A stretch of 64,000 nt of DNA from Methylomonas fluvii. Lineage in GTDB: Bacteria > Pseudomonadota > Gammaproteobacteria > Methylococcales > Methylomonadaceae. The position numbers were made by a program, and so were the translations under genes. The stretch spans positions 1,426,001-1,490,000 of the forward strand of contig NZ_JACXST010000001.1 of the NCBI RefSeq assembly GCF_014850975.1, given 5' to 3'. The stretch's first letter is position 1. Each line of letters opens with the position of its first letter. A model generated the notes under the pieces. That model made no database searches. It was given only the letters and a program-made list of their open reading frames with translations, and was not told the origin of the DNA. Positions 1 to 64,000 of the stretch are shown piece after piece.

Positions 1-29
1 GGACCCTGATCGAGGAGTAGGAATAAGTA

Positions 30-389
30 ATGGCAAATCAAAATGCAAAGGGATTTAAGCGGCTGATTAATGCCTGCTTTTTTTCGGTCGCCGGCTTTAA
101 GGCCACCTGGCGGCATGAAGAGGCATTTCGTCAGGAAGTGGCCTTGTTCGTGGTGACGACGCCGTTGGCGATCTGGCTGGGGCAAACCGCTATCGAAAAA
201 GTCTTGTTAATCGGTAGCGTGGTATTGGTGTTGCTGGTGGAATTGTTGAATTCCGCGGTAGAGGCGGTCGTGGACAGGGTGGGCTTTGAGCATCACGAGC
301 TATCCGGACGAGCCAAGGACATAGGCTCGGCGGCGGTCATGCTGTCCTTGATTTGGGCCGGCGTGACCTGGGCGTTGATTCTTTGGTAA
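30..389 (+). CDS. dgkA: Diacylglycerol kinase (DgkA)
   Basis: Inner-membrane kinase of 119 residues that phosphorylates diacylglycerol to phosphatidic acid during phospholipid and membrane-derived oligosaccharide turnover. The family signature is clear: ELLNSAVEAVVDR near residues 71-83, followed by GRAKDIGSAAV near 93-103. Three hydrophobic segments are visible (about 40-52, 55-72 and 98-118). The length matches the E. coli enzyme (about 122 residues). The start has a purine-rich GAGGAG about 15 bases upstream. The gene before it lies outside the window. Confidence 0.95.
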   Translation: MANQNAKGFKRLINACFFSVAGFKATWRHEEAFRQEVALFVVTTPLAIWLGQTAIEKVLLIGSVVLVLLVELLNSAVEAVVDRVGFEHHELSGRAKDIGSAAVMLSLIWAGVTWALILW

Positions 390-493
390 GCGGTAAAGAC
401 GAAGATGAGCGGCTGATTTTGTCGCTTTCGTCTTGTGCCTGTTTCAAACATCCGTTACCTTAAGGCGGCTGAAATCGTCAAACAAGGATAATA

Positions 494-1426
494 ATGAGTG
501 CATTGATCTGTGGCTCCATGGCCTACGACACCATCATGGTGTTTCACGACAAATTTAAACATCACATCCTCCCCGAGAAAGTACACATGCTTAACGTGTC
601 TTTCCTGGTGCCGGCCTTGCGCCGCGAATACGGCGGCTGCGCCGGTAACATTGCGTATAACTTGAAATTGTTGCAGGAAGAGCCATCCATCATGGCGACC
701 GTCGGCCACGATTTCGAACCCTATGCGCAATGGCTGAGCCAATGCGGCATTTCCAGCCGTTATATCAAGGTGCTGGATGATCATTACACCGGCCAAGCCT
801 ATATCACCACCGATGTAGACGATAACCAAATCACCGCTTTCCATCCCGGTGCCATGAGTTTTTCGCATTTAAATACCGTGCCGGCCGACTCGGGCATTAC
901 CATTGGTATCGTCTCGCCGGACGGCAAACAAGGCATGCAGGAGCACGCTCAGCAATTCGCCGAGCAAGGCATTCCATTTATTTTCGATCCCGGCCAAGGC
1001 ATGCCAATGTTCGATGGCGACGAGTTGCTGGCGTTCCTGGAACTGGCTAATTACGCCACGTTCAACGACTACGAGTCGGAGTTGATGCAGCAGCGCACCG
1101 GCCTGACGCTGGAGCAAATTGCCGAAAAAGTCGACGCATTGATCATCACCCTGGGCGGTAACGGCTCCAAGGTCTATACGCGCGGCGAAGTGATCGACAT
1201 TCCGCCGGCCAAGCCCAAACAAGTGCTGGATCCCACAGGCTGCGGCGACGCTTATCGCGCCGGTCTGCTGTACGGTTTGATCAACGATTACGATTGGGAT
1301 GTGACAGGTCGGATCGCTTCGCTGTTAGGCGCGATCAAAATCGAGCACAACGGCACCCAGAACCACACCTTTACGATGGCGGAGTTCAAAAAACGCTATC
1401 AGGATACTTTTGGTTCGACGTTTTGA
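494..1426 (+). CDS. PfkB-family carbohydrate/nucleoside kinase
   Basis: A 310-residue ribokinase/PfkB-fold kinase. The N-terminal glycine-rich GGCAGNIAYN (residues 47-56) and the C-terminal anion-hole/catalytic motif DPTGCGDAYRAG (about 245-256), with its catalytic Asp in GCGD, identify the family. The usual GAGD is GCGD here, as in a subgroup often annotated as adenosine kinase. The substrate cannot be decided from sequence; adenosine or a sugar are both possible. An AAGGATAAT ribosome-binding stretch precedes the ATG. The stop overlaps the probable start region of mazG, so the two are likely co-transcribed. Confidence 0.85.
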   Translation: MSALICGSMAYDTIMVFHDKFKHHILPEKVHMLNVSFLVPALRREYGGCAGNIAYNLKLLQEEPSIMATVGHDFEPYAQWLSQCGISSRYIKVLDDHYTGQAYITTDVDDNQITAFHPGAMSFSHLNTVPADSGITIGIVSPDGKQGMQEHAQQFAEQGIPFIFDPGQGMPMFDGDELLAFLELANYATFNDYESELMQQRTGLTLEQIAEKVDALIITLGGNGSKVYTRGEVIDIPPAKPKQVLDPTGCGDAYRAGLLYGLINDYDWDVTGRIASLLGAIKIEHNGTQNHTFTMAEFKKRYQDTFGSTF

Positions 1427-1428
1427 GT

Positions 1429-2238
1429 TTGACTAAAACCCAGGAATTGCTGGCGTTGATGGCCCGCTTGCGCGACCCGGAGACGGGTTGCGCCTGGGAC
1501 GTCAAGCAGGATTTCCATAGCCTGATTCCCTACACCATCGAAGAAGCCTATGAGGTGGCCGACGCCATCGAACGTAACGATTTCGACGATTTGCGCGGCG
1601 AATTGGGCGACCTATTGTTACAAGTGGTGTTTCACTCGCAAATTGCCGATGAGCGCGGTTTATTCGATTTCGAGCAGGTGGCGGCGGCGATAGGCGAAAA
1701 GTTAGTCAGCCGGCATCCGCATGTGTTTGCCGATGTAAAGTTCGACACCGATGAGCAGCGCCAGCAAGCCTGGGATGAAGCCAAAGCGCAAGAACGCCGC
1801 TTGAAACAGCCTACCCAGCAAACCGAAAGCGTGTTGGCCGGCGTCGCGCAAAGTCTGCCGGCGCTGGTGCAGTGCGAGAAAATTCAAAATCGCGCGGCCA
1901 GCCACGGTTTCGATTGGCCGGAAACCGAACCGGTATTCGACAAAGTGCGCGAGGAGTTGCAGGAAGTCCACGAAGCCTGGCAGTCCGGCGATCAAGCGCA
2001 TATCCAGGAAGAAATCGGCGATTTGCTGCTGGTGGTCGTTAATCTGGCTCGGCACCTGAAAGTCAATCCGGAAATTGCCTTGCGCGAAGCCACCAAAAAG
2101 TTCACCCGCCGCTTCAATTACATCGAAAAGCAAGTGGAAGCCTCCGGCCGCGAGTTACGCGATTGCGAATTGGCGGAACTGGACGGCTTATGGGATGAAG
2201 CCAAGCGTCACTTAAAGCAATTGCAGCCCCATGGCTAG
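1429..2238 (+). CDS. mazG: Nucleoside triphosphate pyrophosphohydrolase MazG
   Basis: A 269-residue tandem-domain MazG that hydrolyses (d)NTPs to NMP and pyrophosphate, thought to clean damaged nucleotides and modulate ppGpp. Both MazG domains carry the EExxE..ExxD metal site: EEAYEVADAIE with ELGDLLLQVVFH in the first half, and EELQEVHEAW with EEIGDLLLVVVN in the second. Full-length enzymes begin about ten residues before the LMxRLRDP motif; that places the start at the TTG at 1429, just after the kinase stop. A TTG at 1423 or the ATG at 1459 are alternatives. Confidence 0.9.
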   Translation: MTKTQELLALMARLRDPETGCAWDVKQDFHSLIPYTIEEAYEVADAIERNDFDDLRGELGDLLLQVVFHSQIADERGLFDFEQVAAAIGEKLVSRHPHVFADVKFDTDEQRQQAWDEAKAQERRLKQPTQQTESVLAGVAQSLPALVQCEKIQNRAASHGFDWPETEPVFDKVREELQEVHEAWQSGDQAHIQEEIGDLLLVVVNLARHLKVNPEIALREATKKFTRRFNYIEKQVEASGRELRDCELAELDGLWDEAKRHLKQLQPHG

Positions 2239-2698
2239 TCCGCGTAGGAGCGATGTCAGTCGCCTAATACACCTCAGTTTGCTTTTTAGCGTTTGGGCAT
2301 ACAGTGAGACAGCTACGGCCGAATTATTGGGCACAATCTCAGATGAAACCGCACCTATTGTTAAGCCGCTAGAACCTAAAACCGGCAAAAACGACGACCG
2401 GAAAATCATCTATCGAGTTATTTGCTCGCCTGAAGATCAAGACTTGCCTGACTGCGACCGGTCAGCCGTTGATGACGGCAACGACGCTGCCACATTGCCG
2501 ATGCCTGATTTACCGCCGGATAGCGCGGACCTGGCAGAGCAGTCAGCGCAAACTGAGGCCGCGAAACTGACGGCGGAGGAAAAACCGCAGCAATCCGCGC
2601 ATAAAAAAGTCGCCAAGCTCAGTAAGTCCGCAAAAAAGACTGCCACAAAAAAGGCGGCAGCCAAAAAGTCGGACAGCAAGAAAAAGCCACGCAAATAG
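2231..2698 (+). CDS. Exported hypothetical protein with Lys/Ala-rich tail
   Basis: A 155-residue protein of unknown function whose ATG overlaps the end of mazG by 8 bases. The first ~30 residues look like a signal peptide (positive start, hydrophobic LIHLSLLFSVWAY, then TATA-E). The middle is acidic and contains two cysteines (SPEDQDLPDC). The last ~45 residues are repeats of KKxAxK that resemble histone-like low-complexity tails. The tail could bind nucleic acid, cell-wall polymers or other anions; nothing in the sequence decides which. Confidence 0.6.
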   Translation: MASPRRSDVSRLIHLSLLFSVWAYSETATAELLGTISDETAPIVKPLEPKTGKNDDRKIIYRVICSPEDQDLPDCDRSAVDDGNDAATLPMPDLPPDSADLAEQSAQTEAAKLTAEEKPQQSAHKKVAKLSKSAKKTATKKAAAKKSDSKKKPRK

Positions 2699-2800
2699 AG
2701 CGGATGGCCATAGCAAAGCCCATGGTCTGATTTTGCCGCAAGCGGAACTGCCGGCCCGGTTTACGGTCGAGTGGTTCTAAACTTTTCAAGAGGCGTCACC

Positions 2801-3730
2801 ATGAAACTTTCCGGCATCCCCGCAACTCCCGCTTCCGAAATCACGCCTCGCGAGCTGTTTTACCAGCGCCGGCATTTCATGCAGTTGGCACTCGGCGGCT
2901 CTACCGCCTTACTCGCTAGCGCGGCTTTCGGCGGCGAAAAGCTGGCAAGCAGCCTCTCCGAAGCCTATGGTCTGACCGATAAATTGACGCCTCTGGAAGA
3001 CGTCAGCCAATACAATAATTTTTACGAATTCGACACCAGCAAGGAAGGCCCGGCCAAAATGGCCGGCCGTCTAAAAACCCGGCCGTGGACGGTGAGTGTG
3101 GAAGGCGAAGTCCGCAAACCCAAACAATTTGCCATAGAGGATTTACTGAAATTGGCGCCGATGCAAGAGCGCATCTACCGCTTGCGTTGTGTGGAAGCCT
3201 GGTCGATGGTCATTCCCTGGCTAGGTTATCCCTTGGCGGAGCTGCTGAAACAAGTGGAGCCGACCAGCGATGCCCGTTATGTGGAATTCGTCAGCCTGCA
3301 CGATCCCGAGCAACTGCCCGGCCAAAGGCGGGCGGTATTGGAGTGGCCGTACCGCGAAGGCTTGCGCATCGACGAAGCCATGCATCCCTTGGCTTTGCTG
3401 ACCTTTGGTTTGTACGGCGAAGTATTACCTAATCAAAACGGCGCACCGGTCAGAATGGTGGTGCCGTGGAAATACGGTTTCAAAAGCGCCAAATCCATCG
3501 TCAAGATTCGCTTGCTCAAGCAGCAGCCCACGACCAGTTGGATGCAAGCCGGCCCAAATGAATACGGTTTCTACGCCAACGTTAATCCAGAGGTCGATCA
3601 CCCACGCTGGAGCCAAGCCAAAGAGCGCCGCTTGGGCGAGTTTCTAAAACGGCCGACCTTGCCGTTCAACGGCTATGCCGAGCAAGTCGCCGGTTTGTAT
3701 GCCGGGATGGATTTGACTAAAAACTTTTGA
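2801..3730 (+). CDS. msrP: Periplasmic methionine-sulfoxide reductase catalytic subunit MsrP
   Basis: A 309-residue molybdopterin enzyme that reduces methionine sulfoxide in periplasmic proteins after oxidative or chlorine stress. A twin-arginine signal [13 protein letters not shown] spans residues 21-33, as expected for export of a folded Mo protein. The molybdenum-ligating cysteine lies in RLRCVEAWS (Cys130). The length matches YedY/MsrP. The start at 2801 is preferred over the upstream 2771 because AAGAGG sits nine bases before it. It overlaps msrQ by four bases, so the two are co-translated. Confidence 0.95.
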
Positions 3731-4365
3731 CTGTGAATTGGAAAACGCTTGGCGATACTCACCTGCGGCGTTTAAAACCGCTGGTGTTTTTAGCGGCTTT
3801 ATTGCCCTTGGGGCTATTGTTGACGGCGGCCTGGCAAGAGCAATTGGGTGCTAATCCCATCGAAAAAATCACCCACAACACCGGTTATTGGACATTGACG
3901 TTTTTACTTATAAGCCTGGGCGTCACCCCGCTAAGGCAACTGAGCGGGGTAAATTGGTTGATACGGCTAAGGCGTATGCTGGGCTTGTTTGCCTTTTTTT
4001 ACGCCTGTCTGCACTTTCTGACTTATCTGGTTTTGGATCAGTTTTTCGATTGGTCAGCAATAGCCAAAGACATCCTGAAACGCCCCTACATTACTGTCGG
4101 TTTTGCGGCGTTCTTGCTCCTGATTCCTTTGGCCGTAACCTCCACCAATGCTATGCAGCGCCGACTCGGCGGCAAAAATTGGAAACGCTTACACCGCTTA
4201 GCCTACCTGATCGCCGGCGCCGGCGTAGCGCACTTTGCCTGGCTGGTAAAAAAAGATTTAAGCAGGCCCTTGCTGTTTGGCGCAGTGCTGGCCGTGTTAT
4301 TGGGCTTGCGCTGGTTTTATCGTTTTAGAGCTAGCCGTTTACGTCGTTCATATTCCTCGGTTTAG
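3727..4365 (+). CDS. msrQ: Heme-binding membrane subunit MsrQ
   Basis: A 212-residue b-type cytochrome of the ferric-reductase-like membrane family that passes electrons from the quinone pool to MsrP. Six hydrophobic segments are visible. Histidines in [26 protein letters not shown] and VAHFAWL are the likely heme ligands. The start codon is TTG at 3727, overlapping the msrP stop; GTG at 3733 is an alternative. The gene order msrP-msrQ is conserved in proteobacteria. Confidence 0.93.
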
Positions 4366-4406
4366 ACTAGGCTTATACTTTTTACGCTTTGCAAAGGGAT
4401 ACTAAG

Positions 4407-4922
4407 TTGCAAACTATTAGACCCAATGTCATCGATATCGAAGCCTCCGGTTTTGGCTTCGATAGTTATCCCATCGAAGTAGGCGTGGTGTTGGGTAACG
4501 GGCAAAAATATTGCGCGCTGATCAAGCCTGCGAGTGATTGGAGTTATTGGGATGAGCAGGCCGAACGGGTGCATGGCTTGAGCCGCGAGACACTATACAG
4601 TTCCGGAAAGCCTATCTCTCTGGTGGCCAGCGAACTAAATGATTTTTTAGCGGGTAAAACAGTGTATAGCGACGGTTGGGTGGTCGACAAGCCGTGGTTA
4701 TCTCGCTTGTTTTTTCGGTGCGGCGTACAGCCGGGCTTTTATCTCAGCGCGTTGGAAATGATATTGAAAGAAGCGCAAATGGATATCTGGAGCCAAACCA
4801 AACGGCAAGTGATCCAGGATTTAGCCCTGATGCGTCACCGAGCCAGTACCGATGCCTTAATCATTCAGGAAACCTATGCGCGTACCCGGCAATTGATTAA
4901 TGGTGGATTAGCACCGGCTTGA
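4407..4922 (+). CDS. DEDD-family 3'-5' exonuclease-like protein
   Basis: A 171-residue protein with the three exonuclease motifs of the DnaQ/RNase T fold: DIEASG near residue 10 (Asp and Glu of motif I), YSDGWVVDKPW near residue 90 (motif II) and HRASTDALI near residue 150 (motif III, DEDDh type). It probably trims DNA or RNA 3' ends in the cytoplasm; the substrate is unknown. The start is taken as TTG at 4407 because AAAGGGA lies just upstream. It stands alone between msrQ and a 190-bp intergenic region. Confidence 0.7.
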   Translation: MQTIRPNVIDIEASGFGFDSYPIEVGVVLGNGQKYCALIKPASDWSYWDEQAERVHGLSRETLYSSGKPISLVASELNDFLAGKTVYSDGWVVDKPWLSRLFFRCGVQPGFYLSALEMILKEAQMDIWSQTKRQVIQDLALMRHRASTDALIIQETYARTRQLINGGLAPA

Positions 4923-5055
4923 TCTTGCATTGATTGCTGAAATTCGCCTCTTGAATCGTACCGAATTTGCCTAAAGTTGATAACTGTCCGTGGCCTTGAT
5001 AGCCTATGCCGCCGGCCGGAGCTTCGCGGGGTATTTGGCGGAAAAAAATGAGCCA

Positions 5056-5083
5056 GGGTTGGTACCAACCCGATAATTATAAT
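5056..5083 (+). promoter_or_regulatory. Palindrome plus consensus -10 box
   Basis: A perfect 16-bp palindrome, GGGTTGGTACCAACCC (5056-5071), sits directly upstream of a perfect TATAAT (5078-5083), 27 bases before the ATG of the 109-residue gene. The palindrome covers the place of the -35 box, so it is best read as an operator for a dimeric regulator acting on this promoter. The regulator is not identifiable. Confidence 0.5.
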
Positions 5084-5109
5084 AAACGAGAAAATCGAGA
5101 GCTCGTACC

Positions 5110-5439
5110 ATGAAACTGGAAACCCAATTTAGCAATCAGCAACTCAAGCGCATCAACGTTCAAGGCATACTTTACATGTGTTCCTGTCCGTCGCAAGTTG
5201 GCGGGCAGATCGATAGCTTGCGTAAGCTGTTCGATTACCAGGCCAATTGTGCCGAACGTAGCGCCAGCGACATACAAACCAAGGTGCATCAACGCATCGC
5301 CGACGCCACTGAAAAAGCTCATCTGATCATGGAACAGTGTCTGAAAGACATCCTGGAACTGGAAGGCTGGGACCCGGAAACCCTGGAAATGCCGGCTGGC
5401 TTGCGGACTTTGCTGGAACAAGAAATAGACAGCGAGTAA
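5110..5439 (+). CDS. Conserved-looking small cytoplasmic protein, unknown function
   Basis: A 109-residue protein with no signal peptide or membrane segment and no domain I recognise. It has three cysteines in the first half (CSC near residues 24-26 and one near 47) and a mostly helical, charged second half (ATEKAHLIMEQCLKDILELE). A consensus -10 element and an operator-like palindrome precede it, and coding composition resembles its neighbours, so it is likely a real regulated gene. It stands alone. Confidence 0.55.
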   Translation: MKLETQFSNQQLKRINVQGILYMCSCPSQVGGQIDSLRKLFDYQANCAERSASDIQTKVHQRIADATEKAHLIMEQCLKDILELEGWDPETLEMPAGLRTLLEQEIDSE

Positions 5440-5543
5440 GCAAGTGCAGGCAATTCCTTGGGTGAGTGCGTGAGTTGGATTAACGAAAAAATCCAGCGTG
5501 GTTTAGAGGCTAGCCTATTTAATTTTGTGTGCAGGGACTGCCT

Positions 5544-5993
5544 TCATTGCCCGTATTTCTTTTCCAATTCCCGTGATAAGGCGTCGGCTTCCTCGTCGGA
5601 CATGTTTTCCAATTCGTGCAGACTTTTTCCGGTCACTTGTTTTACCGCCGCTGCGCCTTGGCCTTGGTTAAGCGCACTGCGGGCTTCTTGAGCCAAGCGA
5701 TTGGCCTCGTCCGTGGTTTGTTTGATCTTGGCATCGTACAAGCGATTCACTTCCGCATCTGATTTGCCCTTGGCCGCCGCACCCAGGTTTTTGCGCTTGC
5801 TCTCCATCATTTCCTGGTTGGCTTTGGCATTCGCGGCGTCGATCATTTTTTGTGCCTCGCGTTGTTTGGCTTGTTCGGCGCGCTGCGTGGCTTCCCGCTG
5901 TGCTTGTTCTTGCGCTTCCAGTTCCGGGTCCCAGTCGGCCAGGACATTGGTGTTAAATACTGTGATCAAGATCAGTACGATAACGCGATTCAT
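5544..5993 (-). CDS. Secreted coiled-coil protein, unknown function
   Basis: A 149-residue protein with a short signal peptide (MNRVIVLILITVFNTNVLA) followed by a long Ala/Gln/Glu/Arg-rich region with heptad-like spacing, predicted to form a coiled coil in the periplasm. The C-terminal third repeats acidic-basic patterns (MSDEEADALSRELEKK). It reads toward the 109-residue gene. AGGAGACCTC lies just before the ATG on the minus strand. No enzymatic motif is visible. Confidence 0.6.
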   Translation of the reverse strand: MNRVIVLILITVFNTNVLADWDPELEAQEQAQREATQRAEQAKQREAQKMIDAANAKANQEMMESKRKNLGAAAKGKSDAEVNRLYDAKIKQTTDEANRLAQEARSALNQGQGAAAVKQVTGKSLHELENMSDEEADALSRELEKKYGQ

Positions 5994-6272
5994 GAAGAGG
6001 TCTCCTGGGGATGCGATTTTAATTATTGTGGGTTGTTCAATCTAGTCGAAAAAGTCTTTGCAGACGGCTATTCACTGTAGTCGCGCCTCCTCAGGCCTGT
6101 CAATCAATTGTGCGGCAGGTATTCGAATATTCAGTCGTACAGTTAACCTTGTGTCGTATTTCCGGCAATCTTTGCATGGTATTGTTGGGTTTGTTAGGTA
6201 GCAGACAGAGGCTAGGTTGATCAAAACGCCAATTGTCTTACCATTTCAAAGGTTTTACGCCTGCCGGTTGGC

Positions 6273-6288
6273 CGGCATAGATGTTGCT
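6273..6288 (+). promoter_or_regulatory. Sigma-54-like -24/-12 promoter of the hydrogenase operon
   Basis: CGGCATAGATGTTGCT has GG and GC separated by exactly ten bases, as the sigma-54 consensus TGGCAC-N5-TTGCW requires, and matches 9 of 11 conserved positions. It lies about 240 bases before hupS. Uptake-hydrogenase operons in Rhodobacter, Ralstonia and rhizobia are known to use sigma-54 with HupR/HoxA-type activators. The rest of the 5994-6514 gap shows no gene. Confidence 0.55.
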
Positions 6289-6301
6289 CTGGCTTTGCGG
6301 G

Positions 6302-6333
6302 GCAAGCCCAGTCACCACGGTGGTTGGGCTTGC
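6302..6333. repeat. 32-bp near-perfect palindrome in the hupS leader
   Basis: GCAAGCCCA (6302-6310) and TGGGCTTGC (6325-6333) are exact inverse complements, and the inner CACC/GGTG also pairs. It begins where transcription from the sigma-54-like promoter would start, so it is either an operator or a leader hairpin. There is no T-run, so it is not a standard terminator. Confidence 0.5.
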
Positions 6334-6514
6334 AACTCGCATAATAACAATCAAGGGTTTTCACCGTCCGGGATTAACTGGATCGGCACAACCGCGGGGG
6401 CGGTTTTGAAAACTTGCTGTTTGAAGATACTGGATAACAACAATCAGCGCCGAAAATCGCGTGGTTTCGTCAAGCCAGTCACTTCGATTAGCCATAACGA
6501 CGACTGGAGTATCG

Positions 6515-7606
6515 ATGATCGAAACCTTTTACGATGTGATGCGCCGGCAGGGCATCACCCGCCGCAGTTTTCTGAAGTTTTGCAGCTTAACGGCTGCGTC
6601 GCTGGGTTTGAGTCCGGCCTTCGCGCCGAAAATCGCTCACGCGATGGAAACCAAGCCGCGCATCCCGGTGTTGTGGTTGCACGGCCTGGAATGCACTTGC
6701 TGCTCGGAATCCTTCATCCGCTCCGGCCATCCCTTGGCCAAAGATGTGATTTTGTCGATGCTGTCGTTGGATTACGATGACACCATCATGGCCGCCGCCG
6801 GCCATAACGCCGAAGCCATCGTTACCGAGATCGTCGAAAAATACAAAGGCAATTACATCCTGGCCGTGGAAGGCAATCCGCCGCTGGCCGAAGACGGCAT
6901 GTATTGCATCATCGGCGGCAAGCCCTTTGTCGAGCAGCTCAAATACGCTGCCGAAAGCTGCAAAGCCATCATTTCCTGGGGCTCTTGCGCTTCCTGGGGT
7001 TGCGTGCAAGCCGCCAAACCCAATCCAACCCGCGCCACGCCGGTCCACAAAGTACCCGGCTTGGCCGACAAACCCATTATTAAAGTCCCTGGTTGCCCGC
7101 CGATTGCCGAGGTGATGACCGCTGTGGTGGCTTATCTATTAACGTTCGACAAACTGCCGACCCTGGACAAACAAGGCCGGCCGCAGATGTTCTACAGCCA
7201 ACGCATCCACGACAAATGCTACCGGCGGCCACATTTCGACGCCGGCCAATTTGTCGAACAATGGGACGACGAAGCCGCCCGCCAAGGCCATTGTCTGTAC
7301 AAAATGGGCTGCAAAGGGCCAACCACTTATAACGCCTGCTCCACGGTGAAATGGAACGAAGGCACCTCGTTTCCGATTCAATCCGGCCACGGCTGTATCG
7401 GTTGTTCCGAAGACGGTTTCTGGGATAAAGGCAGCTTTTACGACCGCCTCACAGGTATCAACCAATTTGGTATCGAAGCCAATGCCGATGTGGTCGGTGG
7501 CACTGCCGCCGCGATTGTGGGCGCCGGCGTCGCCGCGCATGCCGGTTTGACGGCTTTGCATAACGCCAAACAAGCCGGGGATAAACAACCAGGAGCGCAG
7601 CAATAA
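6515..7606 (+). CDS. hupS: [NiFe] uptake hydrogenase small subunit, oxygen-tolerant type
   Basis: A 363-residue electron-transfer subunit with three iron-sulfur clusters, bound to the periplasmic face of the inner membrane. The Tat signal RRSFLKF lies at residues 16-22, with probable cleavage after AHA (residue 43). Proximal-cluster cysteines are Cys60, Cys62, Cys63, Cys158 and Cys163 plus one in VPGCPP. The extra Cys62 and Cys163 correspond to Cys19 and Cys120 of E. coli Hyd-1, which build the [4Fe-3S] cluster that confers oxygen tolerance (group 1d). A C-terminal hydrophobic helix (about 327-350) anchors it. The start at 6515 fits the Tat signal; it overlaps hupL by one base. Confidence 0.97.
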
Positions 7607-9402
7607 TGACAGTCCGAAACACCCCCAACGGTTTTAATTTAAACGATGCCGGCCGTCGCGTCGTGGTCGATCCGGTCACCCGTATCGAAGGCCACATGCG
7701 CTGCGAAGTCAACATCGACGACGACAACATCATCCGTAACGCCATCTCCAGCGGCACCATGTGGCGCGGGCTGGAAGTGATTTTAAAAGGCCGCGACCCG
7801 CGCGACGCCTGGGCTTTCGTGCAACGTATCTGCGGCGTCTGCACCGGCACCCATGCACTGACCTCGGTGCGGGCGGTGGAAGATGCGCTGAAAATCAAGA
7901 TTCCGGAGAACGCCAACTCGATCCGTAACATCATGCAGCTGAGTCTGCAGGCGCACGATCACTTGGTGCATTTCTATCATTTGCATGCCTTGGATTGGGT
8001 GAATCCGGTCAATGCCTTGAAGGCCGATCCAGTGGCAACCTCGGTCTTGCAACAACAGATTTCGCCCAGCAATCCCAAATCGTCGCCCGGCTATTTTCGC
8101 GATACCCAAAGTCGTCTGAAAAAGTTCGTCGAATCCGGCCAGCTTGGCCCGTTCAAAAATGGCTACTGGACTAATCCGGCTTATTTACTACCACCGGAAG
8201 CCGATTTGTTGGCGGTCACGCATTATCTGGAAGCGCTGGATTTTCAGAAAGACATCATGAAAATCCGCACCATCTTCGGCGGCAAGGACCCGCATCCGAA
8301 CTGGCTGGTGGGTGGCGTGCCGTGTGCGATCAATCTGGACGGCGTCGGCGCGGTGGGGGCGATCAATATGGAGCGCTTGAATCTGGTGTCTTCGATCATC
8401 GACCGCACGATTACTTTCATCGATCAGGTCTATATCCCGGATTTATTGGCTATCGCTCAGTTCTACAAAGGTTGGATGTACGGCGGTGGTTTGGCCGGTG
8501 CCAGCATGCTGTCTTACGGCGACATTCCGGATAAGGCCAACGATTATTCCGCCGCCAATTTATTGATGCCGCGCGGCGCGATCATCAACGGCGATTTGAC
8601 TAAAGTCCACGAAGTCGATTTGACCGACCCCGAGCAGATCAAGGAATACGTGCCGCACTCTTGGTACAAATACCCTGACGAAGCACTGGGATTGCATCCC
8701 TATGATGGCATCACCGAACCGAACTATAAAATCGGTGCCAAAACCAAGGGCGACCGCACTAACATCCAGGAACTGGATGAAAGCGCCAAATATTCCTGGA
8801 TCAAAGCCCCACGCTGGCGCGGCCATGCCATGGAAGTGGGTCCGTTGGCGCGCTACGTCATCGGCTACGCGCAAGGTAACAAGGAAATTACCGAGCAGAT
8901 CAATTTTGTTTTAAAAAACCTGGACGTGCCTGTCAGTGCCTTGTTCTCCACCTTGGGCCGTACCGCCGCCCGTGGTTTGGAAGCGCAATGGGCCGCCGGC
9001 AAGATGCGTTACTTCATGGACAAAATGATCGCCAATCTGAAAACCGGCGATTTAGCCACCGCCAACGTCGAGCGTTGGGACCCGGAAACCTGGCCGAGCA
9101 GCGTCAAAGGCGTGGGCTTTACCGAAGCGCCGCGTGGGGCCTTGGGCCACTGGCTGAAAATCGAAGACACCAAAATCGCCAATTACCAATGCGTGGTGCC
9201 TACCACCTGGAACGGTTCACCGCGCGACGAGCAAGGCAATATCGGTGCCTTCGAGGCTTCGTTGATGAACACTAAAGTCGAGGTGCCGGACGAACCCGTG
9301 GAAATTTTGCGTACGTTGCACAGTTTCGACCCGTGTCTGGCTTGCTCGACCCATGTGATGAGCCCGGACGGTACCGAATTAACCAGTGTCAAAGTCAGAT
9401 AA
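7606..9402 (+). CDS. hupL: [NiFe] uptake hydrogenase large subunit
   Basis: A 598-residue catalytic subunit that oxidises H2 at a Ni-Fe(CN)2CO centre. The four metal-binding cysteines are visible in RICGVC (Cys76, Cys79) and DPCLAC (Cys577, Cys580). His583 closes the DPCLACSTH motif; HupD is expected to cut after it and remove the last 15 residues once nickel is in place. RIEGH near residue 26 is also conserved. The subunit has no signal of its own and is exported with HupS through Tat. Confidence 0.97.
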
Positions 9403-9411
9403 GGAATAGCC

Positions 9412-9627
9412 ATGAAAAATTTGTTTTCGCTTCTGTTTCTGCTGGCGCTGGCCGGCAACGCCCAAGCCCATAGTCATCCGGGTATCGATAGCTTTACCCA
9501 TGCCCTGGAGCATCTGTTGTGGATTCAAGGCCTGTCCATGCCCTACGCCTTGGGAGGCACTTTGATATTGTTGGTGCTGGCTGTGGTGGCGGTTTGCTGG
9601 GCTAGCCGCTGGCGGAGACCTTTATGA
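9412..9627 (+). CDS. Small exported single-helix membrane protein in the hydrogenase operon
   Basis: A 71-residue protein between hupL and the cytochrome b gene, overlapping hupC by four bases. It has a signal peptide ending NAQA (residue 19), a short histidine-rich periplasmic stretch (HSHPGIDSFTHALEHLL), one membrane helix (about 44-63) and a basic cytoplasmic tail. The His-rich stretch loosely recalls the start of the HupE/UreJ nickel permeases, but the rest of that family is absent. A role in complex anchoring or metal handling is a guess; it is not a standard hup gene. Confidence 0.75.
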   Translation: MKNLFSLLFLLALAGNAQAHSHPGIDSFTHALEHLLWIQGLSMPYALGGTLILLVLAVVAVCWASRWRRPL

Positions 9628-10319
9628 GCGCGCCGCTGGCTCCGGTTTATGTTTACGAACTGCCGGTCAGGCTCTGGCATGCGGTCAATGCCTTGGCGAT
9701 TACCGTGCTGGCGGTTAGCGGCTATCTGATTGCATCGCCGTTACCGTCCCCGGTCGGCGAAGCCAGCGAACATTTTCTGATGGGCTATATCCGCTTCGCG
9801 CATTTTGCGGCGGGCTATGTATTGGCGATAGGTTTGTTGGGGCGTTTGTACTGGGCCTATGCCGGCAACGAACACGCCCGGCAAATCTTTTTTCCACCTT
9901 TGCTGCAAGCGCATTTCTGGGCTGGCGTCCTACAGGAAGTGCGTTGGTATGCCTTTATAGCCAAAGCGCCGCACCATTACATTGGCCACAACCCGTTGGC
10001 GATTTTAGCGATGCATTTTGTATTGGTGTGGGGCTCGCTGTTCATGATCTTCACCGGCTTTGCCTTGTACGGCGAAGGCGAGGGCCAAGGCAGTTGGCAA
10101 TATGCCTTGTTCAGCAGTTGGCTACTGCCGCTGTTCGGTGATAGTCAAACCGTACACACCTGGCATCATCTAGTGATGTGGTTCATCGTCTGCTTTGTGT
10201 TGATTCATATTTATGTCGCGGTGCGCGAAGACAAATTGTCCGGGCAAAGCATGCTGGCCACGATAGCAACCGGCTGGCGCACCTTTAAAGACGATAAGCC
10301 GGTGGACGATGCCCACTAA
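9624..10319 (+). CDS. hupC: Ni/Fe-hydrogenase b-type cytochrome subunit
   Basis: A 231-residue di-heme membrane cytochrome that takes electrons from HupS to the quinone pool. Four membrane helices are seen with histidine ligands in RLWHAVNAL (helix 1), RFAHFAAGY (helix 2), and HTWHHLVMWF with LIHIYVAVRED (helix 4). The length and PVRLWHA start are typical of HyaC/HupC. It is followed by a palindromic repeat that separates it from hupD. Confidence 0.95.
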   Translation: MSAPLAPVYVYELPVRLWHAVNALAITVLAVSGYLIASPLPSPVGEASEHFLMGYIRFAHFAAGYVLAIGLLGRLYWAYAGNEHARQIFFPPLLQAHFWAGVLQEVRWYAFIAKAPHHYIGHNPLAILAMHFVLVWGSLFMIFTGFALYGEGEGQGSWQYALFSSWLLPLFGDSQTVHTWHHLVMWFIVCFVLIHIYVAVREDKLSGQSMLATIATGWRTFKDDKPVDDAH

Positions 10320-10321
10320 AT

Positions 10322-10393
10322 GCGTAGGGTGGGCACGGTTTTGGTGCCCACGCGGATTCGAACGGTGGGCACTTGACCGTGCCCACCCTACGC
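10322..10393. repeat. Nested inverted repeat (BIME-like) between hupC and hupD
   Basis: Outer arms GCGTAGGGTGGGCACGG (10322-10338) and its exact complement (10377-10393) enclose inner GTGCCCAC/GTGGGCAC arms, so two alternative pairs of hairpins can form. Related GTGGGCA...TGCCCACCCTA palindromes occur at 14617-14645 and 43986-44010, so this is a dispersed repeat. It lies inside an operon and may affect mRNA stability. Confidence 0.8.
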
Positions 10394-10408
10394 TTGTCTG
10401 AGCGGTCC

Positions 10409-11095
10409 ATGGCAAGTACTCCATTCAACATCCTGCTACTCGGCATCGGCAACCTGTTGTGGGCCGACGAAGGCTTTGGCGTGCGCGTCATCGAACATCT
10501 GCAAAAATACTACCGCTTCCCGGATAACGTGCAAGTGGTGGATGGCGGCACGCAAGGGGTTTATCTGATCGAACATGTGCAAGCGGCGGACATATTGATT
10601 GTGTTCGACGCGGTCGATTACGGCTTGCCGCCTGCCACCATGAAGCGGGTCGAAAACGATGAGGTGCCGAATTTCCTCGGTGCCAAGAAAATGAGCCTGC
10701 ATCAAACCGGCTTTCAGGAAGTGTTGGCGCTGGCGCAAATGCTCGGTCAGTATCCGCAACATTTATTGTTAATCGGCGTGCAGCCCGAAGAGCTGGAAGA
10801 TTACGGCGGCAGCCTGCGGCCCGCCGTCAAGGCGCAGATTCAACCGGCCATCGATATGGCTTTGACCTATTTACAAGACTTTTCTGTACAGGCCGAATGC
10901 GTCGGTACCCCGCTGGAATTGGCCGATCCGATCTTAAATATCCAACGCTACGAACAGGAACGTCCTACGCCCGAACAAGCCTGCCGGCTGGGCGACGAAC
11001 GTATCGTATTATCCGCTGCTTTTGAAGTGAAACCGCCACCGGCGTCCGACCAGCCCAGTCTGCAAGTCGATGTCGATTTCCGGGGCAAATACTGA
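10409..11095 (+). CDS. hupD: Hydrogenase maturation endopeptidase
   Basis: A 228-residue HyaD/HupD protease that trims the C terminus of HupL after nickel insertion. The nickel-sensing residues of this family are visible: Glu in LLWADEGFG near residue 20, Asp in VFDAVDYG near 67, and His in KKMSLHQTGF near 98. GIGNLLWADEG is the signature. It carries about 30 extra residues at the C terminus relative to E. coli HyaD. The ATG at 10409 starts just before the GxGN motif; it overlaps hupF by one base. Confidence 0.93.
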   Translation: MASTPFNILLLGIGNLLWADEGFGVRVIEHLQKYYRFPDNVQVVDGGTQGVYLIEHVQAADILIVFDAVDYGLPPATMKRVENDEVPNFLGAKKMSLHQTGFQEVLALAQMLGQYPQHLLLIGVQPEELEDYGGSLRPAVKAQIQPAIDMALTYLQDFSVQAECVGTPLELADPILNIQRYEQERPTPEQACRLGDERIVLSAAFEVKPPPASDQPSLQVDVDFRGKY

Positions 11096-11391
11096 TGTGT
11101 ATCGGCATCCCCATGCAAGTCATCGAATCGCGTGGCGATACCGCACTGTGTGAATACCGCGGCCAAACTACGCTGATCGACATGATGTTGGTCGGCGAAC
11201 AAGCCGCCGGCACTTGGTTGCTGGTATTCCTGGACGCGGCGCGGGAAGTTATCACCGCCGAAAAAGCTCGCCAAATCGCCGATGCCTTGGAAGCCATGCG
11301 CTTAGCCATGCAAGGCGAAACCAACTTCGACCATTTATTCGCTGACCTGGTCGACCGCGAACCCGAGCTGCCGGAGTTTTTACGCACATGA
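11095..11391 (+). CDS. hupF: HypC/HupF-family hydrogenase chaperone
   Basis: A 98-residue HypC-fold chaperone. It begins MCIGIPMQV, with the essential Cys2 that binds iron during cofactor transfer. A second HypC paralogue lies at 18909 in the hyp block. In organisms with both, HupF is thought to stabilise the large subunit under oxygen. It overlaps hupG by four bases. Confidence 0.92.
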   Translation: MCIGIPMQVIESRGDTALCEYRGQTTLIDMMLVGEQAAGTWLLVFLDAAREVITAEKARQIADALEAMRLAMQGETNFDHLFADLVDREPELPEFLRT

Positions 11392-11810
11392 GCACGCCCT
11401 TGCTGGATCAGTTGCACACCCGCCATGGCCTGCCACTGCTGGATGCCGACAGTTACGACAACTTTATTTACGGCCACGACACCGTGGTGTTGTTCTTTGC
11501 CAACGACCCGGTCATGTTTCCGGAAAGCCACGACGTCGCGGTGATATTGCCGGAGCTGTTAAAGGTGTTTGCCGGCCGATTGCATGGTGCGCTGGTCGAT
11601 AAAACCATCGAACGCGAGCTGCAGGCCAAGTTTCACTTTAGCAGTTGGCCGTCCTTGGTATTTTTGCGCGGCGGCGACTATTTGGGTGTGATTACCGGGA
11701 TCAAGGATTGGGCGGAATACGGGCAGGAGTTTGTCAGGATTCTTGCAGCCGAGCCGGGGCAGCCGCCGGGGTTTGATCTTGGGAAGGTTTGTGGGGTTGG
11801 ACAAGCTTAG
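11388..11810 (+). CDS. hupG: HyaE/HupG thioredoxin-fold hydrogenase chaperone
   Basis: A 140-residue protein of the HupG/HyaE family, which binds the Tat signal of the small subunit before export. The thioredoxin-like core FSSWPSLVFLRGGDYLGVITGIKDW is seen at about residues 84-108 with the cis-proline region WPS, but there is no CxxC, so it is not a redox enzyme. The gene ends the first hup block; a repeat-rich insertion follows before hupH. Confidence 0.9.
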   Translation: MSTPLLDQLHTRHGLPLLDADSYDNFIYGHDTVVLFFANDPVMFPESHDVAVILPELLKVFAGRLHGALVDKTIERELQAKFHFSSWPSLVFLRGGDYLGVITGIKDWAEYGQEFVRILAAEPGQPPGFDLGKVCGVGQA

Positions 11811-11820
11811 TTTTTAAAAA

Positions 11821-11858
11821 TGTAGGTTGGGTTAGCTCGTTAGAGCGTAACCCAACAC
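11821..11858. repeat. Palindromic intergenic repeat
   Basis: GTAGGTTGGGTTAGC and GCGTAACCCAAC pair as an imperfect hairpin. A related but altered copy (GTAGGCTGGGTT ... GTAAACCCAGC) is at 12230-12264, where it abuts the broken toxin gene. This pattern is a dispersed REP-type element. Confidence 0.6.
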
Positions 11859-11930
11859 TCGAAGCTCAACGCCTTTCTGTAGCTAGTGTTCTTCGTGGTC
11901 GAGGATTAAATTCTCACCCGCTCTTTAACA

Positions 11931-12186
11931 ATTTGGTGTCGCTATCGCGACGGGTGTTTTGAAGTCGGGTCTCGGCCCGACGGCCGAAATACTTTCTTTT
12001 GCGTGGCCAAAAGAAAGTATTCAAAGAAAAGGCCACCCGGTATTCCGCCTTAATCCTGCGCTTCTCGCTTTTGCCGAGGGTTTTCGGAAGGGCCATCCCT
12101 GGCCCTCCGAAAACGAGCGGCATCCTTGCCGCTCCCCTTCGGGCTGATCTCGCCAAAAGCTGCGATGCTCGGGGCGGAATAACGGG
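11931..12186 (+). repeat. ~250-bp structured repeat, copy 1
   Basis: The first of three copies. It is a chain of hairpins: TCGCtatCGCGA, GTCGGGTCTCGGCCCGAC, ACTTTCTTTTGCG/GGCCAAAAGAAAGT, TTTTCGGAAGGGCC/GGCCCTCCGAAAA, and GAGCGGCA/TGCCGCTC. No reading frame shows protein-like composition. Copy 2 is direct at 12787, copy 3 inverted at 14686. Confidence 0.85.
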
Positions 12187-12257
12187 AATCCTTCACTTCA
12201 GCGGTTATTATGTGTAGCAAAGATTTTTTGGTAGGCTGGGTTGGAACGATAGTGTAA

Positions 12258-12407
12258 ACCCAGCTTCTGTCTATATTCGTTCCTATCCGAGATTACATTT
12301 ATTACGTGCCTTTCGTGGAAGACAACGAAACGATATTTCTGAAAAATATCATTCCAAGTCGTAAATATCACAAGCAATATTTTAAAGAGGTTCATCATGA
12401 CCACTGA
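12258..12407 (+). pseudogene. C-terminal remnant of a BrnT/DUF4258-type toxin
   Basis: Reading in the frame of 12258, the 49 codons encode the typical tail of this ribonuclease toxin family (YVPFVEDNETIFLKNIIPSRK), ending in a TGA that overlaps the antitoxin start by 11 bases, as in intact pairs. The frame is closed upstream by a TAA at 12255, inside a palindromic repeat that has replaced the first ~50 residues. The toxin is therefore dead. The product family is inferred from the tail pattern. Confidence 0.65.
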
Positions 12408-12672
12408 ACTATCGGTTGAAGAACAAGGGATTGTCGATTATGTCGAAGGCGGTGCGGCTGTTAGTATCAATAATCTGGACGATGAAAAAAGCCGGTACGG
12501 CCAGATTGCCCGTGATCAGATCGGCAAAAAGAAAACGGTCAGTATTCGGTTGTTGGAAAGCGATCTCGAACGTTTGAAGGCGCAGTCGGTTAGCCAGGGA
12601 TTGCCGTATCAGGTTTTGATTAGTTCGTTGATACATCAGTATGCGAATGGGAAGATTAAATTTGATGCTTGA
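12397..12672 (+). CDS. CopG-like antitoxin, orphaned
   Basis: A 91-residue antitoxin. The C-terminal half (VSIRLLESDLERLKAQSVSQ...YQVLISSLIHQYANG) is the ribbon-helix-helix region seen in antitoxins paired with BrnT-like toxins. The N-terminal half is acidic and probably covers the toxin. AAAGAGG precedes the ATG. Its partner immediately upstream survives only as a fragment, so this is a solitary antitoxin that may still bind DNA. Confidence 0.75.
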   Translation: MTTELSVEEQGIVDYVEGGAAVSINNLDDEKSRYGQIARDQIGKKKTVSIRLLESDLERLKAQSVSQGLPYQVLISSLIHQYANGKIKFDA

Positions 12673-12693
12673 TGAGTGAGTGTTTCTAGTTTG

Positions 12694-12776
12694 CTGGTTC
12701 CCGGCCTCCAGGTTTTTGCTGGTTCCCAACCTCCAGGTTGGGAACCATTGCCTTGGAAGCTCTAGCTTCCAATCTT
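12694..12776. repeat. Short palindromes of the GGTTCCCA type
   Basis: TGGTTCCCAACC/GGTTGGGAACCA forms an exact hairpin (about 12720-12747), followed by GGAAGCTCTAGCTTCC. The same GGTTCCCAnGC theme is inserted in hypF at 26617-26641. The remaining 12673-13361 gap contains repeat copy 2, another palindrome and an AT-rich stretch without a gene. Confidence 0.6.
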
Positions 12777-12786
12777 GTGGATAAAA

Positions 12787-13038
12787 TGTGTCGCTGTCGC
12801 GACGGGTGTTTTGAAGCCGGGTCTCGGCCCCACAGCCGAAATACTTTCTTTTGCGTGGCCAAAAGAAAGTATTCAAAGAAAAGGCCACCCGGTATTCCGC
12901 CTTAATCCTGCGCTTCTCGCTTTTGCCGAGGGTTTTCGGAAGGGCCATCCCTGGCCCTCCGAAAACGAGCGGCATCCCTGCCGCTCCCCTGCGGGCTGAT
13001 CTCGCCAAAAGCTGCGATGCTCGGGGCGGAATAACGGG
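12787..13038 (+). repeat. ~250-bp structured repeat, copy 2
   Basis: A direct copy of the 11931 repeat with only scattered substitutions (for example GACGGCC to CACAGCC), most of which lie in hairpin arms. Near-identity over 250 bases with copy 1 indicates recent duplication or ongoing gene conversion. Confidence 0.85.
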
Positions 13039-13102
13039 GACAACCCCGTCGCCAGATGAAAGGTTGTAAGATTATTTTGAACGCTAGGTTTGTAATTGTG
13101 TT

Positions 13103-13199
13103 GTAGGATGCTGCCGACGTAAGGTGGGGAGGAGTCCATATAAGGCGCATCGTTCGCGACCGATGCGATGCGCTTCACTCCGTTCAGCACATCCTACAG
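13103..13199. repeat. GTAGGATG palindromic repeat
   Basis: The element starts GTAGGATGCTG and ends CAGCACATCCTAC. It has an internal GCATCG...CGATGC hairpin and the phrase CGATGCGATGCGCTTC. A related partial copy (GCGATGCGCTTCG...TGCTCAGCACCTTCTAC) lies at 22180-22230 just before the DUF3800 gene. Confidence 0.65.
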
Positions 13200-13361
13200 G
13201 ACTAAACACCTACCATTAGTTAAGTATTTGATCGAAAAGTGCATTGCCTCAAGGCTAATTAAACAGAGGGGGCGCGTGGCATATTTAACCAGACCGTTTT
13301 ATAAATAGATGTTGATTATTTTTTGCTTGGCAATAGAATGGAGGTGCGGAGGTTCATTGAC

Positions 13362-14471
13362 ATGCGAATGATTTTAATTATTTGTTTTTTAGTAATACCA
13401 AATATATGTAAAGCAATTGTTCCGATCAAAAATCAAGATAATGAGGTGTTAAATGAAACGTATATAGCCAAAAGTGGTTATATTTATTTAGCAGATGCCT
13501 TGAAAAAAGAAATACAACCTGCTGGGTTGGCATATATACCTGCCGGTACAAGATTTCTAGCACATAACAAAATTCTTAATTATGAAGGGAGGTCGTGGCG
13601 CTTAATTCTTACGGAAAATGGATTGTATGGTTACATAATTGATAGTTCTGATAATTATTGGAAGCCTAGTGTTATTGATATTTTTATAAAAAATCAGTTG
13701 GTTTCTATTGTTAAGATGAGTTACAACATTAAAATACCTCTTTCCAAGTCGGAGGTTAATGTAACGCTCACTCCAAGTGAAATTTATCAAATTGTCAGAG
13801 AGTCAGAAGAAGGTGTAGTTATTCTGATTGGGCAGGACAAGCTTCCTGAAATTAAAGATGCAAATTTCCATATAACTGTTCCAAAGGAAGTGGTTTCTGT
13901 TTACAGAAAGGATAATTTTCTTAAGCATGAATCGATAAACAAGTTTGTCGACAAAAAAGTCGAAGGCGCTCCTGCGTTATTTAAAGAATGTGGCAGAGAG
14001 CAAATTACTACGTCAAAATCAGGCGGTAATTTTGGGATAAGTGTTGAAAAGTTTTTTAGCGCGATCAATATGGGCGTTAATGCAGAAATAGAAAAAAATG
14101 AAATACTTTCTTTTGAAAAAGATGTAAGTGTTGCGAGATGGTATTATGAAAGAACGGATAAAATGGGTTATTATGCTTTGACAAAAAAAACAGATTGTGT
14201 GTCTCAGAAATCAGTATACAGTATTATGTATTCAGGTGGAGAAGAGCTAAAATTTAATGAAGAAGTTTTAGATAAAAAGTTAAGTCTAGTTGCTACGGGG
14301 CAGGTTCTGCTCACGTGTCTTGATAACTACTTTGTTTTATCAAGGATACTGAAAGACAGAGGGTTCTCAGAAGAAGAGATACCTTTTATAATTTCAAGAG
14401 TTTCAAAAATTCAATCTCCAGCAGGACAGTGTAATAAAGATAATCAGAAACCGCAGAATACAATGATTTAA
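13362..14471 (+). CDS. AT-rich orphan secreted protein, possible SH3-like domain
   Basis: A 369-residue protein unlike its neighbours in base use: codons are strongly AT-rich (many AAA, ATA, TTA) in a GC-balanced region, a sign of horizontal transfer. It has a signal peptide (residues 1-18, ending ICKA). Residues ~30-90 have the spacing of an SH3-like fold (YIPAGTRFLAHNKILNYEGRSW). Six or so cysteines lie in the second half, which suggests disulfides. GGAGG precedes the chosen ATG. Function unknown. Confidence 0.6.
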   Translation: MRMILIICFLVIPNICKAIVPIKNQDNEVLNETYIAKSGYIYLADALKKEIQPAGLAYIPAGTRFLAHNKILNYEGRSWRLILTENGLYGYIIDSSDNYWKPSVIDIFIKNQLVSIVKMSYNIKIPLSKSEVNVTLTPSEIYQIVRESEEGVVILIGQDKLPEIKDANFHITVPKEVVSVYRKDNFLKHESINKFVDKKVEGAPALFKECGREQITTSKSGGNFGISVEKFFSAINMGVNAEIEKNEILSFEKDVSVARWYYERTDKMGYYALTKKTDCVSQKSVYSIMYSGGEELKFNEEVLDKKLSLVATGQVLLTCLDNYFVLSRILKDRGFSEEEIPFIISRVSKIQSPAGQCNKDNQKPQNTMI

Positions 14472-14616
14472 ATATTAAATTCCTTTAAAAGTTAAGTATG
14501 GTAGGCTATTTTTTTCGGATATTGGAAACATCTTGCTAAGTAGAGTGGGCAATTTTGCCTATCGATGACTACTTTCATTCGTTGCGCGGCAAATATTACG
14601 CTAGGTTCCTTTCCGC

Positions 14617-14645
14617 GTGGGCGCGAAAACAGTGCGCCCACCCTA
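14617..14645. repeat. GTGGGCGC...GCGCCCACCCTA hairpin
   Basis: A palindrome of the same GTGGGC/GCCCACCCTA family as the hupC-hupD element. It lies between the AT-rich orphan gene and inverted repeat copy 3. The remainder of 14472-14992 contains no gene. Confidence 0.55.
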
Positions 14646-14685
14646 AATTTTTGAGATTCGTTTTAAATTTTGGGTTTGTTTTACT

Positions 14686-14943
14686 CCCGTTATTCCACCC
14701 CGAGCATCGCAGCTTTTGGCGAGAATAGCCCGATAGGGGAGCGGCAAGGATGCCGCTCGTTTTCGGAGGGCCAAGGATGGCCCTTCCGAAAACCCTCGCC
14801 AAAAGTGAGAAGCGCAGGAAATTGGCGAAATGTCGGGTGGCTTTTCTTTTGGTGACTTTTCTTTGGCCAAACAAAGAAAAGTTACTCGGCCGTCGGGCCG
14901 AGACCCGACATCTAAAACCATCCTCGCGATAGCGACACCAAAT
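14686..14943 (-). repeat. ~250-bp structured repeat, copy 3 (inverted)
   Basis: The same element in the opposite orientation, more diverged (ACTTTTCTTTGTTTGGCCAAAGAAAAGT in place of the copy 1 arm). Arm changes are matched by complementary changes, so the hairpins are kept. Together with copies 1 and 2 it brackets the AT-rich gene and the broken toxin. Confidence 0.8.
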
Positions 14944-14992
14944 AAACAAACTCCTGTAAATCCAACAGACAACTCGAATCAATAGCCAAAAC

Positions 14993-15841
14993 ATGACCTC
15001 AATAAATCTCCCCATTTTCGGCCAAGGCTCCCAACCCGCCGAGGAAGACGGCGTCGAGCTGGAGTATCTGGCGATGCCGGAAGAAATGGCCACTTACCGG
15101 ATGCCGCAGATTTCCATTGATCTGAACAACGCGGACTTGGCTCAGGCCAAACAGGTGCTGCAGCAACTCGAACAGGACTTAGCCACTTACCCGGCAGCCA
15201 GCGCAACCATAGACTTGATACCGCTGGATCAAACCAATCGCCAGTTCGTTGACGAACTGCTCGGCGAAGGCGAAGTCAGCATGTTGTGCGGCGGCGTGCA
15301 AACCCAGCGGATACAGGAATCGGTGCTGGCCGGCGTCTGGCGCTCGCAACGCCTCGACGCGCAAAAGCAGATCGTCACCGATACCTTGGAAGTCGGCATC
15401 ATCCCGCAAGCCATCTTGCAAACCGCTTTTGCCGATGCCGTCGAGCATATCGATACCGACATGCGCGCGCTGCCGGACGGTGTGATGAACGCGCCGCCGC
15501 TGCTGGCCGAGTTAAATGCCAAGATCGCCACGTATCAACCGGGTGCCGAGGCGCATGTGATCAATTTAAGTTTGTTGCCGCAAACCGAGCAGGATTTGGC
15601 GCTTCTGGAACAGCGCTTGGGCCAGGGGACGGTGACTATTCTGTCGCGCGGTTACGGCAATTGCCGGATCGACGCCACGGCCACCCGTAATGTTTGGTGG
15701 GTGCGCTACTTCAATTCTCAGGATACCTTGATCCTCAACACTCTGGAAGTCAGCGACGTGCCCAATGTGGCTTGCGCCTCGGCGGAAGACATTGCCGACA
15801 GCCACCAGCGTTTGCAGGAAATTTTGCAGGTGTATTTGTGA
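14993..15841 (+). CDS. hupH: HyaF/HupH hydrogenase accessory protein
   Basis: A 282-residue protein of the HupH/HyaF family, needed for small-subunit iron-sulfur maturation in oxygen-tolerant hydrogenases. Family features: the LCGGVQTQRIQES stretch near residue 98, and the duplicated C-terminal ILSRGYGNCRIDAT with RNVWWVRYFNSQDTLILNTLEV. It is the first gene after the repeat insertion and overlaps hupI. Confidence 0.92.
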   Translation: MTSINLPIFGQGSQPAEEDGVELEYLAMPEEMATYRMPQISIDLNNADLAQAKQVLQQLEQDLATYPAASATIDLIPLDQTNRQFVDELLGEGEVSMLCGGVQTQRIQESVLAGVWRSQRLDAQKQIVTDTLEVGIIPQAILQTAFADAVEHIDTDMRALPDGVMNAPPLLAELNAKIATYQPGAEAHVINLSLLPQTEQDLALLEQRLGQGTVTILSRGYGNCRIDATATRNVWWVRYFNSQDTLILNTLEVSDVPNVACASAEDIADSHQRLQEILQVYL

Positions 15842-16059
15842 GCGAAGGCTTCTTCGCCGGTGCTTACGGCGGCGATGCCGCCAACTTGCCGGCCGACGCC
15901 AAGCTGGAATGCAAGATTTGCTGGCATGTCTACGACCCAGCCGCAGGCGACGCCGTCTGGCAAGTGCTGCCCGGCACGTCCTTTGCCGACTTGCCGGACC
16001 ATTGGAGCTGCCCACAATGCGGCGCGCCCAAACAGGGTTTTTTGGTGTTGGACGACTAA
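15838..16059 (+). CDS. hupI: Rubredoxin HupI
   Basis: A 73-residue rubredoxin that holds one iron through four cysteines, seen in CKICWHVYDP and CPQCGAPK. Hup-linked rubredoxins help assemble the small-subunit clusters under oxygen. The start is GTG at 15838, overlapping the hupH stop. Confidence 0.93.
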   Translation: MSEGFFAGAYGGDAANLPADAKLECKICWHVYDPAAGDAVWQVLPGTSFADLPDHWSCPQCGAPKQGFLVLDD

Positions 16060-16061
16060 AC

Positions 16062-16523
16062 ATGCAATGGCAGGACGGCGAACAGATTAGACAGACGCTG
16101 GAGCGCGTGTTTAATGACATCCTCAGCCAGCGGATGCACGACGTGCCGGTAGTGAATCAAGTGCTGGCGGTGCGGGCGCTGGGTTTTAACCGCTACAACG
16201 CCAATTGGGCGGGGGTGTTGATTACGCCGTGGTTTATGAATGTGTTGCTGCTGCCGGGGCTGGAGAGCGCGTGGATAACGCAGCCACCCGGCAGCAAGTT
16301 TGAACAGGCATTTCCCTTCGGTAGTTTCGAATTTACGGTTGCCGATGAAGCGCAACTGGGGCGCTACGCGCAGTGTTCGTTGTTTTCGCCGATGTTTCAA
16401 TTTGCCGATCAAGCGGCGGCAGAGGCTGCTGCCAACAGTGCGTTACAAGCGTTGTTGGCCGTACCCGCGCCGCGCGCGATGAGTCGCCGCGATTTGTTGC
16501 GCGGCAATTTGGTAAGACCTTAA
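16062..16523 (+). CDS. hupJ: HybE/HupJ hydrogenase assembly chaperone
   Basis: A 153-residue HybE-family chaperone. The core GFNRYNANWAGVLITPWFMNVLLLPG (split here at residues ~41-66) and FPFGSFEF are characteristic. It ends in SRRDLLRGNLVRP, common to HupJ. It sits two bases after hupI and directly before hupK. It probably guards Tat-exported precursors until they mature. Confidence 0.88.
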   Translation: MQWQDGEQIRQTLERVFNDILSQRMHDVPVVNQVLAVRALGFNRYNANWAGVLITPWFMNVLLLPGLESAWITQPPGSKFEQAFPFGSFEFTVADEAQLGRYAQCSLFSPMFQFADQAAAEAAANSALQALLAVPAPRAMSRRDLLRGNLVRP

Positions 16524-17675
16524 GTGACGCCGGCGGGTGAGATTCATATCGAGCTGATGCATCGAGCCGGCCGGGTCGATTCGGTGACGATAGCTTCAAC
16601 CCGGCCCGAGGCGGCGCGAGTGTTGGTGGATAAAACCCCGGAGCAGGTGTTGAGCATGGTGCCGCTGCTGTTTTCCTTATGCGGCAATGCTCAGGCCTAC
16701 GCCGCGCTATTGGCTTGCCGCGCCGCCTTGGGATTGGCTGCCGAGCCGGTAGCCGACGCCGCTCGGGAAGGCTTGGTGCAACTGGAAGCCGTGCGGGAAC
16801 ACGCTTGGCGCATATTGCTGGACTGGCCGGCTTTGTTGGGACAGCCCGCAGATAAAGCCGCTATGGCGACCTTATTGAAACTGGACAGGCAATTTAAAGC
16901 GTGTTTGTTCGTCGATGGCGAGGCGTTTAGCTTGGATAGCCGCTTGCTGATCAATGTGCCGGGTTTTAATGGCTTGATTGCCGAGTTGACCGACTTAATC
17001 GATCGCGCGATTTTCGGCGGTGGCTTGGGCCGGTTTCTGGCGATTACTGACGCAGCGCAATTGCTCGATTTTGTGGCTGGCAACACGGGTTTGGCTGCCC
17101 AACTATTGAACGCCCTGTACCAACGGGATTGGTTGGCGCTGGGCAATAGTTCAGTGGCTTGTTTGCCGGAACTTGAATACGCCGAGTTGCATCAGCAGAT
17201 GCACAACGCGGATTTATCGGCATTTTGCCTGGCCCCACAGTGGCAAGGCCGTTGTTACGAAGCGACGCCACTCAGTCGCCAACAAGCGCAGCCGTTGATC
17301 GCGGAATTACAAAGCCGATACGGCAGGGGTTTGTTGGTGCGGTTTGTGGCGGTATTGCTGGAAGTAACGGCTATTCCAAAGCACGTCGCTCCGCCCACTC
17401 GCGCGACAGTCGGCGGGGCAGGTGGTGTCGGTCTGGCGCAAGTGCAGGCCGCGCGCGGCTTGTTGATTCATCGTCTGGCCTTACGTCAAGGCCGGGTGTA
17501 CGATTACCGCATTGTCGCGCCGACCGAATGGAATTTTCATCCCGACGGCGTGCTGGCCCAGGGTTTAAAGGCTTTGCAGGCGACCGATGCCGATGATTTG
17601 CGGCGACAGGCGGAATGGTTAATTCAGGCGGTGGACCCTTGCGTGGCCTATCGTGTGACATTGCATAAACAGTAG
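16524..17675 (+). CDS. hupK: HupK, large-subunit-like assembly protein
   Basis: A 383-residue protein related to the hydrogenase large subunit but lacking its metal site. SLCGNAQAYAALLACR aligns with the [10 protein letters not shown] region, where only one Cys of the CxxC remains. The C-terminal VDPCVAYRVTLH aligns with DPCLACSTH but has Tyr for the second Cys. In HupK/HoxV this is taken as a scaffold for the iron-cyanide cofactor. It starts GTG at 16524 just after hupJ. Confidence 0.85.
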   Translation: MTPAGEIHIELMHRAGRVDSVTIASTRPEAARVLVDKTPEQVLSMVPLLFSLCGNAQAYAALLACRAALGLAAEPVADAAREGLVQLEAVREHAWRILLDWPALLGQPADKAAMATLLKLDRQFKACLFVDGEAFSLDSRLLINVPGFNGLIAELTDLIDRAIFGGGLGRFLAITDAAQLLDFVAGNTGLAAQLLNALYQRDWLALGNSSVACLPELEYAELHQQMHNADLSAFCLAPQWQGRCYEATPLSRQQAQPLIAELQSRYGRGLLVRFVAVLLEVTAIPKHVAPPTRATVGGAGGVGLAQVQAARGLLIHRLALRQGRVYDYRIVAPTEWNFHPDGVLAQGLKALQATDADDLRRQAEWLIQAVDPCVAYRVTLHKQ

Positions 17676-17712
17676 GCTACGCACCGCGTACCGTCGAGAG
17701 CTGGTAATCATC

Positions 17713-18054
17713 ATGCACGAAATGTCGCTCTGCGAGAGCGTGTTACAGATCATCGAACAACAGGCCAAGGTCCAGCAATTTGCCAAGGTCAAAACCGTGT
17801 GGCTGGAGATTGGTGCCTTGTCCGGCGTGGAGCCGGAGGCGATGCAGTTTAGTTTTGAAGTGGTGATGCAAGGCTCCTTGGCCGCACAGGCCAAGCTGGA
17901 AATTATCCAAGTGCCGGGCGTGGCCTGGTGTATGCCGTGCGGCTGCGAGGTGCTGGTGCAACAGTTGTACGATGAATGCCCGCACTGTGGCAGTCATCAA
18001 TTACAGATAGTCGACGGCGATCAAATGCGAATTAAAGAATTGGAGGTAGAGTAA
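17713..18054 (+). CDS. hypA: Hydrogenase nickel-insertion protein HypA
   Basis: A 113-residue nickel chaperone. MHEMSL at the N terminus holds the Ni-binding His2. A zinc site is formed by CMPCGCE and CPHCGS. It works with HypB to load nickel into HupL. A short GTACGC-type palindrome remnant lies in the 37-bp gap after hupK. It overlaps hypB by one base. Confidence 0.96.
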
Positions 18055-18878
18055 TGTGCGGCGTATGCGGCTGCGGCGAGGGCCATATTCACTCGCACGA
18101 CGAACCACACGATCACGAGCATGCTCATGATCACCACCACGGTCATGACCACGGCCATCACCACCACGAACATACGGCAGAACACGCGCACGCGCCGGGC
18201 TTGACCCAAGCGCGGATGGTGCAGATAGAGCAGGATATTCTTGCGAAAAACAATCGCTATGCCGACGAAAACCGCCGTTATTTCAGTGAGCGCGGCATGC
18301 TGGCGTTGAACTTGGTGTCCAGCCCCGGCTCCGGCAAGACCACGCTGTTGACCGAAACGATACTGCGGTTAAAAGACGAGTTGAGCATGGCGGTGATCGA
18401 AGGCGACCAACAAACCGCGCGCGACGCCGACCGCATCCGCGCCACCGGCGTGCCGGCGCTGCAAATCAACACCGGCAAGGGCTGTCATCTGGACGCTCAC
18501 CGGGTGGGCCATGGCTTGGAAAGTCTGAATCTGCCTGCGCAGAGCTTGTTGTTTATTGAAAACGTCGGCAACTTGGTCTGCCCGTCGGCGTTTGATTTGG
18601 GCGAAGCGCACAAAGTGGTGATTTTGTCGGTGACCGAAGGCGAGGACAAGCCGATCAAATACCCGGACATGTTCCATGCCGCCGATCTGATGATTTTAAA
18701 CAAAACCGATCTGCTGCCTTATCTGGATTTTGATAGCGCGCAATGCATTCAATACGCTAAGCAGGTTAATCCGCGCATCAAGGTATTGTCGCTATCGGCC
18801 AAGACCGGCGAGGGCATGGAAAACTGGTTGACCTGGCTGCGGGCCGAGATGGCTTTGCAGCGCATAGCGTATGCTTAA
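18054..18878 (+). CDS. hypB: Hydrogenase nickel GTPase HypB
   Basis: A 274-residue GTPase that drives nickel insertion. The N terminus has the CGVCGCG high-affinity nickel motif and then about 15 histidines in residues 12-48, a nickel-storage stretch. The P-loop [11 protein letters not shown] is near residue 90, with [10 protein letters not shown] and [10 protein letters not shown] as further G-motifs. Confidence 0.97.
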
Positions 18879-18908
18879 CGCTCTTTAACCCTTATTGCCG
18901 ACACCACT

Positions 18909-19136
18909 ATGTGCCTAGCCCTGCCTGCCCAAATTACCGACATCGATTTCACTACGCAGATGGCGATTGCCTCCGTGGACGGCGTCAAGGTCGAAGTCTC
19001 GCTGGCATTGGTCGATGATGTGAAAGTCGGCGATTACGTGCTGGTGCATGTCGGCTACGCGCTGAACAAGATCGACGAAGAAGAGGCGTTAAAAACCTTG
19101 GCGCTGTTTGCCGAAGCAGGTCTGACGGCGTCATGA
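18909..19136 (+). CDS. hypC: Hydrogenase assembly chaperone HypC
   Basis: A 75-residue chaperone beginning MCLALPAQI with the essential Cys2. With HypD it receives the Fe(CN)2CO group and delivers it to the large-subunit precursor. It overlaps hypD by four bases (ATGA). It is a paralogue of hupF at 11095. Confidence 0.96.
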   Translation: MCLALPAQITDIDFTTQMAIASVDGVKVEVSLALVDDVKVGDYVLVHVGYALNKIDEEEALKTLALFAEAGLTAS

Positions 19137-20293
19137 AATACATAGACGAATTTCGTCAGCATGATCTGGCCCAGCAACTGGCTAACAGCATTGCGCAAAC
19201 CGTTAATCCGGACCGCCATTACCGGTTGATGGAGTTTTGCGGCGGCCATACCCACGCGATTTTTCGTTACGGTGTGCAGGGTTTAATGCCGAGCAATGTC
19301 GAATTCATCCACGGCCCCGGTTGTCCGGTGTGCGTGTTGCCGACCGGGCGCATCGACAATGCCATTCAATTGGTCGAGCAGCACGAGGTGATACTTTGTA
19401 CCTATGCCGATCTGATGCGGGTGCCGGGCGGCGTGGGTTCCCGACCCACTGCCGCACTTCCACCATCCATGGCGGTCGCCTCAAGCCGCAACAGCCTGTT
19501 GAAAGCCAAAGCGGCTGGCGGCGATATTCGTATGGTGTATTCCACGCAAGATGCGCTGAAAATCGCCCGCGACAATCCGGAACGGCAGGTGGTGTTTTTC
19601 GCCATCGGCTTTGAGACCACCACGCCACCGACTGCGGTTGCCATCAAACAGGCGCAGGCCGAGGGGCTGACTAATTTCTCGGTGTTTTGTAATCACGTGC
19701 TGACGCCGGCAGCGATGCAAGCCATTCTGGATGCGCCGGAGCCGGTACAAATCGACGCGTTTCTCGGCCCGTCGCACGTCAGCAGTGTGATCGGCAGCCG
19801 GCCTTACGAAACCTTTTCTGAGCACTACGCCAAGCCCATCGTCATCGCCGGGTTCGAGCCGCTGGACGTGATGCAATCGGCCTTGATGTTGATCCGCCAA
19901 CTCAATGCCGGTCAGCATACAGTGGAAAACGAATACAGCCGCGCGGTGACCCGCGACGGCAATCTCAAAGCGCAAGCGTTGATGGCCGAGATATTCGAGT
20001 TACGGCCGCATTTTGAATGGCGCGGTTTGGGTTTGATTCCGCACAGTGCTTTGAAGTTAAAAGCTGATTACGCCGAGTTCGACGCCGAACAGCGCTTCGA
20101 TATGCCAGCCATCCAAGCCAGCGATGTGAAAGGCTGCGAGTGTCCGGCTATCTTGCGCGGCGCGAAAAAGCCTCAGGATTGCAAACTGCTAGGCACCGTC
20201 TGCACCCCGGAAAACCCGATGGGCTCGTGTATGGTGTCGTCGGAAGGGGCTTGCGCGGCCTATTGGAGTTACGGACGGCTGCGGCAAAGTTAG
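19133..20293 (+). CDS. hypD: Hydrogenase formation protein HypD
   Basis: A 386-residue iron-sulfur protein on which iron receives cyanide and CO. Family motifs are present: FCGGHTHAIFRYG near residue 35, GPGCPVCVLP near 62, and the [4Fe-4S] region with cysteines in GCECPAILRG and LGTVCTPENPMGSCMVSSEGAC. It ends the second hydrogenase block. Confidence 0.96.
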   Translation: MKYIDEFRQHDLAQQLANSIAQTVNPDRHYRLMEFCGGHTHAIFRYGVQGLMPSNVEFIHGPGCPVCVLPTGRIDNAIQLVEQHEVILCTYADLMRVPGGVGSRPTAALPPSMAVASSRNSLLKAKAAGGDIRMVYSTQDALKIARDNPERQVVFFAIGFETTTPPTAVAIKQAQAEGLTNFSVFCNHVLTPAAMQAILDAPEPVQIDAFLGPSHVSSVIGSRPYETFSEHYAKPIVIAGFEPLDVMQSALMLIRQLNAGQHTVENEYSRAVTRDGNLKAQALMAEIFELRPHFEWRGLGLIPHSALKLKADYAEFDAEQRFDMPAIQASDVKGCECPAILRGAKKPQDCKLLGTVCTPENPMGSCMVSSEGACAAYWSYGRLRQS

Positions 20294-20322
20294 AAAAAGC
20301 GGGCGCCGTGTAACGCCCGCTT
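20294..20322 (-). terminator. Intrinsic terminator for the cytochrome c gene
   Basis: AAGCGGGCG and CGCCCGCTT form a GC-rich stem. On the minus strand it is followed by five T residues, so it ends the transcript of the cytochrome gene that converges on hypD. Confidence 0.75.
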
Positions 20323-20356
20323 GGGTGGCCCGTGTTTAGCGGACGCGGCGTGCGGC

Positions 20357-20614
20357 TTATTTATAGATTTCCGCTGCCGCCGCTTTCAGTTTGGCTTCGT
20401 CGCCTTGCATCGGTTTCATCATGGGGTTTGTCGAGGCTTTGGCACCGGCGACCAAATCGTCGGCGGTTTTGAATTTAGCTTTCAAGGCATCCACGGCCGG
20501 CGCGACCGAACCGTTATGGCAACCTTTGCAAGTAGCCGCCGCATCGGCGCTGGCCAGTGAAGGCGTGATGGCAACAGCTGCCAGTGTCAATAAAGCGAGT
20601 AGATTTGTTTTCAT
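20357..20614 (-). CDS. Small periplasmic c-type cytochrome
   Basis: An 85-residue monoheme cytochrome with a signal peptide (cleavage after SLASA). The heme motif is CKGCH (about residues 29-33), and the axial Met ligand is in NPMMKPMQGD. The fold is cytochrome c class I, similar to small c5/c552 carriers. It is convergent with hypD. It may accept electrons in respiration, but there is no direct evidence that it belongs to the hydrogenase. Confidence 0.88.
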   Translation of the reverse strand: MKTNLLALLTLAAVAITPSLASADAAATCKGCHNGSVAPAVDALKAKFKTADDLVAGAKASTNPMMKPMQGDEAKLKAAAAEIYK

Positions 20615-20854
20615 GAACGTTACCTCGTGTTAATTATTATTTTTAGACTACGGTCCTGACAGTCGCTCAGACCGCTGGTGCGGATGATTTTAGGCATCGG
20701 CATGGGTTTTCTACCATAGCCGGAAATTCCAGGCAATCGCTTAAGGGTTTGGGAGAGGCGATAACCGGTGTCGCGGGGTATGGCGAGTCTGGTCATGCCG
20801 TATATTGACGGGCATTGAATAACTGTTCTAGAAAGTGACGGGCTGCGCTGGTGT

Positions 20855-21130
20855 TCAGTAAACCGCGTCGTGATCGCCAATATTGATGGGAATAATCCGA
20901 CCGTCTTCGATCAATAATTCCAGGGTAATGCGGTAGGACAAATTGATGGAAACCGAATGCAGCCCAGCCAACTTGCCTTGTAACGGATGCAAACGGAGCG
21001 ACGGGTGAAACGGATTGGCTTCCAGTAACTGTAAGGTCTTTAAGTACGGTTGCCGTAGTGCCGGATGGCGTTTGATAAAGCGTGCGGCTTTTTTGTTGTA
21101 TTGCTCGGTAAAAACCAAGGCATACGCCAT
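20855..21130 (-). CDS. RelE/YafQ-type toxin
   Basis: A 91-residue protein of the RelE/ParE toxin superfamily, likely a ribosome-dependent mRNA interferase. The basic RFIKRHPALRQPYLKTL helix and the core GLHSVSINLSYRITLELL are typical. ATG at 21130 overlaps the antitoxin stop by one base. Confidence 0.78.
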   Translation of the reverse strand: MAYALVFTEQYNKKAARFIKRHPALRQPYLKTLQLLEANPFHPSLRLHPLQGKLAGLHSVSINLSYRITLELLIEDGRIIPINIGDHDAVY

Positions 21131-21390
21131 TACAGGGTGTCCAGTCGCGCCAAATGCGCTTCCGGCGACTCCTGCGTGAAGCGGCCGGCCGTCAAATCCG
21201 CGCGGGTTTGCGCCAGCGCCGCATCCAGTTCGCATTCGCGCAAATAGTGGTAATGGGCGATGTCCATCACCACAAAACGCTCCTTGCCGCGCACCGACAC
21301 CACCGCTTCCGGTGCCTCGGCCAGCGCCGCCTCGATAGCAGCGACACCTTTGGTTTTTAAATCGTTGGCGCTAATGTGCGACATCCGCAT
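21130..21390 (-). CDS. Phd/YefM-type antitoxin
   Basis: An 86-residue antitoxin with the Phd/YefM DNA-binding N-terminal pattern (ANDLKTKGVAAIEAAL...VVSVRGKERFVVMDIAHY). The C-terminal helix would wrap the toxin. Translationally coupled to the downstream toxin. Confidence 0.78.
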   Translation of the reverse strand: MRMSHISANDLKTKGVAAIEAALAEAPEAVVSVRGKERFVVMDIAHYHYLRECELDAALAQTRADLTAGRFTQESPEAHLARLDTL

Positions 21391-21592
21391 TCCCGTCAGT
21401 TAAGTTAGGTGTTAATGGTGTGCTTAATCGTGTGATTAATCAAGCGATCTTTTATACTCAGAAAAGCAGGGCTATATGTCGCTCAGCATCTACTGCCTGT
21501 ACACCATTGGGCATGGAAGGCCCTTTTGGGCTTGTTTCAAACGTGCTTGAGCTGCGGTTGAACGCGCGTATCTAAATGGATACAATTGACCC

Positions 21593-21886
21593 ATGAATTA
21601 TGTTGTGCAGCAAACGGAATCGTTTGCAAAATGGCTGGCGTCTTTAAAAGACCTGCGCGCCAAAACTGCAATCTACCGCCGCATTGACAGGGCGCAGGCC
21701 GGCAATCTTGGCGACACCAAAGCGGTGGGCGAAGGTGTTTGCGAGATGCGCATTGATCTCGGTGCGGGTTACCGCGTTTATTACACAATACGAAACGGCA
21801 TGATGATTATTTTGTTGGCCGGCGGCGATAAGTCCAGCCAACAGTCTGATATTCAACGTGCGATTAAACTGGCTAAAGAGGTTTGA
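21593..21886 (+). CDS. HigB-like killer protein (Gp49 family)
   Basis: A 97-residue toxin of the RelE superfamily, Gp49/HI1419 type. Core: RIDRAQAGNLGDTKAVGEGVCEMRIDLGAGYRVYYTIR (split across residues ~30-67), then IILLAGGDKSSQQ. It precedes its antitoxin by three bases. Divergently placed from the YafQ-like pair. Confidence 0.85.
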   Translation: MNYVVQQTESFAKWLASLKDLRAKTAIYRRIDRAQAGNLGDTKAVGEGVCEMRIDLGAGYRVYYTIRNGMMIILLAGGDKSSQQSDIQRAIKLAKEV

Positions 21887-21889
21887 AAC

Positions 21890-22174
21890 ATGAGCGAACA
21901 ACTACTGCCCTTCGATATGGCCACGCTATTGGATAGCGACGAAGCAGTCAGCGAATACCTTAACCAAGTGCTGGAAGAAGGCGATAGCGACGAACTGATC
22001 AGAGCCTTGGGCTATATCGCCAAAGCCAAAGGCATGGCCATGATCGCCAAGGAATCCGGCCTGGGCCGCGAAAGTTTGTACAAGGCGCTGGCCCCCGGTG
22101 CAAAACCGCGCTTCGACACGGTGTTGAAGGTTATCCGGGCATTGGGGGTTAAATTACATGCCGAACCGGTTTGA
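21890..22174 (+). CDS. HI1420-type addiction-module antidote
   Basis: A 94-residue helix-turn-helix antitoxin paired with the Gp49-like toxin just upstream. Recognisable stretch: LGYIAKAKGMAMIAKESGL, then RESLYKALAPGAKPRFDTV. It probably represses the operon as well as neutralising the toxin. Confidence 0.87.
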   Translation: MSEQLLPFDMATLLDSDEAVSEYLNQVLEEGDSDELIRALGYIAKAKGMAMIAKESGLGRESLYKALAPGAKPRFDTVLKVIRALGVKLHAEPV

Positions 22175-22231
22175 TGCCGTGCTCGTCCGCGAGCGATGCG
22201 CTTCGTTTGTGCTCAGCACCTTCTACGGCTG

Positions 22232-23254
22232 ATGAATATCTTTATCGATGAATCTGGGTCGTTTGTGAATGCCCCTAAGCCAGGATCATGGAATTCTATT
22301 GCCGCTTATATGACTCCAGAAGGTGATAGGAAAAATCTTCGAGAAATCGTGAAAAGGCTTAAGCGATTAGCTGGAGAGCCACACAACGTTGAGGTCAAAC
22401 TCAATCGACTCACTGAGTCCCAATACTTTGACTTTCTGAGTCGACTTGGTGACCTTCACGGTGTCTTATTTTCCGTTGCAACCGATGCCGGGTTAAATGA
22501 GCTCGCAGAAATAACTGACCATCAAAGGGGGCAGGTGGAGAAAATTACGGAACATAAGGACAAGATGCACCACGAGACTGCTCGCGAAGGTATTCAGACT
22601 CTTTCGGAAAAGTTAGCGGCCCTTGCTCCACAACTCTATATTCAACTTCAATGTCAAGTTTGTCTGCTAGATACCGTTGTCAGAAATGGCGTTCTCTACT
22701 TCGCTCAAAGGCAACCAAAACATCTTGGAAGGTTCCGATGGCGAATAGATCAAAAAAATTCAAGTCGAACAGAATATGAAAAGTCGTTTGTATCGCTGAC
22801 ACCGGCATTTCTTCAGACAAGCTCTCTCTCCGAGCCGATGATAATGCTGACGGACGCTGATTATTCGGCATTTGACCGATTCAGTTACTCAGCAAGTGAG
22901 CGGCCAACATACTTAAAGGACGCCTACGGTATCAAAATACACGAAAACGGTCCGGTTACTAACATCGGTATGTTGATCCGAAAAGACATTGATTTTGTTG
23001 ATTCGAAACAAGATCAGGGTGTTCAAGTAGCTGACCTTCTTGCTTCCGGTATTCGACGATGCTTAAGGCAGGAGTTTAGTAATAACGAGCTTGCGGCTCA
23101 CTTATTGGGGCGACTGATGGTGCAAAACATACGAAAGCAGCCTCCCATAAGTTTTTTAGGATTCACAAAAATGGAAAACCGGCTGCCAGAGGCGGAGACG
23201 CGACTGTCTAATATTATGGAGCGTAGCGCTAGGAACATGATCGTTTGTGTATGA
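22232..23254 (+). CDS. DUF3800 domain protein
   Basis: A 340-residue protein beginning MNIFIDESGSF, the signature of DUF3800, a predicted RNase H-like fold whose Asp and Glu are candidate catalytic residues. A second acidic motif (ITLTDADYSAFD region near residue 205) and DQGVQVADLLASGIRR near 267 are also typical. Members are scattered in mobile and defence regions. The start at 22232 lies at the edge of a palindromic repeat; upstream frame extension is repeat sequence. No partner gene is adjacent. Confidence 0.75.
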   Translation: MNIFIDESGSFVNAPKPGSWNSIAAYMTPEGDRKNLREIVKRLKRLAGEPHNVEVKLNRLTESQYFDFLSRLGDLHGVLFSVATDAGLNELAEITDHQRGQVEKITEHKDKMHHETAREGIQTLSEKLAALAPQLYIQLQCQVCLLDTVVRNGVLYFAQRQPKHLGRFRWRIDQKNSSRTEYEKSFVSLTPAFLQTSSLSEPMIMLTDADYSAFDRFSYSASERPTYLKDAYGIKIHENGPVTNIGMLIRKDIDFVDSKQDQGVQVADLLASGIRRCLRQEFSNNELAAHLLGRLMVQNIRKQPPISFLGFTKMENRLPEAETRLSNIMERSARNMIVCV

Positions 23255-23295
23255 TTACGCCAAGTAGATACTGCGTGCACTATTTCCGATTCAGC

Positions 23296-23324
23296 CAAAA
23301 AAGGTATGCACCGCATACCTTTTT
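23296..23324. terminator. Bidirectional intrinsic terminator
   Basis: AAAAAAGGTATGC and GCATACCTTTTTT form a perfect hairpin with T-runs on both strands, 40 bp after the DUF3800 stop. Confidence 0.85.
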
Positions 23325-23373
23325 TGCGCTCCATTTATCGTGGTCTCATAGGTACGCAGTGCGTACCCTACAT

Positions 23374-24892
23374 AGTCGCCCCTGAAAAGCCACAAATTCA
23401 CGGCTAAAGCATTGAAACACAATAAATAATTGAAGAAAAAGACGGGCAATAATTGCAAGAAATTAGTAAAATAGATATTAATTTCTTGCAAATTTTTATC
23501 GAAAATGAAGCCAAAATCCCAAGAAAGTAGCGGCCAAATCGATCTATTCAACACACCACTGGCCGACCTGTTGAATCCGAAGCATGAGCTTTACCAACTG
23601 GCAAATTTGATCGATTGGAAAGTACTGGATGATGCGTTCGGTGAATTTTTTACCGAGAACCAAGGCGCTCCGGCGTTGCCAACGCGTCTTATTGCCGGGC
23701 TTCATTACCTCAAACATGCGTTTGCACGCTCGGACGAAGCGGTCGTGGCACAGTGGCTTGAAAATCCCTATTGGCAATATTTTTGTGGCGAAGAGTATTT
23801 CCAACACCAGATACCTTGCCACCCCACGTCACTGACCTATTGGCGAAAACGGATCGGAGAAGAAGGTTGCGAGTGGATGTTATCGGTGACGATCCAGGCT
23901 GGCGTAGCCAGCAAGACCGTGAAGAAACAGGATTTTGAATCGGTGACGGTTGATAGCACGGTGCAAGAGAAAGCCATCACGTATCCGACCGATGGAAAAT
24001 TGTATGAACGCTGTCGCCAGCACATGGTACGTCTGGCTGAGCAGCATGAGATTACACTACGGCAGAACTACAACCGCAAAGCCCCCTATTTGCTGATGAT
24101 GGCGAACCGGTACAGTCATGCCAAGCAAATGAAGCGCAAACGCAAAATGCTCAAACAGCTCAAAACTTTGGTGGGTCGGGTTTACCGAGATATCGAGCGC
24201 CAATTGACGGATCAATCCGATGCAGTCAAATTGGCTTTTAAAGAGACGCTAGAGAAAACCCAACGGATTTTGAACCAACAACCCCAGGATAAAAACAAGC
24301 TGTACAGTTTCCACGCCACGGAAGTCGAATGCATTTCCAAAGGCAAAGTCCACAAGAAGTATGAATTCGGCGTCAAAGTGGGCATCACCGTCACCAACAA
24401 AAGTAATTTTGTGCTCGGCGCCCGCAGCTTTTCCGGTAATCCCTACGATGGACACACCCTGGAATCGTGTCTGGAACAGGCGGAGATTCTAAGCGGTACA
24501 CGCGCAAAAGAAGCTTTTGTGGATTTAGGATACCGTGGTGTCGAGGTCCCGAACGTGACCATTTACAAAGCCCGGCAAAAGAGAGGAATAAACACCCGGC
24601 GACTCAAACGCGCCCTCAAACGCCGCAATGCCATCGAACCCGTCATCGGGCACCTCAAAAACGACGGATTGCTGGGCCGCAATTACCTGAAAGGCGAACT
24701 GGGCGATGCCATGCATGCCATCTTATGCGGTGCTGGCCACAATATCCGTATGATCCTCAGGCAGTTGAGGATTTTTTTGCCTCATTTTTGGAGACCGCCA
24801 TGTCGGATTTTGGCGCGGCCATTGAGCGCGCCGTTTTTATTGTCGGCCTGAATGCTGGTGTTCGGAAAATATCGGCTTTTTCAGGGACGACT
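23374..24892 (+). mobile_element. IS5-type insertion sequence, complete
   Basis: A 1519-bp element with terminal inverted repeats starting AGTCG(C/T)CCCTGAAAA, flanked by ACAT on both sides (23370-23373 and 24893-24896), a 4-bp target duplication. It encodes one full-length transposase. It inserted in the hypD-hypE intergenic region next to a GGTACGC palindrome (23351-23367). Confidence 0.9.
23505..24851 (+). CDS. IS5-family DDE transposase
   Basis: A 448-residue transposase. The DDE residues are in VTVDSTVQEKAI (first Asp), EAFVDLGYRGVE (second Asp) and RRNAIEPVIGHLKND (Glu). The N-terminal DUF772-like domain (LPTRLIAGLHYLKHAF...SDEAVVAQW) is intact. No frameshift or stop is visible, so it may be active. 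Confidence 0.93.
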   Translation: MKPKSQESSGQIDLFNTPLADLLNPKHELYQLANLIDWKVLDDAFGEFFTENQGAPALPTRLIAGLHYLKHAFARSDEAVVAQWLENPYWQYFCGEEYFQHQIPCHPTSLTYWRKRIGEEGCEWMLSVTIQAGVASKTVKKQDFESVTVDSTVQEKAITYPTDGKLYERCRQHMVRLAEQHEITLRQNYNRKAPYLLMMANRYSHAKQMKRKRKMLKQLKTLVGRVYRDIERQLTDQSDAVKLAFKETLEKTQRILNQQPQDKNKLYSFHATEVECISKGKVHKKYEFGVKVGITVTNKSNFVLGARSFSGNPYDGHTLESCLEQAEILSGTRAKEAFVDLGYRGVEVPNVTIYKARQKRGINTRRLKRALKRRNAIEPVIGHLKNDGLLGRNYLKGELGDAMHAILCGAGHNIRMILRQLRIFLPHFWRPPCRILARPLSAPFLLSA

Positions 24893-24932
24893 ACATATAA
24901 TCCACTCGCCCGATCTTCAATAACTCAAACCC

Positions 24933-25970
24933 ATGTCCTACTCACATCCACTCAACCTCAAATCCGGCCAAGTCGATCTTACCCACGGTGGTGGCGGCCG
25001 CGCTATGGCGCAGTTAATAGCCGAATTGTTCATCAAGCATTTCGATAACGATTTACTGCGCCGGCAGAACGATCAGGCCTTGTTCGACGTGCCGGCCGGG
25101 CGTCTGGCGATCAGCACCGACGGCCATGTGATTTCGCCGCTGTTTTTTCCGGGCGGCGACATCGGTTCGCTGGCGGTGCATGGCACGGTCAACGACGTGG
25201 CAATGTCCGGCGCCAAACCGCTTTACCTGAGCGCCGGCTTCATATTGGAAGAGGGCTTGCCGCTGGCCGACCTGGAACGCGTCGTCATCAGCATGGCCGC
25301 CGCCGCCAAGGTCGCCGGCACGCCGATTGTCACCGGCGACACCAAGGTGGTGGAGCGCGGCAAGGGCGACGGCGTGTTCATCACCACCACCGGCGTCGGC
25401 ATTGTGCCGGACGGGGTCAACATAAGCGGCGACCGTGCCGAAGCCGGTTGCTCGATTTTGCTCAGTGGCAGTATCGGCGACCACGGTGTGGCGATCATGG
25501 CCAGCCGCGAGAATCTGCAATTTGAAACCAGCATCGTTTCCGACTCAGCGGCGCTGCACGGTTTGGTGGCCGATATGGTGGCCGTGGCACCGGCGGCGAT
25601 ACGCTGTTTGCGCGATCCGACGCGGGGCGGTTTGGCGACGGTCTTGAACGAACTGGCCGGCCAATCCTGCGTCGGCATGGTCATCGACGAGGCGGCGATT
25701 CCGGTCAAAGCTCAGGTCAAGGCGGCCTGCGAAATCCTCGGCCTCGATCCGCTGTATGTCGCCAACGAAGGCAAACTGGTGTGCATCTGCGACGCTGCTG
25801 TCGCCGAGACCTTGTTGGCGGCGATGCACCAGCATCCCTTGGGTCGCGACGCGGCCATCATCGGCGAAGTCATTGCCGACCCGCATCATTTCGTGCAAAT
25901 GACCACCGCTTTTGGCGGCCGACGCATCGTCGATTGGCCGGTCGGCGAACAACTGCCGCGTATCTGCTGA
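24933..25970 (+). CDS. hypE: Hydrogenase expression/formation protein HypE
   Basis: A 345-residue PurM-like enzyme that dehydrates a thiocarbamoyl group on its own C-terminal cysteine to give cyanide for the active-site iron. The C terminus PRIC with the terminal Cys is intact. DLTHGGGGRAMAQL and DVPAGRLAISTDGHVISPLFF near the N terminus are typical. It overlaps hypF by one base. The IS ends 40 bp upstream, so its promoter may be altered. Confidence 0.96.
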   Translation: MSYSHPLNLKSGQVDLTHGGGGRAMAQLIAELFIKHFDNDLLRRQNDQALFDVPAGRLAISTDGHVISPLFFPGGDIGSLAVHGTVNDVAMSGAKPLYLSAGFILEEGLPLADLERVVISMAAAAKVAGTPIVTGDTKVVERGKGDGVFITTTGVGIVPDGVNISGDRAEAGCSILLSGSIGDHGVAIMASRENLQFETSIVSDSAALHGLVADMVAVAPAAIRCLRDPTRGGLATVLNELAGQSCVGMVIDEAAIPVKAQVKAACEILGLDPLYVANEGKLVCICDAAVAETLLAAMHQHPLGRDAAIIGEVIADPHHFVQMTTAFGGRRIVDWPVGEQLPRIC

Positions 25971-28402
25971 TGCCCGGCAAAGCCATCCGCGCGCGCGGCG
26001 TGGTGCAGGGCGTCGGGTTTAGGCCGGCGATTTGGCATCTGGCGCGCGAATTCGGTTTGGCGGGTTCAGTGTGGAACGACGCCGAGGGCGTGATGATTCA
26101 TGTTTATGGCGACGCGGCCGCTCTGGAAGGCTTCGCCGCCGTCATTCCCAAACAGCTGCCGGCGTTGGCGCGTTTAGATACCTTGGAAATCACTGATTTA
26201 ACCGGGGAGGCGGCGCACAGCGAATTTCGTATTGTCGCCAGTCAATCCGGCCGCGCCGAAACGGCAATCGCCGCCGATGCCGCAACCTGCCCGGCTTGTC
26301 TGGCCGAAATTGCCGATCCCAGCAACCGCCGCCATCGTTACCCGTTCACCAATTGCACGCACTGCGGCCCACGTTTGTCCATCGTCAAGCGAGTGCCTTA
26401 CGACCGTTGCCATACCAGCATGGCGGCATTTACGATGTGTTCGGAATGCCAGCGCGAATACGACGATCCGGCCGATAGACGCTTTCATGCCCAGGCCAAT
26501 TGTTGTCCGGTGTGTGGGCCTAGGTTGTGGTTGGAGGCGGCCATCGTTCCGACGCCCAGCCAGGGAATGCAGCCGGAGCCGCTAGGCGGTTCGGGACGCT
26601 GGAGCGTCCAAGACGCGGTTCCCACGCGGAGCGTGGGAACCATGAGCAGCATGAACGGTATCATCCACCAAACCGCAGACCTGATGCGTCAAGGCTACAT
26701 AGTCGCCATCAAAGGTTTGGGCGGTTTTCATCTGGCTTGCGATGCAAACAATACCAGGGCGGCGGACGAACTGCGTCGCCGCAAGCGCCGTTACAGCAAG
26801 CCGTTTGCGTTGATGGCGCGGGACGTCGACACGATACGACACTATGCGGCAATTAACGACCTCGAGCTGATCGCGCTGCAGTCGACAGCCGCGCCGATTG
26901 TGCTGCTGCAAGCGACCGGGGAACAATTGGCGCAAGGTATTGCGCCCGGCGACGATAAACTCGGTTTCATGCTGCCGTACACACCGCTGCACGCGTTATT
27001 GCTGGCCGAATTGGGCGCCCCCATCGTGCTGACCTCCGGCAATGTGTCAGATGAGCCGCAATGCATCAGTAACGACGAAGCTCGGGAAAAGCTGGTCGGC
27101 ATCGCTGATTTTTTGTTGCTGCACGACCGCGCTATCGTCAACCGTCTGGACGATTCGGTGGCGCGGTTGATGGCCGGCGAGATCCGCCTATTACGCCGGG
27201 CGCGCGGCTACGCGCCGGAAGCGCTGACATTGCCCAAGGGTTTCGAATCCGCTGCGCCGGTGCTGGCCATGGGTGCGGAATTGAAAAACAGCTTTTGTTT
27301 GCTGAAAAACGGCCAAGCGCTGGTCAGCCAACACATCGGCGATCTGGAAAATGCCGCTGTGCAACAAGATTATCGCCATACCATTGCGCTATATCGGCAA
27401 CTGCATGCTTTTACGCCTAGTTGCCTTGCCATCGACAGTCATGACGGTTATCTATCAAACCAGTACGGCCGGCAACTGGCCGCCGAAACCGGTTTGCAAG
27501 TCGTCAGCGTCCAACATCATCATGCCCATCTTGCGGCTTGTCTGGCCGAACATGGCGTTGATTTGGACGCACCGCCGGTATTGGCGGCGATCTTCGACGG
27601 CTTGGGTTTAGGCGAAAACGGTGAGTTATGGGGCGGCGAATTTTTGCTGGGCGATTACCGTGAATACACCCGGCTCGGGCATTTTCAGCCCATCGCCTTA
27701 CCGGGCGGCGCTCAGGCGATGCGCGAACCTTGGCGGAATACTTATGCGCAATTGCGGCATTATTTCGATTGGCAGATTTTACAGCGCGATTATGCGGACT
27801 TGGACATCATGCCGTTGTTGGCGGGTAAACCTTTGGCGACGCTAGACACGATGCTGACAAAAAATCTCAACTCGCCGCTTAGCAGTTCCTGCGGCCGTTG
27901 GTTCGATGCTTTCGCGGCCGCATTAGGCTTACATGCCGAACGGGTTGATTACGAAGGCCAGGCAGCGATTGCCTTGGAAGTTTTGGCGACGCCGCTATTT
28001 GTCGAAGAACAGGCTTACCTGGAATCCTGGAATATGGAGCGGAGTGGCGATTTTTTGGTATTGAGTTGGCGAGGCTTATGGCAAGCGGTATTGGACGATC
28101 TGACACGCGGCACCGACAAAGCCAGCATCGCCGCTCGTATCCATCACACCCTCGGCGCAGCAACGGTCGATGTGCTGAATCGATTGAGTAGTCAAACCGG
28201 CGCAGATAGCATTGTCTTGAGCGGTGGGGTATTTCAAAACCGCTTGTTGCTGGAAGCGGTCAGCGAGCAATTGCGCCAACACGGCAAAACCGTATTGTCG
28301 CCGCAACGCTATCCAATGAATGATGGTGGTCTGGCTTTGGGTCAGGCGATGGCGGCGGCGCGGTCAGTTTCACGGGGGGCTACGCTACTAGTTGACCAAT
28401 AA
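25970..28402 (+). CDS. hypF: Carbamoyltransferase HypF with palindromic insertion
   Basis: An 810-residue enzyme that makes the carbamoyl group for HypE. Domain order: acylphosphatase (RARGVVQGVGFRP, residues 4-16), two C4 zinc fingers (CPACLAEI/CTHCGPR and CSECQREY/CCPVCGPR), YrdC-like (IKGLGGFHLACDANN), and Kae1-like (VQHHHAHLAACLAEHG; VLSGGVFQN). Between the second zinc finger and the YrdC domain there are about 30 residues more than in E. coli HypF, encoded by two exact hairpins at 26594-26641. The start ATG is at 25970. It ends convergently, overlapping ptuB by 15 bases. Confidence 0.95.
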   Translation: MPGKAIRARGVVQGVGFRPAIWHLAREFGLAGSVWNDAEGVMIHVYGDAAALEGFAAVIPKQLPALARLDTLEITDLTGEAAHSEFRIVASQSGRAETAIAADAATCPACLAEIADPSNRRHRYPFTNCTHCGPRLSIVKRVPYDRCHTSMAAFTMCSECQREYDDPADRRFHAQANCCPVCGPRLWLEAAIVPTPSQGMQPEPLGGSGRWSVQDAVPTRSVGTMSSMNGIIHQTADLMRQGYIVAIKGLGGFHLACDANNTRAADELRRRKRRYSKPFALMARDVDTIRHYAAINDLELIALQSTAAPIVLLQATGEQLAQGIAPGDDKLGFMLPYTPLHALLLAELGAPIVLTSGNVSDEPQCISNDEAREKLVGIADFLLLHDRAIVNRLDDSVARLMAGEIRLLRRARGYAPEALTLPKGFESAAPVLAMGAELKNSFCLLKNGQALVSQHIGDLENAAVQQDYRHTIALYRQLHAFTPSCLAIDSHDGYLSNQYGRQLAAETGLQVVSVQHHHAHLAACLAEHGVDLDAPPVLAAIFDGLGLGENGELWGGEFLLGDYREYTRLGHFQPIALPGGAQAMREPWRNTYAQLRHYFDWQILQRDYADLDIMPLLAGKPLATLDTMLTKNLNSPLSSSCGRWFDAFAAALGLHAERVDYEGQAAIALEVLATPLFVEEQAYLESWNMERSGDFLVLSWRGLWQAVLDDLTRGTDKASIAARIHHTLGAATVDVLNRLSSQTGADSIVLSGGVFQNRLLLEAVSEQLRQHGKTVLSPQRYPMNDGGLALGQAMAAARSVSRGATLLVDQ
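26594..26641. repeat. Palindromic element inside hypF
   Basis: Two adjacent perfect hairpins: GGACGCTggAGCGTCC (26594-26609) and GGTTCCCACGCggAGCGTGGGAACC (26617-26641, here in two arms of 12 and 11). They are in frame and add residues of low complexity to HypF. Confidence 0.85.
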
Positions 28403-29020
28403 TTGCCTAATAATATTTATTAAAGCCGGGCTAAATGCCGGTAATTGTCCAGTGTAATTGGGTTGTTTTAAATCATCGGCCAAAATATTTAATAGCTCTT
28501 CATTGGGTGGTAACAAATCGTCAGGCGTAATGCCTGCACCAAAGATCAAACTATCCACCAACACCTTACGTTCTTCTCGAATAGCTAGTGTATCCAGCGC
28601 CAATACCTCAATAGCTTCCGACGCACGCTCAGTTTTACCTTCTACCTTGCCCGATAAAAGATAGCGAAGCTCGGTCTCGCATTCCGGCATTAATGGAGTT
28701 AACAGCAAGTCTTTTGATCCACGTGCTTGATTACAGCGTCTCGGAGTATTGCAAGAAGCGACGATATTGGCAAAATCTACCGTCAGATTGGGCGCCGCTC
28801 GTTGACTAACGAGGTGTTCGTTATTGCTGTTAGTCTTATCGATTTGTTTGCAGCAATATGCGCACAAACCAAACTGTTCTTTTATCGCTGCTTGGCGGAT
28901 AGCTCGTCGGGTAGATTTGCCTTGTTCAGAGTTATCTAATTCTTGGTACCGTCCATGCGGGTTGGCTTTTTTCCAAGTGGTTAGTTCGATTGGTTCCTGT
29001 CCTTTAGCGATTAGCCGCAC
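28388..29020 (-). CDS. ptuB: PtuB-like HNH endonuclease (Septu defence)
   Basis: A 210-residue HNH nuclease of the family found with PtuA in Septu anti-phage systems and as an effector in some retrons. The zinc/catalytic pattern is CAYCCKQID, then NEHLVSQ (His of HNH), then SCNTPRRCNQARGSKD. It starts GTG at 29020 behind GGAGG, overlapping the ptuA end by 17 bases. No reverse transcriptase gene lies nearby, so this is Septu rather than a retron. Confidence 0.85.
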   Translation of the reverse strand: MRLIAKGQEPIELTTWKKANPHGRYQELDNSEQGKSTRRAIRQAAIKEQFGLCAYCCKQIDKTNSNNEHLVSQRAAPNLTVDFANIVASCNTPRRCNQARGSKDLLLTPLMPECETELRYLLSGKVEGKTERASEAIEVLALDTLAIREERKVLVDSLIFGAGITPDDLLPPNEELLNILADDLKQPNYTGQLPAFSPALINIIRQLLVN

Positions 29021-30422
29021 GTTGCGCCTCCAGGCGTCTGATCAGCAGTTTCGCTTTATTTAATTCCAGGTTGTCGATAGAAATTTTTTGTTCGAGGTCG
29101 GCTAATAGTGTTTTTGCCTCTTCTAATTTTCCGTCTTGCAGGTTATCACGCAAGTCGTCGAAAGCCTCCTGAATATTGGCATTGCGGATGTCGGCATCCA
29201 TGTCCTGTAGCAACACCTGATTGACATCCATGCCGTACAGATTATCCAGTTTTTGCAATACCCCATTATCCAGTGAATAACACAGCAGATCAGGCGATTC
29301 GCTGATGACGATAGGCGAATGAGTGCTTAGTACGAATTGGCAGTTCGGAAAGGTCTTGTTCAGGTTGCCGATGATGGCGCGTTGCCAATTAGGATGAAGA
29401 TGTAGATCGATTTCGTCGATTAAAACAATGCCATAGCCTTCCAGTGGATTTTCCAAAGCCGGATTCATAATGGCCAAACGTCTGGCGATGTCTCCTACTA
29501 AAGCCATCATTGACTTTTCGCCTTGTGAAAGTTGAGTGACATCCAAGGTCTTACCGTGCTTTTCCACCAACATTTGTAAGCGAGGCTTACGCTGAATGCG
29601 CAACATCTCAAATTGTGGCATGAAGGAATTGATCGCCGAACGTACAGCATTTAATTGCCTGTCTTTAGTCGAGGCATTTACTTTATCTATAGTGTTGAAT
29701 TTGAAAGTCAACATCATATTTTGATACTCGTCCCCATACAAACTGGCCATATAATCATCGATATTACTGTACTGAGCGGGAACAGGTTGATTTCTGAACT
29801 TATCAAAAATATCGGAAATTTTTTGTATTTGCGCTTCGTTTTCATAATCTTCACGATCACGAAACCATTCAAAAAATCGGCGAAAATCTACTCCTTGCTG
29901 TAAGGCATTGTCGTAACCATCTAGCTGACCAAAACTATGTCGGGTTTTGATCTTCAAAGGAATATCCAGTACCACCCGTTCAACCGGATAATAAGCAATT
30001 AAGGGTAATGCGGCACTCGTCGGGGCTAATGCTAATTGTGCTTGGAAGCTAAGTGCTAAGCGACTAGCGTCATGGAGCAGGCTAGATGATATTTTCGAGC
30101 TACCTCGTGAGGTTTTTGCAACTCGCCAAAAATATAAGTCTTCCTGATATTGCAGCTGCAAACCAATGTCTGCATAGGGTTGCCCATTATGTATATCGCT
30201 GTCAGAAATTGGGCTGCCATTGCCGTTAGTTCGGTTAATCCGAGCCACCAGCCAACTCAAATTGATTTTCAGTGCATCCAAAATCGCGGTTTTGCCTGCA
30301 CCGTTGTTCCCAATCAAAACTACTGTCTTACTTGGTTGCCCATCTCTAGCTTCGTCCATAAATGGAATCGCTAGATCGGTAAATCCACGAAAGTTATTTA
30401 GGGTAAGCTGTTTAATATACAT
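29004..30422 (-). CDS. ptuA: PtuA-like AAA/ABC ATPase (Septu defence)
   Basis: A 472-residue OLD/RecF-like ATPase. Walker A GNNGAGKTAI near residue 40, ABC signature LSQGEKSMMAL near 300, Walker B IVLIDEIDLHLHP near 335 and H-loop STHSP near 370 are all intact. The C-terminal coiled-coil tail is where PtuB would dock. In Septu the ATPase senses nucleotide depletion or phage activity and controls the HNH nuclease. Confidence 0.88.
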   Translation of the reverse strand: MYIKQLTLNNFRGFTDLAIPFMDEARDGQPSKTVVLIGNNGAGKTAILDALKINLSWLVARINRTNGNGSPISDSDIHNGQPYADIGLQLQYQEDLYFWRVAKTSRGSSKISSSLLHDASRLALSFQAQLALAPTSAALPLIAYYPVERVVLDIPLKIKTRHSFGQLDGYDNALQQGVDFRRFFEWFRDREDYENEAQIQKISDIFDKFRNQPVPAQYSNIDDYMASLYGDEYQNMMLTFKFNTIDKVNASTKDRQLNAVRSAINSFMPQFEMLRIQRKPRLQMLVEKHGKTLDVTQLSQGEKSMMALVGDIARRLAIMNPALENPLEGYGIVLIDEIDLHLHPNWQRAIIGNLNKTFPNCQFVLSTHSPIVISESPDLLCYSLDNGVLQKLDNLYGMDVNQVLLQDMDADIRNANIQEAFDDLRDNLQDGKLEEAKTLLADLEQKISIDNLELNKAKLLIRRLEAQRAANR

Positions 30423-30525
30423 GAAATATTGGTATTAGATTTTTGGCTTTTCAAGATTTTATCATGCAGCGATAGGCTTGATTCTAGTTGCTTTCTTTTG
30501 AACAATGGCTACGAACGTTGCAGGC

Positions 30526-33500
30526 TCAAGCCTGCTTCTCAAACGCCACCTCAAACCGGCCATAACGCTGCAAAATCGCCGGTAACAATAATAAATTCAA
30601 CAGGGTCGAAGACACCAAGCCGCCGATGATGATGGCTGCCATCGGTCCCATGATTTCCCGGCCCGGATTATCGCTGCCTATCGCAATCGGCAGCATCGCC
30701 AGTGCGGTGACCAGCGCGGTCATCAGGATGGCCGGCAGGCGTTCCTGGGCACCGCGAATCAATGTCTCCGTCGACCAGATCTGGCCTTCCATCTCAATCA
30801 AATGCCGGTAGTGCGAGATCAGCATGATGCAATTGCGCACGGTGATGCCGAACAAGGTGATGAAGCCGACGAAGGAACCCACCGACAGCGTGGCGTCGGT
30901 GATCACGACCGCCGCGACGCCGCCCAATAGGGCAAAGGGCAGGTTTAGCAAGGTCAGCAGCATGTGCCGCAGGCTACCCAAGGCGATGAACACAAAAATC
31001 AGCACACCGGCGCCGGCCAGCAGAGCGTGGATGATCAGCGTCTCGCGGGCTTTGGCCTGTTCCAGCGCCGCGCCGATGAACTCCGGGTAGCTGCCGTCGC
31101 GCCAACTGATCTCGTTTTGCGCGCGCTGTTTCAATTCGATCATGAAGGCGTCCATATCTCGATCTTCCACCTTGCAAGTAACGGTCTGGATGCGCTGTGC
31201 GCCTTGATGCAGGATGTTATAGCGGCCTTCGCCGTGGCGGATGTCGGCGACCTCGCCCAGCAGCACTCGCTGACCTTCAGTGTTTTTCAACGGCAGCTGA
31301 GCCAGGTAATCCGGTTGGCTGCGCCATTGCGGGGCTAATGCTACCGCTACATTGAAAATCCGGTTGCCTTGCAGATGTTTACCGACGATGCGGCCCTCGT
31401 AAGCGGTTTGCAGGGCGGTCATCACTTGCGCCGGGCTGATGCCGCGAAATTTTAGTTGCTCCAAGTTCAACTCGACTTGCAGTAAGGCGGTGGCCGGTGG
31501 CGAGCGCAGTTGCACGTCCTCCGCGCCGGGAATCGTTTTTATTAACGAGGCGAGCTGTTGTGCCTTGTGGTCCAGTTCGGCTAGATCGTTGCCGTAGATA
31601 TTCACCACCACCGGCGCGGTGTAGCCGGAAATGGTTTCATCGACCCGTTCAGTTAAAAAGGTATTGGCTTCAAAATTGATGCCGGGGAATTGCTCCAAAA
31701 CCTCGCGTAAGCTGTCCAGTACCTGTTGTTGTTCTTGGCCGGATGAGGGTTTTAAGCGTACTTCATATTCGCTGTAATGGCTGCCGTAAGTGTCGGCGCC
31801 GCGTTCGGCGCGGCCGGCCCATTGCGATACCGATTCTACACCGTCGATAGCCATGATTTGCTCGGTGAGCAAACTGCCGACCCGGATCGATTCCTGCAAT
31901 GAGGTGCCCGGCACGCTGGCGGTGTGCACGATGAAATGGCCTTCACGCAGTTCCGGCAGAAATTTGTGATCCAGACGCAGAAACGCGGCGATGCCGACTA
32001 GGCAGGCAATTGCGCCTATCACCACCACGGTTTTGAAATGCCTGATAGCCCAGAGTAATTGCTTGGCGTACAGTGGTTTAAGCCGGCGCAACACGGGTGG
32101 ATCGCTGTCGTCCGGTAGTTTGTTGCGAAACATTAAATGGCATAGAGCCGGTGTCAGGGTTAACGCCACCAGCAAGGACATTAAAATTGCCAGGATATAC
32201 GACACGCCCAGCGGCGCGAACAAGCGGCCGCTGACGCCGTCCAGCGTCAGCAGCGGCACAAACACCAAGGCCACGATGAAGCTGGCATAAACCACCGAAC
32301 TGCGCACCTCTAGCGAAGCCTGATAAATCACCGTTTCAGCGCTATCCGGGAAAATTTTTAAGTGGTTTTCGCGCAGGCGCCTAAAGATGTTTTCGGTGTC
32401 GATGATGGCGTCGTCCACCACTTCGCCCAACGCAATCGCCAGCCCGCCCAACACCATGATATTCAGATTGACGCCAGATTCCAGCAACACCAGCGCTGCG
32501 GTCAGCAGTGACAATGGAATGGCGGTAGCAGCAATGAAGGCGCTACGCAGATTGAACAAGAACACATATAGCACTACCAGTACGAACAGACCGCCGATCA
32601 GTAAATGTCCGGACAAATTATGCGCCGAGGTTTCGATGTAATCGGCCGGCCGGAATAAATGCGAATAAAAATCCACGGCCTGTTGCTTGAAGATGGGTTG
32701 AAACTCTTCCAACACGGCTTCGACCTGCCGCGACACCGATAAGGTATTGGCGCCGTACTGGCCGATCACCATCATCACAATGCCGGGTTTACCCATGATT
32801 TGCGCTGCGCCGATGGGGGGCTCGGCACCATAACCGATCTGCGCGACATCGCCCAAAGTCACGTTCATGCCGTCCTGGCGTTTAACGACCAGTTGTTTGA
32901 ATTGCTCGGGATTGACCGGCTGGCCGCTGATTTGCAGTGTAAAACGCTGATTAGCGTTTTCGATGAAACCGGCTCCGTTCATTTCCGCCGCACCGGCTGC
33001 CGCGTTGACAATGTCGTCTATTGAGAGATTGAAACGCTGTAAAGCTGCCGGTTGTAACTGCACCTGTAGTTGCTGAATGTCGCCGCCGAATACATTCACA
33101 TCGGCTACGCCAGGTACCGCCAGTAGCCGTGGCACCAAGCTCCAATCCACCAAGCCGCGCAGTTCCATCAAGGCCTTGCTGTCCGAGCTGATGCCTATCG
33201 TCAATACTGTTGCGGACGAAGAAGACAAGGGCACGGCAATCGGCATTCCCACGCTAGGCGGCAGTTGCTGACTAAGGCCGTCCAGCCGTTCGCTGACCAA
33301 CTGCCGGTTGCGGTATACGTCGCTAGTTTCGTTGAAGGTGGCGGTAACGATGGAGAGTCCTTGAATCGATTGCGAGCGCAAGGTTTGCAATCCAATTAGG
33401 CCGCCAACGCTTTTTTCGATTTGCTGAGTCACCAGCACTTCCACTTGCTCGGCAGCCAGGCCGGGGGCTTCGGTCTGGATGATGACTTGTTTGGGCGAAA

Positions 33501-33624
33501 ATTCCGGAAAAATATCCAGACCGGCGTTAGCCAGACGGTAACCGCCGTAAACGAACAGCAGTAGTGCCAAGGCCACGACGATGCCGGAATAACGAATGGA
33601 AAAGCGGACCAAAAGTGCGAGCAT
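30526..33624 (-). CDS. RND efflux permease, CusA/CzcA-like
   Basis: A 1032-residue inner-membrane proton-driven exporter with twelve predicted helices and two large periplasmic loops. The helix-4 motif is GLAIALGEVVDDAIIDTEN, a heavy-metal-RND-like pattern with two adjacent Asp residues. The substrate is not certain; metal ions are the best guess. No membrane-fusion or outer-membrane partner gene flanks it, so it must borrow these from elsewhere or be a decayed operon remnant. Confidence 0.85.
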   Translation of the reverse strand: MLALLVRFSIRYSGIVVALALLLFVYGGYRLANAGLDIFPEFSPKQVIIQTEAPGLAAEQVEVLVTQQIEKSVGGLIGLQTLRSQSIQGLSIVTATFNETSDVYRNRQLVSERLDGLSQQLPPSVGMPIAVPLSSSSATVLTIGISSDSKALMELRGLVDWSLVPRLLAVPGVADVNVFGGDIQQLQVQLQPAALQRFNLSIDDIVNAAAGAAEMNGAGFIENANQRFTLQISGQPVNPEQFKQLVVKRQDGMNVTLGDVAQIGYGAEPPIGAAQIMGKPGIVMMVIGQYGANTLSVSRQVEAVLEEFQPIFKQQAVDFYSHLFRPADYIETSAHNLSGHLLIGGLFVLVVLYVFLFNLRSAFIAATAIPLSLLTAALVLLESGVNLNIMVLGGLAIALGEVVDDAIIDTENIFRRLRENHLKIFPDSAETVIYQASLEVRSSVVYASFIVALVFVPLLTLDGVSGRLFAPLGVSYILAILMSLLVALTLTPALCHLMFRNKLPDDSDPPVLRRLKPLYAKQLLWAIRHFKTVVVIGAIACLVGIAAFLRLDHKFLPELREGHFIVHTASVPGTSLQESIRVGSLLTEQIMAIDGVESVSQWAGRAERGADTYGSHYSEYEVRLKPSSGQEQQQVLDSLREVLEQFPGINFEANTFLTERVDETISGYTAPVVVNIYGNDLAELDHKAQQLASLIKTIPGAEDVQLRSPPATALLQVELNLEQLKFRGISPAQVMTALQTAYEGRIVGKHLQGNRIFNVAVALAPQWRSQPDYLAQLPLKNTEGQRVLLGEVADIRHGEGRYNILHQGAQRIQTVTCKVEDRDMDAFMIELKQRAQNEISWRDGSYPEFIGAALEQAKARETLIIHALLAGAGVLIFVFIALGSLRHMLLTLLNLPFALLGGVAAVVITDATLSVGSFVGFITLFGITVRNCIMLISHYRHLIEMEGQIWSTETLIRGAQERLPAILMTALVTALAMLPIAIGSDNPGREIMGPMAAIIIGGLVSSTLLNLLLLPAILQRYGRFEVAFEKQA

Positions 33625-33764
33625 GGGCGACGAAAGGGGTTAAATAGCGGGCTATTGTGCCTTGTCGGTCAGGATTGGTCCATGTTGATACGCTGCTTTC
33701 CTGGCTATGCGGATAGAAAGACGGCTAAGCTCTGCGGTGATTTTCGAGCGGAATGGCGCTTAAA

Positions 33765-33796
33765 AGATCGCCTCCGCACTAGTGGCGGAGGTGAGC
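33765..33796 (-). terminator. Probable terminator after the VPVPA protein gene
   Basis: CGCCTCCGC/GCGGAGG form a stem (about 33769-33793); on the minus strand it is followed by ATCTTTT. It lies 20 bp after the stop of the 224-residue exported protein. Confidence 0.6.
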
Positions 33797-33815
33797 GGTG
33801 TAGATTTTTTGAAAA

Positions 33816-34490
33816 TCAGGAAATCCGTTTTTTGCGGGACACGGCGATGAAGCCCAATAATGCCGAACCCATTAAGCCAAAGGCTGCCGGCACAGGAACT
33901 GGGGTTGTGGTGGTTAATAGTCTGAACTGTCCATCCCACTTTGCCGGGCCGGTGAAGTTCAAGCGAAAACTATGCAGGTTGGCAAATACCGCAGGATTGG
34001 TAAAGTCGCTGAAACTGACCAAGTAATTATTGTTGCTGGTAAACGTTTTGATACCGGAGCTTGAGCTGCCGTTGGCCACCATTTCCACGTTGACACCCAG
34101 ATCGATTGCCAGCACCTCCAGCAGGATGCCGTTGCCATGAGCGGTTAAATCGAGGGGGTCGAAATTCCACAGAATGGAAGCATCACCGGTCGAACGGCCC
34201 TCATTCGATATGATCAGCTGGTTGCCGCCGGAAACGATTTCCGTGATGTTGGCTGAGGCGGTTCCCGAGGCTTGAGCGAGAAAGGTCCTTGAGGCATTAC
34301 TCAGGTCCGTGCCGGTAAGAGTAGACACGGTATCGCTGGTAGAGCTTGCGCTACTGCCGTCGTCGAATACGGTTTGAGCATGGCTGAAATTATCAATCGT
34401 CAGTATGCCTGCTTGGCTTTGGCCGGATAGCACTAAGCCCAGGCTTAGAAGTAAAGGCGCGAAGTTTTTGTGAAAATGTTTAGCATTCAT
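33816..34490 (-). CDS. Exported VPxPA-CTERM-type protein
   Basis: A 224-residue exported protein with a signal peptide (ending QSQA) and a C-terminal sorting tail: PVPVPAAFGLMGSALLGFIAV followed by SRKKR. This is the PEP-CTERM layout (short motif, hydrophobic helix, basic end) recognised by exosortase. The body shares phrases with the next gene (IDNF, D-LSNASRTFL, FTNPAVFANLHSF, WDGQFRLLTT). The two are tandem paralogues. Surface or matrix role inferred. Confidence 0.8.
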   Translation of the reverse strand: MNAKHFHKNFAPLLLSLGLVLSGQSQAGILTIDNFSHAQTVFDDGSSASSTSDTVSTLTGTDLSNASRTFLAQASGTASANITEIVSGGNQLIISNEGRSTGDASILWNFDPLDLTAHGNGILLEVLAIDLGVNVEMVANGSSSSGIKTFTSNNNYLVSFSDFTNPAVFANLHSFRLNFTGPAKWDGQFRLLTTTTPVPVPAAFGLMGSALLGFIAVSRKKRIS

Positions 34491-34548
34491 ATGAGTTATC
34501 CGTGAGCAGAATTGAAGTTTGGAAATCAGAAGATTTTGACGGCAGGCG

Positions 34549-35199
34549 TTAAACCGCTACTAGTTTTTGGCGTTTGCCGCCGACAATGCCCAACGCGCCT
34601 ATGATCAATAAAGCCGTGACGGAAGGTTCCGGGACCGTTGATAACTGGCTGAAGTCAGCGTCCCAGGCGGCATTGGTGCCCCGTAATTTAAGCTCCAGAG
34701 TGTTTAGATTCTTGAAAGCCGCAGGATTCGAAAATTGTGAGAAATCAAATCGAATAGTGCTAGGTGAACCAATTGCAACGCTGGTCAAATTCTGAAAACT
34801 TAACAGCGAAGTACCGTTGGCGATCATTTGAATTTGGTAGGTGGCGTCGCTAGATTCGGTCGTCAGCAATATCGCGTTAGCGAAAGTAGTGAAATCGACC
34901 GCAGCGAAGTTGTAAAAGATGCTGGCGGTGCCGGTTGAATTGCTGCTGTTACCGACCGTCAACAAGCCATCTTCCACAAAAATTCTGGTGGTACCGCCTG
35001 GGGTCGGGCTGGAATTTAATGTGCGTTGCAAATTGTTTAGATCAGATCCGGATACACTAACTGGGCCATTGACTGTGTTTGTAGTGGACTGACGGTTGGT
35101 AAAATTATCGATCACTGTTGCCGATTCAGCGGCTTGAGTGAATAAGGTTAAAATCAGAATTAATCCGGATAAGGGCATTTTCGGCATTACAGAATTCAT
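34549..35199 (-). CDS. PEP-CTERM sorting-domain protein
   Basis: A 216-residue paralogue of the downstream gene with a canonical STVPEPSVTALLIIGALGI tail and basic end. Signal peptide ends ESA. Matching blocks (VIDNFTNRQ, DLNNLQRTLN, FSQFSNPAAFKNLNTLEL, WDADFSQLST) indicate duplication. It heads the pair and is preceded by a sigma-54-like promoter at 35281. Confidence 0.85.
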   Translation of the reverse strand: MNSVMPKMPLSGLILILTLFTQAAESATVIDNFTNRQSTTNTVNGPVSVSGSDLNNLQRTLNSSPTPGGTTRIFVEDGLLTVGNSSNSTGTASIFYNFAAVDFTTFANAILLTTESSDATYQIQMIANGTSLLSFQNLTSVAIGSPSTIRFDFSQFSNPAAFKNLNTLELKLRGTNAAWDADFSQLSTVPEPSVTALLIIGALGIVGGKRQKLVAV

Positions 35200-35280
35200 G
35201 TCGATTCCTTTTTGTCAGTGGCTGAAAGATAAGTGATTCGCGTGCAATCCATTAGGTTGCATAGTGCGTCACTCTAACTA

Positions 35281-35297
35281 AGCATTAGTGATGCCAA
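35281..35297 (-). promoter_or_regulatory. Sigma-54-like promoter of the PEP-CTERM pair
   Basis: On the minus strand TTGGCATCACTAATGCT has GG-N10-GC spacing, about 80 bases before the 216-residue gene. PEP-CTERM genes are known to be controlled by sigma-54 with the PrsK/PrsR two-component system in many genomes. Confidence 0.5.
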
Positions 35298-35350
35298 CTT
35301 AATTTAAATTAAGCCAATCAATTATTTAAATGTGATTTGGTAGTGCTTTT

Positions 35351-35518
35351 TCAGATGAGAAGCTGACAGCTGGGGCAGAGGTTACGACAGTTTTGGCAGG
35401 ATGGCATGGCGCTGTCATGCGCGGCATTTAATAGTAAGCGAAGTTGCAGCTTGTCGTCTTGGTGAGTGCGTGGGAATGTTTCCGATACTTTGCCGATCCT
35501 TTCAAAGTACGATAGCAT
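35351..35518 (-). CDS. Possible 55-residue Cys-rich protein
   Basis: A small reading frame divergent from the HD-GYP gene. It ends CQNCRNLCPSCQLLI, a CxxCxxxCxxC pattern that could bind zinc or iron-sulfur. An AAGG lies 11 bases before the ATG. It could be chance; the cysteine spacing and GC-balanced codons are the only support. Confidence 0.3.
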   Translation of the reverse strand: MLSYFERIGKVSETFPRTHQDDKLQLRLLLNAAHDSAMPSCQNCRNLCPSCQLLI

Positions 35519-35523
35519 CGTAC
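35507..35523. promoter_or_regulatory. GTACGAT-AGC-ATCGTAC inverted repeat
   Basis: Seven-base perfect arms, 29 bases before the HD-GYP ATG and overlapping the start of the small divergent frame. Its position fits an operator for one or both genes. Confidence 0.4.
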
Positions 35524-35551
35524 TAACACCTTCAATCTGGAGTTCAGCCTC

Positions 35552-36790
35552 ATGGATAGTCAACATATCGATTTGCACCGCTCCATTATCTCCCTGAGTT
35601 GTGCGCTGGATTTAGTCGGTATCGACGAAGTGAAGCACGGTAAGCGGGTCGCGATGATGGCTTGGCATATTGCCGGTAAACTCGATTGGTCGGCTGTCGA
35701 TAGATTGAGCATCCTATATGCCGGCATGCTGCACGATTGCGGGGTGGCAAAGGTGCGCGAGCATAGGCATTTGACTGAATCGCTGGAGTGGGACGGTGCC
35801 GAGGCGCATTGCTTGCGCGGCGCGGAATACTTGCAAGCCTGCCCGCCGCTGGCCTATCTGGCAGAGGAGATCCGCTATCATCACACGCGCTGGGAGCAAT
35901 TAGTTGAATTGCCGCTGGCTCCCCGGGTACGGTTGCGTGCCAATTTGCTGTTTCTGGCTGATCGGATTGATGTGTTGCAAGCCCCGTATTTGGCCAGCGA
36001 GCAAATTCTGGTGGCCGCGCCCAAAATAGTGGAACGATTACTGAGTTATTCGGGATCGCTGTTTGCGCCCGAGCTGTTGGCTGCGTTTGCGGAACTGGCG
36101 AAAAGTCAGGCGTTTTGGCTGGCGATGGACCCGGATTATCTGGATGAGGATTTACGCGAATTGGGGCGTGATTTGCCGACGGTAGACTTGACTTATCCCT
36201 CGCTGCGGGAAATGGCGCGGCTGTTTTCGCGAGTGGTAGATGCGAAAAGCCCTTACACTGAGCAGCATTCTGAACGGGTTGCGCAGATCTCCAGACAATT
36301 GGCATTGGATTTGGGTGTGACCGGCTGCGATCTGGAGCAGGTGGAAATTGCCGGTTTATTGCACGACATCGGCAAATTGCGAGTTTCCGAGGACATCATA
36401 GACAAACCAGGCAGCTTAACTGCCGAAGAACGTGCCTGCATGCAGCGCCATAGTTACGATACTTACCGAATTTTGCAACGGGTGTTTACCGACTCCAAAA
36501 TTCCGCAATGGGCTGGTTTGCACCATGAAAATCTGCGCGGCGAAGGGTATCCGTTTAAGACCATCGGCAAGTCTTTGGAATTGGAGTGCAGGGTTATCAG
36601 TGTGGCTGATATTTTTCAGGCCTTGGCCCAATCCCGCCCATATCGCGACGGTATGTTACTGGCCGACATTATCGAGCATCTAAGGCAACGCGTGGCGGAA
36701 GGGGTTTTGGATGGAGGGGTGGTTGCCAAGTTGATCGAGAATGCGGACTTTTATTACGAATTGGCGCAAGGCAATTACTCGCTGGATTAA
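35552..36790 (+). CDS. Tandem HD / HD-GYP phosphodiesterase
   Basis: A 412-residue protein with two HD modules. The first (about residues 15-130) has LHDCGVAK and RYHHTRWEQL. The second (about 220-400) is an HD-GYP domain with LLHDIGKLRV, RHSYDTYRIL and HHENLRGEGYPF. HD-GYP enzymes hydrolyse cyclic di-GMP; in this copy the usual HHExxDG is HHENLRG, so activity needs confirming. No receiver or sensor domain is attached. GGAG precedes the ATG. Confidence 0.85.
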   Translation: MDSQHIDLHRSIISLSCALDLVGIDEVKHGKRVAMMAWHIAGKLDWSAVDRLSILYAGMLHDCGVAKVREHRHLTESLEWDGAEAHCLRGAEYLQACPPLAYLAEEIRYHHTRWEQLVELPLAPRVRLRANLLFLADRIDVLQAPYLASEQILVAAPKIVERLLSYSGSLFAPELLAAFAELAKSQAFWLAMDPDYLDEDLRELGRDLPTVDLTYPSLREMARLFSRVVDAKSPYTEQHSERVAQISRQLALDLGVTGCDLEQVEIAGLLHDIGKLRVSEDIIDKPGSLTAEERACMQRHSYDTYRILQRVFTDSKIPQWAGLHHENLRGEGYPFKTIGKSLELECRVISVADIFQALAQSRPYRDGMLLADIIEHLRQRVAEGVLDGGVVAKLIENADFYYELAQGNYSLD

Positions 36791-36867
36791 ACCGGCGGCC
36801 AAAGTACTGTGTTTGTCCGCGACATGCCGGCCTGGGTCTTGTAAAAATATTCGCTCGAAGCCGAAAA

Positions 36868-36904
36868 CACAAAAGCCGGAGGCATATTCACGCCTCCGGC
36901 TTTT
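36868..36904. terminator. Bidirectional terminator
   Basis: AAAAGCCGGAGGC and GCCTCCGGCTTTT form a perfect 13-bp stem between the convergent HD-GYP gene and the 229-residue exported protein gene. Confidence 0.85.
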
Positions 36905-36928
36905 AGCGACAGCGAGCTAAATTGCGGA

Positions 36929-37618
36929 TTACGCTTGACGTTGTTTTCTGGTATTAAAACCTATCAAACCGAGTAAGCCGGAACCCATCAACCATGCTGC
37001 TGCCGGCACCGGGACCGCGGTAATGGGACCACTTCCGCCATTGTTGTCGAGGCAATATTCAACATAGAGTTCGGCAGCTTTGAAAAAATAATCTTTACTA
37101 CCATAATCCTTCACGCCCAAAACGGCCGTCAATGAAGCAAAGCCGGTTTTGGAAAGAAAATCGCTAACATCCAAGCTGATATATTGTTTGTAGCCATCGA
37201 CTGCGGTCCAGCTTGTGGAAACGTTGGAGCCGTTAATCGATGTTATACGGGCGTATTCGTTTTTGTCTTTTAACTGGCCATTTAAGATGATGGAGTCGTC
37301 GGCCGATGTTGAGTCGTCACGCAACCATATTTTCAGCAGAGCGCTATTGATAAAGGTAGTGTCCAGCTGATAGTTGAAGTTAAGGGTGTAGCTATCGTTG
37401 CTGCTAATGTTGTCGGCTTTCGAAACTAGCGTACCGTTGCTGCCGCCTGATAACGTCAGGCTCAATTTTTCTAAATCGCAAGATGCCTGATTGCCGCAGC
37501 TACCGTGTTCTGGCTGGTTGTCGTGTTCATGTTCGTGTTCAAACCAATTCGACGCAAAGGCGGAGGAAGTGAATAGGGCCGAAGATAATAGGATGGAAGC
37601 AGTAAACAGCGTTTTCAT
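36929..37618 (-). CDS. Exported VPVPA-CTERM protein
   Basis: A 229-residue exported protein. Signal peptide ends SAFA; then a His/Glu-rich patch (WFEHEHEHDNQPEHG) that could bind metal, a beta-rich body, and the tail VPVPAAAWLMGSGLLGLIGF with basic end. The tail is a PEP-CTERM variant. Two cysteines follow the His patch (GSCGNQASC). Function unknown. Confidence 0.82.
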   Translation of the reverse strand: MKTLFTASILLSSALFTSSAFASNWFEHEHEHDNQPEHGSCGNQASCDLEKLSLTLSGGSNGTLVSKADNISSNDSYTLNFNYQLDTTFINSALLKIWLRDDSTSADDSIILNGQLKDKNEYARITSINGSNVSTSWTAVDGYKQYISLDVSDFLSKTGFASLTAVLGVKDYGSKDYFFKAAELYVEYCLDNNGGSGPITAVPVPAAAWLMGSGLLGLIGFNTRKQRQA

Positions 37619-37746
37619 GGCAAGTACCCAGAAGTAATGAATGGAAATTTATCGGAGGCGATTGGACGCAGAACAGGATGTGTGCGGCAAATCATCTGGT
37701 GATCAGTTTATCCGGGTTTGTAACGTTGTTTAATTGTTCGTTCGTG

Positions 37747-37766
37747 CCATGACAATTTTGTCATGG
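37747..37766. promoter_or_regulatory. 20-bp perfect palindrome CCATGACAATTTTGTCATGG
   Basis: Nine-base arms with a TT centre, 128 bp upstream of the 229-residue gene. It has the size and symmetry of a dimeric repressor or activator site. The rest of 37619-37940 contains no gene. Confidence 0.45.
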
Positions 37767-37939
37767 CGGGCGGTTTGGACGGAATGATTGGATTGGCGGG
37801 ATCGCTCAAGTACGGTATGGATTACCGACCAGCCAAGGCGACTGTTGAGCAGTAAGAACAACTAACAGAGCTGAAAGCGGTATCACAAAGCGCGAATTTC
37901 CCGCTTATTTGCTTGAAGAGGCGGCGGAGAGTATTTTGC

Positions 37940-37974
37940 GAAAACACCGCCTCAATTTTGCAGGCGGTGTTTGT
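37940..37974 (-). terminator. Probable terminator
   Basis: AAACACCGCC and GGCGGTGTTT form a ten-base stem, 12 bp after the stop of the 187-residue gene on the minus strand. Confidence 0.65.
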
Positions 37975-37985
37975 TTTGAGTCCTC

Positions 37986-38549
37986 TCAGATGCGGCGTTG
38001 CCGGATAAATCCTAATCCCGCCAGCGCCGCGCCAAACAGCCAGGCGGCTGCAGGTAACGGTACGGTCGTGATCTTGATCGAGGCATTTGCCGTTAATAAA
38101 TTGCCATTGGATAGCGTGTCGGTGTCAGGATCGAATAAGGGATTAAACGGGCTGCGGGTGAATAAATCGTAAGTCAGTACAATTTGGCCGAAGACGGTGC
38201 CTTGCGCGGCGTTGTCGGCAATTCTAAAACTACCGATGCCGGTTTGGCTGGCGGCATCGAATGTCTGTCCCCAGACGGTGCTGGCGCCAAATCCCGGCCC
38301 TACAACGAAGAAATTGTCGGGTGCGCTGATAAAGTCCGTGAATATACCTGGGGAGGTAGAGGACTGAAATTCCGCACCGGTCACGACCAGATAGTTTTGC
38401 GTGTTGGTGAGCAGGAAGCCCCAGCCCACGGTGTCGCCCGCATCGCCTTCGATTAAACCGTTTGTCGGTTCTAGTTGTAATGAGGTTGAGGCTTGGGTGT
38501 TGGGAAGAATACACAGCAAACTGGCTAACAGGATAAGGTGTTTCATCAT
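37986..38549 (-). CDS. Exported VPLPA-CTERM protein
   Basis: A 187-residue exported protein with signal peptide (ending TQAS) and tail VPLPAAAWLFGAALAGLGFI plus RQRR. The body resembles a small beta-sandwich of the cohesin-like secreted type (GDTVGWGFLLTNTQNYLVVTG). It follows the LamG-like gene by 22 bases in the same direction, so the two are probably one operon. Confidence 0.82.
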   Translation of the reverse strand: MMKHLILLASLLCILPNTQASTSLQLEPTNGLIEGDAGDTVGWGFLLTNTQNYLVVTGAEFQSSTSPGIFTDFISAPDNFFVVGPGFGASTVWGQTFDAASQTGIGSFRIADNAAQGTVFGQIVLTYDLFTRSPFNPLFDPDTDTLSNGNLLTANASIKITTVPLPAAAWLFGAALAGLGFIRQRRI

Positions 38550-38571
38550 GAGAATATCTCCTTAATAAGGG

Positions 38572-39741
38572 CTAGCGGAATTGATTGGTCAGGGTTTTCG
38601 ATCCGGTTACTTCGCCGTTATTGCTGCTAAACGGGATGACAGCTTTAAATCTGGCGCTATTCTGGCAGCCGCTAAAATTGATTGTGGTGGTGCCGCTCAC
38701 TTTAGCTCCTGCCTGGATGTTGCCGACGCCTAGCGGAAAAGACAAGGGACTTGTAATAACTGGGGCACAAGCGGCTCCGGAGGTTTGTGTAAGGGCTAAA
38801 CCGTCGATCTGGGTATTCTCGGCGATACATCCGCTCTTGTTTGATAAGGTGATAGTCCAACGGCGTTCAATTTGAGTACCCGATTTAGCGGTGATCGATG
38901 TGAACAACTCAGGAAGTTCACCTACTCCACAACCCACTGGGTTTTCTATGAACCGGTCAGAAAAGTCCGTTTTAACATCGTCCCAGACAATTAAATTGTC
39001 AATCGCAACACTAGCGCCTGAGATATTGTAAAAGTAGGCGAGAGCAAGGCGTGAGCCATCAGGTATGGCACCCCATGGTGAGGCATCATGGTAGCGCTGT
39101 GTTGTAACAAGGTTTCCATCAAGATAAAGATAAAGCTTACGTCCACCAAATTGCGCAATACCTGTTTCATTCCATACCATCGCATAATGGTGCCAGGCTG
39201 AACGGTCACCAAGAATGCTATCTAATGTTCCGGATTGGGTTGCAGTGTCCACTAACCCATTACAATAGCCGTCAGTCGCAACCCCCACTGTCCCGTAAAA
39301 ACCGAAGCCGCCGCAACCGTTATTAGACCCAAAACCTATTCTCCAGTGAAATATTGGGAAATTAGGTTGTGGCACGTAAAAAATCATAGTCACTGCATCA
39401 AAAAAGTTACTTGGGAAATTACTGAGTTTTGCCCAGAATTCTATTGTTCCCTTACTTTTTGACACAACGGATGTGGCAGGAAAAGTTAAGGCAAACACGT
39501 TTGAGTTCCCAACGTCATTCACAAAAGACTGACCAAAATTAGCAAAAGGGCCTGGCGCGAAATGCCCAGCTGTTTTTTGGCCTCCAGGCCCCACTTCGCT
39601 ATTCGCAATCTCAGCATCACTGCCCAATTTGTTCCATAACACCACATTCCCGGTTTCAGCTTGGGCTGTAGGGCTGAACAAACCGAGCAAAGCCAGCAGG
39701 CATGCGGCAGTAGATAGGGTTTTGCGTTTAATTCCGTTCAT
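38572..39741 (-). CDS. Secreted LamG-like protein
   Basis: A 389-residue exported protein. Signal peptide ends TAQA (about residue 28). Residues ~50-250 follow a LamG/concanavalin-like pattern (KGTIEFWAKLSNFPSNF, WHHYAMVWNETG, LYLYLDGNLVTTQRYHDAS). The last ~130 residues form a second beta domain with paired cysteines. The ATG at 39741 is chosen because AAGGAGG lies seven bases before it. It lacks a CTERM tail. Confidence 0.75.
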   Translation of the reverse strand: MNGIKRKTLSTAACLLALLGLFSPTAQAETGNVVLWNKLGSDAEIANSEVGPGGQKTAGHFAPGPFANFGQSFVNDVGNSNVFALTFPATSVVSKSKGTIEFWAKLSNFPSNFFDAVTMIFYVPQPNFPIFHWRIGFGSNNGCGGFGFYGTVGVATDGYCNGLVDTATQSGTLDSILGDRSAWHHYAMVWNETGIAQFGGRKLYLYLDGNLVTTQRYHDASPWGAIPDGSRLALAYFYNISGASVAIDNLIVWDDVKTDFSDRFIENPVGCGVGELPELFTSITAKSGTQIERRWTITLSNKSGCIAENTQIDGLALTQTSGAACAPVITSPLSFPLGVGNIQAGAKVSGTTTINFSGCQNSARFKAVIPFSSNNGEVTGSKTLTNQFR

Positions 39742-39783
39742 AAGAACCTCCTTCATGGAGTAAAGAAATAAGATTTGCCGCAA

Positions 39784-40073
39784 CCCGTTTATGGTGTTGG
39801 TTAGCCGGGTAGGGCAGGCGAATAGTTAGAATTATTGTAAGAAATGAGGATGGAGCGAAGCGCCATGGCCGGCAACAAGCCGATAAAAGCCAGGATAGAC
39901 GCCAAAATTTATGGTACGAAATATAAGGTAATTAGGCAATCGATAACTAGTGAGTTAATTCTGTGGCTTGATGACATTTAGGGTTGATTTCTTTGATTTA
40001 CCGGCATTCGATAAAGAGCTAGTGGGCATAGCCGGGTATAATCTGCGGCAATTGTTGACAACCCTTCTCCACC
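39784..40073. other. Intergenic region without a gene
   Basis: Holds the upstream region of the LamG-like gene and of dnaB. A short GGAGCGAAGCGCC-type palindrome is near 39852. No convincing promoter consensus or coding frame was seen. Confidence 0.5.
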
Positions 40074-41468
40074 ATGTCCGAAGACTATTATTTCACCCCC
40101 GACCAAGCCGTCGAATCCCTAAAAGTACCGCCGCATTCCATTCAGGCCGAGCAATCGGTGTTGGGTGGCTTGATGCTGGATAACCAAACCTGGGATTCGG
40201 TCGCCGACAAGGTGGTCGAGACTGACTTTTATCGCCGCGATCATCGATTAATTTTCCGTGCCATAGCCCAATTGGCGGAGAAGCAAGACCCGTTCGACGT
40301 GGTGACCTTGTCCGAGGTGCTGGAAACGACCGGCGAATTGCAGGATGTGGGCGGTTTGGCTTATTTAAGTACGCTGGCGCGAGATACGCCCAGCGCCGCG
40401 AATATCGTGGCCTACGCCAATATCGTCCGTGATCGTTCGGTTTTGCGGCAACTCATCCACGTCGGTACCGAAATTTCCGATTCGGCATTTACCACCGAGG
40501 GCCGGGAAACCGCCGATTTGTTGGAAAATGCCGAACGCAAGGTATTCGAAATCGCCGAGCAACGGCAGCGCGGGCAGGGTGGGTTTAGTTCGATCAAATC
40601 CTTGCTGGCCAAAGCCGTGGATAAAATCGAAACCCTCTACGAACTCGATGGCGACATCACCGGCGCCAGCACCGGCTTCACCGATCTGGACGAAAAAACT
40701 TCCGGTTTGCAGCCCGCCGATTTGATCATCGTCGCCGGCCGGCCGTCGATGGGTAAAACCACGATTGCGATGAACATGGCCGAGAACGTGGCGCTGAAAA
40801 GCGGCATGCCGGTCGCGGTATTCAGTATGGAGATGCCGGGCGAATCCTTGGCGATGCGGATGATGTCCTCGCTGGGCCGCATTGATCAACACAAGGTACG
40901 GACCGGTAAGCTGGACGACGACGATTGGCCGCGTTTGACTTCGGCCATCAACCTGCTTGCGGAAACCAAGATGTTCATCGACGACACGCCGGCCTTGACG
41001 CCAACCGAAGTGCGTTCGCGCGCCCGGCGTTTGACTCGGGAGCACGGTCAGTTGGGCTTAATCGTGCTGGACTATTTGCAGTTGATGCAATCGCCTGCCA
41101 GTGGCGATAACCGGGTGCAGCAGATTTCCGATATTTCCAGAGGCTTGAAAGCCTTAGCTAAAGAGCTGAATGTGCCGGTTATCGCGTTGTCGCAGTTGAA
41201 TCGGAATCTGGAGCAACGTCCCAACAAGCGGCCGGTGATGTCGGATTTGCGTGAGTCCGGGGCGATCGAGCAGGACGCCGACTTGATCATCTTCGTCTAT
41301 CGTGACGAGGTCTATCACGAAGACAGTCCGGACAAAGGCATCGCCGAAGTGATTATCGGCAAGCAGCGGAACGGACCTTTGGGGACGGTGCGATTGACTT
41401 TCCTGGGCCAATACACTCGTTTCGAAAACTTTGCCGGCGTCTATAACGGCCCCGAGGATTACGAATGA
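40074..41468 (+). CDS. dnaB: Replicative DNA helicase DnaB
   Basis: A 464-residue hexameric 5'-3' helicase of the replication fork. The N-terminal primase-binding domain (HSIQAEQSVLGGLMLDN, residues 21-37) precedes the RecA-like motor. Walker A is GRPSMGKTTIA (about residue 221), Walker B LIVLDYLQLM (about 329), with the arginine finger region near ESGAIEQDADLI. No intein is present. It overlaps alr by four bases. Confidence 0.97.
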   Translation: MSEDYYFTPDQAVESLKVPPHSIQAEQSVLGGLMLDNQTWDSVADKVVETDFYRRDHRLIFRAIAQLAEKQDPFDVVTLSEVLETTGELQDVGGLAYLSTLARDTPSAANIVAYANIVRDRSVLRQLIHVGTEISDSAFTTEGRETADLLENAERKVFEIAEQRQRGQGGFSSIKSLLAKAVDKIETLYELDGDITGASTGFTDLDEKTSGLQPADLIIVAGRPSMGKTTIAMNMAENVALKSGMPVAVFSMEMPGESLAMRMMSSLGRIDQHKVRTGKLDDDDWPRLTSAINLLAETKMFIDDTPALTPTEVRSRARRLTREHGQLGLIVLDYLQLMQSPASGDNRVQQISDISRGLKALAKELNVPVIALSQLNRNLEQRPNKRPVMSDLRESGAIEQDADLIIFVYRDEVYHEDSPDKGIAEVIIGKQRNGPLGTVRLTFLGQYTRFENFAGVYNGPEDYE

Positions 41469-42577
41469 CGCCTGCGGCTTTTGTGCGTCTGGATCTGGAA
41501 GCCGTGCGCCACAACTTGGCGCAAGTGAAGCGTTACGCGCCGGACAAAAAAATCATGGCGGTGATCAAGGCCAACGGCTACGGCCACGGCATGACGCGGG
41601 TAGCCACCGCTTTGGACTTGGCGGATGGCTTTGCCGTCGCACGGGTGGACGAGGGCGCCAGGCTGCGACAGGCAGGCTTTAAACAAGCCATCACCGTGTT
41701 GCAGGGCTTTGTCTGCGTCGATGAGTTGTTGCAGTTGTTGAAGTATCAATTGGCGGCGGTGATTCATACCCCCCAGCAAATCGCTATCTTGCAACAGCAA
41801 ATCGATGCGGACGGCAAACTTGCCGTCTGGTTGAAAATGGACACTGGCATGAACCGTTTGGGTTTTAAGGGCGCCGATTTCAACGCCGCTTATCAGCAAC
41901 TGCTGGGCTGCGCGCGGGTCGAGCAACCGATCAATTTGATCACCCATTTTGCCAACGCAGACGACTTGCTGGACGACAAAACCCGCCGGCAAATCGATTT
42001 GTTTAATGATGCGGTAAAAGACTATCCCGGTGCGTGCAGCATAGCCAATTCCGCAGGGATTATCGGCTGGCCGAATGTCCGCTTCGGCTCCGCTCAAAAC
42101 CGGGATAACGACTGGGTTAGACCGGGATTGATGCTCTATGGCTGTTCGCCGTTTGCCGGTAAAACTGGCGCGGATTTTGGTTTGAAGCCGGTGATGAGTT
42201 TGCATTCACGGCTGATCGCGGTCAAGGATGTCGCCGCCGGCGAAACGGTCGGCTACAGCGGCACTTGGCAATGCAAAACCGCGACTCGGCTGGGCGTGAT
42301 TTCCATCGGTTACGGTGACGGCTACCACCGCCACACCAAGAGCGGCGCGCCGGTGTTGGTTAATGGCCAACGGGTGCCGTTAATCGGCCGGGTATCCATG
42401 GACATGATCACCGTCGATCTCAACGAACAACCGGATGCGCAGCCCGGCGATCCGGTAACCTTGTGGGGCGACGGCTTGCCGGTCGAGGAAATTGCCCGTT
42501 ACGCGGAAACCATTCCGTACACCTTGCTGTGCGGCATTACGCAGCGGGTGCAGGTCATCGAGCAGGGGTTGGATTAG
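41465..42577 (+). CDS. alr: Alanine racemase
   Basis: A 370-residue PLP enzyme that makes D-alanine for peptidoglycan. The PLP lysine is in VIKANGYGHG (about residue 34), and the catalytic Tyr in ISIGYGDGYHR (about 281). The C-terminal VSMDMITVDL is typical. The gene order dnaB-alr is widespread in gammaproteobacteria. Confidence 0.97.
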   Translation: MTPAAFVRLDLEAVRHNLAQVKRYAPDKKIMAVIKANGYGHGMTRVATALDLADGFAVARVDEGARLRQAGFKQAITVLQGFVCVDELLQLLKYQLAAVIHTPQQIAILQQQIDADGKLAVWLKMDTGMNRLGFKGADFNAAYQQLLGCARVEQPINLITHFANADDLLDDKTRRQIDLFNDAVKDYPGACSIANSAGIIGWPNVRFGSAQNRDNDWVRPGLMLYGCSPFAGKTGADFGLKPVMSLHSRLIAVKDVAAGETVGYSGTWQCKTATRLGVISIGYGDGYHRHTKSGAPVLVNGQRVPLIGRVSMDMITVDLNEQPDAQPGDPVTLWGDGLPVEEIARYAETIPYTLLCGITQRVQVIEQGLD

Positions 42578-42807
42578 GCGTTAAGGACCATAAAGCTTGA
42601 ATTATCGAGCTGTTTTTGGGCTATTCGGGGTTATCGCTAATCGGATTGATGCGGGCTAATTACTTTTGGAAACGTTCGTTTGGATAAATCCCATTCATTA
42701 TTAGGTTCTGTTACGCGCCTCCTTGCGTCGTCGGCATCCTATATCCAATTCGAATAGCAAGGCCTATTCGAATTGATACGATCACCCCGCTAATTCTTTG
42801 TAGACAA

Positions 42808-43167
42808 TCAAACATGTAACGTCGCATATTCCTTGACCGAAGGAATATGTTGCGGCAAAGTTGACCCCGTTGGGCGCACGGCTTCCCAGCCCAGGCAGGC
42901 CAGCCAGATCGCGCGGGGAATCGGTTTTTCGCCGTCTCGGTAATAAATCAGCATGCGGCGGGAAATACCCAAAGCCTCGGCGGCTTGCTCCAGCGTGAGT
43001 TCGGTGTCGTGTAGCCAATGCCAAATGCGTTCGTGGCCGATGCCGCCGGACTGCTCGACCGCCAGATTACGCAGGTTATCGGCGGCCAGATCGAGTTCCT
43101 CTTCGATCCAATCCACCGTCCGCCCCGCGAAACCTATTTTGGCTTGCGCATATGCCTTACATTCCAT
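42808..43167 (-). CDS. HTH-domain protein, probable antitoxin-like regulator
   Basis: A 119-residue protein with an XRE-like helix-turn-helix near residues 57-85 (LTLEQAAEALGISRRMLIYYRDGEKPIPR). Such proteins commonly sit next to a DUF2442 partner, but none is seen here. The 42578-42807 gap in front of its stop holds no gene. Confidence 0.7.
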   Translation of the reverse strand: MECKAYAQAKIGFAGRTVDWIEEELDLAADNLRNLAVEQSGGIGHERIWHWLHDTELTLEQAAEALGISRRMLIYYRDGEKPIPRAIWLACLGWEAVRPTGSTLPQHIPSVKEYATLHV

Positions 43168-43295
43168 CTTCTAATTCAATTTGAATCCCCGCACACAGCT
43201 AAGCCGAACCAATTTTCCAGCGCGCGGCGGCAAAAAGCTGGTGCCCCTGGTTCGCTTGTAGTAATGTTTATACATTGCAAATAGAGGGCGTCGCC

Positions 43296-43547
43296 ATGGC
43301 TATTACGACCATCTCCAGCCGAGAGCTGAATCAAGATGTTACCCGCGCGAAGAAGGCGGCCAAGAATGGCCCGGTATTCATCACGGATCGGGGCAAGCCC
43401 GCTCACGTGTTACTGAGCATCGAGGAATACCAGCGGCTAACAAAGCAGCGCCGCAACATTGCCGATTCGCTGGTCATGCCGGACGCCACGGACATCGAGT
43501 TCGAGCCGCGGCCTTTGACGATAGGGGTTCGGCCGGCTGATTTCTGA
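43296..43547 (+). CDS. Phd/YefM-family antitoxin
   Basis: An 83-residue antitoxin with the canonical start ISSRELNQDVTRAKKAA and GPVFITDRGKPAHVLLSIEEY. It shares a base with the PIN toxin gene that follows. ATG at 43296 is preferred; the frame runs back to 43275. Confidence 0.88.
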   Translation: MAITTISSRELNQDVTRAKKAAKNGPVFITDRGKPAHVLLSIEEYQRLTKQRRNIADSLVMPDATDIEFEPRPLTIGVRPADF

Positions 43548-43975
43548 TGATGTATGTTCTCGACACCAACGTAGTTTCCGAGCTGCGGAAAATTCGGATT
43601 GGCAAGGCGGACGCGAATGTGGCGGCATGGGCCGACAGCGTCGATGCCGCCGACTTGTTTTTGTCCGCTATCACCCTGATGGAATTGGAGCTTGGCGTTT
43701 TGTCGATCAAGCGCAAGGACGCCAGCCAAGGTGCCGTGTTGCGGGCATGGCTGGAACAGCAGGTCTTGCCGGAGTTCTCCGAGCGGACTCTGCCGGTCGA
43801 TACGGCGGTTGCACTGCGTTGCGCCAGGCTCCATGTACCCGACAAACGCGGCGAGCGAGATGCGCTGATCGCGGCGACGGCGCTTGTGCATGGCATGGCG
43901 CTGGTTACCCGCAATGTGGCCGACTTCCAGGCCACGGGCGTGACCATCCTCAATCCGTGGGAGGCAATGCTGTGA
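43547..43975 (+). CDS. PIN-domain toxin (VapC/FitB type)
   Basis: A 142-residue ribonuclease toxin. Acidic residues of the PIN site are seen in LDTNVVSE (Asp near residue 6), TLMELELG (Glu), DKRGERDALIAAT (Asp) and TRNVADF (Asp). Paired with the Phd-like antitoxin; this combination resembles FitAB. Confidence 0.9.
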   Translation: MMYVLDTNVVSELRKIRIGKADANVAAWADSVDAADLFLSAITLMELELGVLSIKRKDASQGAVLRAWLEQQVLPEFSERTLPVDTAVALRCARLHVPDKRGERDALIAATALVHGMALVTRNVADFQATGVTILNPWEAML

Positions 43976-43985
43976 CAGCCTCACC

Positions 43986-44010
43986 ATGGAACGGTGGGCA
44001 ATTTGCCCAC
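43986..44010. repeat. GGTGGGCAATTTGCCCACC hairpin
   Basis: CGGTGGGCAA/TTTGCCCACCCTACG, a short member of the same dispersed family as the hupC-hupD and 14617 elements, located just after the PIN toxin. Confidence 0.65.
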
Positions 44011-44139
44011 CCTACGACTGCAATAGAAGATTGATAGCCCCCACATCTCACGCCCATTTGACCTCCCCGTGAGGATTTCGTGACTTTTGCGGTTGCACAA
44101 TGACCGCGCCATTTGGCATTCATATTATGGAGAATCATG

Positions 44140-44967
44140 ATGCAGAAAAACCATGCTTTTGCGCTGTCGGCCCTATTGTTGGCGGCCGGCGCGGCGCCGT
44201 TGAGTTCGGCTGAGGCCGCGCAAGTTACGCTGAGTTTCAGCAATTTGTCCACCGCCAACGGGCCAGCCTTGAGTCCGTTTTTCGTTGCCTTGCACGACGG
44301 TACCTTCGATGCCTTCGACATCGGCACCACGGCTTCGGCGGCTATCGAGGCGATTGCAGAAATGGGCAACGGCGCCGGTTTGTCCTCGGCATTCGCGGCC
44401 AGCAGCGCGGCGGCGGCCGGCGGTACCAGCACGACGGTGACTGCGGCGGTTAACGCATTCGGCCCCGGCATTTTCCTGCCCGGGGCTAAGGGCAGCGTCA
44501 CCCTGGACCTGGACCCGGTGAAAAACCGTTATCTGAGTTATTTCGCGATGGTGGTGCCATCCAACGACCGCTTCGTTGGTAACGACTCGCCGACCGAAAT
44601 CGAATTGTTCGACGCCCAAGGCCATTTCACCGGCGGCACCTTCGTCGAAAACGGCAGCAGCATTTGGGATGCCGGCTCCGAACTGGACGGCACTACCGGC
44701 GCTGCATTCCTGGTCGGGTCTAACGCGGCGGATAGCCCGGCACAAAACGGTATCATCCGGGCCAACCATGACTTCGCGGTCTACGCCGGATTAGGAACGC
44801 CGGCCGGTTACAACTTTACCGATCTGCCCGGCGCTAATACACCGCTGCTGCAAATCAGCGCGGTGTCGCAGGTGCCGGTACCGGCGGCGGCCTGGTTGTT
44901 CGGCAGCGTGTTGCCTTTGTTCGGTTGGTTGCGGCGGCGCGCGCCGGTATCGGCTTTGCCGGCTTGA
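44140..44967 (+). CDS. Spondin-like VPVPA-CTERM secreted protein
   Basis: A 275-residue exported protein. After the signal peptide (ending AEA) the phrases LSNLSTANGPALSPFFVALHDG, DLDPVKNRYLSYFAMVVPSNDRF and IELFDAQGHF match the spondin_N-like secreted family. Tail: VPVPAAAWLFGSVLPLFGWL plus RRR. ATG at 44140 is six bases after GGAGA; ATG at 44137 is the alternative. Confidence 0.82.
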   Translation: MQKNHAFALSALLLAAGAAPLSSAEAAQVTLSFSNLSTANGPALSPFFVALHDGTFDAFDIGTTASAAIEAIAEMGNGAGLSSAFAASSAAAAGGTSTTVTAAVNAFGPGIFLPGAKGSVTLDLDPVKNRYLSYFAMVVPSNDRFVGNDSPTEIELFDAQGHFTGGTFVENGSSIWDAGSELDGTTGAAFLVGSNAADSPAQNGIIRANHDFAVYAGLGTPAGYNFTDLPGANTPLLQISAVSQVPVPAAAWLFGSVLPLFGWLRRRAPVSALPA

Positions 44968-44987
44968 GGCGGGCGCTTCAACTGAGT

Positions 44988-45013
44988 GGAGTGCAAATCT
45001 AGATTTGTACTCC
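44988..45013. terminator. Palindrome between convergent genes
   Basis: GGAGTGCAAATCT and AGATTTGTACTCC pair with a single mismatch between the convergent 44967 and 45028 stops. Possibly a shared transcription end; the T-run is weak. Confidence 0.45.
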
Positions 45014-45027
45014 AGCTTCGCACCGCA

Positions 45028-45675
45028 TCAAAACCCGTCGCCGTAACCCTGATTTTGCAAGCTGGCTGGCGGCTTGCCGGTGGGGAAGCGGGCTTTTAAT
45101 TCCACCGTCACCGCCAGTTCACCGGCCGGTACGCTGACGGTTTGTTCGGGTGCTTGTTCGGCCGCATCCGGATGCCAAAAGCTCAAGCGGTAGCGGCCGT
45201 CCGGCAAATCCAGCGTCCAGCGGCCCTCCGCGTCGGAAACCGCCAGGTAATCCGCGTCGCTGACGTAGACATAACCCAGCATCCAGTCGTGGATGTTGCA
45301 ACCCAGCGCCACGATGCCCGGTTGATCGAAGTGTACCGGCTCGCGCGGCACGCCGCTGTAGAGTTTGATCTCGAAACGCTTGGCCGGGGAAAACGAATAG
45401 ACGTGATGCTTGATCGCGTCGCTGTTCGGAAAATACACCGGCGTGCCGCTGCGCACCGCCAATACGTGCGGGACGAATTCTCGGCTTTTCTGGTCCAAGG
45501 CCATCGCCGCAGGCGCCGGCGGCGCTTTGACCCGGCCGGCGGCATCCAAGGCTTGGGCGGCGACCACCAGATCGGCCAACGGCCGGCCGCCGGCTACGGC
45601 TTTACCCGCCAATTCCCCTGCCGGCGCGACCACGGCCCAGGCCGTTAAAAAAACAGCCGGTAAGCGACTTGCCAC
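45028..45675 (-). CDS. Exported cupredoxin-like protein ('methylamine utilization protein' type)
   Basis: A 215-residue periplasmic protein with an N-terminal signal (MASRLPAVFLTAWAVVAPA). Residues ~60-145 are plastocyanin-like with type-1 copper ligands in KHHVYSF and GCNIHDWM (His, Cys, His, Met). The rest is a carboxypeptidase-regulatory-like beta domain (DAEGRWTLDLPDGRYRLSFWHPD). The GTG at 45675 is preferred: AGGAGG precedes it. It overlaps the outer-membrane protein gene by 31 bases. Confidence 0.8.
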   Translation of the reverse strand: MASRLPAVFLTAWAVVAPAGELAGKAVAGGRPLADLVVAAQALDAAGRVKAPPAPAAMALDQKSREFVPHVLAVRSGTPVYFPNSDAIKHHVYSFSPAKRFEIKLYSGVPREPVHFDQPGIVALGCNIHDWMLGYVYVSDADYLAVSDAEGRWTLDLPDGRYRLSFWHPDAAEQAPEQTVSVPAGELAVTVELKARFPTGKPPASLQNQGYGDGF

Positions 45676-46961
45676 AGTGTGTCCTCCTGATAAGCGGCTT
45701 CGCCGCGTTCCTGCCGCGCCGGGCGGGCGCTGAAAATGCGGCTGAATTCGACATTCAATTGATGGTGCTGAGCAAAGGTCAAGTTGTAATTGACGGTCCA
45801 AGCCTGACCGTGTTCGCCATTACTGTCTTGCGGCAGGTAATCGCGTTCGTCGCTGCCGAAGCGTTCGTAGCGCACGCTGAAACGGCCGTCGCCCAGCGGC
45901 CGGCTCACCAACCAGCTTGCCGACCAAAAGCCGACATCGACCGCCCGCAAGTCGCCGAGCAATTCGCCCATGCTGGTGCGGCCAGTCAGCGCTTGCGAAA
46001 TCACCGTGGCTTCCCACGGCAATTCGGCCTTGGCGCCCAGGCTCCAAAAGCGGGTGTGCCAGCCGTATTGGCCGGCGGACAGCGCGGCCGGATCGGCATT
46101 GTTGTCGTAATACAGAGCCCGCAAGCTGTAGCGCTGCGGCCGCTCGGCGGCGATGCCGGCGTAAAAGCCAGGCCGGCCGTCCACTTCGACGAAGGTCTGG
46201 CTGGCGTTGGCCTGCTTGGGAAACAAGGCCGGTATGCCAATGCCGTCCGGCAGGCGCAGGCGGCCGGTCAATGTGGATTCGAAGTCGTGCAAACTCCAGC
46301 CGCGCCAGGCCAACGTCAGGCCGGCGGTGTCGTTGTTGGCCAGACCGGCGCCGAACACGCCGAATTTATCGCCGGCTTGAGTTTTGTAATCCACACGCAA
46401 CTCGCCGCCGAAGGCGCGCAATTCCTCGCCGACCCAGGCGTTGATGGTCGACGGACTCAGCGTGTACGGGCTGCTCCAGGCGGTGCCGGTGTTTTCCAGG
46501 GAAATTGGCGGAAAGAACATGCCCAAGCGTCCGGCCAAACGCCAACCAGCGGCGCCGACCGGCCGGTAAGCCAGATAGGCTTCGGTCAAGTCCAGCGGTG
46601 TCGATTGACGGTCGGCGTATTTGACGGTGGCGTTGGCCATCCAATCCCAGTCCAGCCGCACCTGCAAGGTGGCGGCGGCTTCGTTAACCCGCCAGCGGTC
46701 GCGTTCGCCGCCGGCGCGCAGTTTGCCCAGACCGTACTCCAGTTCGCTAGGCGCGGCGTCGCTGTGTTGATAGCGCAGGTCCAGCAGACCGTGCCAAGTG
46801 ACTTCCGGAAATTGGCCGTCGTCAGCTTGGCAGATCTGCATCATCAAACCAAAAAGCGTCAACAGCACAAGCGACTGCATTAGGCGGGGTAGCTTCCAGC
46901 TTTGCTGCTGCGGCGTGAATGAGCTTGGCAGGACCGGGTACCGAGAGTGCGATAAACGCAT
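45645..46961 (-). CDS. Outer-membrane beta-barrel protein
   Basis: A 438-residue barrel protein. A hydrophobic signal (LVLLTLFGLMMQICQA) starts near residue 28. Many alternating amphipathic strands rich in Trp/Tyr follow, and the C terminus VAYRLFF with a final Phe is the BAM recognition signal. The start two bases after the kinase stop is taken; ATG at 46880, next to the signal, is an alternative. It resembles uncharacterised porin-like proteins that accompany the cupredoxin family. Confidence 0.8.
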   Translation of the reverse strand: MRLSHSRYPVLPSSFTPQQQSWKLPRLMQSLVLLTLFGLMMQICQADDGQFPEVTWHGLLDLRYQHSDAAPSELEYGLGKLRAGGERDRWRVNEAAATLQVRLDWDWMANATVKYADRQSTPLDLTEAYLAYRPVGAAGWRLAGRLGMFFPPISLENTGTAWSSPYTLSPSTINAWVGEELRAFGGELRVDYKTQAGDKFGVFGAGLANNDTAGLTLAWRGWSLHDFESTLTGRLRLPDGIGIPALFPKQANASQTFVEVDGRPGFYAGIAAERPQRYSLRALYYDNNADPAALSAGQYGWHTRFWSLGAKAELPWEATVISQALTGRTSMGELLGDLRAVDVGFWSASWLVSRPLGDGRFSVRYERFGSDERDYLPQDSNGEHGQAWTVNYNLTFAQHHQLNVEFSRIFSARPARQERGEAAYQEDTLWQVAYRLFF

Positions 46962-46963
46962 GC

Positions 46964-48721
46964 TTACGATTGGCCTGTCGCGGTGCGCGCGGAATCAGCC
47001 AGCGGCAAATCGAAGCGAAATTCGCTGCCGACGCCCAGGGCGCTCTCCACTTGCAAGCGGCCGCCGTGCAACTGCGCAATCTTGCCGACCACGATCAAGC
47101 CGAAACCGCCGCCGTCGGCGCGGGCGCGCCGGGCCAGCGGCGAGTCCCAATCGCACAAGGTCGGCAGATATTCCGGGGCGATGCCGATGCCGGTATCGCG
47201 GACCGCCACCGTTATCCGGCCGCGCGCCGGCCAGGCGTCCAGCCGCACGCGGCCGCCTGGCGGCGTGTGGCGTAAGGCGTTGTCGATCAGGTTGGTGAGC
47301 AGGCGCTCGATCAGACCGATGTCGGCGCTGACGAGAGGCAATTCCGGGCGCAGTTCGGCTTGCAAGCTGACGCCGCGCTGCTCGGCTTGCAGCCGGTATT
47401 TTTGGGCGACGTCCTGCAGCAATTCGGCCAGATTGAACGGCTCGGGACTAAGGCTGGCACCGTCGCATTCCAGCTTGGCCAGTTCGAACAATTCCTGCGC
47501 CAGTCGGCTGACTTTTTCGGTCTGGCGCAGCGCGGTGTCCAGAAAATGCTGCTGTTCGGTGGCCGGCAAGGTCTCGGCCTTGCGCTGCATGGTTTCCAGA
47601 AAGGCGCGTAACGCAGCCAACGGTGTGCGTAAATCGTGCGACATCGAAGCCACCAACTCGCGGCGCTCCTGGTCTTTCTGGCGCAGTTCGCCCAGTTGGC
47701 CGGCCAGTTGCGCGGCGCGGACGAAGGTATCGGCCAGCCGACCCAGCTCATCGCTGCGGCCGGCCAGCGGCGAGGCGGTGAAATCGCCGTTGACCGCCCG
47801 CTCGCCGGCACCGGCTAAGGCCCGCAGCGGCCGCGACAGATTGCGGGCAATCACGACGCTGCCGGTCAACGTCGCCAACAAACCGAGCAGCAATACTCCG
47901 GCCGCCAGCAACAGCATGTGGCGGTAGCCGGCGAAGGCGTCGGTGAACTTGATTTGCAGCAATGCGGCGACGCCTTGATCGTCGCCGGCCGCCGGCAATG
48001 CCAGGATGCGGCCGAGGTAGCGGCCTTGGGGGGTATCGACCGTGGCCGCCAGCGCTCGGTTGGCCGAGCTGTGTAACAAGGCCAGGGCAGCGTCCGGTGC
48101 TGACGCGGCCAACAGGTGGCCGCCGTCGGCACTGAGTTCGGCCAAACCGATGTGCAGCGGCAAAAGCGAGTTTTGCCGAAACCGGGCGATACGCTGGTCG
48201 TCGACACTTTGCGCCACCGCCACCCAACCCACCGGCAGCGGTGCCAACACCGGCACCAGCGCCCATTCCTGCAAGTGGCCGTCCAACACGCCGAACCAAA
48301 CTAGCGAGCGGCTGGCGTCGGTATTTGCCAAGGCTTGTGCATACGGAAACGGCCGGCCCTGCCATAGTCCGGCGCTATCGGCGAGCACTTGAAATTGCGG
48401 GTCGATAAATAAGCCGCGTTGGCCGTGGATGCGCAGCAGCAGATTTTCCAGGGCCGAAGCGATGGTGGCAGGATCGCCGCCGGTTACCGTGCTGCGAAAG
48501 CCGAAATCGGCGACCAGCAAGCCAGCCTCGCCGGCCACCCGCTCGGCGCGTTCGACCAGCAGTTGCCGAAAGGCTTGCTCGGCGTAGCGCAAGTCCTGGT
48601 CGAGTTGGCGCAGCAGATTGTCGCGCACCGCCACATAGATGCACACCACCGTCAGCGCCTGAACGGCGACGAACAGCGCGGCGAACAGCAGGGCGATGCG
48701 GCTTTGGAAGCTCAGCGTCAT
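46964..48721 (-). CDS. Sensor histidine kinase
   Basis: A 585-residue membrane kinase. Two membrane helices (about residues 8-30 and 285-307) flank a ~250-residue periplasmic sensor. HAMP follows, then the H-box SMSHDLRTPLAALRAF, N-box TNLIDNALRHTPPGG, and G-boxes DTGIGIAPEYL and GGGFGLIVVGKIA. The start overlaps the response regulator stop (ATGA). Confidence 0.93.
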   Translation of the reverse strand: MTLSFQSRIALLFAALFVAVQALTVVCIYVAVRDNLLRQLDQDLRYAEQAFRQLLVERAERVAGEAGLLVADFGFRSTVTGGDPATIASALENLLLRIHGQRGLFIDPQFQVLADSAGLWQGRPFPYAQALANTDASRSLVWFGVLDGHLQEWALVPVLAPLPVGWVAVAQSVDDQRIARFRQNSLLPLHIGLAELSADGGHLLAASAPDAALALLHSSANRALAATVDTPQGRYLGRILALPAAGDDQGVAALLQIKFTDAFAGYRHMLLLAAGVLLLGLLATLTGSVVIARNLSRPLRALAGAGERAVNGDFTASPLAGRSDELGRLADTFVRAAQLAGQLGELRQKDQERRELVASMSHDLRTPLAALRAFLETMQRKAETLPATEQQHFLDTALRQTEKVSRLAQELFELAKLECDGASLSPEPFNLAELLQDVAQKYRLQAEQRGVSLQAELRPELPLVSADIGLIERLLTNLIDNALRHTPPGGRVRLDAWPARGRITVAVRDTGIGIAPEYLPTLCDWDSPLARRARADGGGFGLIVVGKIAQLHGGRLQVESALGVGSEFRFDLPLADSARTATGQS

Positions 48722-49440
48722 GCGTCGGCGGCGTCCGCTTCGGCGAACTTGTAACCAACGCCCCACACCGTCAATATCCGCGCCGGGTTGGCCGGATCGG
48801 CTTCGATTTTGGCGCGCAAGCGGTTGATGTGGGAATTGACGGTATGTTCGTAGCCGTCATGGTTGTAGCCCCAGACTTGGTTAAGCAGCTCCAGCCGGGT
48901 AAACATGCGGCCCGGATGGCGGGCGAAGAAATGCAGCAAGTCGAATTCACGTGCGGTCAAGGCCACCGGCTGGCCGTCCAGCGCTACCGAACGACTTTGG
49001 GCGTCGATGCGTAAACCGTGGGCGACCAGAACGGCATCGGCTTGAACAGCAACGGGTTCGCTTAACGCCGCCACCCGCCGCAACAGCGCGCGTACTCTAG
49101 CGACTACCTCGGCCAGGGCGAACGGCTTGATGATGTAATCGTCGGCGCCCATTTCCAAACCCACCACCCGTTGCACGTCGCTGGATTTGGAACTGACGAT
49201 GATGATGGGCGTATAAACCGGCCCGGCCCGCACCCGCCGGCAAATTTCCAGGCCGTCCACGCCGGGCAGCATCACGTCCAGCAACAGCAAGTCGTAACGA
49301 TTGCCGGCGATTGCCGCCAGTGCGGCATGACCGTCGGCGACGCTGTCCACCCGATAACCTTCCTCGAGCAGATTGTCCGCCAATAGCTTGGCGATGTCGG
49401 GGTCGTCTTCGACCAGGAGCAGGTGTTTAGTGGACGACAT
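48718..49440 (-). CDS. OmpR-family response regulator
   Basis: A 240-residue regulator. The receiver has the acidic pair in VEDDPD, phospho-Asp in LLLLDVMLPG (about residue 53) and Lys in IIKPFA. The C-terminal winged helix is intact (TAREFDLLHFFARHPGRMFTR ... TVNSHINRLRAKIE). It heads the minus-strand operon regulator-kinase-barrel-cupredoxin. Confidence 0.94.
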   Translation of the reverse strand: MSSTKHLLLVEDDPDIAKLLADNLLEEGYRVDSVADGHAALAAIAGNRYDLLLLDVMLPGVDGLEICRRVRAGPVYTPIIIVSSKSSDVQRVVGLEMGADDYIIKPFALAEVVARVRALLRRVAALSEPVAVQADAVLVAHGLRIDAQSRSVALDGQPVALTAREFDLLHFFARHPGRMFTRLELLNQVWGYNHDGYEHTVNSHINRLRAKIEADPANPARILTVWGVGYKFAEADAADA

Positions 49441-49661
49441 TGGCGGCGGGTTTTTTAAAAAAACCGATTATCGGTCAAGCCGCTGCGTAAATCTAATCAC
49501 GAAATTATCACGGTGCCGGTATTTGGTGACAAATTCGCCCAACTTGCGGGCCGCGCGTGATAAAGATTTGACTCGGGCTGGAGGATTTGGCGATGAGCGT
49601 CCATGCACAATCTATCCGACCCCAAATTGATGGGTCATTTTCCTAACTGATAGAGGTTTAT

Positions 49662-50750
49662 ATGAACAAGGCATTAAAAAAATTAGCGCTGGCTGTGACA
49701 TTACTGTCGCCGTTGGTCGCCGAAGCCCGGCCGGAACTTTACCAGGAAACCGCATATACGCTGTCCAATACTGCAGCAAACGCGGTATTGGCTTTTCGGT
49801 TGCACGCAGACGGGAATATGCAGCCGGCCGGTAGTTACCCGACTGGCGGTGCTGGAAGCGGCGCCGGGCTGGGCAATCAGGGCGCACTGGCGCTGAGTGA
49901 AAACCGGCACTACCTGTTTGCGATCAATGCTGGTAGTAATGATGTATCGGTATTTAGAGTACGTGATAACGGATTGGAGTTGGTGCACCGCGCCGCCGAA
50001 CCGGGTTTGACGCCGGTCAGTTTAACCGTTGCTCACGATAGGGTTTACGTGGTTAACGCCGGCGACGATTCGATATTTGGCTACCGCTTCAACGCGCGTA
50101 GCGGCCGACTTTATCCGCTGGAGCAGTCCTATCGTAAATTGGGGGACGATGCCAGCGGCCCGGCGCAGATCAGTTTCGACCGCGACGGTGATGCGCTGGT
50201 GGTGACCGAGAAAGCCGGTAACAAAATTGTCAGCTTTACCCTGGATAATAGCGGTTTGCCGGATGAAAAACACAGCTTGGCCTCTGCCGGCAATACGCCG
50301 TTCGGGTTTGCCTTTGGCAAGCGCAACCGGTTCTTTGTTTCCGAAGCGCAAGGCGGCGCGGCCAACGGGGCTACGGTGTCTGCATACCGCTTGCACGAAG
50401 ACGGTAGCGTGCAATTGCTGGACGGTGCGGTGGCGGTGGAACAAACGGCGGCCTGCTGGCTGACGACCACGCCGAACGGCAAATTCGCCTTCACTGCGAA
50501 TACCCCGGCGAGTTCGATCTCCGCGTTTGCGATCGGTCGTAACGGCCAACTGGAGTTATTGCAGGCCCGCGCCGCCGACGAAAGCCGTCCCAACGATTTG
50601 GCGGTGTCCGACGATGGCCAACGTCTGTATAGCTTGAGTAACGGTGACCATAGTATGGGTGTGTACCGAATCGGTGCGGAAGGCGATTTGCAGGCTGTCA
50701 GCCGTCTGACCACCTTGCCGGCCGGCGTAACCGGACTGGTGCTGCGCTAA
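49662..50750 (+). CDS. Exported lactonase-like seven-bladed beta-propeller
   Basis: A 362-residue periplasmic propeller of the 6-phosphogluconolactonase/Lactonase_7 type, with signal peptide (ending AEA). Repeating blades are visible (NQGALALSENRHYLFAINAGSNDVSVF; NPTGFAFGK-like PFGFAFGKRN; PNDLAVSDDGQRLYSLSNGDH). The substrate is unknown. Divergent from the two-component operon; the 49441-49661 gap shows no gene. Confidence 0.83.
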   Translation: MNKALKKLALAVTLLSPLVAEARPELYQETAYTLSNTAANAVLAFRLHADGNMQPAGSYPTGGAGSGAGLGNQGALALSENRHYLFAINAGSNDVSVFRVRDNGLELVHRAAEPGLTPVSLTVAHDRVYVVNAGDDSIFGYRFNARSGRLYPLEQSYRKLGDDASGPAQISFDRDGDALVVTEKAGNKIVSFTLDNSGLPDEKHSLASAGNTPFGFAFGKRNRFFVSEAQGGAANGATVSAYRLHEDGSVQLLDGAVAVEQTAACWLTTTPNGKFAFTANTPASSISAFAIGRNGQLELLQARAADESRPNDLAVSDDGQRLYSLSNGDHSMGVYRIGAEGDLQAVSRLTTLPAGVTGLVLR

Positions 50751-50820
50751 ACTGAGTCCGGCTGCTTGTTGGGTGCCAAGCAGCTGGCTTTCTTATTTTT
50801 CTAGTGATTATGGAGTTGCG

Positions 50821-51588
50821 ATGCCAATCAACCGCCGTGAATTTCTGACCGTGACCGGCTGCGTTGCCGCCGAGATGTTATTGCCTGGAGCGGCTAGCGC
50901 CGGCGTATCAGGCCCCGTCAAAGCGGTTGGCTTTGATGGATTTACCGTATTCGACCCGCGGCCGATCACCGCGCTGGCGGAGGCCTTGTTCCCCGGGCAA
51001 GGGCAGGCGCTGGCGCAAACCTGGCGCACCCGCCAATTCGAATACACTTGGCTGCGTACTTTAATGGGCAATTACGCGGATTTTTGGCAAGTGACCAGCG
51101 AGGCGCTGGAGTTTGCCGCGCGCCAACAGCAGGTGGAGATGAGTGGCGAAAAACGCGACCGCTTGCTGCAAAGCTTTTTGATGCTGGAGGCCTGGCCCGA
51201 CGCCAAGGGGGCTTTGCTGGAGATGAAGGCCGTCGGGCTACGCCTGGTGTTTTTATCGAATTTCACGGCAGCGATGCTGGATGCTTGCGTCAAACATGCC
51301 GGTTTGGATGGTATGTTCGAGGAGCACCTGAGCACCGACCGGGTGCGCGCCTTCAAACCGGACCCGCGCGCCTATCAGATGGGCGTGACCGCGTTCGGCT
51401 TGCCGCGTGAACAGATCGCTTTTGCCGCCTTTGGCGGTTGGGACGCGGCTGGAGCCAAGGCCTTTGGTTATCCGACGTTCTGGGTCAACCGGCTGCAGGC
51501 GCCTTTGGAAAACCTGGGCATGGCCGCCGACGCCGGCGGCACAAGCTTACAGGCGCTAGCGGCCTTTGTATTGCCGGTCTCGGTTTGA
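50821..51588 (+). CDS. Tat-exported haloacid dehalogenase-type hydrolase
   Basis: A 255-residue HAD protein similar to L-2-haloacid dehalogenases. A Tat-like signal (NRREFLTVTG) spans residues 4-13; cleavage after ASA. Nucleophile Asp in VGFDGFTVFDP; further motifs LVFLSNF and RAFKPDPRAYQ. A periplasmic HAD of this type is unusual. It is 70 bp after the lactonase, so they may act together. Confidence 0.83.
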   Translation: MPINRREFLTVTGCVAAEMLLPGAASAGVSGPVKAVGFDGFTVFDPRPITALAEALFPGQGQALAQTWRTRQFEYTWLRTLMGNYADFWQVTSEALEFAARQQQVEMSGEKRDRLLQSFLMLEAWPDAKGALLEMKAVGLRLVFLSNFTAAMLDACVKHAGLDGMFEEHLSTDRVRAFKPDPRAYQMGVTAFGLPREQIAFAAFGGWDAAGAKAFGYPTFWVNRLQAPLENLGMAADAGGTSLQALAAFVLPVSV

Positions 51589-51589
51589 G

Positions 51590-53215
51590 CTAGCGCATCA
51601 CTTCCCGCTGTTTCAACGCGTCGTAGATGTCATCGACCGACTGGTTGCCAGCGTCGAAGCTTACATCGGCTTGATCGGCGGTTAGGCCAACGCACAGCGC
51701 AATCAGACCGGCTTGCTTGATGGCGTTAGCCAGGGCCGGATCGGTTTGTTCCAACACGGTGGCGACGTGGCCGGTGTCGAACAGCCGGCGTTCCAGGCGG
51801 TAAGCCATGGTGTTAGCGTCGGCGCCGGATAGCGCGACGATGGTTGCGGTTTGGCCGAAGCGGCTGGCGCGTTCTTCCGCGCTGACCGGTGCCCATTCGT
51901 CTTTGCTGGCATCGCCAACGATCATACCGGCACCGACGGTGACGTTGCTTAATCGGTCGATGACAATGAACGAACCGCTGGTTTTATTGCGCTTGTACGG
52001 ATCGAATACCACCGGCGCATTGACAGCCACTGTGCATAGGCCGATTTCGTTTAATTTCAACTCGTCGGCATCGTGGTGTTCCAGGGTGTTGACGTCAATG
52101 CGGTGGTGTATCGTCGCCACCGAGCCGGACACGCTACGCGTCGCCAGTTTGATCACGTATTGGCGGCCGGGCAGCATGGCTTGTTCGGTCATCCAGACGA
52201 TGGTGGCTTTAAATTTATCGGCCACGCTGGGCGCCGCCTGCTGTTGGCCCAAAATGACATCGCCACGGCTGATGTCGATTTCGTCTTCCAAGGTCAAGGT
52301 CACCGCCATCGCCGCGAAAGCCTCGTCCAGCTCGCCGTCGAAGGTGACGATGGATTTGATTTTGCTGGTTTTGCCGGACGGCAGGGCGGTGATCGCATCG
52401 CCTTTGTGAAACACGCCGGAGGCGACGGTGCCGCAGAAACCGCGAAAATCCAGGTTGGGACGGTTGACGTATTGCACCGGAAAGCGGGCGTCCGCGAAAT
52501 TGTGGTCGCTGGCGATTTCGATGCTGTTCAGCAACTCCATCATCGGCATGCCGGTAAACCAGGGCATATTGGCGCTGGGGTTGACCACGTTATCGCCGTC
52601 CAAAGCCGACATCGGGATGAAATGCACATCCTGCAAATCCAGGGTTTTTACGAAGGCCAGATAATCGTCCTGAATCTTGCGGTAAGTGTCTTCGCTATAG
52701 CCCACCAAATCCATTTTGTTGATGGCGACGATGATGTGTTTCAAGCCTAGCAACGACGCGATGAAGCTGTGGCGTTTGGTTTGGGTTTGCACGCCATAAC
52801 GGGCGTCGATCAAAATCACCGCCAAATCGCAAGTCGAGGCGCCGGTGGCCATGTTGCGGGTGTATTGCTCGTGGCCTGGGGTGTCGGCGATGATGAATTT
52901 GCGGGTTGAGGTGGAGAAATAGCGGTAGGCGACGTCGATGGTGATGCCTTGTTCGCGCTCGGCCTGCAAGCCGTCAACCAGCAAGGCCAAATCGATCTTG
53001 CCGGCGCCGGTGGTGCCGGACTTGACGCTGTCGGCCTGCACGGCGGCCAACTGATCTTCGTAAATCATTTTCGAGTCGTGCAGCAAGCGGCCGATCAGGG
53101 TGCTTTTGCCGTCGTCGACGTTGCCGCAGGTTAAAAAGCGCAATAGCTCTTTGCGTTCGTGTTGCGCCAGATAGGCGTTGATGTCGGTACTGATTAGGTC
53201 GGATTGGTGGGACAT
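51590..53215 (-). CDS. cysN: Sulfate adenylyltransferase subunit 1 (CysN)
   Basis: A 541-residue GTPase subunit of ATP sulfurylase that drives APS formation in sulfate assimilation. GTPase motifs [20 protein letters not shown] and NKMDL are intact. No CysC domain is fused. ATG at 53215. Its partner cysD lies 1.1 kb upstream, separated by four unrelated genes/fragments. Confidence 0.96.
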
Positions 53216-53268
53216 GGGGTTCCTAAATGCCTTATTTGTAATAAAAAGGTGCCGCGCTTTTAAAGCGC

Positions 53269-53646
53269 TTACTTGCAATGCTGTTTTAATAATTCGGCTA
53301 GTTCGTCACGACTCAATTGCCGGGTTGCCACACTGCTCACCCACTCGTAGAGCTGGGTATTGTCCATGGCCGGCTGTTTGCGATTGGCGGCCAGAAAAAC
53401 CAGCATACAGGCCGCAGCGGCTCGCTTGTTACCGTCCAGAAACGGATGGTTATTGGCCAGCGAATAGCAGTATTGAGCGGCGGTTTGGAAAATGTCGCCG
53501 CTGTAGTGCCAAGTTTGCAGGGCTGCGCCGAGCGCCGATTCCAGCAAGGCTTCATCTCTGATGCCCTGCGTGCCGCCGAAGCGTTCTATCTGTTGCCGAT
53601 GTATCGTCAATGCCAATGTTTTTGAGATAAAAAACAGTTCGGGCAT
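53269..53646 (-). CDS. Doc-type (death-on-curing) toxin
   Basis: A 125-residue Fic-fold kinase toxin. The motif [11 protein letters not shown] matches HxFx(D/N)GNK, the Doc form that phosphorylates EF-Tu. Its antitoxin lies four bases upstream. Confidence 0.87.
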
Positions 53647-53650
53647 GCTG

Positions 53651-53854
53651 TTACTGCGCTAATTTAGCAAAGGCGTCGGCATATTGATTCATCAATTGCT
53701 CGTGAATCTTTAACGCTTCTTCATCGTTAATGACTGTATCGGGCAAGGCTTTCTGTTGTTTCTGTTCCAAAAACAAGACGAAATCCAATACCTCGGCTTG
53801 TAGACGGGGCTCCAGTCTTACAAGGTGTTCTTGTATCTCTTCATGTAATTGCAT
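53651..53854 (-). CDS. DUF2281-like antitoxin
   Basis: A 67-residue protein, mostly helical and acidic (LEPRLQAEVLDFVLFLEQKQQ), typical of short antitoxins paired with Doc or PIN toxins. Confidence 0.7.
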   Translation of the reverse strand: MQLHEEIQEHLVRLEPRLQAEVLDFVLFLEQKQQKALPDTVINDEEALKIHEQLMNQYADAFAKLAQ

Positions 53855-53876
53855 AAGTCACTTTCAAAAGTAATGC

Positions 53877-54296
53877 CTATCGACACCACTGCTTTTCGCA
53901 GGGAATACCGTCATTGTTGCCGTCCATTTTGGTGTCCGGGCAATTATTGATGAAGTACCTCGCTTCCTCGCACGAGCTCATTTGCGAACAATAGACCCTG
54001 CCGTCGCAAACGAACTTTTGTGCATTACGCCCCGCGGAGCTGGCCGTTGGATTGTTCGCCTCTGGTTCCGGGCCGCTTTCGAAAAGGCCTTTAACTTTGT
54101 CGGTTAGTTTTGAGGAAAGCGGCTGTTCTGCGTTCACTTCCGCAAGTGGTTTTAAATCCGGTATCTTGCGATCCGCTTTGTGATCGCAAGCGGTATCTGA
54201 ATAGACTACATGACCTTTTGCATCGGTACATTTATAAACACCGGCTAAGCTTTCTGCGGAGTAAAGCAGGATAAACAAGCACAAGATTTTCTTCAC
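53877..54296 (-). CDS. Exported DUF4124 / excalibur-domain protein
   Basis: A 139-residue exported protein. Signal peptide ends SLA; a DUF4124-like segment follows (VYKCTDAKGHVVYSDTAC). The C-terminal ~45 residues are an excalibur calcium-binding domain (CSSCEEA-like CEEARYFINNCP, then DGNNDGIPCEKQWC). Disulfide-rich and periplasmic. Inserted between the Doc module and cysD. Confidence 0.8.
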   Translation of the reverse strand: MKKILCLFILLYSAESLAGVYKCTDAKGHVVYSDTACDHKADRKIPDLKPLAEVNAEQPLSSKLTDKVKGLFESGPEPEANNPTASSAGRNAQKFVCDGRVYCSQMSSCEEARYFINNCPDTKMDGNNDGIPCEKQWCR

Positions 54297-54332
54297 TATT
54301 CGTGTTTCCTCATTCGCTAACCGTGCAAGCGT

Positions 54333-55241
54333 TTAAAAGTAACCTTCGCGTTTCTTCTGTTCCATGGAGCCTGCCTGGTCGTGGTCGATCAAACGGCCTT
54401 GGCGTTCCGATGTCGTGGTCAGCAGCATTTCCTGGATGATTTCCGGCAAGGTGGTGGCGGTGGATTCGACTGCGCCGGTCAAGGGGTAACAACCCAGGGT
54501 GCGGAAGCGCACCATTTTCATTTCGACTTTGTCGTTGGGGCCGATCGGCATGCGCTCATCATCGACCATGATCAGCATGCCGTCTTTTTCGACCACTGGC
54601 CGTTCTTTGGCAAAGTACAGCGGCACGATGGGGATGTTTTCCAGATGGATATATTGCCAGATGTCCAGCTCGGTCCAGTTGGATAGCGGGAACACGCGGA
54701 TGGACTCGCCTTTATCGACTTTGCCGTTATAGATGTTCCAGAGTTCCGGGCGCTGGTTTTTCGGGTCCCAGCGGTGGTTTTTATCGCGGAACGAATACAC
54801 CCGTTCCTTGGCGCGGGATTTTTCCTCGTCGCGGCGCGCCCCGCCGAAAGCGGCGTCGAACTGGTATTTGTTCAGGGCTTGTTTCAAACCGTCAGTTTTC
54901 ATCACGTCGGTATGCTTTTTACTGCCGTGGGTGAACGGGCCTATGCCTTGAGCGACGCCTTCTTCGTTGATATGCACGATTAAATCCCAGCCCAGGTCCT
55001 TGGTCAGGCGGTCGCGAAATTCGATCATTTCCCGGAATTTCCAGGTGGTATCGACATGCAGCAAAGGGAAGGGCGGTTTGCCGGGGAAGAATGCTTTGCG
55101 GGTCAGATGCAGCATCACGGCGGAATCCTTGCCTATCGAATACAGCATCACCGGCTTTTCAAATTCCGCCGCCACTTCGCGAATGATATGGATGCTTTCT
55201 GCTTCGAGCTGTTTCAGATGGGTTAATTTATAATCGGTCAT
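54333..55241 (-). CDS. cysD: Sulfate adenylyltransferase subunit 2 (CysD)
   Basis: A 302-residue PP-loop ATP pyrophosphatase that forms APS with CysN. The PP-loop [13 protein letters not shown] is near residue 37; [11 protein letters not shown] and [14 protein letters not shown] are typical. ATG at 55241 is the conserved start ([13 protein letters not shown]). Confidence 0.96.
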
Positions 55242-55331
55242 CAAATATCCGGGGCGCACGGCCATGTTTGCGGTGAGGTATAAGCCCGGTATTTTAAAGG
55301 CAAACCCCCATCGACGCTATCGACAAAGCTT

Positions 55332-55754
55332 ATGAGACAGATACATGGACTGGAAAAACTGGCCGGGCAACAGCCCGGTCGGCTCAATGCGCAAAGACTG
55401 GCCGAGCTGTTGTTGACCGATTTGCGCCAGTGCCGTTGCCACATTTACGGCACGATGGGCGACGACGACAAGGTGTTGCTGGCGGAGCTGGCTTTGTTGC
55501 CGGACAGCCTGGAATACGAAATGTTTGATCAGCGCATCGATTTGATCGTCGCTGGGCCGATACTGCGCAATGACTGCGTACCGTTAATTTATCGGCTGCA
55601 GGGTGAGCGATTTGCGCTTAGCGGTCGCTGCTCGATGATCGCCAGGGTGTGCGGCGTAGATTTGTATTTGCAGCGCAGTTATACCGGCGTGATTGGCGAT
55701 GTCGCCAGGCAAAAATTCTCGATTCCCCTGAAACCGCTACTCGCAATGTTCTAG
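55332..55754 (+). CDS. Conserved-looking protein of unknown function
   Basis: A 140-residue cytoplasmic protein without a motif I can name. It is mixed alpha/beta with the phrase CVPLIYRLQGERFALSGRCSMIARVCG. Divergent from cysD and just upstream of the O-GlcNAc transferase gene. Confidence 0.5.
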   Translation: MRQIHGLEKLAGQQPGRLNAQRLAELLLTDLRQCRCHIYGTMGDDDKVLLAELALLPDSLEYEMFDQRIDLIVAGPILRNDCVPLIYRLQGERFALSGRCSMIARVCGVDLYLQRSYTGVIGDVARQKFSIPLKPLLAMF

Positions 55755-55869
55755 GGATTTGCTCGCAGCCCCAATAAAACCGGCAAGGCAACGGATCTGG
55801 GGTACCATGAGAGCTCGGGTCCCGCGCTTGGCGTGGGCCATTGGGCTGGATGGCGACGGAGTCAGGCAG

Positions 55870-57240
55870 ATGAAATTCTATGATCGCAGTCGCAGCCTCT
55901 GCGAGTGGGAGCGTTTCGCGGAATGGCGCGAAAAAATGCGTCTGAGTCTTGCCGCACAAGAGAGCAATAAAGTGTCGCCGTTTCACTTGCTGTCGATCCC
56001 GGATGTGTCGGCTGCGGAACAGCGCTTGTGCGCCGATCTGTGGTTAAAAGACCGGATTGACGCCAGCGCCGATGAGCGCGCCGAACTGGCGTTTAGCTAC
56101 GGCGTCAGCCAGCGGTCTAAAATTCGATTGGGCTATTTGTCCTGCGATTTTCACGAACATGCCACGGCTTTTCTGCTGGCGGAATTGTTCGAAGCGCATG
56201 ATCGCGAGCAGTTCGAGGTGTATGCGTACTCCTACGGGCCGGACGACGGCTTGGGCATGCGTCAACGGTTGTGCGAGTTTTTCGACAGCTTTGTCGATCT
56301 GCAAGCCCTGTCTTTATCCGAAGCGGCGCAAGCCATTCATCAAGATAATATCGATATTCTGATCGATTTAAAAGGCTACACGCGTGGCACCCGCACCGAG
56401 ATTCTCAGCTATCGGCCAGCGCCCATCCAAGTCAATTACCTTGGGTATCCTGGCACTTTGGGTGGCGATTTTTGCGACTACATCATCACCGATCCTTACC
56501 TGACGCCGGCCGCCAGTGCCGCTGATTACAGCGAATCCTTTGCCTACCTGCCCGATAGCTATCAACCGCACGGTCGGCATGCCGAGATCGGCAAGTCCAC
56601 CAAGCGCGCTCAGCATGGATTGGACGAACATAGTTTTGTGTTTTGCTGTTTCAATCAGGCGTACAAGATCACGCCGGAGGTATTCGATATTTGGTGTCGG
56701 CTGTTGTACAGCGTGCCGGGCAGCGTGCTGTGGTTGCTAAAAAACGCCAAAGCCAAGGGGCGGCTGCGAAACGAAGCCTACCAACGTGGCATTGCGCCGG
56801 ATCGCTTGATATTTGCCGATGATTTGCCGCAGATCGAACATTTGGGTCGCTTGGCCCTGGCCGATCTGGTATTGGATACCCAGCCTTACAATGCTCATAC
56901 TACCGCCAGTGATGCCTTGTGGGTGGGGGTGCCAATAGTAACGTGCGTCGGCGATACCTTTGCCTCGCGGGTCGCGGGTAGCCTGCTGCATGCGATTGGC
57001 CTGCCGGAGTTGATTGCTGCTGATTTGGAAGGCTACTACGATCTGGCTCTGGCACTGGCGAGCAATCCAGCGCACTTAAAAGAGGTCCGACAAAAGCTGG
57101 CCGATAATCGCTTGAGCACGCCGTTGTTTGACATCCAGGCCTACACCCGGCATTTGGAGGCTTTGTATAAAACCATGTGGCAGCGGCATGTTGCCGGCGA
57201 ACTGCCCACGGCGATTGGGCAAACCGAACCGCGCTTATAG
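55870..57240 (+). CDS. SPINDLY-type O-GlcNAc transferase, catalytic part only
   Basis: A 456-residue catalytic region of the O-linked N-acetylglucosamine transferase family. Signatures: HEHATAFLLAELFE, VNYLGYPGTLGG, CCFNQAYKITPEVFDIW, DTQPYNAHTTASDALW and VTCVGDTFASRVAGSLL. The TPR repeats that normally precede it are absent. GGAG before ATG 55870 supports this start. The 55755-55869 leader contains a GGGTCCCGCGC...GCGTGGG palindrome, a possible trace of the deletion. Confidence 0.82.
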   Translation: MKFYDRSRSLCEWERFAEWREKMRLSLAAQESNKVSPFHLLSIPDVSAAEQRLCADLWLKDRIDASADERAELAFSYGVSQRSKIRLGYLSCDFHEHATAFLLAELFEAHDREQFEVYAYSYGPDDGLGMRQRLCEFFDSFVDLQALSLSEAAQAIHQDNIDILIDLKGYTRGTRTEILSYRPAPIQVNYLGYPGTLGGDFCDYIITDPYLTPAASAADYSESFAYLPDSYQPHGRHAEIGKSTKRAQHGLDEHSFVFCCFNQAYKITPEVFDIWCRLLYSVPGSVLWLLKNAKAKGRLRNEAYQRGIAPDRLIFADDLPQIEHLGRLALADLVLDTQPYNAHTTASDALWVGVPIVTCVGDTFASRVAGSLLHAIGLPELIAADLEGYYDLALALASNPAHLKEVRQKLADNRLSTPLFDIQAYTRHLEALYKTMWQRHVAGELPTAIGQTEPRL

Positions 57241-57669
57241 TTGGCTATTCACCCAACGCGCGATGTCTTGCGCACTCAACGCACCGGCCTGTCTGGCAAG
57301 CTCCCGGCCACCTTTGAACAAAATCAGCGTCGGAATACTGCGGATATTGAAACGGGCGCTGAGCGCTTGCTCGGCTTCCGTGTCGACTTTACCCAAACGA
57401 ATTCTGGGTTCCAACACTTGCGCGGCTTGGGCAAAGGCCGGGGCCATCATTTTGCACGGCCCGCACCAATCCGCCCAGAAATCCACCAGCAGCGGAATAT
57501 CGTTGCGCGCCAGGTGGGTTTCAAAGCTTTTCGCGGTTAGCGCCAAGGGGTGGCCGGCGAATAAGGCTAGATGGCATTGCCCGCATTTTGGATTTTGCGA
57601 CAAGCGGTTTGCCGGCAGGCGATTGACGGCTTGGCAATGTGGGCAGGCTAAATGTAGGGAGTCGCTCAT
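57235..57669 (-). CDS. trxC: Thioredoxin 2 (TrxC)
   Basis: A 144-residue thioredoxin with an N-terminal zinc ribbon (CPHCQAVN and CGQCH) and active site DFWADWCGPCKMM. Reduces disulfides during oxidative stress. Converges on the transferase gene with a six-base overlap. Confidence 0.95.
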   Translation of the reverse strand: MSDSLHLACPHCQAVNRLPANRLSQNPKCGQCHLALFAGHPLALTAKSFETHLARNDIPLLVDFWADWCGPCKMMAPAFAQAAQVLEPRIRLGKVDTEAEQALSARFNIRSIPTLILFKGGRELARQAGALSAQDIARWVNSQL

Positions 57670-57726
57670 ATGGTGTTCTCAAATAGTAAGTGTCGGCGAA
57701 TTTATTCGCCCGTCAAAATTAACCAA

Positions 57727-58680
57727 CTATCGCCACAAACCGCCGACGCGCCAACGCGCCGGGCGGACAAGCACCCGGCTGCCGTAACCCGGCGCGATGA
57801 ATGGTTCCTGCCAAAGCGTTTGTGGCCGGCTCGGGCTCAAGGCTTGCAGGCGGCGGACCCGTTCAGCGGTCGGCGGATGGGTGCGCAGCCAGGACGGTTC
57901 CGGATTGCCCCAGCCCGGCAGCAGTATCGACTTCCAACCGCCGCTGACTTGTTCGATATGCGCCAAGGCCGTCGCCAAACCTAACGGGTCTCCGGTCAGC
58001 GCCGCCGCATTCAAGTCGGCATCGTATTCGCGGATGCGCGATAAGCCCAACTGCATCAATAAGGCCAAATGCGGCGAAAACAACAGCAGTAACAAGCCGG
58101 GCCAATTGATTTGAAAACTGATTTCGCCGAACAACAGCAAGGGGATGGACAGCAGCAAGAACAACTGTCCGGTCGCGGCAAACAAGGCGGTAATTCGGCT
58201 AATCGCATCGGCCAAGCCCATCACCCGCAAATCGTTATTGGCGATATGCGCCATTTCGTGGGCCAATACCCCGGCCAGCTCCCGCGAGTTGAGTTGCTTG
58301 AATAAACCGTCGGTCAACGCAATCGCCGATTGTTGGCGGCTGCCGACCGCAAAGGCATTGATCAGTGGGCTGGGAATGTAATACGGTGCCGGAACGCTAG
58401 GCAGTTCGGCGCGCTCTGCTAACACTTGCAACATTTGCCACAGCGCCGGCGCTTCTTGCGGAAAAATCGGCCTTGCTTGGTAAAGACTTAGCGTCAAGCG
58501 CCAGGCCGCTGCCGGTTCGAAGATCAGCGCAAATACGCCGGTCGCCAAGGCGATCCAGATGCCTTCTTCTCCAAACAAAAGGCTGCCGGCCAAGCTACAG
58601 ATTGCCAGCAGCGCCGACATTAACAGCAATGTTTGCAGCCGGTTAAGCCAGCTATGGCGATGCCATTCGATAGTTTGCAT
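57727..58680 (-). CDS. HtpX-like M48 zinc metalloprotease
   Basis: A 317-residue membrane protease. The zinc motif HEMAHIANNDL gives HExxH; a further Glu (YDADLNA region, REYDADLNAAAL) completes the site. Four hydrophobic segments are present. Works on damaged membrane proteins. Lies three bases before cbpM in the same direction (heat-shock group). Confidence 0.9.
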   Translation of the reverse strand: MQTIEWHRHSWLNRLQTLLLMSALLAICSLAGSLLFGEEGIWIALATGVFALIFEPAAAWRLTLSLYQARPIFPQEAPALWQMLQVLAERAELPSVPAPYYIPSPLINAFAVGSRQQSAIALTDGLFKQLNSRELAGVLAHEMAHIANNDLRVMGLADAISRITALFAATGQLFLLLSIPLLLFGEISFQINWPGLLLLLFSPHLALLMQLGLSRIREYDADLNAAALTGDPLGLATALAHIEQVSGGWKSILLPGWGNPEPSWLRTHPPTAERVRRLQALSPSRPQTLWQEPFIAPGYGSRVLVRPARWRVGGLWR

Positions 58681-58682
58681 GG

Positions 58683-58991
58683 TTACTCCAGTCCGGCCCG
58701 GCGTAAACGGCGGCGCAAATCGTCGATCTCTTCCTGCATGTCCGCGACCAATGCCGCTAGCTCGGGCAGGGCTTCGAAATTACGTTCCAGGCTAACGATA
58801 CGCCGCACCCGCACCAGATGCGCGCTGGAAAAGCGCCATTCACTTTGCTGTTGCGGCAACGGATTGAGCCAGCCTTCTTCGATATGCCGGGTAATCCATT
58901 CCGGTTCCACCGCGCAGATGGCCGCCAGTTGCTGCAAAGTCAGGCCGCTGTCTTCCAGAACGGCGTCGATCAAGTTCTCGGCTGATGACAT
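58683..58991 (-). CDS. cbpM: Chaperone modulator CbpM
   Basis: A 102-residue MerR-like protein that inhibits CbpA. Helix-turn-helix LTLQQLAAICAVEPEWITRHIEEG (residues 17-40, here split in wording) and the C-terminal coiled coil (MQEEIDDLRRRLRRAG). Three bases after cbpA. Confidence 0.9.
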   Translation of the reverse strand: MSSAENLIDAVLEDSGLTLQQLAAICAVEPEWITRHIEEGWLNPLPQQQSEWRFSSAHLVRVRRIVSLERNFEALPELAALVADMQEEIDDLRRRLRRAGLE

Positions 58992-58994
58992 GCT

Positions 58995-59939
58995 TTAGCT
59001 CCTGTGCTGAGCGCGCGGGTCGAAAGCCAGTTCGCGCGCCATGGTTTCATAAAGTGCCTTGGCTTTGGCCGTGTTGGCCGGCGGTAATAACACCTGAATA
59101 TCCAGCAACAAATCGCCAGGCGTCGCGCTGGGGATGCCCTTACCGCGCAGCCGCAGTTGCTGGCCGCTTTGCGTGCCTTCCGGGATGCGTACTTTTAATC
59201 CGGTATCGAATAAATTCACCGGCACCATTCCGCCAAGCGCCGCTTCCCAAGGCGTGACTGGTAAGCTCATATGCAGATTGCTGCCGTCCACCCGCAAACG
59301 CGGATGCGGATTGAAATGCACCTCCAGCAGCAAGTCGCCCGATTTGCCCTTACCCATGCCAGGCGCGCCCTGGCCGGCCAACCGAATGATTTGCCCCTCG
59401 TAGACGCCCTTGGGGATTTTTATATTCAAGGTGCGGGTGTCCAGCACCACATGGCCACTAGCGTCCATGCGCGGCACGCGCAAGCTGATTTGCCGGGCCG
59501 CGCCGTTAAAAGCGTCGGCTATATCCAGCAGCACTTTGGCGTGATGGTCCTCGCCTGGGGCGTGGAAGCCGGCTTGGCTTTCGAATGGCCCGCCGCGCCC
59601 CCGGCCAGCACCCATTTTGCCGAATAATTGGCTGAAAAAGTCGCCGAAATCGGCCGTGTCGGTGCTGGAAAACTCGAAGCCGGCATCCCAATTGGGCGGG
59701 GGGTGAAATTCCTGGCCGGGCCGATAACTGCGCCCGAGCTGGTCGTAGGCCGCGCGCTTTTCGGTGTCCGAGAGTACCGCGTAGGCTTCGTTGATCTCTT
59801 TCATGTGCGACTCGGCATCCGCTTCCTTGGAAATGTCCGGATGATATTTGCGCGCCAGCTTGCGGTAGGCTTTTTTGATGTCAGCAAGCACCGCGTCGCG
59901 ATTGACACCGAGAATTTGATAATAGTCTTTGTATTGCAC
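58995..59939 (-). CDS. cbpA: Curved-DNA-binding protein CbpA (DnaJ family)
   Basis: A 314-residue DnaJ-like co-chaperone. J-domain with HPD in [15 protein letters not shown] (residues 1-70), then a Gly/Phe-rich linker and two C-terminal peptide-binding domains; no zinc-finger. The GTG at 59939 is the start: AGGAGG lies six bases before it and the mature [10 protein letters not shown] follows. No clear heat-shock promoter was found in 59940-60286. Confidence 0.94.
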
Positions 59940-60246
59940 GTCATGCCTCCTGTGACCGACGTTGACCAAGCTAAATCCAGTCTGCACCCGGCCCTGATTT
60001 AGGTTCGGGCTAAGTTTGCCGAAGCTCTCTGAGAAGAGCCTTCCGACTAACTCTAGGCAAACGCTGTTTAAGGCCCCAGTTAATAACGGTTTTATAGCGG
60101 ATTGCCTGGAGCGCGACAATCTTAAATAAAACCGGCCAAGTCAAGATGCCTGAAAAAATGGTGGTGCGCTCGTGCAAAAATAAGAGGCTTTGCCCGGCGA
60201 TTATTTTTCGGAAGAACCTGAAATCGTTGATTTCAAAACCATCTTA

Positions 60247-60276
60247 CTGACAATTATTTTATCGATTTGATAAGAT
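60247..60276 (+). promoter_or_regulatory. ssrA promoter
   Basis: CTGACA (60247-60252) and TAAGAT (60271-60276) separated by 18 bases, just upstream of the tmRNA 5' end. Confidence 0.6.
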
Positions 60277-60286
60277 ATAACTTCTT

Positions 60287-60667
60287 GGGGGTGACATGGC
60301 TTCGACGTGGGTAGCAAAACCTCAGGTGCATGCCGAGCACAGTACAGCTCGTAAAACCTACTGAAAACAAGTATTCGCAAACGACGAAAACTACTCAGTG
60401 GCCTTAGCAGCTTAAAACCTGCACCACTTCTCTGACCAGATGTACTTATGCGTCTGGAGTCTCCTTCGGGAGGCGCTCAGGGATCATATTACATAAGATC
60501 GCGCCAGGGCTTAGTTCGGAGCCTGAATCGCTAAATCCAATCGAAATCGCTGTTGATCCTCTTGGCCCGACGGGTAGTCAACAGTTAAATTAAAAGCGCG
60601 GGATAAGCATGTAGAGCTTGTGGCGGAGTGCTTGCGGACGGGGGTTCAATTCCCCCCACCTCCACCA
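60287..60667 (+). ncRNA. ssrA: tmRNA
   Basis: A 381-nt transfer-messenger RNA that rescues stalled ribosomes. The 5' GGGGGTG pairs with CACCTCC before the 3' ACCA. The tag frame GCAAACGACGAAAACTAC...GCAGCTTAA encodes ANDENYSVALAA, the proteobacterial form. The TTCAATT T-loop is at 60644. It needs SmpB (not in the window). The 3' end is a common integration site for islands. Confidence 0.97.
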
Positions 60668-60676
60668 AGTAAACTA

Positions 60677-60706
60677 TTGAAAAATAAAGAAATGTCTATT
60701 TATTTT
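60677..60706 (+). terminator. AT-rich hairpin after ssrA
   Basis: AAAAATAAA and TTTATTTTT form a hairpin ending in a T-run, the most likely end of the tmRNA transcript. Confidence 0.5.
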
Positions 60707-60725
60707 TCGAAACATTGGCGGTAAA

Positions 60726-60755
60726 TTGGCGTTTACTACAACCAGTAAACGCCAA
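60726..60755. repeat. Perfect 12-bp inverted repeat
   Basis: TTGGCGTTTACT and AGTAAACGCCAA enclose ACAACC. No T-run follows. Could be an integrase arm site or a regulator site between ssrA and the small secreted protein gene. Confidence 0.5.
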
Positions 60756-60926
60756 TAATCGGCATATTCCGAATTATCAGTACCTTTCCCAATCGTTGAT
60801 CTGTTGAATGTTTGACGATCCATTTAGGCACAACCTAAATTCATAACGAAAAATCTGTGCAAAAACAGCGCGGGCGAGGAGGAGTGATTTTTGGTCTTGT
60901 CCGATTTGATTTTTTAAGGATTATTA

Positions 60927-61391
60927 ATGTCTGTCTTCAGTAGATCTATTTTGCTTATCTCGACTGTAATTGCCGCTTCGAATGCTTACGCGGTGGATGA
61001 ATCAATGAAGCTTATCGGCGTTACAGACTTCAAATTCACCCTTAGAGACAAACCGGCTGTATCAATTCATTTTGGCGAGAGCGATACAAACCATTGCAGC
61101 GCAACAGTTCAGCGTTCAAAAGTGAAACAGGGATACACTGTTTCATCATCTAAACGCAGCAACGCCGACTTTTCTATTGAATGTAATTGGGACGGAAATT
61201 ATTTTGTCGAGTCATCAAACCACCTGACCTTCACCGACTTCTCGATTGTTACGTTAGACAAAAAGAGCAAAACCGCATCCATCATGGTTTCTTTCAAACT
61301 ATTGGGATTACCGTCTAATACATACCTGGAACGACACGACGTTATCGTGCCGATATCGGGAAAACACTTCCAAAGTCTTACCATGAAATAA
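60927..61391 (+). CDS. Small secreted protein, unknown function
   Basis: A 154-residue exported protein with signal peptide (ending NAYA). The body is beta-rich with two cysteines (NHCSATV, IECNWDG), suggesting one disulfide. AAGGATTA precedes the ATG. It converges on the broken methyltransferase. It lies in the variable region after ssrA. Confidence 0.6.
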   Translation: MSVFSRSILLISTVIAASNAYAVDESMKLIGVTDFKFTLRDKPAVSIHFGESDTNHCSATVQRSKVKQGYTVSSSKRSNADFSIECNWDGNYFVESSNHLTFTDFSIVTLDKKSKTASIMVSFKLLGLPSNTYLERHDVIVPISGKHFQSLTMK

Positions 61392-61393
61392 TA

Positions 61394-62219
61394 TCAAGCC
61401 GACAACCGGTTAACAGCACCGGCATACTCAGCTTGACCCATTTCGCAACCTACAAAGCGGCGTCCCAGTTCCACGCACGCCAACACCGTAGATCCTGAAC
61501 CGACAAAAGTATCCAGCACCACATCGCCTGGCCTAGAGCTAGCCGAAACAATATGCCGCATCAACTCCAAAGGCTTCTCGCACGGATGCTTTCCTGGGTA
61601 CCACTGCACCGGCTTGAAGTCCCACACGTTTGTAAACGGCACGTCCTTAGTTACTGCGAAATGCCGCTGCTGTAGTTTGACGGCTTTGTATTCGGAAAAC
61701 AGTTCATCGTAGGCCTTAAGCCTATTGCCGAACATCGCATTCATCGTGTCGTAATGTGCGCGGCTGGGCATGCTCCATTGCGATCGATCAAACCAATGGC
61801 CAGACATCTGACACCCGCACGCCTGCTCGATTTGTTTACGTGATACGCCAGACGTCTTCCTAGTCTGATCAAGGTGTAACCTGATAGGCTCGAAAGCAAA
61901 CGGCAAACGGCAAGCGCTTGCGGCTTTCGGCGAAGATGATGTGCTCTGTTTGCGGGAAATAACGACGCAATGATTCCTTACGGCAGCCATTGTGCCGGCC
62001 GCTGGGCTTACGCCAGACGATATGGTTTAGAATCCGGAAATGCCTAGCGACAGCTAATTCAACTTGCGTCCCCAAATGGGGTCCAGCGAATAAATACATA
62101 GAACCGGCTGGCTTCAACACCCTGTGGTACTCGACCAGCACGGTATCCAGCCAGGCAAAAAACTCGGTTGGATTGCGCCATTGGTTATCCCAGGCGTTGT
62201 CTTTTCCTGGCAAACCCAA
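61394..62219 (-). pseudogene. DNA adenine/cytosine-N4 methyltransferase, frameshifted and truncated
   Basis: Two overlapping frames encode parts of one beta-type amino-methyltransferase. The upstream frame holds WDNQWRNPTEFFAWLDTVL and SMYLFAGPHLGTQVE; the downstream frame holds KPLELMRHIV, VVLDTFVGSGSTVLACVELGR. A tandem GCCGTTT duplication near 61899-61913 shifts the frame; removing one copy restores continuous reading. The DPPY motif region before 62219 is missing, so the gene is also truncated. Confidence 0.85.
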
Positions 62220-62367
62220 CAGCCGTTTACAGCAATATCGTTTGACGGACCAAGGCCGAAATTTACTTTGACTTCATTGAGCTAATAAATACCCTCATTA
62301 AATGGACAAACACCCTAACCAAGTCTAATTGGCTGAATAAGATAGTCATGTGACCGTCAGCCATCCG

Positions 62368-62437
62368 CCACCAATTCAAAAGACCAACTCGTTAACAGTT
62401 GGTCTTTTTTTTGCCTGCCATTTAGGGTTTATGCGGG
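62368..62437 (+). other. CCACCAA-terminator module A (att-like)
   Basis: CCACCAA (62368-62374), then AAGACCAACT/AGTTGGTCTT hairpin with eight Ts, then TTGCCTG...GGGTTTATGCG. It matches module B at 63789 over ~70 bases and carries the same heptamer as the ssrA 3' end. Confidence 0.6.
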
Positions 62438-62543
62438 TTCCAGATTTATGCAACAAAGCCGTATAGAACATGTAATTACCACTTTCGGGTGTAAATGGGT
62501 ATATTTATGGATAATGGGTGTTATTGGGCGTAAGATTGGGCGC

Positions 62544-63593
62544 ATGATAAATTCTGCCACCATCCAGATTACCCCGGAGATTCTTGGCTTAATCGCCAAC
62601 ATTGATGAGTTCAAAGGCGCCTGGCGTGCATTGGGCACACTGGCGCCTGATCGCCTTTCCGCATTGCGACGAGTCGCAACGATTGAAAGCATCGGGTCAT
62701 CCACTCGCATTGAAGGCAGCAAATTATCCGACCGCGATGTTGAGCGCTTGTTGTCGAGTTTGCAGATCAAGACCTTTACCACACGAGACGAACAGGAAGT
62801 GGCGGGTTATGCCGAAGTCATGGATTTGATAATTGCTTCCTGGGCGGACATCGCGCTGACCGAGAACCACATCAAGCAATTGCACCGCGACCTGCTGGTC
62901 TACAGCGAAAAGGATGCCTGGCATCGAGGTAACTACAAATCGTCCTCCAACAGCGTGGTTGCTTTTGACGAAAACGGATTGCAACTTGGCGTGGTATTCG
63001 AAACCGCTACGCCCTTTGATACCCCAAGATTAATGACCGAATTGGTTACGTGGATTCAGGAAGAACGCAGTTCAGCGCGACTGCATCCGTTGTTATTGAT
63101 TGGTTTGTGGGTAGTTATTTTCCTTGAAATCCATCCTTTTCAAGATGGTAATGGCCGATTGAGTAGAGTGTTGACCACATTGCTGCTTTTACAAGCAGGT
63201 TATAGCTACGTGCCTTATAGCTCGCTGGAAAGCGTCATCGAAATGAACAAGGAAGCCTATTATCTGGCGTTAAGACAGACCCAGGGAACGATTCGGACCG
63301 AAGCGCCGAACTGGCAACCTTGGCTTTTGTTTTTCTTGCGTTCGCTTGCCGAGCAAATGCGTCGCCTCAACAAAAAAGTAGAGCGTGAAAAATTGGTTCT
63401 GGCGCCGTTGCCTGAGCTATCGCTGCAGATTGTCGAATTTACTCGAGAACACGGTCGCATGACGATGGCAGATGCCATCAGACTAACTGGAAGTAGTCGA
63501 AATACCCTGAAACAACATTTCAGGGCGCTGGTTGAGCAGAGGCACCTTAATCAACATGGTAGTGGTCGCGGTGTTTGGTATGAGCTTCGCTGA
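62544..63593 (+). CDS. Fic-family AMP-transferase with self-inhibitory motif
   Basis: A 349-residue Fic enzyme. Active motif HPFQDGNGRLSR is intact. An N-terminal inhibitory helix motif SSTRIEG (S/TxxxEG) marks class II Fic proteins that carry their own inhibitor. The C-terminal ~70 residues form a winged helix (MTMADAIRLTGSSRNTLKQHFRAL). The frame extends back to 62448; ATG 62544 is chosen to keep the conserved core start. Confidence 0.88.
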   Translation: MINSATIQITPEILGLIANIDEFKGAWRALGTLAPDRLSALRRVATIESIGSSTRIEGSKLSDRDVERLLSSLQIKTFTTRDEQEVAGYAEVMDLIIASWADIALTENHIKQLHRDLLVYSEKDAWHRGNYKSSSNSVVAFDENGLQLGVVFETATPFDTPRLMTELVTWIQEERSSARLHPLLLIGLWVVIFLEIHPFQDGNGRLSRVLTTLLLLQAGYSYVPYSSLESVIEMNKEAYYLALRQTQGTIRTEAPNWQPWLLFFLRSLAEQMRRLNKKVEREKLVLAPLPELSLQIVEFTREHGRMTMADAIRLTGSSRNTLKQHFRALVEQRHLNQHGSGRGVWYELR

Positions 63594-63788
63594 TCCAAAA
63601 TGAATCTCGGTTCAATTGCGAAATCGGGAATTGAACCACTTGCCAAACCAGCCGGCGAAACCTGCGTAAAAACAGCAGATTTCTGGCATTTCAAAAGGCC
63701 ATCAAAACCACTTCCTTAACAAACCCGCAAATCCCGGCATCCTTTTGCAATCGCAGAGTGGAAGCAGTTTGTCGCGGGTGGGGCACCA
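63594..63788. other. Intergenic region with GGTTCAATT inverted repeat
   Basis: GGTTCAATT (63609-63617) pairs with AATTGAACC. The sequence recalls a tRNA/tmRNA T-loop but no full cloverleaf forms. No gene seen. Confidence 0.4.
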
Positions 63789-63862
63789 CCACCAAATTAT
63801 CAAAGCCCAACTGGTCTCAGTTGGGCTTTTTTATTGCCTGTTACTGTGGGTTCGTGCGCGGC
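63789..63862 (+). other. CCACCAA-terminator module B (att-like)
   Basis: CCACCAA (63789-63795), AAAGCCCAACT/AGTTGGGCTTTTTT hairpin, then TTGCCTG...GGGTTCGTGCG. Homologous to module A. The final 138 bases hold no complete gene; GGAGG at the window edge suggests one starts just outside. Confidence 0.6.
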
Positions 63863-64000
63863 GTGTTGGTCCTGTGGGTTTCGGCATCGGGTACAAATTA
63901 ATTCGCTCTTGGGTTTGAGTCAACTTGGTGCGTATTTTTGTGAACTCCAACGGGAAGTTCGTCCTTTTGGTGCGTCGCGCCGCTATTTGGCTTAGGAGGC

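What the first reader, a model, noticed from the sequence alone, without database searches (positions are those of the whole stretch)
60662..63862. Serial integration scars downstream of ssrA
CCACCAA ends the tmRNA and recurs at 62368 and 63789. After the latter two, ~70 bases are homologous: a hairpin with AACT...AGTT arms, a T-run, TTGCCTG and GGGTTnnTGCG. This looks like an original ssrA-downstream terminator copied or displaced by two successive insertions (1.7 kb and 1.4 kb). No integrase is visible inside.
Basis: partly seen in the sequence, partly recalled or inferred. Interest (0 to 1): 0.65.

Follow-up and report, generated by a model that had tools for sequence, protein, structure and literature searches.

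The report
Stacked insertion scars behind tmRNA gene
Behind the tmRNA gene of this bacterium lie the leftovers of at least two mobile elements that inserted one after another at the gene's last bases, pushing its old terminator 3 kb away; this is a well-known kind of insertion hotspot, here in a small and decayed form.

Summary
CCACCAA stands at 60662, 62368 and 63789; the modules behind the last two are homologous far beyond chance (0 of 2000 shuffles), and the module pattern occurs nowhere else in the genome. Serial integration at ssrA is supported. Homology to the chromosomal MCP block of G192 and G210 starts exactly at 63789, though there it lies 10.3 and 16.8 kb from ssrA behind other islands. 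The ~190 bp left of 63789 recur in three other genomes, joined at the core to three kinds of flank. So 63789 is an attR and modC the displaced ssrA terminator. ModB is better read as a terminator that came with the older, Fic-carrying island. The stretch 60669-62204 is the left end of a prophage; its 36.6-kb relative in G081 has its integrase beside the far attR, which explains why none remains here. It is fused to a stub of a second Fic gene, whose attR-like join at 62368 has a counterpart in G027. The kind is known. Particular here: probably three insertions within 3.1 kb, no strong ssrA terminator left, and a cos-like site 204 bp from ssrA.

The parts
60287..60667 (+). ssrA (tmRNA), tag ANDENYSVALAA; its 3' end CCACCA(A) is the attachment site (attL now)
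60662..60905 (+). left arm of prophage remnant (island A), including the 7-bp core at 60662
   Evidence: 92% to G013, 71% to G081, shorter matches in G009 and G002, all directly behind ssrA
60728..60753 (+). 10-bp hairpin in the left arm, kept by compensatory changes
   Evidence: 4 of 10 pairs with changes on both sides in 5 sequences, 100% of cells paired, slid controls 40-46%; the structure was taken from these sequences themselves
60857..60894 (+). cos-like motif GTGCAAAAACAGCGCGGGCGAGGAGGAGTGATTTTTGG, about 204 bp from the ssrA end
   Evidence: recurs in the family; resembles P2/P4 cos
60927..61391 (+). 154-aa phage protein with a signal-like N-terminus (my reading); PHROG 25845, unknown function
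   Evidence: 81% in G013 at the same place
61394..62204 (-). phage DNA methyltransferase, broken: two frames (61394-61990 and 61869-62219), N-terminus cut at about 62204
   Evidence: PF01555; pieces 82-97% to the open 307/308-aa genes of G013 and G081
62204..62271 (+). C-terminal stub of a second Fic-family gene; deletion junction at about 62204
   Evidence: homology switches from G013/G081 to G024 at island position 1543-1547; the stub matches the end of a Fic-like ORF in G140
62354..62374 (+). last bases of island A and core CCACCAA (62368-62374), attR-like join
   Evidence: CCGTCAnCCATCCGCCACC plus core and a terminator also in G027, about 46 kb behind its ssrA on the same strand
62374..62439 (+). 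modB: terminator (stem 62378-62408, T-run, GCCTG), read as left arm of island B
   Evidence: role inferred
62448..63593 (+). intact Fic-family protein, 381 aa (Fic domain; weak C-terminal helix-turn-helix matches)
   Evidence: PF02661, PADLOC SoFic, PDB 8uqu; 97% in G013
63601..63788 (+). right arm of island B
   Evidence: 79-80% in G009 and G176, partly in G013, each ending at the core
63789..63795 (+). core CCACCAA, attR of island B
   Evidence: chromosomal homology to G192/G210 starts at 63789; arm homology ends here
63789..63862 (+). modC: displaced ssrA terminator and flank (stem 63803-63828)
   Evidence: directly behind ssrA in G176 (93%, 71 bp) and G016 (86%, 69 bp); at +10.3 kb in G192, +16.8 kb in G210

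Best explanation
The stretch is a stack of decayed site-specific integrations at the 3' end of ssrA. A tyrosine integrase exchanged strands inside the last ~7 bases of the gene (CCACCAA), so each element entered between ssrA and whatever stood behind it, and the newest lies closest to ssrA. First the Fic element (island B) displaced the terminator modC and supplied its own (modB). A second Fic-carrying element and a prophage then inserted in front of it. A deletion ending near 62204 removed nearly all of the prophage, including the integrase, which in this phage type sits at the far end beside attR. Shown: both sides of the 63789 junction, the prophage identity of the left part, the join at 62204, absence of an integrase. 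Inferred: the order of events, the integrase class for island B, that modB is island B's left arm, and that the second Fic stub was a separate element.
For: Chromosomal side: G000 63789-64087 aligns to G192 (83%) and G210 (81%) from exactly 63789, to G006 from 63792, to G095 from 63803; there the block lies about 10 to 17 kb behind ssrA. Island side: the right arm is shared with G009, G176 and G013 up to the core, behind which there are three kinds of flank (modC type in G000 and G013, others in G009 and G176). All four arms read A where ssrA genes read T, eight bases before the end of CCACCAA, so strand exchange fell to the right of that base. The join at 62368 has a counterpart behind ssrA of G027, of another family. 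ModC-like sequence follows ssrA directly in G176 and G016. Prophage: bases 1-1547 of island A are 91% to G013 and the methyltransferase part 81% to G081, where a 36.6-kb prophage with terminase, portal and tape measure (PHROGs) and a 334-aa integrase (PF00589, PF24624) ends at a 27-nt, 96% copy of the ssrA 3' end. G210 has a second case: an open 381-aa integrase next to ssrA and an exact 32-nt ssrA copy 6.7 kb on.
Against: No genome read shows modB directly behind ssrA, nor ssrA-modC-MCP without any insert, so the strict empty site was not seen; G176 and G016 have the terminator but other genes behind it. MCP was found behind ssrA in only 7 and the helicase in 9 of 31 genomes, in the stretches read, so the flank is not conserved across the genus. 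G013 carries Fic, right arm and modC-type terminator far from ssrA. Of island A's right end only the last ~18 bp have a counterpart; it does not match the G081 right end. The shared core at 62368 is only 7 bp.
Confidence: 0.86

Rival explanations
1. Integrase-less cassettes: the Fic unit and its like (cargo genes between a terminator-bearing left arm and a common ~190-bp right arm) are still mobile and are inserted and excised in trans by integrases of resident prophages.
For: The same right arm sits beside different cargo: Fic in G000 and G013, a GNAT-like gene in G009, a PrlF/YhaV-like pair in G176 (the last two names are my reading of the sequences). In 7 of 7 genomes searched with a full list no PF00589 match over the cut-off lies in the ~20 kb behind ssrA.
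Against: Decay explains the same. G009 has a 32-residue integrase fragment, below the cut-off, 0.8 kb past its attR; G014 has a 124-aa fragment just over the cut-off; G081 and G210, not among the seven, have open integrases. No excision was observed.
Confidence: 0.08
2. ModB and modC are two copies made by local duplication of the ssrA-terminator segment, without mobile elements.
For: They are homologous.
Against: Each is more like the terminator of some other genome than like the other module: modB scores 64 to G003 and 63 to the far G013 copy against 54 to modC; modC scores 107 to G176. The DNA between them has an island arm found in other genomes, and the junction at 63789 is sharp.
Confidence: 0.02
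3. Homologous recombination with ssrA-flank DNA of relatives, not an integrase, brought in the pieces.
For: The chimeric join at about 62204, where the left side matches G013 and the right side G024.
Against: Joins at the core recur with different partners in four genomes and at 62368 in a fifth, G027, the mark of site-specific exchange.
Confidence: 0.04

Closest known systems
ssrA-specific genomic islands of Dehalococcoides (PMC3146451)
   Same: Multiple tandem islands behind ssrA, bounded by ssrA 3' repeats; 15 of 31 lack the integration module and are discussed there as possibly cis-mobilizable (abstract, passages and section 10 read).
   Different: There a 20-bp repeat, a serine recombinase and insertion in the T-loop; here a 7-bp core at the very 3' end, prophage ancestry with a tyrosine integrase in a relative, islands of 1.4-1.7 kb.
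tDNA/tmRNA islands of the Islander database (PMC4383910)
   Same: Element between the gene and its displaced 3' fragment; the tmRNA gene is more enriched as a target than any tRNA type (passages).
   Different: By its stated filters it would be rejected: no integrase, islands shorter than 2 kb; I did not run Islander.
tmRNA hotspot of E. coli (hotspot 9, PMC10121019)
   Same: Prophages, P4-like satellites and mobilizable islands at one tmRNA locus (passages).
   Different: Other elements; here at least two integrase types (G081, G210) and a fragment in G014 at the genus' ssrA, and integrase-free remains in G000.
P2/P4-type cos site
   Same: GGGCGAGG core and AAAACCGC upstream.
   Different: The rest of the 19-nt end differs; no cleavage shown.

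Membership tests
ssrA (tmRNA) integrative island | Element lies between ssrA and a displaced ssrA 3' segment | tested here: met
   cores at 60662, 62368, 63789; junction at 63789 mapped from both sides; the displaced segment is only 7 exact bases
ssrA (tmRNA) integrative island | Island absent or replaced in relatives | tested here: met
   G192, G210, G006, G095 have other DNA between ssrA and the same chromosomal block; a strict empty site was not found
ssrA (tmRNA) integrative island | Cognate integrase in the island | tested here: not met
   none near ssrA in G000; present in the related prophage of G081
Islander-type tDNA island | Length at least 2 kb and integrase present | tested here: not met
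   1.7 and 1.4 kb, no integrase; criteria from PMC4383910 passages
Prophage of the G081 type | Same left arm and methyltransferase behind ssrA | tested here: met
   the 154-aa gene between them is shared with G013, not with G081
Prophage of the G081 type | Structural genes and integrase | tested here: not met
   absent in G000; only about 1.5 kb remain
P2/P4-type cos site | Sequence likeness and place next to packaging genes | tested here: inconclusive
   in P2-like phage ACA1 the motif lies between replication and holin/portal genes, but the hit has E 0.9; in G081 it lies at attL, about 20 kb from terminase and portal
P2/P4-type cos site | Cut by terminase | not testable with these tools
   needs an experiment

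The most novel reading that the evidence does not exclude
The prophage remnant keeps a functional cos-like packaging site 204 bp behind ssrA, in front of a Fic gene and the chromosome; an incoming phage of the same kind could start packaging there and export ssrA-flanking DNA and the integrase-free Fic unit, which a helper integrase then reinserts at ssrA of the next cell: a minimal satellite made only of att, cos and cargo.
Probability: 0.06. Interest if true: 0.65.

Novelty: new member of a known kind. Interest (0 to 1): 0.33.

Why it matters
It shows how the downstream region of the tmRNA gene is rewritten by insertions. In 27 of 31 genomes of the genus ssrA is followed by a hairpin and T-run, of several different sequences by eye; the 4 without one by my criteria, G000 included, all carry this prophage's left arm. 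Island finders that demand an integrase and 2 kb, such as Islander by its description, would pass over such scars, so small integrase-free genes at ssrA may be undercounted; that is an inference.

Tried and rejected
Chance repetition of CCACCAA was considered and rejected for the modules, though the 7-mer alone is common. An integrase just beyond 64000: none. Matching island A's right end to the G081 right end failed. In the search with 62200-62450 (251 genomes) weak hits over the modB hairpin in G244 and G085 look like hairpin-only matches to other terminators, and one weak hit in G008 covers 62262-62303 and was not explained; the hit in G027 is a real counterpart of the join. A first, AT-rich hairpin in left arm A was not counted, because its register shifts between sequences. 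The ~36-nt motif was run against Rfam on 9 loci: only sub-threshold tmRNA_permuted matches touch it in some; against phages only weak hits, E 0.9 and above; in viral contigs 1 contig. I built no covariance model and predicted no structure.

G176 was first taken as a clean empty site; its following genes are not MCP, and further core-plus-terminator modules lie 74.5 and 75.8 kb on, so it counts only for the terminator. Rows left out of the terminator count: of 37 genomes of the genus searched 35 matched ssrA; 31 had a usable flank; G001, G023, G253 and G255 were not used, G010 and G017 had no match. The flanks read run from 0.1 kb (G003) to about 20 kb for most, further for G013, G081 and G176.

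Papers: PMC3146451 abstract, passages and section 10; PMC10121019 and PMC4383910 passages only; the rest search listings only. The search for cos sites in Peduoviridae gave 0 papers. I make no claim that anything is absent from print.

Full report
What was seen. The window is G000:C1:1426001-1490000, from a 5.59-Mb genome in four contigs. The tmRNA gene lies at 60287-60667. The 7-mer is not rare (18 in the window, 9.1 expected), but the ~60 bases after the second and third copy are homologous: score 54, shuffles at most 34 in 2000. A pattern for core plus hairpin arms finds only these two places in the genome; its reversed control finds one.

The outer junction. In G192 and G210 the sequence from 63789 onward (83% and 81% over 299 bp) leads into the same MCP gene, but at +10.3 and +16.8 kb from ssrA; the alignment begins at base 63789, the first base of the core. 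G006 and G095 show the same block at about +10 kb, starting at 63792 and 63803; in G011 and G180 the homology starts only at 63900, so the terminator itself is gone there. In the stretches read, MCP stands behind ssrA in 7 of 31 genomes (G000, G006, G011, G095, G180, G192, G210) and the helicase in 9 of 31; the others have other genes there, so this flank is not universal in the genus. Left of the core, 63601-63788 recurs in G009 and G176 (79-80%) and in part in G013; the alignment shows one conserved arm up to the core (one change in the core of G013) and three kinds of flank behind it: modC type in G000 and G013, and two others. All four arms have A where the ssrA genes have T, eight bases before the end of CCACCAA, so exchange took place to the right of that base. 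This is what a tyrosine integrase with a 7-bp overlap would leave; the overlap length is recalled knowledge, not measured.

The inner junction. The last ~18 bp before the core at 62368, the core and a terminator of the same make recur in G027, of another family, about 46 kb behind its ssrA and on the same strand. This supports 62368 as an attR, with a different arm from that of island B.

The terminators. In G176 ssrA is followed directly by modC-type sequence (93% over 71 bp, one base shorter at the start), in G016 by a relative (86% over 69 bp). G003, G024 and others have more distant versions. ModB scores 64 to the sequence behind ssrA in G003, 63 to the far copy in G013 and 54 to modC. By order of insertion, a sequence between two islands is the left arm of the older one; I therefore read modB as a terminator that came with the Fic island. 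In a survey, 27 of 31 genomes have a stem with at least six G or C and a T-run within 170 nt of the ssrA end by my criteria; those of G009 and G210 are weak. The four without are G000, G002, G013 and G081, all with left arm A. G000's ssrA thus seems cut off from a strong terminator. Left arm A does hold a 10-bp hairpin kept by compensatory changes (4 of 10 pairs, 5 sequences), but without a T-run.

Island A. From 60662 to about 62208 the DNA is 91% to the ssrA flank of G013, and the methyltransferase part 81% to that of G081. G081 has a 36.6-kb prophage there: left arm, motif, methyltransferase of 308 aa, tape measure, terminase, portal and, beside attR, a 334-aa integrase (in Pfam the portal is below its cut-off and the tape measure has no match). 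Its attR repeats 27 nt of the ssrA 3' end at 96%. G218, of another genus, shows ssrA, the same motif, an antirepressor-like gene, C4 RNA, a methyltransferase-like and a tail-like gene in that order (gene names here are my reading, C4 is an Rfam match). In G000 the methyltransferase is cut at its N-terminus and split into two frames, and at about 62204 the sequence changes to the last codons of another gene, matched about 500 bp behind ssrA in G024 and, more weakly, behind ssrA in G107. In G140 the same codons end a 356-aa open frame that matches Fic. So a deletion fused a prophage left end to a stub of a second Fic gene. The integrase, at the far end in this phage, went with it. In seven genomes searched with a full list (G000, G002, G006, G009, G011, G013, G018) no PF00589 match over the cut-off lies in the ~20 kb behind ssrA; G009 has a below-cut-off fragment. 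G081 and G210, not in that list, have open integrases, and G014 a fragment.

Island B. The 381-aa protein has a Fic domain and weakly matched C-terminal helix-turn-helix models; best PADLOC model SoFic, best solved structure 8uqu. Fic proteins as a family transfer AMP or related groups to targets (recalled); whether this one is defensive is unknown. In G013 a 97% copy lies far from ssrA (about 792 kb if the contig is circular, 4.6 Mb otherwise) with part of the right arm and a modC-type terminator, next to a serine-recombinase-like gene on one side and a restriction-subunit-like gene on the other (these two names are my reading). The homology begins at 62450, behind modB. A rearrangement that carried the attR away is the simplest reading, but it was not traced.

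The motif. A ~36-nt sequence at 60857-60894 is covered by hits in 22 of 250 other genomes of the order, all of the same family; 18 of these were read. It lies about 200-240 nt behind a tmRNA or tRNA gene in G000, G009, G013, G081, G218 and G093, and close to Int_N-type integrases in four loci, L059, L060, L069 and L072, in differing orientations. One metagenomic viral contig carries it near its end, behind a long tape-measure-like frame. P2 and P4 records show AAAACCGC and GGGCGAGG around the annotated P2 cohesive end. In phage ACA1 a similar stretch lies between replication genes and holin/portal genes, about where P2 has cos. Against it: in G081 the motif is some 20 kb from terminase and portal, and the database hit is weak (E 0.9). 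A cos site is plausible and no more.

Verdict. The finding is a real and well-resolved case of a known phenomenon, tandem integration at ssrA followed by decay. Interest is moderate to low.

Noticed in passing
60857-60894: Cos-like ~36-nt motif found near prophage left ends and integrases in this bacterial family.
   Followed up: partly
G013:C1:5136202-5137394 (L115, L136): Near-identical Fic unit with part of the right arm and an ssrA-type terminator far from ssrA, beside a serine-recombinase-like gene.
   Followed up: partly
G006, G011, G018, G095, G180, G192, G210 behind ssrA (L035, L037, L046, L098, L099, L096, L097): ssrA islands carrying what look like type I restriction genes, nucleotidyltransferase/HEPN-like pairs or Fic genes: a defence-type hotspot (names from my reading of the sequences).
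   Followed up: no
L002:7063-12225 (beyond the window): 1720-aa protein with both DEAD/Helicase_C and UvrD helicase domains, found behind ssrA in 9 of 31 genomes read.
   Followed up: no
G176:C6, 74.5 and 75.8 kb behind ssrA: Two more core-plus-terminator modules in a long array whose far end was not reached.
   Followed up: partly
G027:C1 about 1812440 (L085): Core plus terminator about 46 kb behind ssrA in another family, with a helicase-like and a Fic-like gene on its two sides (my reading): perhaps the far end of a large ssrA island.
   Followed up: partly
60927-61391: 154-aa phage protein of unknown function (PHROG 25845) kept open in the remnant while the methyltransferase beside it is broken.
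   Followed up: no
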